A DNA stretch of 33,770 nucleotides from a virus. This document shows positions 1-33,770 of this stretch, piece after piece. Within the stretch, counting starts at the first letter, position 1; each line of letters begins with the position of its first letter. The DNA lies in IMG/VR virus record IMGVR_UViG_3300042402_001213, positions 1-33,770 of that record; one strand, given 5' to 3'. Made by a program: the position numbers and the translations under genes. Under the pieces are notes generated by a model, which saw nothing but the letters and a program-made list of their open reading frames with translations, searched no databases and was not told the DNA's origin.

Positions 1-76
1 CTGATGCAGGCAATGGGAACATAGCCAATATCGCTACTGGTGCGAACACAAGCCAAAAACTACGGCGTATTCTCAT
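1..76 (-). CDS. 5' fragment of the Thr-rich secreted protein gene (cut by contig end)
   Basis: This is identical to 33591-33666, the start of the full gene at 32521-33666. It encodes the first 25 residues (start MRIRRSFWLV, the signal-peptide region) and then runs off the contig. Its ATG overlaps the stop of the 73-267 gene as ATGA. It is a product of linearising a circular genome, not a separate gene. Confidence 0.85.
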   Translation of the reverse strand, partial: MRIRRSFWLVFAPVAILAMFPLPAS

Positions 77-180
77 TTGTCTTTGTGTGCGTGCCAATCA
101 ATGTGTGTGCCTAGTCTGCTATCTACCGTGTCTATTTTGGTTATGACGCTATCTAGTTTGTCTGAATTGGTGGCGTGGTC
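1..180. repeat. Left copy of 180-bp terminal direct repeat (circular contig overlap)
   Basis: Bases 1-180 match 33591-33770 except at 128 (g here, t at 33718) and 170 (g here, c at 33760). A near-identical overlap at both contig ends is what a circular or circularly permuted genome produces on assembly, so the unit genome is about 33590 bp. Genes run across the join, which argues against a true gene-free terminal repeat. A packaged direct terminal repeat cannot be excluded from sequence alone. Confidence 0.9.
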
Positions 181-267
181 ACGATTGTTTTGCCTGCGTG
201 TAGTTTCAATCATTGCTACCAGTAACGCACCTGTCATACCAATAACAGCAACAACAATTTCATTCAT
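73..267 (-). CDS. Small membrane protein, DUF2746-like (64 aa)
   Basis: The protein has one N-terminal hydrophobic segment (about residues 4-20, IVVAVIGMTGALLVAMI). A charged C-terminal part of about 44 residues follows, with a heptad-like pattern (KLDSVITKIDTVDSRL) and a HIDWH motif near the end. This layout resembles the DUF2746-like small membrane proteins found among actinophage lysis and tail genes, some of which are suspected holins; that role is inferred. I chose the ATG at 267 because it gives an ATGA overlap with the upstream tail gene, whereas the longer open frame would intrude deeply into it. The stop overlaps the ATG of the Thr-rich gene in the same way, so the three genes look translationally coupled. 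Confidence 0.75.
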   Translation of the reverse strand: MNEIVVAVIGMTGALLVAMIETTRRQNNRDHATNSDKLDSVITKIDTVDSRLGTHIDWHAHKDK

Positions 268-1043
268 GAGTTGCGATACCCATACACGCATATTTTGCCA
301 CCAGTCAATGTACCTGACGCTGGTTGAATTACAAAACTTGTATAAGAAGTTGTGTTTTCCAAAGTACCAAATGACACCCAATGACCGTTTGCACCAGTTC
401 TAATCATTTGTGATTGCATATAAGTATTTAGTGCTAGGAATGGATTTGCCAATTCTATTCTTGCGTGAACACCTTGAACATTTATAGCACCTGCCCAAAT
501 CCATCTTTGGTTTGTGTTGTTGTCGTATCCACCTGCAAATGCGCTAGAAGTATTTGCGCCACTAATAGAACTTCTATACCCTGTCAAAGTGCTTCCCATT
601 TGTAAGCCTAAGTTGTCAGCAGAAACAGAACTAACACCACCACCAACTGTTATCAAATAATTATCATAAGTAGCACTGAACGCATTTGAAACAGTAACTA
701 ATGTATTGCCAGTGCCGATAGTGACAACACCATTTGAAACTGAACCAGCAGTACCACTAGTAAAAGTTGCTGTGCATGAAGTAACTAATTCAAGTCCTGC
801 TGGGCGTTCAGTATTTACAATCGTCACCCATGCTGAACCTGTGTATGACTGCAACACATTCAGATCATCAAGATAACAAGTCATGCCTTCGGCAAGTGTT
901 GGTTCACCTGCACCACCAAACGCTGCATCACGCACAGCAGCAGAAGCAAAACGCATAATGGATTGATCCATCAAATAACCATTTACCTGTGCTGCTGTCA
1001 ATTTACTGAACGCAGTAAAAAGTTTTGCACCTAAACCAGCCAT
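264..1043 (-). CDS. Tail fibre / minor structural protein (259 aa)
   Basis: This is the last of the tail-tip gene series. The N-terminal part (about residues 1-75) has a form often seen in phage tail appendage proteins, with a segment ending in TCYLDDLNVLQSYTGSAW. The rest is rich in Thr, Ser, Gly and Val and looks like a beta-structured receptor-binding or appendage domain. There is no signal peptide or catalytic motif. The start ATG lies just beyond the stop of the 52-aa gene upstream. It is probably part of the adsorption apparatus; receptor and exact position are unknown. Confidence 0.65.
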   Translation of the reverse strand: MAGLGAKLFTAFSKLTAAQVNGYLMDQSIMRFASAAVRDAAFGGAGEPTLAEGMTCYLDDLNVLQSYTGSAWVTIVNTERPAGLELVTSCTATFTSGTAGSVSNGVVTIGTGNTLVTVSNAFSATYDNYLITVGGGVSSVSADNLGLQMGSTLTGYRSSISGANTSSAFAGGYDNNTNQRWIWAGAINVQGVHARIELANPFLALNTYMQSQMIRTGANGHWVSFGTLENTTSYTSFVIQPASGTLTGGKICVYGYRNS

Positions 1044-1045
1044 GA

Positions 1046-1204
1046 TTATTCACCTGTCCATTCTTCTGCTGTGTTACCGTCAGCAACCCAAGCAAGATAC
1101 GCAGGTGTTTGTTCAGCAACACCTGACACAACAGTATCTTCATCTATCCTGCTGATAACAAAGATTTGTTCACCTATTGGTGATTTGTAGAAATACCAAG
1201 TCAT
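1046..1204 (-). CDS. Small protein between tail fibre genes (52 aa)
   Basis: I found this by translating the gap between the two larger tail genes. The frame begins MTWYFYKSPIGEQIFVISRI and ends EEWTGE before TAA. Its ATG overlaps the upstream stop by one base (TAATG), and its stop lies two bases before the next ATG, so the spacing fits a real coupled gene. Small aromatic-rich proteins between fibre genes are common in actinophages but have no assigned function. It may be a fibre chaperone or a small tail component; this is a guess. Confidence 0.7.
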   Translation of the reverse strand: MTWYFYKSPIGEQIFVISRIDEDTVVSGVAEQTPAYLAWVADGNTAEEWTGE

Positions 1205-2364
1205 TACAGTTCTACACCAGTCACTGAAATTGTGCCACTTGTACTACCAATCAATGTTGCATTGCCATTTGTAAGGTTGAAACTAGCAGTCATAAGCAAG
1301 CCCAAAATGTTTTCTGATGAAGCACCAAAACCAGCAGTAATGCCTCTACCCACATTGCCTGCATCTATGGCAAAGAATGTACCAGTGGCAGTGATGCCTG
1401 TGGGTATTGCTCTCATTGTAACTGGCAAAGCAATCGCTGCGAACGCATTGTTAGTTGGGTACACCATGCCAACTGTTATGTAGGCACTTCCAGTGAATGA
1501 GTATTTGACAAAGTAGCGTTGGCAAGCACGCAGGTCATCAGCGTATGATTTGAATTCAAATGGTGTAGCAACAGAACCAACAGTTAGTTGTGTGCCAGTA
1601 ATAAAGAAAGTATTGCTAGTTGAAGAAGCCAAGTTTGTTTGCCCAACAGCACGATTAGCAGAAACAGTCGCACCCCAAGTTGTAGCCAGCGTGCCAGAAG
1701 TAAAAGTTGTGCCAGCACCCAACCACCAATTCACCTGCAACGATTCATTAGCATCATTAGTAAAAGCACCTGTTGTATCAGCAGGGAACAACACTGTTTT
1801 ATATTCCCAAGTGTTAGAAGCACTGATGGTGTAAGCCTTACTGCACGACCTACTGTTATCAGTATCAACCAGTTCAACAATAAAAGTACCTGTTTGAAAA
1901 GCATAAACCCAGAAAGACAATGAAAGGGTTTGCGCTGATGCTGTGCCTTTACGCACTGCCTGCACATTCTGTCCTTCAATTTTCTGTCTAAGAATAATGT
2001 TGTCGCCAGCAGCAGGTGAAGCATCAGCAGTTGTGCAGGCAAGTTTCAAACTGTTGCGAAACCCTGAACCAGTAGGTGCTTCAGCAATAGTTGTTTGGGT
2101 GAATGTACCCATAGTTGTAATTGATAATTCAAACCTATCAGCAGTGTTATAACCAGTACCTGTCAAACCTGTAACTGCTGTGCCAACTGCTGAACGCTGG
2201 CTGACCTGCATAGCCCCATTGATCAGAAGATTGCCTGATGAAGAACCAGTGAACAAAACAGCATCAACCTGATCAGCAATACTGCGCATAGCAGTAGCAC
2301 CATCAGTTACATAATCAGATGATGATGGATACGGAATTGCAAAGTTTGTAGTTGTGCCTGCCAT
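1204..2364 (-). CDS. Minor tail protein with probable carbohydrate-binding-like region (386 aa)
   Basis: The start MAGTTTNFAIPYPSSSDYVT and the following segment TDGATAMRSIADQVDAVLF are typical of actinophage tail-appendage proteins. From about residue 45 there is a jelly-roll-like, Thr/Ser-rich stretch (start SSSGNLLINGAMQVSQRSAV) like the glycan-binding modules of phage fibres. The C-terminal 120 residues are again beta-rich. I chose the ATG at 2364 over an in-frame TTG just upstream because AGGGG lies five bases before it. It probably binds host-surface sugars, which is inferred from composition and position. Confidence 0.75.
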   Translation of the reverse strand: MAGTTTNFAIPYPSSSDYVTDGATAMRSIADQVDAVLFTGSSSGNLLINGAMQVSQRSAVGTAVTGLTGTGYNTADRFELSITTMGTFTQTTIAEAPTGSGFRNSLKLACTTADASPAAGDNIILRQKIEGQNVQAVRKGTASAQTLSLSFWVYAFQTGTFIVELVDTDNSRSCSKAYTISASNTWEYKTVLFPADTTGAFTNDANESLQVNWWLGAGTTFTSGTLATTWGATVSANRAVGQTNLASSTSNTFFITGTQLTVGSVATPFEFKSYADDLRACQRYFVKYSFTGSAYITVGMVYPTNNAFAAIALPVTMRAIPTGITATGTFFAIDAGNVGRGITAGFGASSENILGLLMTASFNLTNGNATLIGSTSGTISVTGVEL

Positions 2365-2372
2365 CAAAACCC

Positions 2373-2918
2373 CTAAAGAATTGTCCAGATTAGATTAGAC
2401 CACGATAACCCAGCAGGTACGGATTCCCAAGTAAGTGTAGGCGTAACATCACCCCATTGTTGAGAATAACCCACAGGTGAGAAATACAAGTCAATGTGGT
2501 GAGTACTAGAAGTAATCCTATGATTGATGCCTTCAACATACAAGTTCTTTTGAACCACAGATGGCGTTCCATATTCAAACGATTTGATGACCCCAACAAA
2601 ATCACCAATATCAAGCGTTGCCACAGCACTGCGCTGTGGGTCTGTCAATCTGTGCATATTGATAGAAAGCCCTGTAAACCAATAGTTAGGGTCTGCACGC
2701 AACAAATAATCAGCCAGCACCAAAGCATCAGCATCAGTCAATAATGGGCTATCAGTAATGACAATACTTTGCACGCCATAGTTATCTATAGATGTGGTGT
2801 CTGTGCTTTGCTGGTCTGTTGGTGTTGGCTGTGATGGGTTAGGCGCAACAATAACAATCACATCATTCAAGATGCTGTCAGGTCTAATAGATGTTTTTCT
2901 AGCAATTGCTTCAGCCAT
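2373..2918 (-). CDS. Minor tail protein, C-terminal half of a split tail-tip protein (181 aa)
   Basis: From about residue 45 the protein (DTTSIDNYGVQSIVITDSPL ... LADYLLRADPNYWFTGLSIN ... LDIGDFVGVIKSF ... YVEGINHRITSSTHHIDLYF) matches what is normally the C-terminal part of one actinophage minor tail protein. The N-terminal part is the separate gene 2927-3724. The first 30 residues (MAEAIARKTSIRPDSILNDV) bridge the two. The ATG at 2918 has a weak GTAGGTA upstream and lies 8 bases after the previous stop. Either two chains assemble into one tail-tip module, or a frameshift has split the gene. Confidence 0.75.
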   Translation of the reverse strand: MAEAIARKTSIRPDSILNDVIVIVAPNPSQPTPTDQQSTDTTSIDNYGVQSIVITDSPLLTDADALVLADYLLRADPNYWFTGLSINMHRLTDPQRSAVATLDIGDFVGVIKSFEYGTPSVVQKNLYVEGINHRITSSTHHIDLYFSPVGYSQQWGDVTPTLTWESVPAGLSWSNLIWTIL

Positions 2919-2926
2919 GTTGATAC

Positions 2927-3724
2927 CTACTCATAAACAACTTCCAGCGTTGAATAAGCAATCTTGGAAGCATCATTATCAGCAAAGATAATTGTTGGTG
3001 ATTCTTCTGTGCTGTTAGGTGTGCGTGCTTCCCAATTCAAAGCCCCATTGCGGTCAATATAAAAACGCCCCTGTTCTGCTTCTGCAACCAACATATTGAA
3101 ATACGCCAATGGTGTTTGTGTAGCAACATCTTGGTTTGACAGGTTCGCAACACCAGTAGCAATAATAGGTGCAGGGTCTGTAGGAAAACTCACTTCAGGT
3201 AAGCCTAAAATCCTGTCCACCCTTGCACCTGATGTTTCTGCTGGTGGCGTAAAACCCTTGATAGTTGTTGTAGATAAGTTTAGGAACGCATCAGCGCATT
3301 CAATACTAATCATGTTGTGTCCATCTATGTCAAATTCTGTGTTGTAATGCACAATAAAACCATTGAACAGGTATTCACTGTTGCGTGAAATCCTTACTTG
3401 CCTGCGTGGTTCAAAACCTAAACGCCCTCTATCAGTATTCCAATAGGGACTGGCACTATTAGCAACGCTGAACTTATCCTGCCCAAGCAAATCATCAATA
3501 GTGATGTTGCAAGTAGAAGCACCAAACTGTGCATCTTGGCTACTACGCCCACGCTTGATAGAAACATCAACTACATATTGGGTTACATCAAAGAAGGTTG
3601 TAGAGCCTTCAAGAAAATCTTCATCAAGAATACCTAGTAGGTCATCATCGAGGGTAAAAACATTCTGATAGAAACCAGCATCAAGTTCAACCTTGTATGT
3701 TCCAATGTCATTCAATCCAGCCAT
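2927..3724 (-). CDS. Minor tail protein, N-terminal half of a split tail-tip protein (265 aa)
   Basis: It follows the tape measure gene, the position of distal tail/baseplate-hub proteins. Features include VTQYVVDVSIKRGRSSQDAQ, CNITIDDLLGQ and a segment around RRQVRISRNSEYLFNGFI, all typical of actinophage tail-tip proteins that start with a Dit/Tal-like fold. It ends TLEVVYE at a TAG, exactly where homologues usually continue into the region found in the next gene. The ATG overlaps the tape measure stop (TAATG). Confidence 0.8.
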   Translation of the reverse strand: MAGLNDIGTYKVELDAGFYQNVFTLDDDLLGILDEDFLEGSTTFFDVTQYVVDVSIKRGRSSQDAQFGASTCNITIDDLLGQDKFSVANSASPYWNTDRGRLGFEPRRQVRISRNSEYLFNGFIVHYNTEFDIDGHNMISIECADAFLNLSTTTIKGFTPPAETSGARVDRILGLPEVSFPTDPAPIIATGVANLSNQDVATQTPLAYFNMLVAEAEQGRFYIDRNGALNWEARTPNSTEESPTIIFADNDASKIAYSTLEVVYE

Positions 3725-6075
3725 TACGCAACCTGAATATCAATTGCACCAGAACGCCTATTGAACTTACGCAGTTCAGCAACTAACAAGTCGGGAAGTG
3801 TTGAATCAGCAATCTTAGAGTTGATTTGAATATGGTACACATCGCCACCCCCCATGCCGAACTCACCCATACGGCTAAGAGGAATCACTGCTTCTGACTC
3901 GCCACCTTCGCCAATCATAGCCAATGTGGGTTTCGTCACGATGCCCCCTTTTGCAAAAGGCTTTATACCGAGAATGTCAAACATCTCTTTAGTAACAGTA
4001 ATGCCCTGAGATTTCATAGACTTGGCTATTGCTTTAGCCTGCTTAGGACTAATAGACAATTTCTTTTTGGCAAGTTCTTTGTTTGCAGCAATAAGTTTAT
4101 TGGTAGTTTCAAGTTCTCTTTGCTTGGCATCGTTGACTTTATCAATCGCTTGGGTTTGTTCATCTTGGGCTGTCTTCAATTCAGCCAAAGCGTCTTTGTA
4201 TTTAGTTGATTCTGCAGGGAAACCAGCAACCGTGCCATTTAGGTTTGATTGCGCTGTCGCTACTTCTGCAGTTGCATCACGCAACGCAAGTGTTTTCTCA
4301 GTGACAGTCATTTGTGCTTCGGCTAACGCAATTTGTGCCAGTCGTATTGTTGTCGGGTCACCTTCTTGCTGAGCCTCTGCTAGTTCTTTTTGCGCTTCGG
4401 TAACAGCAAAAGTGCTTTGCTCAAGGTCAAAACCTGCACGAGTAGCATCTCGCTGTGCTTGTTCTAATTCTTCTTGAGCAGTCTTTGCTTCTGCAGAACC
4501 AGCGCCGTAGCCTTGCGAAACTTTATTGAATAACTCCTGCGCTTTAGTTACCTTTGCAGTGGCTTTTTCTAGACCTTCATTAGCAGAAGTAGTGTTTTTT
4601 ACTGCGTCAGCAAACTGTTTTTGATAATCAGCAGCCTTCTGAACAAGGTCAGAATATGCTTTCATCTTATTTTTTAGTTTATCTAGTGCTGATTCACCAC
4701 CTGTGTCGCCACTGCTAGCAGAAGGTTTTGGCGTTATACCTGCATTGAACCCTTCAAACTTACGGAAGTCGGCAGCACTAGCAACCTTCTTCATACCGTC
4801 TGCAGTTTTCCCTAAAGTTATGTTGAACTCTTTTATCTTGCTTACATCTTTGACGAACGGCAATAAGTTGTAAGCACCGATAACAAGATTGATTCCCCTA
4901 ATAAATGGGTTCACGAAAAGGTCAAGGAATCCATTAGCAAATGCAACGATAATAGGCAGAGCAAAATCTCGTAACCCTTTGAACTTCAGCAACAGAGCCG
5001 TAAATGCGACAACCACAAGACCAATCAATGCAGGGATGCCCATAAAAGCAGCGTTTAGTGCCACGCCAAAAGCAGCAGTTACGATAGTTGCCACCACCTG
5101 CAATGCAGTATAAATACCTGATGCGACATTCAATGCCACCACTGCAGCGACCACGCCATAAATCAGTGCACCCCAACCCTTGAGTTTGCCCAATGCCTCA
5201 AGCCCTTTTTCACCAAGAAACTGGAAGCCGGCACCGAGACCTTTCTCGCCGATAATGTCTGAGAACTGCCTGAATACAGGTATAACTTTTTCATTTACAA
5301 ACCTCGCCCCTGCTTCAAATGCAGGTAGCAAAAGTTCGCCTAAGTCCTCGGCAACATTGCCAATAGCGACTTTCATTCTGTCAAAGTCTGTTGCTGTTGC
5401 AGCAGCCGTGCCACCAACCTGTGATTCAACTTCAGCCAAAATCAATTTCTGTGCTTCAAGCGATTTGCCCGATGCAACCAAGATTCTAATTTGTTCTTTC
5501 TGTTGGTCGGTAAAGTTGATACCTGCTTTTCTTAGGGCACTAATACCTTTCACAGGGTCAGACAATGCTTTACCGAGTTGTTTTGCAGCACCATCAGTAG
5601 AACCAAATACATTTCCTAAATCAAGCGCAGCCTGAGATGCCCTCGTGAAAATGTCATTCCCTTGACCAACCTCATTGCGTACTTGCTTGAAGGTTAGAAG
5701 TAAGTTCATTGAGGACTGAATGGCCTCGTCATCAATGCCTGTTTTGTAAGACATTGTTTCAGCCAGTTTTGATATTTGTTCCGAAGATACCTGTGCTGAA
5801 CCACCAGTTGCTTTTATAATTGCAGCCGTTTGTCTAGAAACTTTTTCTGATTCACGAGCAGCGTTTATTAGTGTTCCACCGATAACGCCAGCAACGCCAC
5901 CTACAATTCCACCCATTTTCGCCAATGATTTACCGAAACTATTTGCAGCCTTTGTTGTGTTGAGGAGTGCGAACGCACTTTTCTGCCCTGCTCCATCTAG
6001 TTGCCGAAAGGAAGCAACTGCTCTGCTAACGCCCTTGTTATCGAATGTGCTTATAACTGGGATTACGATTGCCAT
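3724..6075 (-). CDS. Tape measure protein (783 aa)
   Basis: This is the longest gene of the window and sets tail length. Residues 40-290 resemble the conserved N-terminal part of phage tape measures (SVSRQ-like start, then KAAGINFTDQQKEQIR-type helices). Residues about 290-400 hold several hydrophobic stretches (e.g. ALIGLVVVAFTALLL) expected to act in membrane passage. Residues about 470-680 are Ala/Glu/Lys-rich coiled coil. The C-terminus carries a Gly-rich tape-measure tail signature (FAKGGIVTKPTLAMIGEGGE, SEAVIPLSRM). No lysozyme or peptidase motif is evident. It follows the chaperone genes, as in most siphoviruses. Confidence 0.95.
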   Translation of the reverse strand: MAIVIPVISTFDNKGVSRAVASFRQLDGAGQKSAFALLNTTKAANSFGKSLAKMGGIVGGVAGVIGGTLINAARESEKVSRQTAAIIKATGGSAQVSSEQISKLAETMSYKTGIDDEAIQSSMNLLLTFKQVRNEVGQGNDIFTRASQAALDLGNVFGSTDGAAKQLGKALSDPVKGISALRKAGINFTDQQKEQIRILVASGKSLEAQKLILAEVESQVGGTAAATATDFDRMKVAIGNVAEDLGELLLPAFEAGARFVNEKVIPVFRQFSDIIGEKGLGAGFQFLGEKGLEALGKLKGWGALIYGVVAAVVALNVASGIYTALQVVATIVTAAFGVALNAAFMGIPALIGLVVVAFTALLLKFKGLRDFALPIIVAFANGFLDLFVNPFIRGINLVIGAYNLLPFVKDVSKIKEFNITLGKTADGMKKVASAADFRKFEGFNAGITPKPSASSGDTGGESALDKLKNKMKAYSDLVQKAADYQKQFADAVKNTTSANEGLEKATAKVTKAQELFNKVSQGYGAGSAEAKTAQEELEQAQRDATRAGFDLEQSTFAVTEAQKELAEAQQEGDPTTIRLAQIALAEAQMTVTEKTLALRDATAEVATAQSNLNGTVAGFPAESTKYKDALAELKTAQDEQTQAIDKVNDAKQRELETTNKLIAANKELAKKKLSISPKQAKAIAKSMKSQGITVTKEMFDILGIKPFAKGGIVTKPTLAMIGEGGESEAVIPLSRMGEFGMGGGDVYHIQINSKIADSTLPDLLVAELRKFNRRSGAIDIQVA

Positions 6076-6704
6076 TACAAGCCAAACCTTCCAAGAGCAT
6101 TTCTAACTTGAGAGCCAGCACGACTAGATGCCTGTGACCGTCTTTCTGTTTCATTCGCTATCTGAACAGTAAATCTTTTTTGCAAATCAATAACAATAGT
6201 TTTGATGCTGTTTTCCACTAATGGGAAATTGGCTCGGACTCGTTTCCACATAACACGAGAAGGAGTGCCACTGCTATTGAGGTTCTTCACAAATGATTCT
6301 TTGCCGGCTGTGCGATTGTCTTTAGCAAGGTCATAAATAGAAGCACCAGCGTCTGATTGCTTTATGCGAATAATAGGGTAGGAGTTTGTTGTGCGAACCT
6401 TACGCCCACCGACTACAACACTTACACCCTTTCGTGCCTTCTTGCCTTCATATCTAGGGAAAGAAGAACCAACAGCATTCTTAGGCTTTCTACCTCTAGT
6501 TGTTCTGCCGTATTTCACCCAGTTGATTTGTTTTGAGGAAGCCCAAGGATTATTGGGGAAACCTTCTGCCACCTTTAGACGCAAAGGCTCAACCTTGCCT
6601 TTTATGTCTTTTGATATTTGCTTGTATGTTTCAGGTTCAATCTGCTTCAATACTTGCAGAACAGGGGCTACCCCCACCACCATGTTTTTGTGCACATCAA
6701 GCAT
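6075..6704 (-). CDS. Tail morphogenesis-region protein of unknown function (209 aa)
   Basis: It lies between the tail assembly chaperones and the tape measure, with a TAATG overlap to the latter. The protein is basic, with a Lys/Arg-rich middle (GRTTRGRKPKNAVGSSFPRY) and C-terminus, and has no membrane segment or signal peptide. Size, charge and the pattern around FPNNPWASSKQINW suggest a minor virion or HK97-gp10-like completion protein, but I do not recognise the family securely. ATG 6704 follows ten bases after the end of the frameshifted chaperone. Confidence 0.7.
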   Translation of the reverse strand: MLDVHKNMVVGVAPVLQVLKQIEPETYKQISKDIKGKVEPLRLKVAEGFPNNPWASSKQINWVKYGRTTRGRKPKNAVGSSFPRYEGKKARKGVSVVVGGRKVRTTNSYPIIRIKQSDAGASIYDLAKDNRTAGKESFVKNLNSSGTPSRVMWKRVRANFPLVENSIKTIVIDLQKRFTVQIANETERRSQASSRAGSQVRNALGRFGL

Positions 6705-6713
6705 GGAGCAATA

Positions 6714-7123
6714 CTACTTCTTAGATGCTTGTTTGTTGCGCCAAACAATCATGTCGTATATGGCCTGTACGAATACAGGGTCTTCTTGCAGTAGTTGACT
6801 AGGAAGCATTCCTGTCTCAACGCAAATAAACGCTAGCCGTCCAGTTGCGCTGGACTGTCCAAAGGGACTGGCACTTCATTGTCTTCTGCCAACTCAACAC
6901 TCAATACGCTATTTAGCCATTCGGGTTCAAATGGAAGGTTGGTTACTTTTGTTCGGGTCAAAGACTTCCAAGCAAGCCAACCAATATCGGTAAGTCTAAT
7001 TTCTTTTTCAAAATTAGCGATACTTCTGTTCCATGTTCTTTCAAACATAACGAAATCAGGGAATACTGCAGTCGTGTTTTGTTTCTCGCCGTTGTTATAA
7101 ACAACGATAAATTTCATTTCCAT
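6714..7123 (-). CDS. Tail assembly chaperone, -1 frameshift fusion (gpGT-like, about 136 aa)
   Basis: This is read as the short chaperone up to codon 88 (Leu, TTG), followed by a -1 shift at CCCTTTG and 48 further residues ending NKQASKK at TAG (6714-6716). The heptamer is in the correct register, with 0-frame codons CCT TTG re-pairing as CCC TTT. The -1 frame is open from there across the 0-frame stop, and its sequence (ETGMLPSQLLQEDPVF) resembles the T part of actinophage chaperones. Programmed frameshifting here is the rule in siphoviruses; the site is seen in the sequence, its use is inferred. Confidence 0.85.
6833..7123 (-). CDS. Tail assembly chaperone, unshifted product (gpG-like, 96 aa)
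   Basis: This small acidic protein lies between the tail-tube genes and the tape measure, where siphoviruses encode the chaperone that coats the tape measure during tail assembly. AAAGGAAA lies seven bases before the ATG at 7123. The frame ends in TAG at 6833-6835 just after the slippery heptamer CCCTTTG (6860-6866), so most ribosomes should make this short form and a minority the longer fusion. Confidence 0.85.
   Translation of the reverse strand: MEMKFIVVYNNGEKQNTTAVFPDFVMFERTWNRSIANFEKEIRLTDIGWLAWKSLTRTKVTNLPFEPEWLNSVLSVELAEDNEVPVPLDSPAQLDG
6860..6866 (-). promoter_or_regulatory. Programmed -1 ribosomal frameshift site CCCTTTG
   Basis: Read on the minus strand, the heptamer fits X XXY YYZ, with codons CCT TTG in the chaperone frame. 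It lies 25 bases before the 0-frame TAG and within the overlap of the two chaperone frames. I did not find an obvious strong stem-loop directly downstream, which many such phage sites also lack. Confidence 0.85.
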
Positions 7124-7139
7124 GTCGGGTTTCCTTTGT

Positions 7140-7571
7140 TTAGGTGGTGGTCTTCACAAGAGTTCCACCAGTGAAACTCAAGGTCGTCATTGCTAACTCA
7201 CCAACTGCGCCTGCAACAGGGGTATGCGCTGCAAGATAGGTGGAAGACAATGTGTAAAGAGGGTTCGTGCCTGATGTGATAGCACTAGTTGCTTTTATGG
7301 TGACGGTGGTAGTCGTACCCACGAGTGGATAAATCAATGCTTCAACGCTGGTTGAAGGTGAACCTGCAGGGATTGTTGTAGCAAAGTCCTGCATCAATGC
7401 AATTTCAATGCTGTTGTTCTGTAATCCACCAGTGAATTTATGTCCTGTATCGCCAAACGCTGTTACTTCAATAGAATCAACTTCATAGTTGAGCGTGACG
7501 CTATTTGCTTTATCGCTAACTGCGATGCTATTTATCGTGATGACAGCATTGGTCAATGTCAAAACAGCCAT
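7140..7571 (-). CDS. Major tail tube protein paralogue 2 (143 aa)
   Basis: This is a close relative of the adjacent 135-aa protein. Both start MAVLxLTN and share NYEVDSIEVTAFG, FTGGLQNNS, EIALMQDFA, HTPVAGAVGELAMTT and SFTGGT or TFTGGT. The family (Ig-like/beta-sandwich tube protein) is the major tail protein of many actinophage siphoviruses. This copy carries an insertion of about 8 residues (TTIPAGSPSTS) after the QDFA motif. Its ATG overlaps the stop of the first copy (TAATG). It may be an alternative tube subunit, or mark a distinct part of the tail. Confidence 0.85.
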   Translation of the reverse strand: MAVLTLTNAVITINSIAVSDKANSVTLNYEVDSIEVTAFGDTGHKFTGGLQNNSIEIALMQDFATTIPAGSPSTSVEALIYPLVGTTTTVTIKATSAITSGTNPLYTLSSTYLAAHTPVAGAVGELAMTTLSFTGGTLVKTTT

Positions 7572-7978
7572 TACGCAACTGCCTTAGCAATAGTTCCACC
7601 AGTAAAGGTGAGAGTCGTCATTGCCAACTCTCCCACTGCCCCTGCAACAGGAGTATGAGATGCGAGGTATGCCCCAGTAATCGTATATGAAGGGTTGGCA
7701 GCCCCGACAGAGGCTGAGGTTGGCTTGATTACCAATGTGGTAGTTGTGCCAACAAGGCCATAAACAGTTGCTTCAACATTTGCTGCTGCGAAATCTTGCA
7801 TCAATGCAATCTCAACACTGTTATTTTGTAAGCCACCAGTAAAAATATGTCCACTTGAGCCGAACGCTGTTACTTCAATAGAGTCAACTTCGTAATTAAC
7901 TGTTACCGAGTTGGCGTGGTCAGATAGCGCAACGCTATTGATTGTGATAGATGCGTTCGTGAGTGCTAGAACAGCCAT
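7571..7978 (-). CDS. Major tail tube protein paralogue 1 (135 aa)
   Basis: This is the first of two tandem tail-tube genes. It starts MAVLALTNASITINSVALSD and ends GGTIAKAVA. Length and motifs match the usual actinophage tail tube protein. The ATG at 7978 follows the stop of the 54-aa gene by 8 bases. The pair must come from a gene duplication. Paralogue 1, without the insertion, looks closer to the usual family length and is the better candidate for the bulk tube subunit. Confidence 0.88.
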   Translation of the reverse strand: MAVLALTNASITINSVALSDHANSVTVNYEVDSIEVTAFGSSGHIFTGGLQNNSVEIALMQDFAAANVEATVYGLVGTTTTLVIKPTSASVGAANPSYTITGAYLASHTPVAGAVGELAMTTLTFTGGTIAKAVA

Positions 7979-7986
7979 GTTTTTTC

Positions 7987-8151
7987 CTATTCCTTAGATT
8001 CGGTCTTTGGTGTCGGGAGTTTTCCTTGTTCTTGGATGTGCCCACCAGAGATAAGCGCATCAATATTTAGGTCTTGTAAGTCAGCGTCAGAAACACTTGC
8101 GCCTTTAGGTGCGAGAGTGAAGTTGTCGCTAGTTACTTTATAGGTAGCCAT
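7987..8151 (-). CDS. Small protein upstream of the tail tube genes (54 aa)
   Basis: I found this by translating the gap before the tail-tube pair. It begins MATYKVTSDNFTLAPKGASV and ends TPKTESKE before TAG. AGGAGACAC lies just upstream of the ATG, and spacing to both neighbours is 8 bases. Short proteins with a 'YKVTSDNFTLAPKG' start occur in phage head-tail gene clusters without known function. It may be a small virion or tail-assembly component. Confidence 0.75.
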   Translation of the reverse strand: MATYKVTSDNFTLAPKGASVSDADLQDLNIDALISGGHIQEQGKLPTPKTESKE

Positions 8152-8159
8152 GTGTCTCC

Positions 8160-8567
8160 TTATGTATACACAGTAAGTGTAGACGATATCTGCAGAAACT
8201 CTGCGTCATCTTGTTCCAATGCTGAGATATTACTAGACGATGGCAAGATTAGGTTCTGGACTACGCCACCCAATGTCTTATCTGCTTCAAGTGCAGCACG
8301 GATTGAAGATGCACCTGAGTAGGACAAGTATCCGTCAAGGGTTGAGTGGGCAACTCTGTCTACCCATCTTCCTACAACAACTTGGATAGTCCAGTCCATC
8401 GTTACCAACCCACCGTTCATTGCTCCGTGATAGTTCACCGTATTGAGCACTGGGAAGCCGATAGGGGGGTTCAATTGCTCAGGTTGGTACGAGTACGCCC
8501 TAAGTCCTGAAATGGTCGCTAACGCCGTCTTGATGCCTGTGGCGACTTGGCTAACTGTGGCAGGCAT
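8160..8567 (-). CDS. Tail terminator / tail completion protein (135 aa)
   Basis: It lies between the head-tail connector and the tail tube genes, the normal place for the tail terminator that stops tube growth and joins head to tail. Length and the pattern (VATGIKTALATISGLRAYSY, then a beta-rich core and ISSTLTVYT end) agree with minor tail/terminator proteins of siphoviruses. The ATG overlaps the connector stop by one base. Assignment rests mainly on position and length. Confidence 0.7.
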   Translation of the reverse strand: MPATVSQVATGIKTALATISGLRAYSYQPEQLNPPIGFPVLNTVNYHGAMNGGLVTMDWTIQVVVGRWVDRVAHSTLDGYLSYSGASSIRAALEADKTLGGVVQNLILPSSSNISALEQDDAEFLQISSTLTVYT

Positions 8568-9169
8568 TATGCAACTGCCAACAGACGATACGGATTGAGC
8601 ATCTCTCTTACATCGGGGTCTACGGCACGAACTTGAATTGCCATATCAGCAAAGCCGACTACGCCAAGTGCAGCGTTGTATCGAGCAAAGCCTCGCATAG
8701 TTAGAAGTATTGTTGCTTCCCGAACATCGTTTGGAATAGCATTCCATCCCCATTGTGCTGTGACCTGCAAAGAAGGTGGATTGGGTGGCACTGGTATCGG
8801 GAAAGTCTTGGCACCGATAGCCGTAATGCGTCTGTACGGTCTGCCGTTCAATATGGCATTGGTCGGTTCTACTTGGTAGTCCGTTCCGAGAGTCCAAGTG
8901 GTTTCAAAACTTCCGTCACCAGTTTCATCGGTCTTCACAATTAGACCAGTTGTGGATGCAATATCTTGAACTGGAACATAGTAATCGTTGGTTGGCATAA
9001 GAGAAATAGCAGTGGCTGTGGTTTTATAGAACCATCTTCCACAGTAGCCATCTACACGCCGAGATGCGCCTTCAATAGAGTTTTCTAAAAGAGCGTCGTC
9101 TGTTGAGTCAGTAAGGCGTAATGCAGCCTTGACTTCTGCAAGAGTGCAGTAGCCATTTACAATTGTCAT
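8567..9169 (-). CDS. Head-tail connector, gp6-like adaptor (200 aa)
   Basis: The N-terminal segment (YCTLAEVKAALRLTDSTDDA, then ENSIEGASRRVDGYCGRWFY) is the helical signature of phage gp6-like head-tail connectors that form a ring under the portal. A helical C-terminal region (DVREATILLTMRGFARYNAA) follows. The ATG overlaps the stop of the 63-aa gene. Order after the capsid gene is standard for HK97-type phages. Confidence 0.85.
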   Translation of the reverse strand: MTIVNGYCTLAEVKAALRLTDSTDDALLENSIEGASRRVDGYCGRWFYKTTATAISLMPTNDYYVPVQDIASTTGLIVKTDETGDGSFETTWTLGTDYQVEPTNAILNGRPYRRITAIGAKTFPIPVPPNPPSLQVTAQWGWNAIPNDVREATILLTMRGFARYNAALGVVGFADMAIQVRAVDPDVREMLNPYRLLAVA

Positions 9170-9360
9170 TACTCATCTACTGGCTTACGAGCACGAGGTT
9201 TCGCCCGGCTAGCAGTTTCAACAGTTGGCTCAACAGATGCGCTCTCAATACCGATACCGAACTTCGCTAGTTCAGCGTCTACTTGTGCAACTCTCTGTTT
9301 CAGCCCACGCCGTACATAGCCTTCACGCTCAAATAGTAATGATTCAACTTGGTTATTCAT
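9169..9360 (-). CDS. Small protein after the capsid gene (63 aa)
   Basis: It starts MNNQVESLLFEREGYVRRGL, continues with a helical segment (KQRVAQVDAELAKFG) and has a basic Pro/Arg/Lys-rich tail. Similar small proteins with an 'ExEGYVRRGL' start occur between the capsid and connector genes of many actinophages, usually as hypothetical proteins. AAGGAA lies seven bases before the ATG. It may be a small neck or capsid accessory protein; no function is established. Confidence 0.75.
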   Translation of the reverse strand: MNNQVESLLFEREGYVRRGLKQRVAQVDAELAKFGIGIESASVEPTVETASRAKPRARKPVDE

Positions 9361-9433
9361 AAATGTTCCTTGCTGTATGGGTAGGTGCAGGGAGAAAGTG
9401 GTAAAAACCTACACCCACCCACAGCATATTGGA
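9361..9433 (-). other. Short intergenic gap with imperfect hairpin after the capsid gene
   Basis: The arms gggtaggt (9380 region) and acctacaccc (9409 region) pair with a two-base bulge. There is no U-tract in either direction, so it is a weak candidate for partial termination or mRNA processing after the highly expressed capsid gene. Confidence 0.3.
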
Positions 9434-10744
9434 CTAGAAGGTTGGTGTGATTAGTCCAGTTCCACCGATGAGTGAGAATGCATTTGGATATCGGTTTGCC
9501 GTGAAAGCAGAGTATCCATAAACAATCATCGTTACATCAAGTTCAGCAGCCTTTGGTTGCTCAAAGCGAAGCATCATTGGCTCGCCTGAACCTTGTTCCC
9601 AAAGGTGTGCTTCCTGCGTGTTACCAAAGATGATGACATCCTCGTTTGCGCCTGCACCGTTTGTGGTAATCACATTTGCGTCTGTGATGACTGGCAAGCC
9701 CATAATCGTGTAGCCACTAGAGCCATACACTGGCGCACCATTACCCGATGCAACAGCAGGCTGTCCATTGAAGTTTGGCACTGGTACAGCGAGTGGTCGC
9801 TTTTGGTCGTCTTGCGCTGCAAGGATGAAAGCCAAACGGCGTGGATGCATCAGGATGAAGTTGGGTCCAGCAAAGAACGCTGTCTGGATTCGTTGAATTG
9901 CATCTGCAAACTTTGGATAAAGTTCGCTTACTGTCGGACTGGCATCAGTGTAGGTAATTACCTGAGTGATGGTATTGGTCAATGATGTTGCACTAGTTGT
10001 GAGGTTCAATAAATCCAAGTTCGTGTGGTATGCGGACACAAGGTCTGCCATAACAAGCGAGTCAATGTTTGTTCCACGCTCAATTGCTTGACGAGAAACA
10101 TTCTGCTGACCAGCAACTGTCACAACTGAAATGTCCAACTTGGTGTCATCCATGTTGGTTTCTTGAACAGCAGCACCTTCACTTTGTACGGCTGTTGCTG
10201 TACCAGTTGTCACCTTGGAGATAGAAATCGTAAGACCTTCATCTGGAAGTTGGTGCTTGCGTACTTGGTCAAGGAATGGACGACCTGCACGAGCGAATGG
10301 TGCAGCCAATTCGGTGAGGAACTGTGGTACTACAAGACCAGCAAAGTTTGCTGATGTCACATCACGGCGTTCAACTTTTTCTTCCTGCATGTGTCGTGCG
10401 AGACGCTCACTTGCTTGGTAGTCATTGTTGAAATGTGCTGAAAATGCGTCACGAATAAATGAAGTATCTGCTTGTGGTGCATAGGTGCGAGCCTCTGATT
10501 TCACGATTGTGGGCTTGATGCCTGCAACTTCTCGTGCGATGGACGCTTCTTTAGAACGCTGTGCAAGTTCTTCCTGCTGTGCGATAGATGCATCGAGTTC
10601 ACGAACTTGTGTAAGTGAATCAGATACTTCTGTGTCTTCGGCAGGCGTGAGGTCACGGTTTTCCTGCTCTGCTAATTGAACGAGCGACTCTGCTTTTGTA
10701 ACAAGAGCCTCACGCTTTTCATGGAGTTTTTCTAAGTATGACAT
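9434..10744 (-). CDS. Major capsid protein, HK97 fold (436 aa)
   Basis: Residues 1-105 form a Glu/Lys/Ala-rich helical region like the HK97 delta (scaffolding) domain, removed by the maturation protease. The mature part then shows typical motifs: SANFAGLVVPQFLTELAAPF, TISISKVTTGTATAVQSEGA, QQNVSRQAIERG, ADAIQRIQTAFFAGPNFILM and HPRRLAFILAAQDDQKRPLA. It lies directly after the protease gene and before the connector genes. AAGGAAGACAA precedes the ATG. Length agrees with HK97-type capsid proteins carrying an N-terminal scaffold. Confidence 0.95.
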   Translation of the reverse strand: MSYLEKLHEKREALVTKAESLVQLAEQENRDLTPAEDTEVSDSLTQVRELDASIAQQEELAQRSKEASIAREVAGIKPTIVKSEARTYAPQADTSFIRDAFSAHFNNDYQASERLARHMQEEKVERRDVTSANFAGLVVPQFLTELAAPFARAGRPFLDQVRKHQLPDEGLTISISKVTTGTATAVQSEGAAVQETNMDDTKLDISVVTVAGQQNVSRQAIERGTNIDSLVMADLVSAYHTNLDLLNLTTSATSLTNTITQVITYTDASPTVSELYPKFADAIQRIQTAFFAGPNFILMHPRRLAFILAAQDDQKRPLAVPVPNFNGQPAVASGNGAPVYGSSGYTIMGLPVITDANVITTNGAGANEDVIIFGNTQEAHLWEQGSGEPMMLRFEQPKAAELDVTMIVYGYSAFTANRYPNAFSLIGGTGLITPTF

Positions 10745-10817
10745 TTGTCTTCCTTGTTGTTGGTGGGTTAGTACAACGGTGAAATACCAAGTGAATAATC
10801 GGCTTGTCTTTCGGCAG

Positions 10818-11447
10818 TTATTTTATTCGTGCAATTGCCACTTGCTGTCGGCGCAAGCGAGTAGGTGCACTAGGGGCAGTGTAATGCATATTTCGCAGTT
10901 CTGCAATAGTTTCCTCATAAGCAGGGTAAGTCACTACGGAAACATCATAAAGTTGAACTTCACGCAGTTCTCGTACTGAACGGTCTGTGTTCCAACTGTC
11001 TTTTATAGTCCTAAATGCAAAGGACATTTGATTCAAATCGCCTCTACGAAGTCCCGACATTATTTGCTGTGCTAATGGGTTGGCAGGGTCAAGGTCTGCT
11101 TCAACCTTCAATCCCCTTGCATCCTCGCTCAATCGGAGAGTTCCTGATTTGGTTCGGGCAAGTGGAGCACCATCGTGGTCAAACAACAAACGAACATCAG
11201 CACCGTCTTTGAGTGTCTTGGTAAATGCGCCCCTAGTTACATACTCGGTAAAACCTAAGTCTTGAGAAGCAGTATCCCACATCGCAGCATAACCAACCAG
11301 TGTATTCCCATCTCCTTCAGACCTAATCTCAAGATTGGAATAAGCAATACTTCTTGTGTCGTCAATAGATTTAGTAACCCACTCAATAGTATTGGTTTCA
11401 CTTATCGTTTCTTGGTCTGTGCTGTGCAGTTCAAGTTGGTCTGTCAT
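10818..11447 (-). CDS. Prohead protease from internal start (209 aa)
   Basis: ATG 11447 has a perfect AAGGAG five bases upstream (11453-11458), better than most genes here, and the product has the usual length of an HK97 prohead protease. Motifs include VGYAAMWDTASQDLG, VRLLFDHDGAPLARTKSG with likely catalytic His91, and LNQMSFAF with likely catalytic Ser142. This family cleaves the capsid scaffold domain. The two forms share one frame, so full-length and short proteins may be co-assembled, like nested protease/scaffold genes in other phages. That both are made is inferred. Confidence 0.75.
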   Translation of the reverse strand: MTDQLELHSTDQETISETNTIEWVTKSIDDTRSIAYSNLEIRSEGDGNTLVGYAAMWDTASQDLGFTEYVTRGAFTKTLKDGADVRLLFDHDGAPLARTKSGTLRLSEDARGLKVEADLDPANPLAQQIMSGLRRGDLNQMSFAFRTIKDSWNTDRSVRELREVQLYDVSVVTYPAYEETIAELRNMHYTAPSAPTRLRRQQVAIARIK

Positions 11448-12623
11448 TTCATCTCCTTGCGAGGTTTCAATAATGTTATCGGGTATACCAGATGCAGAAC
11501 GAGCATCTGAGAACTTGGGGTGGTCAGGATGGAGCAGGTCATTGTCTGTCACATACTTGGGGTTTTCGGGTCTGCCCTTTTCGGAAAGATAAATAAAAGC
11601 GTTCACTCTCGCCATAGCCCATGCTGCTCTTGAAACCCCTGGTCTATGAGAAGTGGAATACGCACCAGCGCCCCTACGCCATACAGATTTGAGCGAGCCG
11701 ACCCTAACCCGAGTCCACACTTCTTTGCCTTCTTCTTCCATCTTTGCATTGTGTTCTTGGGCTTTAGTGTTCAACGCTTTTTCAGTGTTGTCGTCAAGAG
11801 AGATGTCACCCTCTTTACCTTCTGCTGAGCCTGGTTTATTTATGTCAGAACCTTTTATTTGGTCTTTCTTAGGTGCAGGTGCTCGTTGTTCTTCGTCATA
11901 GTTTTCAACCACCATTTGTGCATGAGCCATTGCTCTTTCTGCGTTTTTCTTAGATGGCCCTGAACCCCAAAGCAGATGAGCCACTAAGCCTGCGCCCGGA
12001 TACTCACTATCGTTTGGGTCATTGTTTTTAGGTGCGTCTAAATCAACTAGATGCCTTGCAATCCAAGGGGCTATCTTGCGCCACTTTTCTATTGACACAT
12101 CTCCGTTAGCCATTTTTCTTGCTGAACTGATAGTTGCTTGAACAAGACCGTCACCACCAAATCCATCGGCGTATAGTTTTAGTCCTCTTTTTGCAGCGTT
12201 CCTCATGTAAACAGGGGGTTCAAGACTTACTGCTCGTTCTTCTGTGTATTCTTCGTCTTCTTCTTCGTCTTCTTCGTCTGATTGCCAAGCGTTGCAGTAG
12301 TAACCACCATCAACATACTCGCTCCATTTTGTGCAGTAAGCCTTTGTTCCATCTTCGCTGACATCTTCTTCGTCATAGAAAGCGCAGTTACCACACGCCT
12401 TTCCTTCAGGCACATCATCTTCTAGTGCTGGTCGGTAGTTGTCAGGCAAAGAGCGTATTTCCCCTATGGGTTCTTTGTCTTCGCCAACTGATGCTGCAAT
12501 CATCTGTTCAATAGCGTCTTGTTTGGAAGCGTGACAACCAATAGTTTCATAACGGTCACCTAGTTTGACGACAGTTGCCCAACCACTGCAGTCAGATTGA
12601 TTCTGTGATATTCCGTATGGCAT
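10818..12623 (-). CDS. Large fused capsid-maturation protein with C-terminal HK97 prohead protease (601 aa)
   Basis: Residues 1-50 form a small module (MPYGISQNQSDCSGWATVVK) common at the start of actinophage maturation proteins. A Cys-rich segment follows (CGNCAFYD, YCTKW, YYCNAW; residues about 77-113) with possible metal binding, then an acidic run. Residues 130-245 are helical (start SLEPPVYMRNAAKRGLKLYA), and about 295-375 hold a DUF-like segment (RVGSLKSVWRRGAGAYSTSH). From about residue 393 it is a complete HK97-type prohead protease. The portal and capsid genes flank it. A strong internal start suggests the protease is also made alone (see 10818-11447). The role of the 390-residue extension is unknown. 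Confidence 0.85.
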   Translation of the reverse strand: MPYGISQNQSDCSGWATVVKLGDRYETIGCHASKQDAIEQMIAASVGEDKEPIGEIRSLPDNYRPALEDDVPEGKACGNCAFYDEEDVSEDGTKAYCTKWSEYVDGGYYCNAWQSDEEDEEEDEEYTEERAVSLEPPVYMRNAAKRGLKLYADGFGGDGLVQATISSARKMANGDVSIEKWRKIAPWIARHLVDLDAPKNNDPNDSEYPGAGLVAHLLWGSGPSKKNAERAMAHAQMVVENYDEEQRAPAPKKDQIKGSDINKPGSAEGKEGDISLDDNTEKALNTKAQEHNAKMEEEGKEVWTRVRVGSLKSVWRRGAGAYSTSHRPGVSRAAWAMARVNAFIYLSEKGRPENPKYVTDNDLLHPDHPKFSDARSASGIPDNIIETSQGDEMTDQLELHSTDQETISETNTIEWVTKSIDDTRSIAYSNLEIRSEGDGNTLVGYAAMWDTASQDLGFTEYVTRGAFTKTLKDGADVRLLFDHDGAPLARTKSGTLRLSEDARGLKVEADLDPANPLAQQIMSGLRRGDLNQMSFAFRTIKDSWNTDRSVRELREVQLYDVSVVTYPAYEETIAELRNMHYTAPSAPTRLRRQQVAIARIK

Positions 12624-12625
12624 TG

Positions 12626-12877
12626 CTAATCCACATCAGGCGTCAAGACACGCATCGTGTGAGTGCCTGCAGATACTGCATAAATTTTTTCGTTAGTTGG
12701 TACAAAGATTTCAAGTGTTGTGTTGTTAGACATATGCAAACCATTTTCTAAAGTCACATCAGAACCACCAATATAAAGTGAACCTGAAGATGAATGCAGA
12801 TAACAACGGCGTGGAATGTTGTCTGCTGTTACAACCAATGTTGGTGAATCGGTTACTGTTACTGCTATTGACTTCAT
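12626..12877 (-). CDS. Small beta-rich head-region protein (83 aa)
   Basis: The protein is all-beta in pattern (SIAVTVTDSPTLVVTADNIP ... LYIGGSDVTLENGLHM ... EKIYAVSAGTHTMRVL). Small phage proteins of this form, with an 'xLYIGGSDVT' motif, occur near head genes and are often annotated as head fibre, decoration or hypothetical proteins. The ATG overlaps the portal stop (ATGA), and the stop lies two bases before the large maturation protein. Decoration or a fibre base is possible. Confidence 0.75.
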   Translation of the reverse strand: MKSIAVTVTDSPTLVVTADNIPRRCYLHSSSGSLYIGGSDVTLENGLHMSNNTTLEIFVPTNEKIYAVSAGTHTMRVLTPDVD

Positions 12878-14046
12878 ATAGTATTCACTATAGGGCTTGG
12901 GGGTATAGGGTCAATGCCGATTGCCGACGCTGTCTGACCGTAATAGAAATTATCTCCACCGTCATAAGGTTCTCTACCTTCAGTTTGTCTTGCTTCATTA
13001 GGCGACAATGTTCCAGATTGGATTTGGATTTGTTGCGCTGTCACTCGTGTAACCAAGTCGCCCCTCATAAGACCATCAGCATTGAATCGTACTTTTTGAG
13101 GCACTGGCAACATAGAACTAAGAGTGTCTTCAAGACGACGCATCCAAGGAAGTAAAGTATGACGAACAAAATTGATGCCTGCTGATTCAACATTTTGATA
13201 GGTCTGATTATCTCCACCTGTGCCTGCAATAAGGTGTAGTGGGATTCTATACGCTCTTGCAACATCTCGTACGATAGATTCCCTATGTTCCATTGTGTCC
13301 ATGTCGGATGCAGATGCTGTGACGGAACGCCACTTCAACCCGCCTGCAAGAACAGCAGGTCTGCGTCTTTTCCAATGTGAGTCTTCCCAAGTGTTTCTTA
13401 GGATTTCTGCTTGTTCCACTGTGACTTGCTGGTCAGTTTCTAATACCGATGAAGGTGTTGCTCCATCTCCGTAGAACTGTGCAAGGAAACGGTCAATTGC
13501 AATACCAGTACCAATAATGTTGCGAAGCGCATCTAGTGGTGAGACACCATAGGCTTGGTCGGGAAAACGAAGCCACGACATGTGATACATGTTCTCAGGG
13601 TCTAATCTAGTTTTTCCGTAAGAGTAAACACGGTCTCCGTTGTCATCAATTACAGCACTAACTAACAATGGGTGCAGGCAACGCATTTCAATTGGGGCTT
13701 GCCCTGCGTTGCGTGGTGCAAAAATAAAAGCATTGCCATGAAGCGCAAGTGTGGCAATGGTTTGGTGAACGAACTCAAACATGTTTTGTTCGTCATTCGG
13801 TTTTATAAAAACACTAGGAACTGGAAGTTGTTGGATAGTCCCACCGACATCTCGATAAACCTGCAAAGGCATTGTGGCGATTGAGTCTGCTAATAGCGTG
13901 ACAGCAGATAAAACAGCAGTAGATGAAACTGCAGTTCGTTCTGTGACTATTTCTCCTGAGTAGTTAGGAAACGGTGGTCGGGCAGTGATTTGATTGGCAT
14001 CAATCGTAATTGGAAGTGCCCGAAACTCTCGGCGAATAATACTCAT
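12874..14046 (-). CDS. Portal protein (390 aa)
   Basis: An HK97-type portal, the dodecameric ring for DNA packaging and exit. Motifs include ERTAVSSTAVLSAVTLLADS, FVHQTIATLALHGNAFIFAP, YHMSWLRFPDQAYGVSPLDA, and YRIPLHLIAGTGGDNQTYQN with FVRHTLLPWMRRLEDTLSSM. I chose the ATG at 14046, giving MSIIRREFRALPI, over the longer frame because it forms an ATGA overlap with the 45-aa membrane protein and GGAG lies ten bases upstream. Confidence 0.92.
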   Translation of the reverse strand: MSIIRREFRALPITIDANQITARPPFPNYSGEIVTERTAVSSTAVLSAVTLLADSIATMPLQVYRDVGGTIQQLPVPSVFIKPNDEQNMFEFVHQTIATLALHGNAFIFAPRNAGQAPIEMRCLHPLLVSAVIDDNGDRVYSYGKTRLDPENMYHMSWLRFPDQAYGVSPLDALRNIIGTGIAIDRFLAQFYGDGATPSSVLETDQQVTVEQAEILRNTWEDSHWKRRRPAVLAGGLKWRSVTASASDMDTMEHRESIVRDVARAYRIPLHLIAGTGGDNQTYQNVESAGINFVRHTLLPWMRRLEDTLSSMLPVPQKVRFNADGLMRGDLVTRVTAQQIQIQSGTLSPNEARQTEGREPYDGGDNFYYGQTASAIGIDPIPPSPIVNTI

Positions 14047-14180
14047 GCTGACAATGCTCCACCTGCGATAAGAAGTGCTCCAGTAACAATAAACCCAAAT
14101 GGAGTCCAAATAAGGAATGCTCCAATAGAAACTAGGACTGCGCCAATTACTTCAACTGTTGATGTTATGTTTTGTCTCAT
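14043..14180 (-). CDS. Small two-helix membrane protein between terminase and portal (45 aa)
   Basis: I found this by reading the 140-base gap between portal and terminase. It starts MRQNITSTVEVIGAVLVSIG, has two hydrophobic segments (about residues 8-23 and 28-42) around a WTPFG turn, and ends GGALSA. The TGA overlaps the portal ATG. Tiny hydrophobic proteins occur at this site in many actinophages; function is unknown. AATGAGGT lies upstream of the ATG. Confidence 0.75.
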   Translation of the reverse strand: MRQNITSTVEVIGAVLVSIGAFLIWTPFGFIVTGALLIAGGALSA

Positions 14181-14185
14181 TGACC

Positions 14186-15700
14186 TCACCAGACTGGAAC
14201 GACACTAGGGCTATTATACGCATCAGGTTTGCGTGTCGCTCGGTCAAGAGCAATAACCATTGCAATACAAGCGTCAATCTTTCTACGACTTTTGCCTTTG
14301 CTTAGTCTCCACCCATTGTCCGTCATGCGTTGCGCTGCAGAAAGCACTTGGTCTGTGAAAACTGGCGAGCCGTTATGCACAATCTTGCTATTGATAATTA
14401 GTTCATAAGTGTGACCACAGGCTGGAATCATACGCTGACCACTCTGAGGGTATTCCACCATCGGAAGCCCATCGTCTATAAGGATTTCGGCAGAACGCTG
14501 AAAATAGGCAGGGTCATAGGCGAACTCTTTTATGTTGTAGTTCAAGTGGATTTCCCGAAGGTAATGCTCAATAGTCGCAACATCTACTGCCTTTTCGGAT
14601 GGATGCCAAATCTTGGCTGATACGGCTACCTTCTCTCCTTGGGGCTGAGCCATAACAACAGCAATGCTGTCGTGCTTCAATGCCATGTCAATCCCTACCC
14701 AAGTTTCTAGGTCAGGGTCTATTTCCACTTCACCAGTAAGTCTTTCCCATGCGCCTGCAGGAAGCCAACTTTCCTCAGCCCTTACCCATTGGTTCAAGCG
14801 AAACCTGCGAAATGCCATCTCGCTTGACTGCCGTGCAGAAGTTTCAAGGTCGTCTTCGTCTATCAACTTGGAAGCCAAGTTTGGATTGCACTTTTTCCAT
14901 ACAGCCCTATCTGTGATAGAACAATCTGCTGGTGCTTCCCACCAAAAGAATCCGAAGTTCTCATCCTCTTGTTCGCCCATAGCAACAGACTTGCCGTAAT
15001 CGTAAAGCCTGCCACAAAGAGTGTTGATGTCATAACCTGCTGTAGTAATTGAAACAATCATTGGGTCTACACGAGCACCCGAACCTAGCGTGAGTTGGTC
15101 ATAAAGGTCATCGTTTCTCTGTACCCATAGTTCGTCAAAGATAACTAGCGAAGGGTTTAGACCAGCCTGAGATTTAGCGTCTGCTGAAAGAACTCGATAC
15201 ACCGAGTTGAAAGCAGGGACTTCAATAGCGTCACGATAAACCTTGCAGTGGGCAGAAAGAACTGCAGACTTCACTACTTGTTCTCGGGCTTCATTGAACA
15301 CAATACGAGCCTGCTTACGGTCACCTGCAGCCGAATACACTTCTGCACCTGCCTCACCAGCGAACAGACCATAAAGCGCAAGGGCTGACCCCATTAGAGA
15401 TTTGCCTTGCTTTCTCGGTAGTCCAACAACTGCACGGCGATATCGCAAACGATTATTGTCTCGGCGTTCAAGCAAAGCCTTCAATAGCCACTGTTGCCAT
15501 TCAACAAACTCTAAAGGCTGGCCTGCCCTAACACCTTTAGAAACTCTTAGCCATTGACTAGCAAAATCAATAACATCATCACCGTCTGTAATGTTGCTAT
15601 GGCGTTTTGTGTAATAGGTCGGCTCCCACGCCTTTTTAGGCAGTAGCCCTCTTAGTTGCGATTCTGTCACGGAAGTCTTGGATTGCGTCATTGGAGACAT
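14186..15700 (-). CDS. terL: Terminase large subunit (504 aa)
   Basis: This is the packaging motor and nuclease. The ATPase part shows a Walker A loop GLPRKQGKS (residues 93-101), Walker B VIFDE (186-190) and a coupling segment MIVSITTAG. The nuclease part shows TWVGIDMAL with acidic D338, FAYDPAYF, and a late acidic residue in RKIDACIAMVIALDRA. AGGAA lies six bases before ATG 15700. The start overlaps the small subunit by 65 bases, which is long but supported by that site. Length is usual for HK97-like phages. Confidence 0.95.
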   Translation of the reverse strand: MSPMTQSKTSVTESQLRGLLPKKAWEPTYYTKRHSNITDGDDVIDFASQWLRVSKGVRAGQPLEFVEWQQWLLKALLERRDNNRLRYRRAVVGLPRKQGKSLMGSALALYGLFAGEAGAEVYSAAGDRKQARIVFNEAREQVVKSAVLSAHCKVYRDAIEVPAFNSVYRVLSADAKSQAGLNPSLVIFDELWVQRNDDLYDQLTLGSGARVDPMIVSITTAGYDINTLCGRLYDYGKSVAMGEQEDENFGFFWWEAPADCSITDRAVWKKCNPNLASKLIDEDDLETSARQSSEMAFRRFRLNQWVRAEESWLPAGAWERLTGEVEIDPDLETWVGIDMALKHDSIAVVMAQPQGEKVAVSAKIWHPSEKAVDVATIEHYLREIHLNYNIKEFAYDPAYFQRSAEILIDDGLPMVEYPQSGQRMIPACGHTYELIINSKIVHNGSPVFTDQVLSAAQRMTDNGWRLSKGKSRRKIDACIAMVIALDRATRKPDAYNSPSVVPVW

Positions 15701-16100
15701 TGTTCATTCCTAGTCGGGCTCGGTCTGTTGGTGAGAATCCTAGCGCAGAAAGGTTTTGAGCAATCATCTTTTCTAATGTCCTCAACGAGGCTCTGTCTCT
15801 CCACTCTTGTTCCCTAAACACTTTCGTTCTCAATACTGCTCGTTCATCAACTTGCTCGCAAGTCATCATCACCAACTCAATGTCGGTATCTCGGCGCAGC
15901 CATGCACAACCTGAAGTCCAAATAGAAGTCCACAGTTGAAGTCCTGGGCCATTGTCTATAAGAGGGCGATGTGGTTTAGGTATTTCACGATTTGCGATAA
16001 CAGGTATTACATCTGTTGAAGGTAGTTTTCTTCCACCCGGATTACCGATGCGAGCCTTCTGTTCAATTGGCTTGGGCTTACGCCCTCTTGTCTCAGCCAT
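15636..16100 (-). CDS. terS: Terminase small subunit (154 aa)
   Basis: Directly upstream of terL, this protein starts MAETRGRKPKPIEQKARIGN, a Gly/Arg/Lys-rich N-terminus typical of P27-family small terminases (then NPGGRKLP). Helices and a basic end follow (FRDRIATKRATA). It recognises the packaging site and recruits the large subunit. It overlaps the end of the HNH gene by 8 bases. Confidence 0.85.
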   Translation of the reverse strand: MAETRGRKPKPIEQKARIGNPGGRKLPSTDVIPVIANREIPKPHRPLIDNGPGLQLWTSIWTSGCAWLRRDTDIELVMMTCEQVDERAVLRTKVFREQEWRDRASLRTLEKMIAQNLSALGFSPTDRARLGMNNVSNDAIQDFRDRIATKRATA

Positions 16101-16395
16101 CTAATCTGTTTCCCCTGCGTGAGTTGCACGACCTATGTGCAGGCAATAACAAACTATCGGGGTTGCTAGGAACAACATGGTCTGCAGTCCATGGGTCATT
16201 GGCTCTTGCACCCTCGCCACAAATCCAACATCTACTGGCATTCATGCGCACTTCTCTTGCTCGTCTTCGGTAGTCGCCTGCGTAGTGTGGGCGTTCCTTT
16301 TTAGGCTTGAGACTTTCACGGTAGATACGACAGGAGTTACACCTTGAATCGCTAGTGACTAAGACGCCACAGCCCAAACAAGGCTTAGGAATCAC
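16093..16395 (-). CDS. HNH endonuclease next to terminase (100 aa)
   Basis: The protein has zinc-ligand pairs CLGC, CNSC and CWIC, and an HNH core: WTADHVVPSNPDSLLLPAHR followed by SCNSRRGN. Small HNH nucleases beside terminase are frequent in HK97-type cos phages, where they act with terminase in DNA cutting during packaging. That role is likely here. Its stop overlaps the terS start and its start overlaps the cupin stop (ATGA). Confidence 0.88.
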   Translation of the reverse strand: MIPKPCLGCGVLVTSDSRCNSCRIYRESLKPKKERPHYAGDYRRRAREVRMNASRCWICGEGARANDPWTADHVVPSNPDSLLLPAHRSCNSRRGNRLDG

Positions 16396-16922
16396 GACGC
16401 TTTAGTCGGGATATGTTCACATTGGATTTCGTCAAGCAATCCTTTTGCGCCACATATGCCACATTCCACTTCCCCAAGTTCGGTAGCGATTGCGTTGTAT
16501 TCAACTAACGCCATGCGCTCAGGGTCATCTGGAAGTTTATGTGGTGAGCCAACAGCAAGAATGTGATGTTCCTCAATAGCCCCAACAGCATGAGGGTGGT
16601 CACTTTCAATGAAGTAAACCTGCCCTGCGTGAGTTGGATAAATCTTAGAATCAACTGTGATAGTTCCCTTGCCTGCAATAACAATCAGCAGATGCGCCCC
16701 CGGATGCGTATGGGGTGGAAAGCCTGCTCCTGCAGGAACTGAGATGTGGTCTACACCTAGCGCACCACTACTGACTAATGGCCATGCAGTTGCTGTCGTG
16801 TTGTGCATATGCACAGTACCTTCGCCCTTGAAAGGCGTAATAGAACCATCTCCGTTGTCTGTTGCCCAATCAGCAATAATCAGATTGCCGTTTGCGTCTT
16901 TACCGTGTACTTGATTACTCAT
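16392..16922 (-). CDS. Cupin-domain protein with C-terminal Cys/His motif (176 aa)
   Basis: The cupin core spans about residues 50-125. The first motif is PPHTHPGAHLLIVIAGKG with H71, H73 and H77; His stands where the classical cupin has Glu. The second motif is VYFIESDHPHAVG with H109 and H111. A CxxC...CxH end (C154, C157, C168, H170) looks like a small zinc site. Cupins bind metals and act as isomerases, dioxygenases or sugar epimerases; the substrate here is unknown. I chose ATG 16922, which overlaps the ParB-like stop as ATGA, over an upstream in-frame Met. The coupling suggests it works with the ParB/IbrA-like genes. Confidence 0.75.
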   Translation of the reverse strand: MSNQVHGKDANGNLIIADWATDNGDGSITPFKGEGTVHMHNTTATAWPLVSSGALGVDHISVPAGAGFPPHTHPGAHLLIVIAGKGTITVDSKIYPTHAGQVYFIESDHPHAVGAIEEHHILAVGSPHKLPDDPERMALVEYNAIATELGEVECGICGAKGLLDEIQCEHIPTKAS

Positions 16923-17428
16923 CGTTTTTCTGCCACCCATGCTGGTTTGTAGTCATCGTTGCCTGCTCGCTTTATCATCTGCCCTCTATCGAGAAGGCGA
17001 CTTACTTCTTCTTTTTCCATACCCAATCTCTTTATAAGTTCGGCAGGCTCGATATTGAGTTCGTCAATAAGTTCAGTAACGATGTCTGCCATAGACATTA
17101 CATAATGTTCGCCTCTTGCACGGTTATGTCTAATGGTTGCCATGCGTTGGCGAGCAGGGTCAATCTCCTTGATGAACACTACTGGCACTAGACCGTCTGT
17201 GAGTTTGGCAACATCCTTGTCTGCCGAAACAGTCCAACGGTGGAATCCATCTACGATTTCTCCGTCAAGCCGAGCGACAATAGGTTGAGTCCAGCCGTCT
17301 TCCATAATGCTGACCTTCAATAAATTGAGTTCCGTCTTAGCCATTTTGTTCGGGTTGTAATCATTTGCTTTTAGCGTGGTGCGTTCTACCCACTGAACGC
17401 TTGCTATTGGTTGGTCTTCACGACTCAT
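16919..17428 (-). CDS. ParB/sulfiredoxin-like protein A (169 aa)
   Basis: A short ParB-like domain lies at about residues 5-110: LKANDYNPNKMAKTELNLLK, MEDGWTQPIVARLDG, EIVDGFHRWTVS, then an RMATIRHNRARG element. A helical end with a putative HTH (ELIKRLGMEKEEVSRLLDRG) follows. No ParA partner or centromere repeats are seen, so plasmid-style partition is unlikely. The gene overlaps the IbrA-like gene by 11 bases. In other phages and in the IbrAB pair, ParB-like proteins travel with PAPS-reductase-like enzymes. Nuclease, ATPase or CTPase function is unproven. Confidence 0.85.
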   Translation of the reverse strand: MSREDQPIASVQWVERTTLKANDYNPNKMAKTELNLLKVSIMEDGWTQPIVARLDGEIVDGFHRWTVSADKDVAKLTDGLVPVVFIKEIDPARQRMATIRHNRARGEHYVMSMADIVTELIDELNIEPAELIKRLGMEKEEVSRLLDRGQMIKRAGNDDYKPAWVAEKR

Positions 17429-18638
17429 CTTTTGTGCTCTTTTCTATGCTTTCTTTATATTTCTTCACCATTGAAGTTCTAGATGCCCCATCCGAAGTTG
17501 TCAATTTAGGAACAACTCTAGATTTGAAATCACCCTTAGACGCAACCTTCATAAGCATTCTCCATGAGATGCCTGTGACCGGATGTGGGGTGAAAAGTAT
17601 TGGGTCAGCAGTTCTGCGATAGTGACGATTGATATGTCCTTGCAGTTGTTTTGCTACAAACTTGCGTTCTTCAGGTGGGAACTTTTCTAGTTCGGCTAGA
17701 ACTTTCTGTTCCCAAGTTTCACCTTCAGCAAGGTCGTCTTCTTTCACGCCACCTTGACCTGCATGGTAGAGGGCACCTCTTGCGTATCGGGCTGCAGTCT
17801 TAGCCCCTGGCACTCGGTCGCCTAACTTATCCCATACATCAGGGAAGCATTTAGCGAACATCCACAAAGATTGCATTGGCTGTTCACCGTATGGTGGTGC
17901 GATGCGTTGAAGATGATGAGCCATGCCTGCTAACTCCATCATGTCGTAGCCTCGGTTGTAGTCCCACCCATGCAGTTTCGGTGCTCGCCACACATCTTGT
18001 GTAGACCAGTCGTAGATTGGATAGACCTTTGCCATGCCTTTCTCGTGTTCAATGATGTAGTTATCTACCTCTTTGCGAGTGACTGCTTGGCGACGACGGA
18101 TTGATTCATCTGCTCGGATGCCCATAATGAAACAGGTTCTGCCGTACTTGCGAGGTGGATAAAGGATTGGGTCGGTCTCGGTGAAAGGTAGTCGTGCGCT
18201 TGCAGGCCAAATAGTAAAACCTTCTGCCTCTGTTTTTGCTTCAGGTGGAAGTGGGCGAACCCATTTTTCTTCCATCTCGGGAGCCCATGGATGCCAAATA
18301 GAATCGCCTTCTGCTGATGAGCAACTGTTTCGGTGAGCGATAGGTAAGCACCACCAGTCCAAATCAATGTCCTCAATCTCTGATACACGCCTAACATATT
18401 CTTCTGTTTCGTAGGGGATTGCTTCCTCGTCAAAATGCTTGACCTTCAATGGCAATCGGTTTCTACGCCGTGCTTCTTCTAGCGCAAGGTTCAGACAGAC
18501 AGTCGAGTCTTTGCCACCCGAGAACGAAACGATAACTGTGTCAAATAAATCAAATGCCCTTGACACTCGTTCAACAGCCATCTCATAAACATTCTTGTCA
18601 ATGAAAGTCTGTCTTATATATTCTTTTGGGCGAGCCAC
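17418..18638 (-). CDS. IbrA-like phosphoadenosine-phosphosulfate reductase / N-type ATP pyrophosphatase (406 aa)
   Basis: Residues 30-55 hold the PP-loop IVSFSGGKDSTVCLNLA, the ATP-binding signature of PAPS reductases, DndC and related adenylating enzymes. Residues 60-220 continue the fold (ending YPIYDWSTQDVWRA). The rest matches the DUF3440-type region of IbrA-like proteins (MAHHLQRIAPPYGEQPMQSL, then a Lys/Arg-rich end). Length is usual for IbrA. It is flanked by two ParB-like genes with 11- and 25-base overlaps. Chemistry on nucleotide, tRNA or DNA with sulfur is possible. Sulfate assimilation is unlikely, since no reductant or sulfite genes are present. Confidence 0.85.
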   Translation of the reverse strand: MARPKEYIRQTFIDKNVYEMAVERVSRAFDLFDTVIVSFSGGKDSTVCLNLALEEARRRNRLPLKVKHFDEEAIPYETEEYVRRVSEIEDIDLDWWCLPIAHRNSCSSAEGDSIWHPWAPEMEEKWVRPLPPEAKTEAEGFTIWPASARLPFTETDPILYPPRKYGRTCFIMGIRADESIRRRQAVTRKEVDNYIIEHEKGMAKVYPIYDWSTQDVWRAPKLHGWDYNRGYDMMELAGMAHHLQRIAPPYGEQPMQSLWMFAKCFPDVWDKLGDRVPGAKTAARYARGALYHAGQGGVKEDDLAEGETWEQKVLAELEKFPPEERKFVAKQLQGHINRHYRRTADPILFTPHPVTGISWRMLMKVASKGDFKSRVVPKLTTSDGASRTSMVKKYKESIEKSTKDES

Positions 18639-19261
18639 TCTGCCACCACCTTCATAAGAGCGTCATTGCGATTTGTAATTCCTGTGGCGTGAAGGGCATC
18701 ACGCAAGGTGTCAAACTCGGCTGAGGTTAGATAGAACTGAGCAACCTTCGTGTCGTTAGTGACATGATTACTCTCGCTTTCCATCGGGTTATGTGCGCCT
18801 TCAGTATCAATGCCAGTAATACCCGACACTGCCATGTTGGCAATTGAGTGCGACTGTGTAGCAAGCATGTCGTCAAGGTCATCCTGATTCCAGACAAGAC
18901 CTTCCATGTCGTAGCCCCTAGCGAACTCGGAAAGAATTTCTGCCAGTGCGAAACTGTCGTAGTCGGCAAGGTCACTAGTGCGATTGTCGGCTAGCAAAAT
19001 ACGCAAGGCTCGGTCATCGTCCATGTCAAGTTCAATCACAGCAATCTTGTCCCACTTCAGCGACTTTGCAGCCGACCAAGTGTGGTTACCTGCAACGATA
19101 AAACCAGTTGATTTCTGCACAAGGATTGGTCGGTATTGACCGTGCGCTTCAAGTGAAGTGCAGATTGCACCTACATCACCTTGACGGACATTCTTCGGAT
19201 GGGGGGAGATGCTGTCTATCGGGACTGCGCTCTTGGTTAGTTCTTTTCGGATATTGCTCAT
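18614..19261 (-). CDS. ParB-like protein B, IbrB-type (215 aa)
   Basis: The ParB-like domain is at about residues 12-120: VPIDSISPHPKNVRQGDVGA, LEAHGQYRPILVQK, GFIVAGNHTWSAAKSL, then ALRILLADNRTSDLADYD. A linker and helical C-terminal part (about 160-215, FYLTSAEFDTLRDALHATGI) follow. This form is what accompanies IbrA in the IbrAB pair. It overlaps the IbrA-like gene by 25 bases and differs clearly from protein A (16919-17428). A weak GGAG lies 12 bases upstream of the ATG. It is first in the late-side cassette after the large non-coding region. Confidence 0.85.
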   Translation of the reverse strand: MSNIRKELTKSAVPIDSISPHPKNVRQGDVGAICTSLEAHGQYRPILVQKSTGFIVAGNHTWSAAKSLKWDKIAVIELDMDDDRALRILLADNRTSDLADYDSFALAEILSEFARGYDMEGLVWNQDDLDDMLATQSHSIANMAVSGITGIDTEGAHNPMESESNHVTNDTKVAQFYLTSAEFDTLRDALHATGITNRNDALMKVVAEWLAQKNI

Positions 19262-19355
19262 AGAGGGCTTTCACTCCATTAGGTCGGGTAATCCAAAACA
19301 ATATCAATGCGATATCGAGTGTGGCTAACAGGATTACGAAAATCATTGAGGCCAT
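19176..19355 (-). CDS. Possible small membrane protein overlapping ParB-like B (59 aa)
   Basis: This frame begins MASMIFVILLATLDIALILF, a clear single membrane segment, then WITRPNGVKALYEQYPKR. It runs 86 bases into the ParB-like gene in another frame. It could be a real leader gene, since it starts just after a TATAAA at 19376-19381. Against it are the long overlap, the lack of a good ribosome site and the Pro/Arg-rich end. Alternatively the region is only leader sequence of the ParB-like gene. Confidence 0.3.
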   Translation of the reverse strand: MASMIFVILLATLDIALILFWITRPNGVKALYEQYPKRTNQERSPDRQHLPPSEECPSR

Positions 19356-19375
19356 GCGAAACACTCTACACATGT

Positions 19376-19381
19376 TTTATA
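19376..19381 (-). promoter_or_regulatory. Candidate -10 element (TATAAA) upstream of the late-side cassette
   Basis: TATAAA on the minus strand lies 115 bases before the ParB-like B ATG, at the edge of the G-tract-rich non-coding region. There is no good TTGACA-like -35 at 17 bases, so it is only a weak promoter candidate for the transcript that would run into terminase and the structural genes. Confidence 0.3.
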
Positions 19382-19560
19382 AACAATGAAAGTATTTGCT
19401 CTGATGACTAATGCTAAATGCAGACGCTTATCCAGTTGAAGTCGCTCACAAAGAAACTTGTTTATTTCGCCGTTGCACGCTCTGTGACGGGGTAGGGGTG
19501 TCCGTCTGGCTCTCTCTCGGAAAAGAGGGGTGGGGGTCTGCCCTCATAGGGCGTCCTATT

Positions 19561-19603
19561 GGGGTGCTAGGGGGTCTAGGGGGGTGGTTGGGGTGGTAGG
19601 GGG
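19561..19603 (+). other. Potential G-quadruplex block (five G-tracts of four or more)
   Basis: G-runs lie at 19561-19564, 19570-19574, 19579-19584, 19590-19593 and 19599-19603 with spacers of 4-5 bases, an ideal four-tetrad quadruplex pattern. More G-runs lie upstream at 19489-19536. The G-rich strand is the plus strand, which is the template for the surrounding genes, so any quadruplex would form in DNA and the RNA would be C-rich. Confidence 0.6.
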
Positions 19604-19642
19604 TGATTGGTGGTGAGGACGGTCTATGACGGTCTAGGTGGT

Positions 19643-19668
19643 GTCTCAAGGTGTGTAGGTGTTGAGAC
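19643..19668. repeat. Inverted repeat gtctcaa / ttgagac
   Basis: This is a perfect 7-bp stem with a 12-base loop inside the non-coding region. There is no U-tract, so it is not an evident terminator; an operator or structural element is possible. Confidence 0.4.
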
Positions 19669-19944
19669 GACTCAGGTGGTGCTGTTTTGTGGGCGTGGGT
19701 GAAGGTGACGGATTGGTCTGTGAGAGCCGTCTATGGGCTTCTCAAGGGGCAATGGTGGGCGATTGGTGGTAGAGCAATAGGCGAGGGATTGCCGTGTTCA
19801 AGCGTGTTGCGAAGGCAATGCGATATGCAGCATCACATCTAGCCGATACAGATTACATCTGCGTATTGAGAGTAACTGCTAGTTCGTAGTTGTTCAGTCC
19901 GTCTGTGGAAGTGTGAGCGCATCATCATCTGTATGTAATGCCAA

Positions 19945-19990
19945 ATAGCCGAACCAAACATCTGTCGGGGTAGATGAATGATTCGGCTAT
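19945..19990. repeat. Hairpin atagccgaa / ttcggctat, second of a tandem pair
   Basis: A perfect 9-bp stem (19945-19953 with 19982-19990) encloses an inner pair catct/agatg (19959 region with 19971 region). It lies 4 bases beyond the hairpin at the end of the 97-aa gene. It is likely a terminator-like or RNA-stabilising structure at the 3' end of the early operon; no U-tract follows. Confidence 0.5.
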
Positions 19991-19994
19991 GAGG

Positions 19995-20026
19995 TGATTG
20001 GATTACTGGGGGAAGTTATCCAATCA
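19995..20026 (-). terminator. Hairpin starting at the stop codon of the 97-aa gene
   Basis: tgattggat (19995-20003) pairs with atccaatca (20018-20026), a perfect 9-bp stem with a 14-base loop. On the transcribed strand the stem begins with the TGA stop itself. A second 9-bp hairpin follows at once (19945-19990). There is no U-run, so intrinsic termination is uncertain. The position at the end of a long gene series and before the non-coding region supports a 3'-end function. Confidence 0.45.
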
Positions 20027-20317
20027 GATTATGTCATCGGTGATGTTGTCTGTTGGCTCATCGTCGTCATCACCTTCAAGGGCTACTTGAGTTGGTGGCG
20101 ATGGTTTCTTCGGCTTCTTACGCTTACCCACTTCTAGTTGTTCATTGACTTCAGTGAGTTGCAGGTTGGTGTGTCTAGTACCGATGACAACAGCATCCAC
20201 TTGCGAGTAGGTAAGTCCGTCTTGGAACTCTTGGGTGAGTTCCCATAGCAGTTCTTCAGTATCGTACTTGCTGTCCTCGTCGTACATTACATCCATTGAT
20301 ACTCTTACAAACTTCAT
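20024..20317 (-). CDS. Unknown acidic-tailed protein (97 aa)
   Basis: I do not recognise this gene. It starts MKFVRVSMDVMYDEDSKYDT, has a helical middle (TEELLWELTQEFQDG), then a KKPKKPSPP linker and an acidic end (EGDDDDEPTDNITDDII). The acidic tail recalls DNA mimics or single-strand-binding tails, but this is only composition. The ATG overlaps the stop of the next gene upstream (TAATG). It is the last gene of the accessory series. Confidence 0.7.
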   Translation of the reverse strand: MKFVRVSMDVMYDEDSKYDTEELLWELTQEFQDGLTYSQVDAVVIGTRHTNLQLTEVNEQLEVGKRKKPKKPSPPTQVALEGDDDDEPTDNITDDII

Positions 20318-20595
20318 TACTTATCCTTTTCTTTGCTCACCGAAGGGTGATTGGTTATGTCATGGATGGAGTTCAAATCAATGAACGACCCATCCGTAAC
20401 TAGTTGCGCTACGAGTAGCATTACTTCTTCACTTGAGATTGGCTCAAGGTCTGTTCGCTGTTGAATGTCAAGCAACAATCTGTGCCGTTGCCGTTCACGG
20501 ATGCCAGTGACTACATCGGACATTGCCTTCATGGCGTGCCGGATGTCAGCGTTTTCTTCTTTCCCATCTGGGCTAATCATTTTCCACTCGCTCAT
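20317..20595 (-). CDS. Unknown small protein (92 aa)
   Basis: I do not recognise this gene. It starts MSEWKMISPDGKEENADIRH, then a helical, Arg-rich segment (VVTGIRERQRHRLLLDIQQR) and an end SVSKEKDK. No Cys, membrane or signal features are seen. One-base stop/start overlaps (TAATG) join it to both neighbours, so it belongs to a tightly coupled series. Confidence 0.7.
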   Translation of the reverse strand: MSEWKMISPDGKEENADIRHAMKAMSDVVTGIRERQRHRLLLDIQQRTDLEPISSEEVMLLVAQLVTDGSFIDLNSIHDITNHPSVSKEKDK

Positions 20596-20912
20596 TAGAA
20601 CTCAATCTCCCCTGCCATAAGACCCATCGCAACATCTAGTGCATGGCCTTCATCCCACTCACGGAACTGGTAGTGACCAGCAAAGTCCTTGATTGCTTCT
20701 TCACGGATGTCTATGCCGTAGTCGTTGTATGCACGGAACGAGATTGTGCGAAGCAGTGTTCCGTCTGCGATGTGGGGCTTACCGTCAATAAGTCCGTAGA
20801 TAACGCACCACACCTCAGCAGTATTAGCCTTTGGATTGAAACGGTATTCAATCGTGCTTTTCATTGCACTCGGTAGTTCAAAGACCACCACTTGTTCATA
20901 ATGTTGTTTCAC
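20595..20912 (-). CDS. Unknown protein with GTG start (105 aa)
   Basis: The frame is open further upstream, but the real start is very likely GTG at 20910-20912. It forms a GTGA overlap with the upstream stop and has AGGAGG six bases before it. The product begins (V/M)KQHYEQVVVFELPSAMKS and contains EYRFNPKANTAEVWCVIYGL and a segment KDFAGHYQFREWDEGHALDV. The family is not recognised; small mixed alpha/beta proteins like this are common in actinophage early regions. Confidence 0.75.
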   Translation of the reverse strand: MKQHYEQVVVFELPSAMKSTIEYRFNPKANTAEVWCVIYGLIDGKPHIADGTLLRTISFRAYNDYGIDIREEAIKDFAGHYQFREWDEGHALDVAMGLMAGEIEF

Positions 20913-21268
20913 GCATGCCCTCCTAGCACTTTTATTAGATGTGACCTGAACTCGGCAGTAATGCTTGTCGTGTTTCCTTCGCTGTCGCATTTGCCGAACA
21001 TTATTGAGTTGCCGTTTATTACATCGTGTTCTGATATTGCTCCGTCTTTCCAAGCAAGGATTGTGGCTCGGACATTGACTGGCAAATCAAGCAACTTGCC
21101 TTCTTCGTTGATAAACATATCTGCTTGTTGCAGCGACACTAACTCGATGTACCCACCAACTGCTTTCTGCATAAACGGTAGAGTGAATGAAGTTGGGCAT
21201 TGCCCTACGAAGGTTGACTCAGCGAGCCGTGCAGGGATAACAAGATATGTAAGTTGCTCGGTGGTCAT
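20909..21268 (-). CDS. DUF3846-like protein (119 aa)
   Basis: The middle (AVGGYIELVSLQQADMFINE, EGKLLDLPVNVRATI, then VINGNSIMFG) matches the pattern of DUF3846 proteins of phages and mobile elements: an 'xVGGxIExV' start, a short acidic turn with 'NEEGxLL', and 'GxxxxFG' near the end. Function is unknown; DUF3846 genes sit in early or defence/counter-defence regions. ATG 21268 overlaps the upstream stop (ATGA). Confidence 0.65.
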   Translation of the reverse strand: MTTEQLTYLVIPARLAESTFVGQCPTSFTLPFMQKAVGGYIELVSLQQADMFINEEGKLLDLPVNVRATILAWKDGAISEHDVINGNSIMFGKCDSEGNTTSITAEFRSHLIKVLGGHA

Positions 21269-21648
21269 TTAGAACCTGCCGTTACTGGAAGTTGTGGTTG
21301 AACAACCTCGATGCCACATCGCCGTGTGTCACGGTCTACCGATGAGGGGTTATCAGTAATCTTGATTGGCTCACTGATTCGCATTGTGAACTGAGACCAG
21401 CCCATCATGTTGTTTTCAAGCAACATTTTGTACTCGTTCCACCACAACTCAACTCGGAACAGTCGTTCTGTTTCGTAGCGATACATCCGACAAGGCTCAA
21501 CGCTGATAGGCCAGACTCCGTTGCCTGACATAAGAGCGTCAAGAACTTCTTGGTCGCCATTGGGAAATGGATTGTGCGCTCCCACTTGTAGATGTGAAGT
21601 TACCCACACATCCAAGTGGACTACTGGATTGTTATTTACTTCGTTCAT
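21265..21648 (-). CDS. Unknown protein (127 aa)
   Basis: ATG 21648 is chosen (product MNEVNNNPVVHLDVWVTSHL) because AAGGAA lies five bases upstream and a TATAAT box lies 21 bases upstream; the longer frame would read through this promoter. The protein is rich in aromatic and polar residues (YETERLFRVELWWNEYKMLL) and has no known motif that I can see. It is the first gene of a coupled series running to 20024. Confidence 0.7.
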   Translation of the reverse strand: MNEVNNNPVVHLDVWVTSHLQVGAHNPFPNGDQEVLDALMSGNGVWPISVEPCRMYRYETERLFRVELWWNEYKMLLENNMMGWSQFTMRISEPIKITDNPSSVDRDTRRCGIEVVQPQLPVTAGSK

Positions 21649-21669
21649 TTGATTCCTTTCTCTCACGAA

Positions 21670-21675
21670 ATTATA
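21670..21675 (-). promoter_or_regulatory. Candidate -10 element TATAAT upstream of the 127-aa gene
   Basis: A perfect TATAAT on the minus strand, in a 97-base gap between genes, ends 21 bases before the ATG and so leaves a short leader with the ribosome site. The -35 region has no clear TTGACA. The gap also holds arms gcaagg/ccttgc and agcctg/caggct that could form a nested stem upstream. Confidence 0.45.
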
Positions 21676-21745
21676 GCCTGCTGTGATAAGCAAGGCGAGC
21701 CTTTCAGGAATTTTTCACCCGATGCCCACCTTGCTCATCTCAACA

Positions 21746-22045
21746 TCAGGCTGCTAGTTGATTGCAAACTTGAAATGCAACTTCTTCGTTGTTGATTTTG
21801 TCTGCAGGATAAATGTTGCACCAGTTGAAGGTTGCATCATCTTGAACTGCCACACACACTTGCCCATTTTGAACAAGCATCATCAGGACAGTTACAACTT
21901 TCCAATCAGTGGTGATAGTGACTAAGTAGCCACTCTCAGTCATCAGGTCAGTCTGTTCAACAAGCGTCCAGAATGGATTGGTTTCTGTTTCAAGGAAGTC
22001 AATCGTTTCCTGCATGTTGAGGTGAAGTCTTTTCATGTAACTCAT
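21746..22045 (-). CDS. Unknown protein (99 aa)
   Basis: It starts MSYMKRLHLNMQETIDFLET and has a compact alpha/beta pattern with Trp and Cys residues (WKVVTVLMMLVQNGQVCVAV, NWCNIYPADKINNEEVAF). I do not recognise the family. Its ATG overlaps the stop of the zinc-motif gene (ATGA). It ends before the promoter gap of 21649-21745. Confidence 0.7.
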   Translation of the reverse strand: MSYMKRLHLNMQETIDFLETETNPFWTLVEQTDLMTESGYLVTITTDWKVVTVLMMLVQNGQVCVAVQDDATFNWCNIYPADKINNEEVAFQVCNQLAA

Positions 22046-22449
22046 TTTGTTTCGCTTTCTAGTGGGTTGGTGCAGTCGTCACAAATCAATCGGTCTGTGT
22101 AGTTCACGCAGTCCTCAATCTCACACTTCGCCCAACCTGAAGGTGGGCAGTAGTGCTTGACTAGGTTCTTGCATTCTTCACATCCGGTATGGAAGTGGAT
22201 GATTGGCTTATTTGTTTCTTTCATTTTCTCTTTCATTTTCTTTCTTTCTATGTTGGTTAGTTTGCTAGGTTCAGCACACCAAACATCTTTATGTTTTCTT
22301 TTTGACAACTGCGATATGAGGTTGTCGTAGCAGGTGTCACACAGAACAGCGTGCACTCGGAACGCATCTCGATATTGGTCGGTGTTATCTAAGTAGTGCA
22401 GACTGAACTCTGCTTCGTTCACTTGGCAGTGACTACAAATGTTTTTCAT
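22042..22449 (-). CDS. Cys-rich zinc-binding-motif protein (135 aa)
   Basis: Several pairs look like zinc ligands: CSHC (residues 5-8) with CDTC (37-40), then CEEC, and a C-terminal group ending CDDC. A basic helix (KLTNIERKKMKEKMKETNKP) lies between the two Cys groups, so the protein looks like two small zinc ribbons joined by a linker. DNA, RNA or protein binding is possible. Both ends overlap the neighbours by 4 bases (ATGA). Confidence 0.7.
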   Translation of the reverse strand: MKNICSHCQVNEAEFSLHYLDNTDQYRDAFRVHAVLCDTCYDNLISQLSKRKHKDVWCAEPSKLTNIERKKMKEKMKETNKPIIHFHTGCEECKNLVKHYCPPSGWAKCEIEDCVNYTDRLICDDCTNPLESETK

Positions 22450-22643
22450 TTTCTTTCTCTTGTTTCTCTGTATTTATCAGCGAGGCTGAACGGTGGTTCT
22501 ATGTAAAGGACTCCGTTTATAACGAATCCGTTACGACTGGCATTGAAGTAGATGCTGCAGTGAAGGTACTCAGCCCATTTCACTATTTCTTCAAGTTCAT
22601 CTCTTGTGACCTGAACTTCAGCGTGGGGTTTGACTCTTGCCAT
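22446..22643 (-). CDS. Unknown small protein (65 aa)
   Basis: It starts MARVKPHAEVQVTRDELEEI, with a helix followed by beta-strands (CSIYFNASRNGFVINGVLYI) and a charged end. AAGGAAACAAA precedes the ATG. Family not recognised. It is the first gene after the intergenic hairpin at 22700-22728 and is coupled to the zinc-motif gene. Confidence 0.65.
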   Translation of the reverse strand: MARVKPHAEVQVTRDELEEIVKWAEYLHCSIYFNASRNGFVINGVLYIEPPFSLADKYRETRERK

Positions 22644-22699
22644 TTTGTTTCCTTTCTTGAAGCCCTAGACGGCTTCTGTTGTATTTGTTTCGTTGAAGT

Positions 22700-22728
22700 G
22701 GGGGAAAGGGGCGTAGCCCCTCACCCCC
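22700..22728 (-). terminator. GC-rich intergenic hairpin after the amidotransferase gene
   Basis: An outer stem ggggg/ccccc (22700-22704, 22724-22728) and inner stem ggggc/gcccc (22708-22712, 22716-22720) with a gta loop form a strong hairpin 15 bases after the amidotransferase stop. No U-tract follows on the transcribed strand, so it may cause partial termination or protect an RNA end. Similar GC hairpins occur at 27620-27642 and 25602-25633. Confidence 0.4.
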
Positions 22729-22742
22729 TCAACAGCAGGCTG

Positions 22743-23510
22743 TTAGAACAGCGTTCGCTTGGAATAGTCAGGCATTACATACCGAGGTCGTACTGGTGGC
22801 TCCCAAGTAAGTTGCTGAACAAGTCGTCCATTGCAGAACCTGATGTATTCGCCTTCCTTTAGTTCGTAGACAAACTCAAACTCGATGCCACACTCTTTGG
22901 CACTTTGCAAAAGTATCTGTCTCGTTGAGGCGAGCACGACACTTCCTTTATGTGTCTGCCCGAACACAAGTGGTGACGAATCGAGTCTCGCAACATGCAG
23001 GTACTTGTTAGCCCCTCTAGTGTTCAACCACATCAGGGCTGCACCACCACGAATGTCACGCAAACGCTGATACAAGTCTTTGTTTGTCTTGTCGCCGTGA
23101 GCCAGCCAAGCAAATGCTGCTTCGCTATCCACTTGACCTTGACGCTTGTAGTTGCCAATCTTGTGTATGTCCTTGAACAGTTCGTCATCGTTACTGATGT
23201 GCCCATTGTGAACTCCGATAATTCCACGAACATCAATGGGGTGATTGTTCAACTGGTTGCTCGGGTCACCCTTTGTGGCGTAACGAGTATGAATGATTGC
23301 TGTTGCTCCGATGTCCTCTGCTAGTCCATCGGCAAGTTCAACTCCTGACATATCCATCTTTTGGATGTAAGTCTGTCGTTCGTTGTCATCGTGCCAAGCA
23401 ACCCCTGAAGCGTCACGACCTCTTACGGTCAATCCTCTCAGTAGTGCTTGTGCTAGTCGCCGAGCGTTTATCTCCTGCTCAACGATTTGAAATGCTCCGA
23501 TTCCACACAT
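22743..23510 (-). CDS. Class II glutamine amidotransferase (255 aa)
   Basis: The protein starts MCGIGAF, giving the N-terminal nucleophile Cys2 of Ntn-type amidotransferases once Met is removed. Further family motifs are VRGRDASGVAW, IIHTRYATKGDPSNQLNNHP, IGVHNGHISND and GQVDSEAAFAWL. The domain releases ammonia from glutamine and normally passes it to a partner synthase. Here no synthase domain is fused, and the gene directly upstream is an amidoligase, so the two may form a pair. AAGGAA precedes the ATG. Length is that of a stand-alone GATase domain. Confidence 0.88.
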   Translation of the reverse strand: MCGIGAFQIVEQEINARRLAQALLRGLTVRGRDASGVAWHDDNERQTYIQKMDMSGVELADGLAEDIGATAIIHTRYATKGDPSNQLNNHPIDVRGIIGVHNGHISNDDELFKDIHKIGNYKRQGQVDSEAAFAWLAHGDKTNKDLYQRLRDIRGGAALMWLNTRGANKYLHVARLDSSPLVFGQTHKGSVVLASTRQILLQSAKECGIEFEFVYELKEGEYIRFCNGRLVQQLTWEPPVRPRYVMPDYSKRTLF

Positions 23511-23545
23511 GTTTATGTTTCCTTTCTTTCCTTTTTTGTTAGGTC

Positions 23546-25054
23546 TTAGTTACGCAAGAAACTTGCGATTAGTTCTTTTACTTGGTTAGGCATGTTGCTT
23601 TCAACTGCAATGTTGGTGAGCAACTGTTGTGGCGAGTTACCGTTCTGCAGGAGGAACATCATCGTGCTGTTCAACGGCGTGAACGACTCAGGCTGTTCGC
23701 AGGCCTTGAAGAAGGCTTGGTTCAAGCAGAGCCAAGCGAACATCTTCTTAGGGTTGAGGCAACCTTCCAACTGTCTGTTCTCAAATGTTCCGTACTTCAC
23801 CCAACTTGCAAGGTTCAGTGAGTAGTAACGGTCTACCGAGCCAACCTCGCCTCGGTTACAAGTGTCGCCAGATGCATCCGTGCCCTGATTGCCTGCTCTT
23901 GTGTAGAAGTGCTCGGCGTACATGTCTGCACTTGTTGAACTGCGATGGTGAGTCCAGCGTGTATTTGTTCGTGTGAGGTGACAGAAGGAATCGAACAGCC
24001 GTTGGTAACGCTGATGAGCCTCAATGATTCTTGCACGGTCAGAAGGTGTGAGATGCTCAACTCCGAAGTGAACATGGCCTCCACAAGCACGAGTGATTCT
24101 TGCACCTGCTCGCTTGAGTGACAGCATCACACGGCGTACCGTAAGGAATCCGTCTGCGTGTCGCATCGGTGGGCTAACCACTTCAGCACCTGCACTCACT
24201 GTTCCATCGGGAACTACTTTCCATTGTGCAAAGTTTGCATGGCCATAGTTCGTACTGGCATACACCTCAATGTCAGGCATCTGTGTAATCAAGGTGTGCG
24301 CTCTGTTCACGCTCAAGCCAAGCAACTCAATCTCGTGACCGAACGAGTAGCCGAGGCTGTTGAACCACGACAATGACTCTTCGTCTAAGTAACTCGGCAT
24401 GCTGTTCATGTCTTCTTCTACTTCACGAACTGTTGTTCTGCCAGTGGCACGGACACTTGCTCGCTGTTGCGCTGCTGAACGGTAAGGCTCAAGACCCCAT
24501 GTTTGGCAGGTGCGCACATACTCTGACCCCATAGCGTTTGCTGTCTGTGCGTAAAAGCTAAGCACGCCGTAACTACGAGGTACAGGCAATGTTCCTGCAA
24601 TGTGGGTGAGTGCAATGTGCAGGTATGAGCGCATCCACACAATCAACGCAGTTCGTGAAACCACGGCTCTTGCTGACAATGGAACATTACCCAGCGTCGA
24701 TGTTCCTAACTTAGGGAACACAAGGTACTGAGTCGCACTTGAACCAGTAGCAGGCATCAGTGGGTGAACACCGTTAGCGTTGCTTTGGTTCTGAACAATC
24801 TGTAGGTGGCAGACTGTCGTTGAAAAGTCTGTACCGTTGGCTTGCAGTTGAAGGCAAGTCTTGATTATGGAATTGCTATCAATGTTCTGTTGGTCGGTGA
24901 ACAATGCTGTTGGCAAGGCCATTCTGATGTAGTGACCATCGGGAACGAACTGGAGGTCGTCACCATGGACTGGTAAGTTGAAGCGAACATTCGCTTCATC
25001 AACTGGACGGTTCAGGATAAATCCTTGACCCATCGTTGGATAGTTGGTAGGCAT
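23546..25054 (-). CDS. Amidoligase-like (COOH-NH2 ligase) protein (502 aa)
   Basis: Residues about 235-435 carry the pattern of the phage/bacterial amidoligase family (glutamine-synthetase/GCS-like fold): GHEIELLGL with metal-ligand Glu241/Glu243, WKVVPDGTVSAGAEVVSPPM (278-297), CGGHVHFGVEHL (324-335) and a late YGTFENRQLEG. These enzymes join a carboxylate to an amine using ATP. The first 230 residues, which start MPTNYPTMGQGFILNRPVDE, do not resemble a domain I know. Such ligases are known near class II amidotransferases in phages, predicted to make peptide-like or modified products. The substrate is unknown. Confidence 0.8.
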   Translation of the reverse strand: MPTNYPTMGQGFILNRPVDEANVRFNLPVHGDDLQFVPDGHYIRMALPTALFTDQQNIDSNSIIKTCLQLQANGTDFSTTVCHLQIVQNQSNANGVHPLMPATGSSATQYLVFPKLGTSTLGNVPLSARAVVSRTALIVWMRSYLHIALTHIAGTLPVPRSYGVLSFYAQTANAMGSEYVRTCQTWGLEPYRSAAQQRASVRATGRTTVREVEEDMNSMPSYLDEESLSWFNSLGYSFGHEIELLGLSVNRAHTLITQMPDIEVYASTNYGHANFAQWKVVPDGTVSAGAEVVSPPMRHADGFLTVRRVMLSLKRAGARITRACGGHVHFGVEHLTPSDRARIIEAHQRYQRLFDSFCHLTRTNTRWTHHRSSTSADMYAEHFYTRAGNQGTDASGDTCNRGEVGSVDRYYSLNLASWVKYGTFENRQLEGCLNPKKMFAWLCLNQAFFKACEQPESFTPLNSTMMFLLQNGNSPQQLLTNIAVESNMPNQVKELIASFLRN

Positions 25055-25221
25055 TTTATTTTTTCCTTTTCTTTGTGGCTCTTGGAAGCCGTTATGTTTT
25101 TTGGTAACTGCCGAAGCAGTCGTGATACTGCTGAGTCACGAACTCTCGCCGACCTTGAAGTCGATGCAGTATCGGTAGTAGGGATAATTACAATTTGTTC
25201 TTGGAACAGGCAACCTAGCAA
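25012..25221 (-). CDS. Doubtful ORF overlapping the amidoligase start
   Basis: This frame has no ATG (TTG at 25221). Its in-frame upstream codons are protein-like and acidic, and it runs 43 bases into the amidoligase gene in another frame. It may be the remains or the end of a frame-disrupted gene, because the same region holds several short overlapping frames. I would not treat it as an established gene. Confidence 0.25.
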   Translation of the reverse strand: MLGCLFQEQIVIIPTTDTASTSRSARVRDSAVSRLLRQLPKNITASKSHKEKEKIKCLPTIQRWVKDLS

Positions 25222-25295
25222 TCCTTGTTCAACGAAGTCTCCGAGGTCATCTTCTTCTGTTTCACTTTCTTAGTTGTCGCAACATCTTCAAGGGC

Positions 25296-25303
25296 TTATC
25301 CAC
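25296..25303 (+). other. DnaA-box-like site TTATCCAC(t)
   Basis: Eight of nine bases match the classical DnaA box (TTATCCACA). It lies in a longer diverged repeat (ttcaagggcttatccac) shared with 25452-25459. Because the 8-mer also occurs in two coding places (about 7322 and 18150), it is only suggestive. Confidence 0.3.
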
Positions 25304-25451
25304 TTTTGCAATCTTTTCGTTCTTGCAGAACATTTGGGAGTGTGGGCTAACTCCCACTTGAAGTTGTAGTTGTTCTTTTCAGAAATCACACAGCGTCGTC
25401 AGTAACGACATCTTCTTCTTCGTCTTTGCGAGTCTTCAGTTTTCAAGGTGC

Positions 25452-25459
25452 TTATCCAC
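25452..25459 (+). other. DnaA-box-like site TTATCCAC(c) followed by a hairpin
   Basis: This is the second copy of the TTATCCAC motif, 156 bases from the first, in the repeat ttcaaggtgcttatccac. It runs directly into a perfect 6-bp stem caccac/gtggtg (25457-25462, 25467-25472), followed by a second cgtggtg at 25486-25492. Clusters like this occur at replication origins, but none is proven here. Confidence 0.3.
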
Positions 25460-25572
25460 CACTTGCGTGGTGACCACTTTTTGCCGTGGTGGCCTATGTA
25501 CCTAAATAGTAGCAGGTGTAATAACCCAACGAAAGGGGTCTAGCAACCCCAAGCAGGGCAAGGGGTTCCCAA

Positions 25573-25608
25573 GGGGGGGTGGGGGCGTGGGGGGAAAAGG
25601 GGCAGGGG
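25573..25608 (+). other. Potential G-quadruplex block
   Basis: G-runs lie at 25573-25579, 25581-25585, 25589-25594, 25599-25602 and 25605-25608 with spacers of 1-4 bases, a strong quadruplex pattern on the plus strand, i.e. the template strand for local genes. It lies next to the hairpin 25602-25633, which shares part of the G-run. Confidence 0.55.
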
Positions 25609-25633
25609 CAGGTCGTCCAAGCCCTGCCCCTGC
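25602..25633 (-). terminator. Candidate intrinsic terminator (11-bp GC stem) after the 74-aa gene
   Basis: gcaggggcagg (25602-25612) pairs with cctgcccctgc (25623-25633). On the transcribed minus strand the stem is followed by CCCCTTTTCCCC, a short U-tract. It lies 55 bases after the stop of the 74-aa gene, preceded by another hairpin (25638-25663), and would end the early transcript before the intergenic region. Confidence 0.6.
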
Positions 25634-25637
25634 TTCA

Positions 25638-25663
25638 AGTAGCGAGAAAGGAGAATCGCTACT
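25638..25663. repeat. Perfect inverted repeat agtagcga / tcgctact
   Basis: An 8-bp stem with a 10-base loop (gaaaggagaa on the plus strand) lies between the 74-aa gene and the terminator candidate 25602-25633. It may be part of a tandem terminator or an operator for the nearby XRE protein. Confidence 0.5.
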
Positions 25664-25687
25664 GAGAAATGTATATGTGATATGTAA

Positions 25688-25912
25688 TCAGATGTCTACA
25701 TGCTGCACAGTGCACCATCCAGTTTTATCTAACTGATATAAAAACTCAATGTCAGATAAATCAGGGTCGTGAACAATACCAGCACGACTAGCAAGTCTGC
25801 TTCGCAACTGTCCGATGGAATCAGGGTTCCAACCACCAAGTAGTTTCTGCAGAACATGATTCGCTGATGCACCTAGAATCTCTGACCCATCTGGGAACAG
25901 CAGAACAATCAT
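25688..25912 (-). CDS. Unknown small protein coupled to the XRE regulator (74 aa)
   Basis: It starts MIVLLFPDGSEILGASANHV, followed by a helix (LQKLLGGWNPDSIGQLRSRL) and an end WCTVQHVDI. The ATG overlaps the stop of the XRE gene (ATGA), so the two are co-translated. The pair of a small HTH protein and a small partner could be a regulator with its antagonist, but no toxin or antitoxin signature is visible. Family not recognised. Confidence 0.65.
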   Translation of the reverse strand: MIVLLFPDGSEILGASANHVLQKLLGGWNPDSIGQLRSRLASRAGIVHDPDLSDIEFLYQLDKTGWCTVQHVDI

Positions 25913-26178
25913 GTCCGTTCCTCAATGTTGGGATTGTTATTGGGGAATGCAATTTGGAAAAGCATCCCACCTTGCTCGTAGTCAAGTGCTTGCTCGATAG
26001 CAACAACATCTTCTATTGACATCGTGATGCGCCCTGATTCCCAAGAAGATACTAAAGGCTGCGACACTCCTAGTTTCTTGGCAAGTTCAGACTGGCTAAT
26101 CTTTTTATCGGTTCGTTCCCGCTTCAAGATTTGAGCACCATGAAGTCGGGTTTGGTTGGAAGTTTTTCGGGAACTCAT
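25909..26178 (-). CDS. XRE-family HTH transcriptional regulator (89 aa)
   Basis: The HTH spans about residues 18-72: ILKRERTDKKISQSELAKKL, then GVSQPLVSSWESGRI, typical of Cro/CI-type DNA-binding proteins. No oligomerisation or protease domain follows, so it is a Cro-like small regulator and not a full CI-type repressor. The palindromes in 31295-31349 or 31539-31556 could be its operators; no operator has been shown. AAGGAA lies 12 bases upstream of ATG 26178. Confidence 0.85.
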   Translation of the reverse strand: MSSRKTSNQTRLHGAQILKRERTDKKISQSELAKKLGVSQPLVSSWESGRITMSIEDVVAIEQALDYEQGGMLFQIAFPNNNPNIEERT

Positions 26179-26187
26179 GCTTTTATC

Positions 26188-26355
26188 TTATTCCTTTTTA
26201 TTCTGTTCTGCAATAACAGTTTCATATTTGAACTCCCTTTGCCTACCTGCCTCTGGTCTAGGGCAAGTGTGCATCGGTGGTGCAGACAGATGAACGAATG
26301 TAATAAGAACCTGTGGGCATCTATGGCATCGCCATTCGCTGACAGGCTTGCTCAT
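26188..26355 (-). CDS. Small Cys/His protein (55 aa)
   Basis: ATG 26355 (product MSKPVSEWRCHRCPQVLITF) is chosen because it forms a TAATG junction with the 44-aa gene; the longer frame has no support. CHRC and a later Cys in a 'HLSAPPMHTCPRPE' segment look like a small zinc site, and the end is basic (RQREFKYETVIAEQNKKE). Similar tiny Cys proteins are common in actinophages. Function is unknown. Confidence 0.7.
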   Translation of the reverse strand: MSKPVSEWRCHRCPQVLITFVHLSAPPMHTCPRPEAGRQREFKYETVIAEQNKKE

Positions 26356-26489
26356 TATTTCTTCTTCTGCTTTACGCCGTAGTCCCATCCGTATAGCCAG
26401 CCTAAGCCACCACCACAGACCATTCCGAATAAAGCGAAGCCTAAGTCTCGCCACTCCTGCCCAAGGTGTATTACCACTTCACCAATCAT
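26355..26489 (-). CDS. Small membrane-associated protein (44 aa)
   Basis: I read this directly from the minus strand. It starts MIGEVVIHLGQEWRDLGFAL, has one hydrophobic Gly-rich segment (LFGMVCGGGLGWLYGW) and ends with VKQKKK. AAGGAG lies upstream of ATG 26489, and the stop overlaps the next start (TAATG). It lies after the Rpf-like gene, so it may assist lysis or cell-wall access, a guess from position. Confidence 0.7.
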   Translation of the reverse strand: MIGEVVIHLGQEWRDLGFALFGMVCGGGLGWLYGWDYGVKQKKK

Positions 26490-26503
26490 TTTCTTTCTCC
26501 TTT

Positions 26504-26959
26504 TTATTTATATTTGAGGCATCCGTAATGCCACTTCTTGACAACAGGTTTATTACTTCTGCATATCATAGACTTTAGAACTTTATTATTGCGAACGCAG
26601 CCCCAACCCCAAACTCCAACTGGATATACAAAGTCGCCATCAACTTCAGCATGTCCCTTGAAAGCAATGGCATCTGCAACCTTGACCTGATGCTTAGGAG
26701 TTTTACCCTTGGCACTTTTAGTATCTGACCATCGTTGCCAAGTGCCACGATAAATACCAAGACCCCCTGTGTATGAGCGTGTGGAATGTTTCCAGTTGCC
26801 ACCAGTTTCACAGCGAGCAAGTCGGTCATAGTATTCATCAGGCATTACTCCGTGATACTTCTGATAACCAGTAGATGCTTGGGTCGCTTCAGCCGGCACG
26901 ATAAATAAAAGTAGTGGGAACAAAGCCAACATGGTTATTGGTTTTCCGATTCTTCGCAT
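26504..26959 (-). CDS. Secreted Rpf-like transglycosylase (151 aa)
   Basis: Residues 1-28 form a signal peptide (basic start RRIGKP, hydrophobic core LALFPLLLFIVP, AEA/TQA cleavage region). The core YYDRLARCETGGNWKHSTRS and YTGGLGIYRGTWQRW match the resuscitation-promoting factor / lysozyme-like fold, with catalytic Glu51 in CETGGNW. Such enzymes cut peptidoglycan glycans and can wake dormant actinobacteria. In a phage it could be an accessory lysin or act on host dormancy. It lies among early genes, away from the endolysin. It overlaps the HTH protein end by 25 bases. Confidence 0.85.
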   Translation of the reverse strand: MRRIGKPITMLALFPLLLFIVPAEATQASTGYQKYHGVMPDEYYDRLARCETGGNWKHSTRSYTGGLGIYRGTWQRWSDTKSAKGKTPKHQVKVADAIAFKGHAEVDGDFVYPVGVWGWGCVRNNKVLKSMICRSNKPVVKKWHYGCLKYK

Positions 26960-27594
26960 TGCATTGCCTCCTGTATAGGCGCACCTGCCGATGTGGCTTG
27001 TGGGATGTCTAACTGATGAGGTTTCGCTACCGTGAGGAAACCGTCCTGAATAAGTTGGAAGTTGATGTCTTTCTCGTATTCATCCATAAGACGAGAGTAT
27101 GTCCATCCTAGCCGAGCAAAGACGACACCTTTGGTTATCCACTGTTCTTTCCAACTTTCTTTGCTAGGCGTGTTATTGGTTTTAGTTCTAGTGGCTTTAG
27201 TTAGTTCGCCACCTGTGATGCCACCCCTACCCTCAGCCCTGAGACGAGGTGGTACAAGATTTGAAGCCACCCCCTTGGGGAATGAGCGAACAACATACAA
27301 GTTAGATGTGTAGTCTCCAGACTCGCTTTTGCGATGGGTTATCTCAATAGCCCCACTATCGGACAGTTCCTTGATAGCCCTATCCAATGTTGAAACAGAA
27401 ATCCTCGCTCGCATAGCAAGCAAACGCCTTGAAGGAAAACACTCACCAGTCGTGTTGTCAGCAAACCTACGAAGGCAACAATAAACACGGATTGCATTTG
27501 CAGACACAGATAACGCCAACACCCACTCGGGAACAATCGCAAAATAGAAATCTGCAGATACGGCAATAGGGTTCTGTTCAGGTGTATCGTTCAT
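26935..27594 (-). CDS. HTH replication initiator-like protein (219 aa)
   Basis: ATG 27594 is chosen (MNDTPEQNPIAVSADFYFAI) because GGAGG lies seven bases upstream. Residues about 20-110 form a HTH_36-type winged helix: YCCLRRFADNTTGECFPSRR, LLAMRARISVSTLDRAIKEL, SDSGAIEITHR. This domain is typical of phage replication initiation and DnaD-like loader proteins. The rest is less defined. With no polymerase or helicase in the genome, it could direct host replication proteins to the origin. This role is inferred. Confidence 0.75.
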   Translation of the reverse strand: MNDTPEQNPIAVSADFYFAIVPEWVLALSVSANAIRVYCCLRRFADNTTGECFPSRRLLAMRARISVSTLDRAIKELSDSGAIEITHRKSESGDYTSNLYVVRSFPKGVASNLVPPRLRAEGRGGITGGELTKATRTKTNNTPSKESWKEQWITKGVVFARLGWTYSRLMDEYEKDINFQLIQDGFLTVAKPHQLDIPQATSAGAPIQEAMQCEESENQ

Positions 27595-27619
27595 ATGCCA
27601 ACCTCCATTGGCTCGTGAG

Positions 27620-27642
27620 GGGGAGTCTGTCGGGGACTCCCC
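27620..27642 (-). other. Intergenic GC hairpin ggggagtc / gactcccc
   Basis: A perfect 8-bp stem with a 7-base loop lies between the PD-(D/E)XK-like gene and the HTH gene, just before the latter's ribosome site. No U-tract is seen. It may be a partial terminator or a translation control structure. Confidence 0.4.
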
Positions 27643-27643
27643 T

Positions 27644-28084
27644 TCACCCATTCTCTAAGTCGTCTAGTAATGCCATAAAGTTTTGGAACTCGGACAGTCT
27701 CATTATTATTAGACCGTCACTTGTTCCGTCAGGCATCGCCACCATACCAAAAGGTCGGATGTCTCCGAGCGCAGAACCATGTTTACTTTGCTGTTCAGCA
27801 AGTAGGAAGCGAGTGTAAATAGGCTGCACCTGCTTACCTGCTTTCACTTCAACACGGATAGCACCTCCCCACACTTCTTCATGCCTTGAGTTCACGCCAC
27901 CTAGATTGAGCATCTTGCGAGCGTGTCTCGCTTTACTATCGCCTTTACTGCGATTGCGTTTGCCCATGCACTGTTTGCACTTGCAGTCCTTGACATGGTC
28001 TATCGGTCTACGGCGTAGCGTTCCCCACAGACCACAGCCACATGCGCAGTCGCCTTTACGCTTTTGCTCAATCGGTGTGTTCAT
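27644..28084 (-). CDS. PD-(D/E)XK-like nuclease/resolvase candidate with N-terminal Cys cluster (146 aa)
   Basis: Residues 13-39 hold Cys residues in two groups (CACGC and CKCKQC), a likely zinc knuckle. Residues 67-83 read RHEEVWGGAIRVEVKAG, in which Glu69/Glu70 and the ExK of RVEVKAG (Glu79, Lys81) fit a PD-(D/E)XK nuclease core; FGMVAMPDGTSDGLIIM follows. Actinophages often carry such proteins beside recombination genes as Holliday-junction or recombination nucleases. The assignment is tentative, since the full core is not verified. Confidence 0.6.
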   Translation of the reverse strand: MNTPIEQKRKGDCACGCGLWGTLRRRPIDHVKDCKCKQCMGKRNRSKGDSKARHARKMLNLGGVNSRHEEVWGGAIRVEVKAGKQVQPIYTRFLLAEQQSKHGSALGDIRPFGMVAMPDGTSDGLIIMRLSEFQNFMALLDDLENG

Positions 28085-28595
28085 TTCTACCTATCTTGTT
28101 TCGCAACTCATAATTAGCGTTTAGTGCGTGTTCAAGATTGTTTCCAAGTTCGGTGAGTCGGCGTTCTGCTATCTGTAAATCTGACTTCAATTTGCTTATC
28201 TCTTGCTTTAGTTTGTTGTTTTCTTCCATACGCAATACTCCCACCGTCTTTACAGGCTCATCAAATCTGTCTTCAACGGCATAGTGGTCACGGTATTTCA
28301 CATGCACATAAGGGTGGCATCTGTCTCGTTGCTCTTTCAGCACGAACACTTCACCGTTGGCATGCATTTTGGATAGCGCACCCGAAATCTGACCGTGATG
28401 TAGTCGCAGTATGTCACCGAGTTCTCGCCAAGTCGCACCACCGTCACCGATTACATCTAGGTATTTACTTATTTTCTTGTGGCGTTGATTCCTCACGCCA
28501 CTCTTGGACTCTCGGAAAGCCCTATCTCGTGACGCTGGATTATTTACAAATCCATCCGTGTCGTCAAACCAGTTGAACAATGGTTCGTCATTCAC
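28068..28595 (-). CDS. Winged-helix DNA-binding protein with C-terminal coiled coil (175 aa)
   Basis: The best start is GTG 28593-28595, with GGAG seven bases upstream and an overlap with the upstream TGA; the longer frame would run through the neighbouring gene. Product (V/M)NDEPLFNWFDDTDGFVNN. Residues about 35-95 look like a winged helix (YLDVIGDGGATWRELGDILR, HHGQISGALSKMHANGEVFV), the type used in phage DNA-replication/regulation proteins. Residues about 120-165 form a coiled coil (NNKLKQEISKLKSDLQIAER). DNA binding as a dimer is likely. Confidence 0.7.
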   Translation of the reverse strand: MNDEPLFNWFDDTDGFVNNPASRDRAFRESKSGVRNQRHKKISKYLDVIGDGGATWRELGDILRLHHGQISGALSKMHANGEVFVLKEQRDRCHPYVHVKYRDHYAVEDRFDEPVKTVGVLRMEENNKLKQEISKLKSDLQIAERRLTELGNNLEHALNANYELRNKIGRNEHTD

Positions 28596-28821
28596 TTTCT
28601 TTCTCCATTCTTTCTGCAATCGGCGTAATCTCACCGAACAGTTCGTTTCCCTTCTGCGCCATTCTTTCAGCCAAGTCATGCATCTCTTGATGAAGCATGA
28701 CAATGTATTCCACCAACTTAGTATTTATTGTGATGTGCTCGTCAAGTTGTTTTATAGATTTGACAAGACTTTCCGTGAGAGCCACATTCATTTCTAGATA
28801 CTGTTTTTTATTTATCTCCAT
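28588..28821 (-). CDS. Coiled-coil protein (77 aa)
   Basis: Nearly all helix: MEINKKQYLEMNVALTESLV, KSIKQLDEHITINTKLVEYI, then HQEMHDLAERMAQKGNELFG. Charged heptads suggest an oligomeric coil. Function not recognised. It overlaps the GTG start of the winged-helix gene by 8 bases and follows the ERF gene by 8 bases, so it is part of the recombination series. Confidence 0.65.
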   Translation of the reverse strand: MEINKKQYLEMNVALTESLVKSIKQLDEHITINTKLVEYIVMLHQEMHDLAERMAQKGNELFGEITPIAERMEKESE

Positions 28822-28829
28822 GTCTTTCC

Positions 28830-29567
28830 TTACTTGTGAACGATACGAGGACGGCTATCTTCACCGAACTCTATTGAGGCTGTGTCTTTGGTGACTGCTA
28901 AAAGGTCAGCGATAAAAGCAGACGCTTCAGCAGAGTTCATCGCACTCGGCACTTTGCCTGCAATCTCGGCAATGTCTTCTTCTGCAAGTTCAATCTTTGC
29001 AGCCAACTTAGTAATGAAACTAGATTGTGAGTCGCTTATCGGATGATTACCTGACGCTTGTGGCTTGCCACTCGCTACTTGCTTTACTGGTGCTTTCTTT
29101 ACTGCCGACCCGACAGTCACTCTCGGTGATTCAGCCGGCAATGGAGAGCGCACAAAGGTGTCTGCATCGGGGTCTTGGTCATCAGTCGGTAAGCACAATG
29201 TCTGCAGTAAGGCTGTGCGATAAGCAACGCTCATTGCTTTTGCTGTTGCTTTGTCTCCACTATCCATAGACTCAGCACTTACTGTTGCTGTTACAGAAGT
29301 TCCGTCTGTGGCGTGGAAAGTGTATTGCACCATCACTCGTGCATGACCCATCGTTGTTCTGTTCTGCCCGACCTGCACCGATTCGTATTCGCTAGTAATA
29401 ACTGTAGGTGTGCAAAAGATGCCGTGCTTTCGGAACGCAGGAGATACTGCATTGATAACAGCATCGATGCCTCGGAAGTTGAAGTTCTGATGAGTGTTGC
29501 GCTGTTCTTTGCCGACAGCACCCACATCTTTCATCACCTCGTTTAGTGCTTGATAAATGTTTGTCAT
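28830..29567 (-). CDS. ERF-family single-strand annealing protein (245 aa)
   Basis: The ERF domain spans about residues 5-145: QRNTHQNFNFRGIDAVINAV, SPAFRKHGIFCTPTVITSE, then ESMDSGDKATAKAMSVAYRT and LCLPTDDQDPDAD. ERF proteins bind single strands and promote annealing. A Pro/Lys-rich linker and helical end (AKIELAEEDIAEIAGKVPSA) follow. It sits next to a YqaJ-type exonuclease, the usual phage recombination pair, and could support genome circularisation or concatemer formation. Confidence 0.9.
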   Translation of the reverse strand: MTNIYQALNEVMKDVGAVGKEQRNTHQNFNFRGIDAVINAVSPAFRKHGIFCTPTVITSEYESVQVGQNRTTMGHARVMVQYTFHATDGTSVTATVSAESMDSGDKATAKAMSVAYRTALLQTLCLPTDDQDPDADTFVRSPLPAESPRVTVGSAVKKAPVKQVASGKPQASGNHPISDSQSSFITKLAAKIELAEEDIAEIAGKVPSAMNSAEASAFIADLLAVTKDTASIEFGEDSRPRIVHK

Positions 29568-29580
29568 TGTTTTTCCTTTT

Positions 29581-30537
29581 CTATTTTAGTTTCAAGACAC
29601 GATAGGTCGTGTCAGGTTTCCGATACTGGCTAGCCAGTGCCGAGAGTTCAGGGTTATGGTTCAACATTCTGTCAATGTCAATACTGCCCTTGCGACTTTG
29701 TCGTTTGTAAGAAACAACTGCTTGACCATTGAATGTTCCCACCTGCACATCTTTCAACATGCGAGCAACACGGTCACGAGCGTTTGCTTCTGCATCTTTC
29801 AATAGGTTGATTTGGTCTTTCCACGCTCTGTATTCCTCAAGTGCTGACATCTCGTCAGCCGTTAGTTCACGCTCGCCAACTGGGTCAGGGAACATTAGGT
29901 CTACTTGTTTAGATGTAAGGCCATCAGCAAGTTGGTCAAGGATTGTTCCGTCATCTATTTTCGCACCAATTAGTTCTGCCTGTTCACGCATCTCCTCAAT
30001 ACAGAATGGGTCTGCCTCAACAGTCCAAAATCCAAGGCGCATATATTTGTCAAGGGCTACAACAACTGTTTCGTCACAGCCAACAGCATCCATCTGTGCT
30101 TGCACTTGCCAAAAATAACTTATTGGAATTGTGTCTGACAGTGCATAGGCCGTTGTTGTCTTAGCCTCAACGGTGCGAGTGGGAATACCGTTCTCGTCAA
30201 ACTGTATGCCGTCTAGCGTTGCCACGATACGGTCACGCTGGTACATCACATCTGGAAGTGTTACTTCGCCGTAGTGCCTGCGAGCGAACTCAATAAGGGC
30301 TGGCTCAAGGATGTGTCCTCTAAGTGTTGCATCGTTGCTTGACGATGAGAAGTTCGGGTTCACTTTCTTTATCACAAGGTCAGCGAGGTTATCCCATTGA
30401 GAGACACCCATCAATGCTGGTATTTCGGAAGCACCAAAAACTGTTCCACCATTCTGCGTTCGTCTTTGTTCAAGCCAAGCCTCTGAGCCATAGCGAGCCT
30501 TCGGAAAGGTTCGTCTTTTGTTTGCATCCATATCCAT
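29581..30537 (-). CDS. YqaJ-type (lambda-exonuclease-like) recombination nuclease (318 aa)
   Basis: ATG 30537 is chosen (MDMDANKRRTF) because AAAGGA lies six bases upstream. Motifs: GSEAWLEQRRTQNGGTVFGA with SEIPALMGVS, LRGHILEPALIEFARRHYGE, IVATLDGIQFDENG, and RTVEAKTTTAYA (the ExK of the nuclease core). The family digests one strand from DNA ends to feed the annealing protein. It lies directly upstream of the ERF gene. The C-terminal part is helical. Confidence 0.9.
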   Translation of the reverse strand: MDMDANKRRTFPKARYGSEAWLEQRRTQNGGTVFGASEIPALMGVSQWDNLADLVIKKVNPNFSSSSNDATLRGHILEPALIEFARRHYGEVTLPDVMYQRDRIVATLDGIQFDENGIPTRTVEAKTTTAYALSDTIPISYFWQVQAQMDAVGCDETVVVALDKYMRLGFWTVEADPFCIEEMREQAELIGAKIDDGTILDQLADGLTSKQVDLMFPDPVGERELTADEMSALEEYRAWKDQINLLKDAEANARDRVARMLKDVQVGTFNGQAVVSYKRQSRKGSIDIDRMLNHNPELSALASQYRKPDTTYRVLKLK

Positions 30538-30573
30538 TTGTGTTCCTTTCAATGAACTTTATTTGTTGTTGTA

Positions 30574-30579
30574 ATCATA
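30574..30579 (-). promoter_or_regulatory. Candidate -10 element (TATGAT) upstream of the exonuclease gene
   Basis: TATGAT lies 36 bases before ATG 30537, just after the terminator at 30632-30657. A clear -35 is not visible, so the promoter is a suggestion that fits a terminator-then-promoter order. Confidence 0.3.
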
Positions 30580-30631
30580 ACGAAGGCGTGTATCAGAGAA
30601 CAGGCAAACATAAAAGTTTTACCCAATAAGA

Positions 30632-30657
30632 AAATCCCCCACCGAAGTGGGGGATTT
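30632..30657 (-). terminator. Strong intrinsic terminator
   Basis: aaatcccccac and gtgggggattt form a perfect 11-bp stem with a cgaa/ttcg tetraloop, followed on the minus strand by TTTCTTATT. It lies 27 bases after the stop of the 174-aa gene (30685). It is the clearest terminator in the window, separating that gene from the recombination operon. Confidence 0.85.
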
Positions 30658-30684
30658 CCTTCCAAGTGAAAAGGCAAGATTGTG

Positions 30685-31209
30685 TTAGTCGGTATTTGAA
30701 ATACTTTCTCCGTACTGAGCAAGGTTCGCTTCAGAGAAGCCGTATGTTCTAAGTCGCTCAACGCCACCGACAGAAGAAATGTTCCAATCCGTAGCGACCA
30801 CTGCATCGTGCGATGGGTTGCCTATGTGGACTGGATATATTTTCGCTGTGTCAATGTCTCTGTTGTTTGTTCGCAGAACATAGATGATTTGGTTATGCAA
30901 GCAAAAGTAGTTTGGGTAGTGTTCCAAGACATGGGAAATCTTTTCCACTCTCCAGACCCATTCATGAGTTCCCAAGACCTGATGGACTTGAGTACGGAAG
31001 TTGTTGTTGAAATCAGATTCTGATGTAGTTGGAGTGACGCTTGACTGCTCAAGGTAAGTCTCGGTCATGAAACCACTGACTGGAATAATCGCACGAAGGA
31101 TTGTTCCACCCCCTCGTCCATTGACTTCTCTTAGTGCTTGACGCAATCGTTGTCTCACCTGATTAGGTGAGAAGTGTGTTTGTGCTCGTTGTTGGCGTGC
31201 TGAAGGCAT
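30685..31209 (-). CDS. Unknown early protein (174 aa)
   Basis: It starts MPSARQQRAQTHFSPNQVRQ, has a basic helical N-terminus, then mixed segments such as RAIIPVSGFMTETYLEQSSV, VEKISHVLEHYPNYFCLHNQ and NSSVGG-like turns. No family recognised. It stands as a single gene between the 31210-31575 regulatory region and the strong terminator at 30632-30657, so it is a monocistronic, probably early-expressed gene. Host takeover or regulation is possible. Confidence 0.7.
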   Translation of the reverse strand: MPSARQQRAQTHFSPNQVRQRLRQALREVNGRGGGTILRAIIPVSGFMTETYLEQSSVTPTTSESDFNNNFRTQVHQVLGTHEWVWRVEKISHVLEHYPNYFCLHNQIIYVLRTNNRDIDTAKIYPVHIGNPSHDAVVATDWNISSVGGVERLRTYGFSEANLAQYGESISNTD

Positions 31210-31241
31210 CGGTAATCCTTTCTCTTATTTCCGACAAACAA

Positions 31242-31247
31242 ATAATA
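31242..31247 (-). promoter_or_regulatory. Candidate extended -10 element (TGGTATTAT) for the 174-aa gene
   Basis: On the minus strand TGG TATTAT lies 32 bases before ATG 31209 and is followed by an AGGATT-type ribosome site. There is no good -35, but TGn before the box makes an extended -10 plausible. The palindromes at 31295-31349 lie just upstream, where a regulator could act. Confidence 0.35.
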
Positions 31248-31294
31248 CCAAACGCTAATCACAGATGTGCGTCTGTTTCATTTATCTACCCAAT

Positions 31295-31349
31295 GTGAAA
31301 CTGCACTTCACATCAGTCTGATGTTGCAGTTCACTTCAATGTTGAAGTG
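31295..31349. repeat. Palindromic operator-like sites
   Basis: Two nested elements: gtgaa(a)ctgca ... tgcag-ttcac with an inner acatca-gtc-tgatgt (31295-31334), and cacttcaa-tg-ttgaagtg (31332-31349), an exact 8-2-8 palindrome. cacttca also occurs at 31304. Repeated half-sites like this are usual for dimeric repressor binding. Confidence 0.55.
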
Positions 31350-31538
31350 GGTAGGTATCTAGCAAACATTGCCACCGAAAACAACTACCCAATACCCGAT
31401 AAAGGTGAGCGGCGAATCTGGGATGACCCGATACCTTTTTTGAGGGGCGTTTCGGAACGCAACCGACCCCCCCCTGAAACGGCATATATATAGAGGTAAG
31501 GGTTTCCTTGTATCTAAAGGGTTTCCCAGTTTTGCCCT

Positions 31539-31556
31539 ATTTCGTTATAACGAAAT
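31539..31556. repeat. Perfect 18-bp palindrome atttcgttataacgaaat
   Basis: An exact, spacer-free palindrome lies 20 bases beyond the endolysin gene end (31576). There is no U-tract after it. Palindromes of this length are rare by chance, so a protein-binding site is likely; the binding protein is unknown. Confidence 0.6.
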
Positions 31557-31575
31557 TATTGGGGGGTGTCAGTGC

Positions 31576-32052
31576 CTATGGTTTCGGCAGACTTCTCCAT
31601 GCTTTTTCAAATGCATCTGCATCATCAGCCATCGCAGGACTTAGTTCAACATGCAACCATTTGCCCCCGATACTTCCAGCAGACTCAGCCTCGTTCTTAT
31701 ACACCTTGACTAGTTGTTCACCGACCTTGCGCTTGCACCGATAACCCCTGCCGAACTTGCCGAACGAGTAGTCATGAACTTCTTCGATACCCAATACATC
31801 AGCGTGTTCAACAAACCAGTCAAATGCTTCTACAGCCTTGTCACGCTCATCTTTCCCATACCCGATGTCTGCAGCACGACCAGTAGCATGTACCGATAGT
31901 TGCCCTGGTTTTCCACGCATATCCCTAACCACCCATGTGCCGAGATTTCTGAACTTCCATCTCCGATTGCAAAGATGGACTAGGCGTTCAGTTCCTTCAC
32001 GCTTGCCTTTGCTTGCACCGTCAGATGTTCCTGTGTATTTTCTAACTGGCAT
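31576..32052 (-). CDS. Endolysin, M15-type D-Ala-D-Ala carboxypeptidase-like (158 aa)
   Basis: Residues about 53-63 read SVHATGRAADI with zinc ligands His55 and Asp62; late KWLHVEL supplies His134, and Glu136 is close by. This is the SxHxxGxAxD ... WH pattern of M15/VanY-like L-Ala-D-Glu or D-Ala-D-Ala peptidases used as phage endolysins. No signal peptide, so it needs a holin; two small membrane proteins are encoded directly upstream (32042-32487). ATG overlaps the holin-like stop by 11 bases. There is no cell-wall-binding domain. Confidence 0.88.
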   Translation of the reverse strand: MPVRKYTGTSDGASKGKREGTERLVHLCNRRWKFRNLGTWVVRDMRGKPGQLSVHATGRAADIGYGKDERDKAVEAFDWFVEHADVLGIEEVHDYSFGKFGRGYRCKRKVGEQLVKVYKNEAESAGSIGGKWLHVELSPAMADDADAFEKAWRSLPKP

Positions 32053-32311
32053 CGTGCTTACTTCTGTCTACACCGAACGCTTTATCTACTTCCTCTTTAG
32101 TAAGTTTGCCGTCAGTCATAGATTTGCTGAGGTCATAAACAACTAACGCAACTGCAGCGCCACCAGCCTGCAATGCTTGAAACCACATCGGCACATCTAC
32201 CTTGTCGGTAAATGCTTGGATTACTCCTGTGCCTGTGATAATGCCTAATGCCGATGAAACGAACAAGGCTGCAAGCCGAGTTGCCACATCCTTGAGAACA
32301 TTGATATTCAT
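32042..32311 (-). CDS. Holin-like membrane protein (89 aa)
   Basis: ATG 32311 is chosen because it has GGAGG upstream and an ATGA overlap with the 59-aa gene. Product MNINVLKDVATRLAALFVSS has two hydrophobic stretches (about residues 12-34 and 42-60, ALFVSSALGIITGTGVI and ALQAGGAAVALVVYDL) and a charged C-terminal tail (TKEEVDKAFGVDRSKHDAS). Size, two membrane segments and position directly upstream of the endolysin make it the best holin candidate. Confidence 0.8.
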   Translation of the reverse strand: MNINVLKDVATRLAALFVSSALGIITGTGVIQAFTDKVDVPMWFQALQAGGAAVALVVYDLSKSMTDGKLTKEEVDKAFGVDRSKHDAS

Positions 32312-32487
32312 TCTTCCTCCTGTGTGAAGATACCTACTAAGTGTACTGCTAAACCTGCCAATGAAATGTATATACCCATACGGCGAGTGTCGCCTGCCAA
32401 TGTGATGAGAACCAAGCCTGTGCCTGCCAATGTCCATGACAGTTCGCCCAGTTCTTGTAAAACTTTTTTCACCCTAAATCCTCTCAT
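32308..32487 (-). CDS. Small two-helix membrane protein in the lysis cassette (59 aa)
   Basis: I found this by translating the gap before the holin-like gene. Product MRGFRVKKVLQELGELSWTL, two hydrophobic segments (about 18-31 and 38-53) separated by GDTRRMG, and an acidic end TQEEE. The TGA overlaps the holin ATG. It could be a second holin, an antiholin or a pinholin-like partner; sequence does not decide which. Confidence 0.75.
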   Translation of the reverse strand: MRGFRVKKVLQELGELSWTLAGTGLVLITLAGDTRRMGIYISLAGLAVHLVGIFTQEEE

Positions 32488-32520
32488 TAGAGTCTGATGT
32501 CGGGGAAACTGTTGTAAATC

Positions 32521-33666
32521 TTAGCGTATGTTTTGTTTGCTTGGTGCAGGTACAGATGCGACAGCCAGCAATCCTGATACGGCGATAACTGCACGGCGAG
32601 TTCCGACAGGAATAGATGACCCGATTGGAACATAAGTATCTGTTTTGCCGTTGAACAAATCAACTTCGTTCTCAAAAGCCTTACGAACTTCTGTCGGCGC
32701 ACCTTGCACAGCCTCAACTAGTTGCTCTGCTTGTGCATCTGAAAGTTCGGCGACATCCAACGATTCAAAGATTTCCGTTGCTGTTTCCTGCGTCACTGCA
32801 TTGAGCACCGTAACGCTCGTAGCGAGGGCTAAAGCGTCATCAGGGGTAATACCGTCTTCCACACTCTGAGCCACGATAGAAGCGATTTCAGATTGAGGTA
32901 ACTCGTCAATGTTGGAAAGCAGTTCTGCGACTACTGGTGAAACTTGAGCCGGCAGAATAGTAGTTGATGTGATAACCTCTGGCTGTGATGTTGTTGTTGT
33001 GGTTATCAGCACTGGTGCAAGGGTTGTTGTGCTTGTTGTCGTACTTGTCGTGGAAGGAACGACAGAAGTGGTAGTAGTTGCTTGGGTCGTACTCGTAGTA
33101 GCGATTGTATTAGGGATTGTTGTGGATGCGTAAACTACTGGTTCTAATGTTGTGGTTGTCTCTAGGCGTAGCGTTGTGGTCGTTATTGGGATTGTTGTGG
33201 TTGTGGATGTGGTGGTCGTGGTTGAAGTGGTTGTCGTAGAAGTAGATGTAGTAGTTGTTGCTTCAGTGGTGGAAGTAGATGTTTGACCTGCCCCATTGAA
33301 CCCAAGTTCATACTGCAGATTCCACCCACCATCTGTACGCCAAGCGTTAGGGTCGCCACAACAAATACCAGCCCTTAGCCGATACTTTCCTGCAGGTACA
33401 GCCAGAGAAATATAGGACTGCAAGCCGAAACTGTCATCGTTCTGAGCGAGCAGAGTTCCTTCTTCGCTGTAGAGCCACAACATCGGGTCAGAGTTGTATC
33501 CAGTAATCATGTAAGTCTGCGCTACAAACTGTGTCGGCTCAAGATAGTCAAACCAAAAATCTGTTGGCTCAGTAACAATTGGGTTCTCGGCTGATGCAGG
33601 CAATGGGAACATAGCCAATATCGCTACTGGTGCGAACACAAGCCAAAAACTACGGCGTATTCTCAT
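32521..33666 (-). CDS. Secreted Thr-rich stalk protein (381 aa)
   Basis: ATG 33666 (MRIRRSFWLVFAPVAILAMF) forms an ATGA overlap with the DUF2746-like gene across the contig join. Residues 1-26 are a signal peptide ending ASA. Residues 27-125 look like a PPC-type beta domain (DPMLWLYSEEGTLLAQNDDS, VPAGKYRLRAGICCGDP). Residues about 130-245 are a Thr/Ser-rich stalk (e.g. TTTTSTSTTTT). Then a helical region and a hydrophobic C-terminal segment (RAVIAVSGLLAVASVPA). Such stalks are typical of secreted Acidimicrobiia proteins. In a phage it may alter the host surface or help release. The role is unknown. Confidence 0.75.
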   Translation of the reverse strand: MRIRRSFWLVFAPVAILAMFPLPASAENPIVTEPTDFWFDYLEPTQFVAQTYMITGYNSDPMLWLYSEEGTLLAQNDDSFGLQSYISLAVPAGKYRLRAGICCGDPNAWRTDGGWNLQYELGFNGAGQTSTSTTEATTTTSTSTTTTSTTTTTSTTTTIPITTTTLRLETTTTLEPVVYASTTIPNTIATTSTTQATTTTSVVPSTTSTTTSTTTLAPVLITTTTTSQPEVITSTTILPAQVSPVVAELLSNIDELPQSEIASIVAQSVEDGITPDDALALATSVTVLNAVTQETATEIFESLDVAELSDAQAEQLVEAVQGAPTEVRKAFENEVDLFNGKTDTYVPIGSSIPVGTRRAVIAVSGLLAVASVPAPSKQNIR

Positions 33667-33770
33667 TTGTCTTTGTGTGCGTGCCAATCAATGTGTGTGC
33701 CTAGTCTGCTATCTACCTTGTCTATTTTGGTTATGACGCTATCTAGTTTGTCTGAATTGCTGGCGTGGTC
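33591..33770. repeat. Right copy of 180-bp terminal direct repeat
   Basis: This is the second copy of the contig-end repeat (see 1-180). It holds the 5' end of the Thr-rich secreted-protein gene (ATG at 33666) and the 3' part of the DUF2746-like gene. The two mismatches against the left copy both fall in the DUF2746-like frame and both change the residue: T47 to K and T33 to S, left copy to right copy. That fits strain variation in the sampled population, or end-of-read errors. Confidence 0.9.
33663..33770 (-). CDS. 3' fragment of the DUF2746-like gene (cut by contig end)
   Basis: This repeats bases 73-180 with the two mismatches at 33718 and 33760. It encodes the charged C-terminal part and stop of the 73-267 gene; the start lies across the join. 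Not an extra gene. Confidence 0.8.
   Translation of the reverse strand, partial: DHASNSDKLDSVITKIDKVDSRLGTHIDWHAHKDK

Follow-up and report, generated by a model that had tools for sequence, protein, structure and literature searches.

The window examined here, the full 33,770 nucleotides of IMGVR_UViG_3300042402_001213 (an uncultured IMG/VR virus record, possibly a fragment), carries on its minus strand a run of overlapping genes in the order ParB1-IbrA-ParB2-cupin-HNH-terS-terL. All five ORFs that the initial annotation had described as a cassette leading into the terminase genes were recovered on this strand with unchanged coordinates, joined by overlaps of 4–25 nt and running into terS (from ParB1 to terS: 25, 11 between IbrA and ParB2, 4, 4, and 8 nt between HNH and terS). 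ParB1 (18614..19261) is a ParB/Srx-fold protein of phrog_723 (E = 8e-39; Pfam ParB_N E = 2e-6) that has the motif AGNHT (19079..19093) where canonical ParB has GERR. It is followed by an IbrA-like PP-loop ATP-pyrophosphatase (17418..18638; phrog_2302, E = 2e-80), by a second ParB-like protein corresponding to IbrB (16919..17428; ParB_N; phrog_2159, E = 3e-61), which combines a ParB-fold domain with a helical, HTH-like part, and by a single-domain, metal-site cupin (16392..16922; Cupin_2, E = 3e-12), whose start we set at the ATG at 16922, giving the usual ATGA overlap, rather than at the frame's first ATG (16940). A small HNH protein (16093..16395; a weak HNH match together with PHROG HNH matches), the terminase small subunit terS (15636..16100; PF25673, phrog_83) and the large subunit terL (14186..15700; PF03354, PF20441, phrog_9) complete the run. 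The window terL is closest to those of actinobacterial phages (38.5% for a Pontimonas phage), and an Rfam search of the window returned no known RNA.

The gene order is more than chance, given that it is kept in independent contigs, both close (L002–L004, IbrA 95% identical) and more distant (L100 and L101, IbrA 67%), and that dN/dS between the window and L004 is 0.05–0.10 for every gene (0.05 for IbrA); the cassette genes and the terminase genes are thus under purifying selection. The two ParB-like proteins are indeed unlike each other, as they fall into different PHROGs (723 and 2159), and no ParA was present among the ORFs scanned, as had been proposed. Both proteins have conserved residues at the motif in question: A57, G58 and N59 are invariant in the ParB1 alignment, and IbrB, which carries DGFHR (residues 60–64; 17237..17251) at the place of the ParB GERR, has D60, G61, H63 and R64 invariant (n = 51). 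A role in ParABS partition was rejected, since the two proteins score 30.6 and 22.8 bits against a ParB TIGR00180 cut-off of 58.45 and ParA is missing from the scanned ORFs.

In the IbrA-like protein, the PAPS_reduct (PF01507, E = 8.5e-13) and DUF3440 (PF11922, E = 2e-6) domains both exceed their cut-offs, and the SGGKDS PP-loop that had been pointed out lies within SFSGGKDS (residues 38–45; 18504..18527), where F39, S40, G42, K43, D44 and S45 are invariant; the loop is intact in all 64 sequences compared, the signature of an ATP-pyrophosphatase. A second motif, GIRADES (residues 173–179; 18102..18122), has G173, R175, E178 and S179 invariant in the same 64 sequences. The AlphaFold2 model (pLDDT 88) matches the folds of CysH, FAD synthase and ATP sulfurylase, as well as the thiolases TtuA, NcsA and LarE, with which the fold is shared. 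None of the conserved features of IbrA indicates DNA by itself.

The names PAPS reductase and ParB appear in many database records and in one paper (PMC10434257), and on that naming the locus would hold an auxiliary PAPS reductase for sulfate assimilation beside orphan partition proteins. This is very improbable: IbrA scores 30.5 against 154 and 26.7 against 165.1 in the curated CysH models, and a plain PAPS-reductase auxiliary gene was rejected on these cut-offs; SGGKDS is intact, a Cys motif is missing, and the ParB model and the lack of ParA among the scanned ORFs speak against partition proteins. Another possibility is that a DndC/SspD-like IbrA, aided by the ParB-like proteins, introduces sulfur into DNA and so gives rise to a phosphorothioate or a thio-base. 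The Dnd/Ssp systems do pair a PP-loop enzyme with a ParB-superfamily partner, as the window does (DndB belongs to the ParB superfamily; PMC10853773), the PP-loop/PAPS-reductase fold of IbrA recurs in DndC (PADLOC DndC match, E = 2e-9) and in TtuA, NcsA and LarE, and adenylation is also a route of thiolation; however, the NCBIfam DndC model (TIGR03183) gives IbrA 24.2 bits against a cut-off of 290.4. No conserved Cys pair was found across the 64 IbrA sequences and no invariant Cys in 14 phage IbrA sequences; the best conserved, C97, is present in 61 of 64 rows (95%), whereas the E. coli phage protein and those of Kovu, Amjad_SA and CV-1-33 have Ala at this position. Cysteine desulfurase, DndD and DndE were likewise missing from the scanned ORFs, which are part of the ORFs of a contig that may be incomplete (a host IscS could serve), and one subtype of the IbrA locus is joined by a class II glutamine amidotransferase rather than a sulfur-relay gene. 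A search for a small sulfur-carrier or ACP-like ORF beside IbrA in Obutu, Ben11 and prophi79-1 recognized none. Sulfur chemistry, suggested in the initial annotation, is therefore disfavoured, and we regard it as unlikely.

IbrB lies close to IbrA in most of the loci surveyed: 73 of the 79 viral ones have it within 600 bp, and 77 of the 80 from bacterial genomes have it within 700 bp. The IbrB structure model matches ParB/Noc CTPases. In a phylogenetic tree, the IbrA proteins with ParB1 nearby (the window's group, n = 42) and 34 classical rows (annotated IbrA of E. coli, Streptococcus and Lactobacillus phages) are split by one branch with support of 100/99, which places the window IbrA outside the classical clade. 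Classical IbrA/IbrB (YbdN/YbdM in E. coli) have the IbrA fold, the PP-loop, DUF3440 and the adjacent IbrB in common with the window; the window differs in its separate clade, its additional ParB1 and cupin and its packaging-side slot, whereas the classical pairs mostly lie elsewhere and have neither ParB1 nor cupin. Some are found away from packaging genes, and one (ybdNM) belongs to the chromosome of E. coli K-12. We know of no DNA modification in E. coli K-12 that would match ybdNM, and a DNA substrate is hence not required for the family as a whole.

The papers that we found on IbrA/IbrB hold annotations and co-mentions and no biochemistry beyond the co-activator label. That label, "co-activator of prophage gene expression", is the sole functional one in the records and, together with the ParB/Noc-like DNA-binding fold predicted for IbrB, would fit a protein pair that regulates the expression of phage or host genes and lies near the terminase by accident. 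We consider this improbable for the window: its IbrA is not of the classical clade, a plain regulator needs no strictly conserved ATP-pyrophosphatase site, biosynthetic pathways swap into the same slot (see below), and the cupin is linked to IbrA.

The cupin was present in 32 of 41 surveyed IbrA loci with ParB1, against 0 of 38 other IbrA loci and 0 of 76 loci with ParB1 only (0 of 114 comparison loci), so that the proposed grouping of IbrA with a cupin and two ParB-like proteins is borne out. Among homologues in IbrA loci, H71, H73 and H77 of its metal motif (HTHPGAH, residues 71–77; 16692..16712) and H111 are invariant; its C-terminal tail has the form CxxC...CxH. Neither cupin type has a matching record among 50,697 phage genomes, and in this survey the cupin version was confined to uncultured viruses and to contigs of bacterial genomes, one of them from Streptomyces. 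Other loci hold further genes between ParB1 and IbrA, and these are of small-molecule type: TctC, a sodium-solute symporter, an aldehyde dehydrogenase, an inositol-phosphate synthase, a second PP-loop enzyme and the class II glutamine amidotransferase.

With transporters and metabolic enzymes among the cargo, and small-molecule kinases such as SerK among the ParB/Srx proteins (PMC5120207), the cassette might act in counter-defence or on the nucleotide pool, with a free metabolite, a nucleotide or a host protein taking the place of DNA as the adenylated substrate. We give this little credence, as DNA-modification genes are over-represented in the slot, which adjoins ParB1 and the terminase in several phage groups. 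In related contigs, 56 ORFs lie between ParB1 and HNH, and 28 of them have matches to DNA-modification families (Tet_JBP 7, QueC 5, TAGT 4, FolE 3, C5 methylase 3, radical SAM 3, the amino acid:DNA transferase ADDT 2, PTPS 1), as compared with 2–3 of 56 control ORFs taken from the region upstream of ParB1. Fisher p values range from 1.6e-8 to 1.1e-7, although these tests overstate independence because the contigs are related.

ParB1 stands ahead of HNH-terS-terL with or without IbrA (contigs L100–L177); in dozens of related virus contigs, in which IbrA is usually absent, ParB1 and HNH bracket the slot, and HNH lies upstream of terS in every ParB1-only locus where terS was found. Of 30 loci, 25 have a terL following within 4 kb, and these terL genes represent three or more PHROG groups. 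Phage cytosine hypermodification cassettes of the TET/TAGT/C5-methylase type occupy this ParB1-[slot]-HNH-terS-terL frame among the viruses whose ParB1 is most closely related to that of the window. In the window, L002–L004 and L101, IbrA-ParB2-cupin is the entire slot, and in L100 the cassette again lies between ParB1 and HNH-terS-terL with the gene order of the window; unlike the cytosine cassettes, the window slot is without methylase, 2OG oxygenase or glycosyltransferase, and it holds none of the known base-modifying enzymes (TET, TAGT, methylase, DpdA/Que, ADDT). The notion that all five genes form one unit is not supported, since ParB1 and HNH remain at terS/terL where IbrA is missing; their order as five does recur in L002–L004, L100 and L101, but most ParB1/HNH loci lack IbrA. 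Because HNH and ParB1 adjoin terS/terL even without IbrA, we take HNH, which directly precedes terS as in the IbrA-free contigs and shows no notable difference from other packaging-associated phage HNH proteins, to be a component of the packaging machinery and not a member of the IbrA cassette. ParB1, judged by its neighbours, is the putative packaging-side partner that frames a modification slot.

The same exchange is seen in cultured phages. Between gene 1 and the terminase, Rosebushvirus Coffee and Quesadillavirus PenguinLover67 encode DpdA-QueC-QueD-QueE-FolE, Pipefishvirus Obutu encodes IbrA-IbrB, Coopervirus and Acadianvirus encode a TGT (phrog_6059) and Gordonia phage MakoManhole encodes aGPT-PPlase2; Coffee is homologous to Obutu both in gene 1 (48%) and in the terminase (60%). 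In Pegunavirus, by comparison, the record shows only adenylate kinase ahead of the terminase. The 7-deazaguanine cassettes thus have the window's location, with a gene 1 resembling ParB1 on one side and the terminase on the other, and include a PP-loop enzyme, QueC, whose fold is their sole enzyme likeness to the IbrA cassette, which is without TGT, QueD, QueE and FolE. The order ParB-IbrA-ParB-terminase itself occurs in cultured mycobacteriophages and in an Arthrobacter phage, and is not unusual, contrary to what had been supposed. Serratia phage eta, for which the available text of PMC3918226 reports no modified bases by HPLC and one ParB gene and mentions no IbrA, was considered as a counter-example and rejected.

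The role in DNA modification that had been put forward is supported by these data, as the slot otherwise holds hypermodification enzymes and DpdA/Que swaps with IbrA-IbrB. The modification may be mechanically coupled to packaging, as had been suggested, or the two sets of genes may simply be neighbours. We hypothesize, with a probability of roughly 0.6, that the modular slot between ParB1 and HNH-terS-terL here holds a DNA-hypermodification cassette, made up of IbrA, IbrB and the cupin, which probably alters the chemistry of phage DNA in a manner not described before; that DNA would be its substrate we infer from the association with this slot. More tentatively, and at slightly less than even odds, it may represent a new class of base hypermodification, in which the PP-loop IbrA and its ParB-fold partners attach a small molecule to phage DNA just before packaging, the supply of this molecule being set by cargo genes that can replace one another (cupin, symporter, TctC binding protein, aldehyde dehydrogenase, glutamine amidotransferase). 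TilS, MnmA and GMP synthetase adenylate base carbonyls of their substrates. IbrA might do likewise with a base carbonyl of DNA, or might instead adenylate a small donor at its carboxylate, after which a nucleophile, likelier an amine or other small molecule than sulfur, would be joined to the base. IbrB, with its ParB fold and HTH-like helices, and ParB1 could serve as nucleotide-switched DNA-binding subunits that bring IbrA onto replicated phage DNA ahead of packaging, while the cupin may make, trim or oxidize the small-molecule donor; the modified virion DNA would then be shielded from host nucleases.

Phages and bacteria widely carry IbrA/IbrB, and one of its clades can now be placed where DNA-modification pathways are otherwise found, making its chemistry cheaply and specifically testable on virion nucleosides. 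This placement further suggests that ParB1 is a modification-agnostic partner, tying ParB-fold NTPases, base modification and the terminase together.

On the minus strand of the window, a 33,770-base IMG/VR virus record, ParB1, IbrA, ParB2 (IbrB), a cupin, HNH, terS and terL follow one another in this order, with successive overlaps of 25, 11, 4, 4, 8 and 65 nt. ParB1 and ParB2 both match ParB_N and fall in different PHROGs (723 and 2159, respectively), and both PAPS_reduct and DUF3440 are matched by IbrA. The fourth and fifth genes of the row encode a cupin and a protein with a weak match to HNH. The complete order is retained in the nearest contigs (L002–L004; protein identity 88–95%) and in L100 and L101 at about 57–72% identity, and dN/dS relative to L004 is 0.05–0.10 for all genes of the row. 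The five-gene row upstream of the terminase, as described in the initial annotation, is therefore real and under selection.

The accompanying proposal that the five genes act as one unit is not borne out by a survey of gene neighborhoods, which separates ParB1 and HNH, at the terminase end, from IbrA–ParB2–cupin. From IMG/VR we gathered the 80 best IbrA loci and the 80 best ParB1 loci, out of a larger number in each case. Annotation relied on models derived from the window proteins, with mechanical ORFs as gene calls on contigs that are related to one another. Among the best 80 ParB1 loci, relatives beyond the close kin of the window have the order ParB1–[slot]–HNH–terS–terL, mostly without IbrA, and the HNH gene precedes terS in every such locus where terS was found; ParB1 and HNH are therefore partners of the terminase end. 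The slot between ParB1 and HNH–terS–terL is filled by IbrA–ParB2–cupin in the window, L002–L004, L100 and L101.

In an unrooted tree of 76 IbrA proteins, a single branch (100/99) parts 42 ParB1-context proteins (from the window, metagenomic contigs and actinophages) from 34 classical ones (from Escherichia coli, Streptococcus, Lactobacillus and other phages and contigs), the context label of a few rows being taken from their group (L019–L059) rather than row by row. Among the matches listed, 32 of 41 ParB1-context viral loci have a cupin no more than 4 kb from IbrA, versus none of 38 other IbrA loci, and none was found in 76 ParB1-only loci. terL lies within 4 kb downstream in 25/30 ParB1-context loci versus 2/32 others, a contrast inflated because the ParB1-context loci supplied the terL models. 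Several PHROG groups are represented among the terL proteins at ParB1-context IbrA loci, and the neighborhood is therefore not simply inherited in one phage lineage.

Pfam searches of 56 slot ORFs returned Tet_JBP (7), Asn_synthase (6), QueC (5), TET-associated glycosyltransferase (4), GTP cyclohydrolase I, C5 cytosine methylase and radical SAM (3 each), amino acid:DNA transferase (2) and PTPS (1), along with methyltransferases and acetyltransferases. DNA-modification families account for 28/56 slot ORFs, drawn from eight families expected not to share an ORF and presuming that none was matched twice by different families, versus 2/56 control ORFs (3/56 including one PAPS_reduct match), each 150 aa or longer and lying upstream of ParB1 in this set of loci (Fisher p 1.6e-8 to 1.1e-7, kinship of contigs ignored). 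The six Asn_synthase matches are stand-alone PP-loop proteins, such as that adjoining a C5 methylase in L117 (7450–8310); we know of no function described for such a protein in a DNA-modification slot. A fusion-like slot ORF between ParB1 and HNH in L102 (603–1721) matches both ABC-ATPase and GNAT acetyltransferase, and an ABC-like protein likewise occupies the slot of Gordonia phage AnClar.

The same exchange is seen in cultured Bclasvirinae, where we compared the block bounded by gene 1 (ParB1-like) and the terminase. This block is DpdA–QueC–QueD–QueE–FolE in Rosebushvirus Coffee, the same set plus adenylate kinase in Quesadillavirus PenguinLover67, and IbrA–IbrB in Pipefishvirus Obutu; in Coopervirus and Acadianvirus it includes a TGT of phrog_6059. 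The corresponding place in Gordonia phage MakoManhole is taken by aGPT-PPlase2. Coffee and Obutu share 48% identity in gene 1 and 60% in the terminase, and gene 1 of Coffee is homologous to ParB1 of the window (35%). By way of background, Rosebush-type DNA contains 7-deazaguanine. Arthrobacter phage Kovu has the order ParB–IbrA–ParB–acetyltransferase–terS–terL, and the Mycobacterium abscessus prophage prophi79-1 has ParB, ParB, IbrA, ParB and a methyltransferase, then the terminase.

Elsewhere, the interval between ParB1 and IbrA carries TctC solute-binding proteins, sodium-solute symporters, aldehyde dehydrogenase, a protein with an inositol-1-phosphate synthase domain or a second PP-loop protein. 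TctC or a symporter, odd cargo for a phage, occurs there in the viral contigs L020, L021, L024, L039, L042 and L040 (in the last assigned from its identical layout). L022 and L186 (a contig of Streptomyces sp. MP131-18) share the order ParB1–cupin–second PP-loop protein–class II glutamine amidotransferase–IbrA, with an additional IbrA match inside this row in L022 only. This gene content points to small-molecule, possibly nitrogen, chemistry. At 22743–25054 (minus strand), the window itself encodes a class II glutamine amidotransferase preceded by an Amidoligase_2 protein. The pair also lies upstream of ParB1 in L004, L106, L107, L127 and L142 and may form another system of these phages that modifies small molecules or peptides.

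No clear gene is present in about 0.75 kb separating the early genes from ParB1 (19262–20023, minus strand). The middle of this region is very rich in C and poor in G, and L003 and L004 share conserved blocks with it. A 439-nt part is predicted to fold slightly more stably than shuffled sequence (z −2.4), and the region, which has no Rfam match, may contain a promoter, a leader RNA or a pac/cos-like site. Overlapping the ParB1 start in another frame, a small ORF (about 19176–19373, minus strand) with a hydrophobic stretch (..IFVILLATLDIALILFWITRPNG..) is apparently kept in L004 (ITRPNG, LYEQYP) and is a possible small membrane protein. The 388-aa protein encoded at 32521–33687 (minus strand) looks secreted, contains long stretches rich in Thr and Ser and has no PHROG match.

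The predicted structure of IbrA is confident (mean pLDDT 88.1, pTM 0.81). PAPS reductase, FAD synthase and ATP sulfurylase are matches to its N-terminal part; those to the tRNA enzymes TilS (MesJ), TtuA and NcsA are weaker. The PP-loop residues F39, S40, G42, K43, D44 and S45 are invariant in 64 IbrA sequences, as are G173, R175, E178, S179 and R182. Sulfur transfer by IbrA (the initial annotation suggested sulfur or adenylation chemistry) is less likely because IbrA misses the DndC and CysH cut-offs, no desulfurase was seen among the ORFs scanned and the 64-sequence alignment contains no conserved cysteine pair, C97 being the sole mostly conserved cysteine (61/64; Ala in several phage proteins). 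That IbrA is purely a regulator is also less likely, since its ATP site is invariant and its position interchanges with biosynthetic pathways. The IbrB model, of moderate confidence (pLDDT 81.6, pTM 0.64), matches ParB and Noc CTPases, including their helical DNA-binding part, with the motif DGFHR instead of GERR. TilS, MnmA and GMP synthetase offer an analogy for a PP-loop enzyme such as IbrA. On the most economical reading, IbrA would use ATP to activate a carbonyl or carboxylate, the ParB-fold subunits would bring it onto phage DNA, the presumptive substrate, and the cupin and its alternatives would manage the donor. According to Kaljevic et al. (PMC12704722), ParB-fold proteins bind CTP, ATP or GTP, and many of those in phages carry a fused DNA methyltransferase domain; DpdB (PMC12839542) and DndB (PMC10853773) are ParB-superfamily partners of two known DNA-modification systems.

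The cupin is either single and window-like or double-length (about 234–273 aa) and placed between ParB1 and IbrA. Neither type has a match among 50,697 phage records, so in this survey the full gene set is represented only by uncultured material and genome contigs; the IbrA–IbrB core is accessible to testing now in mycobacteriophages.
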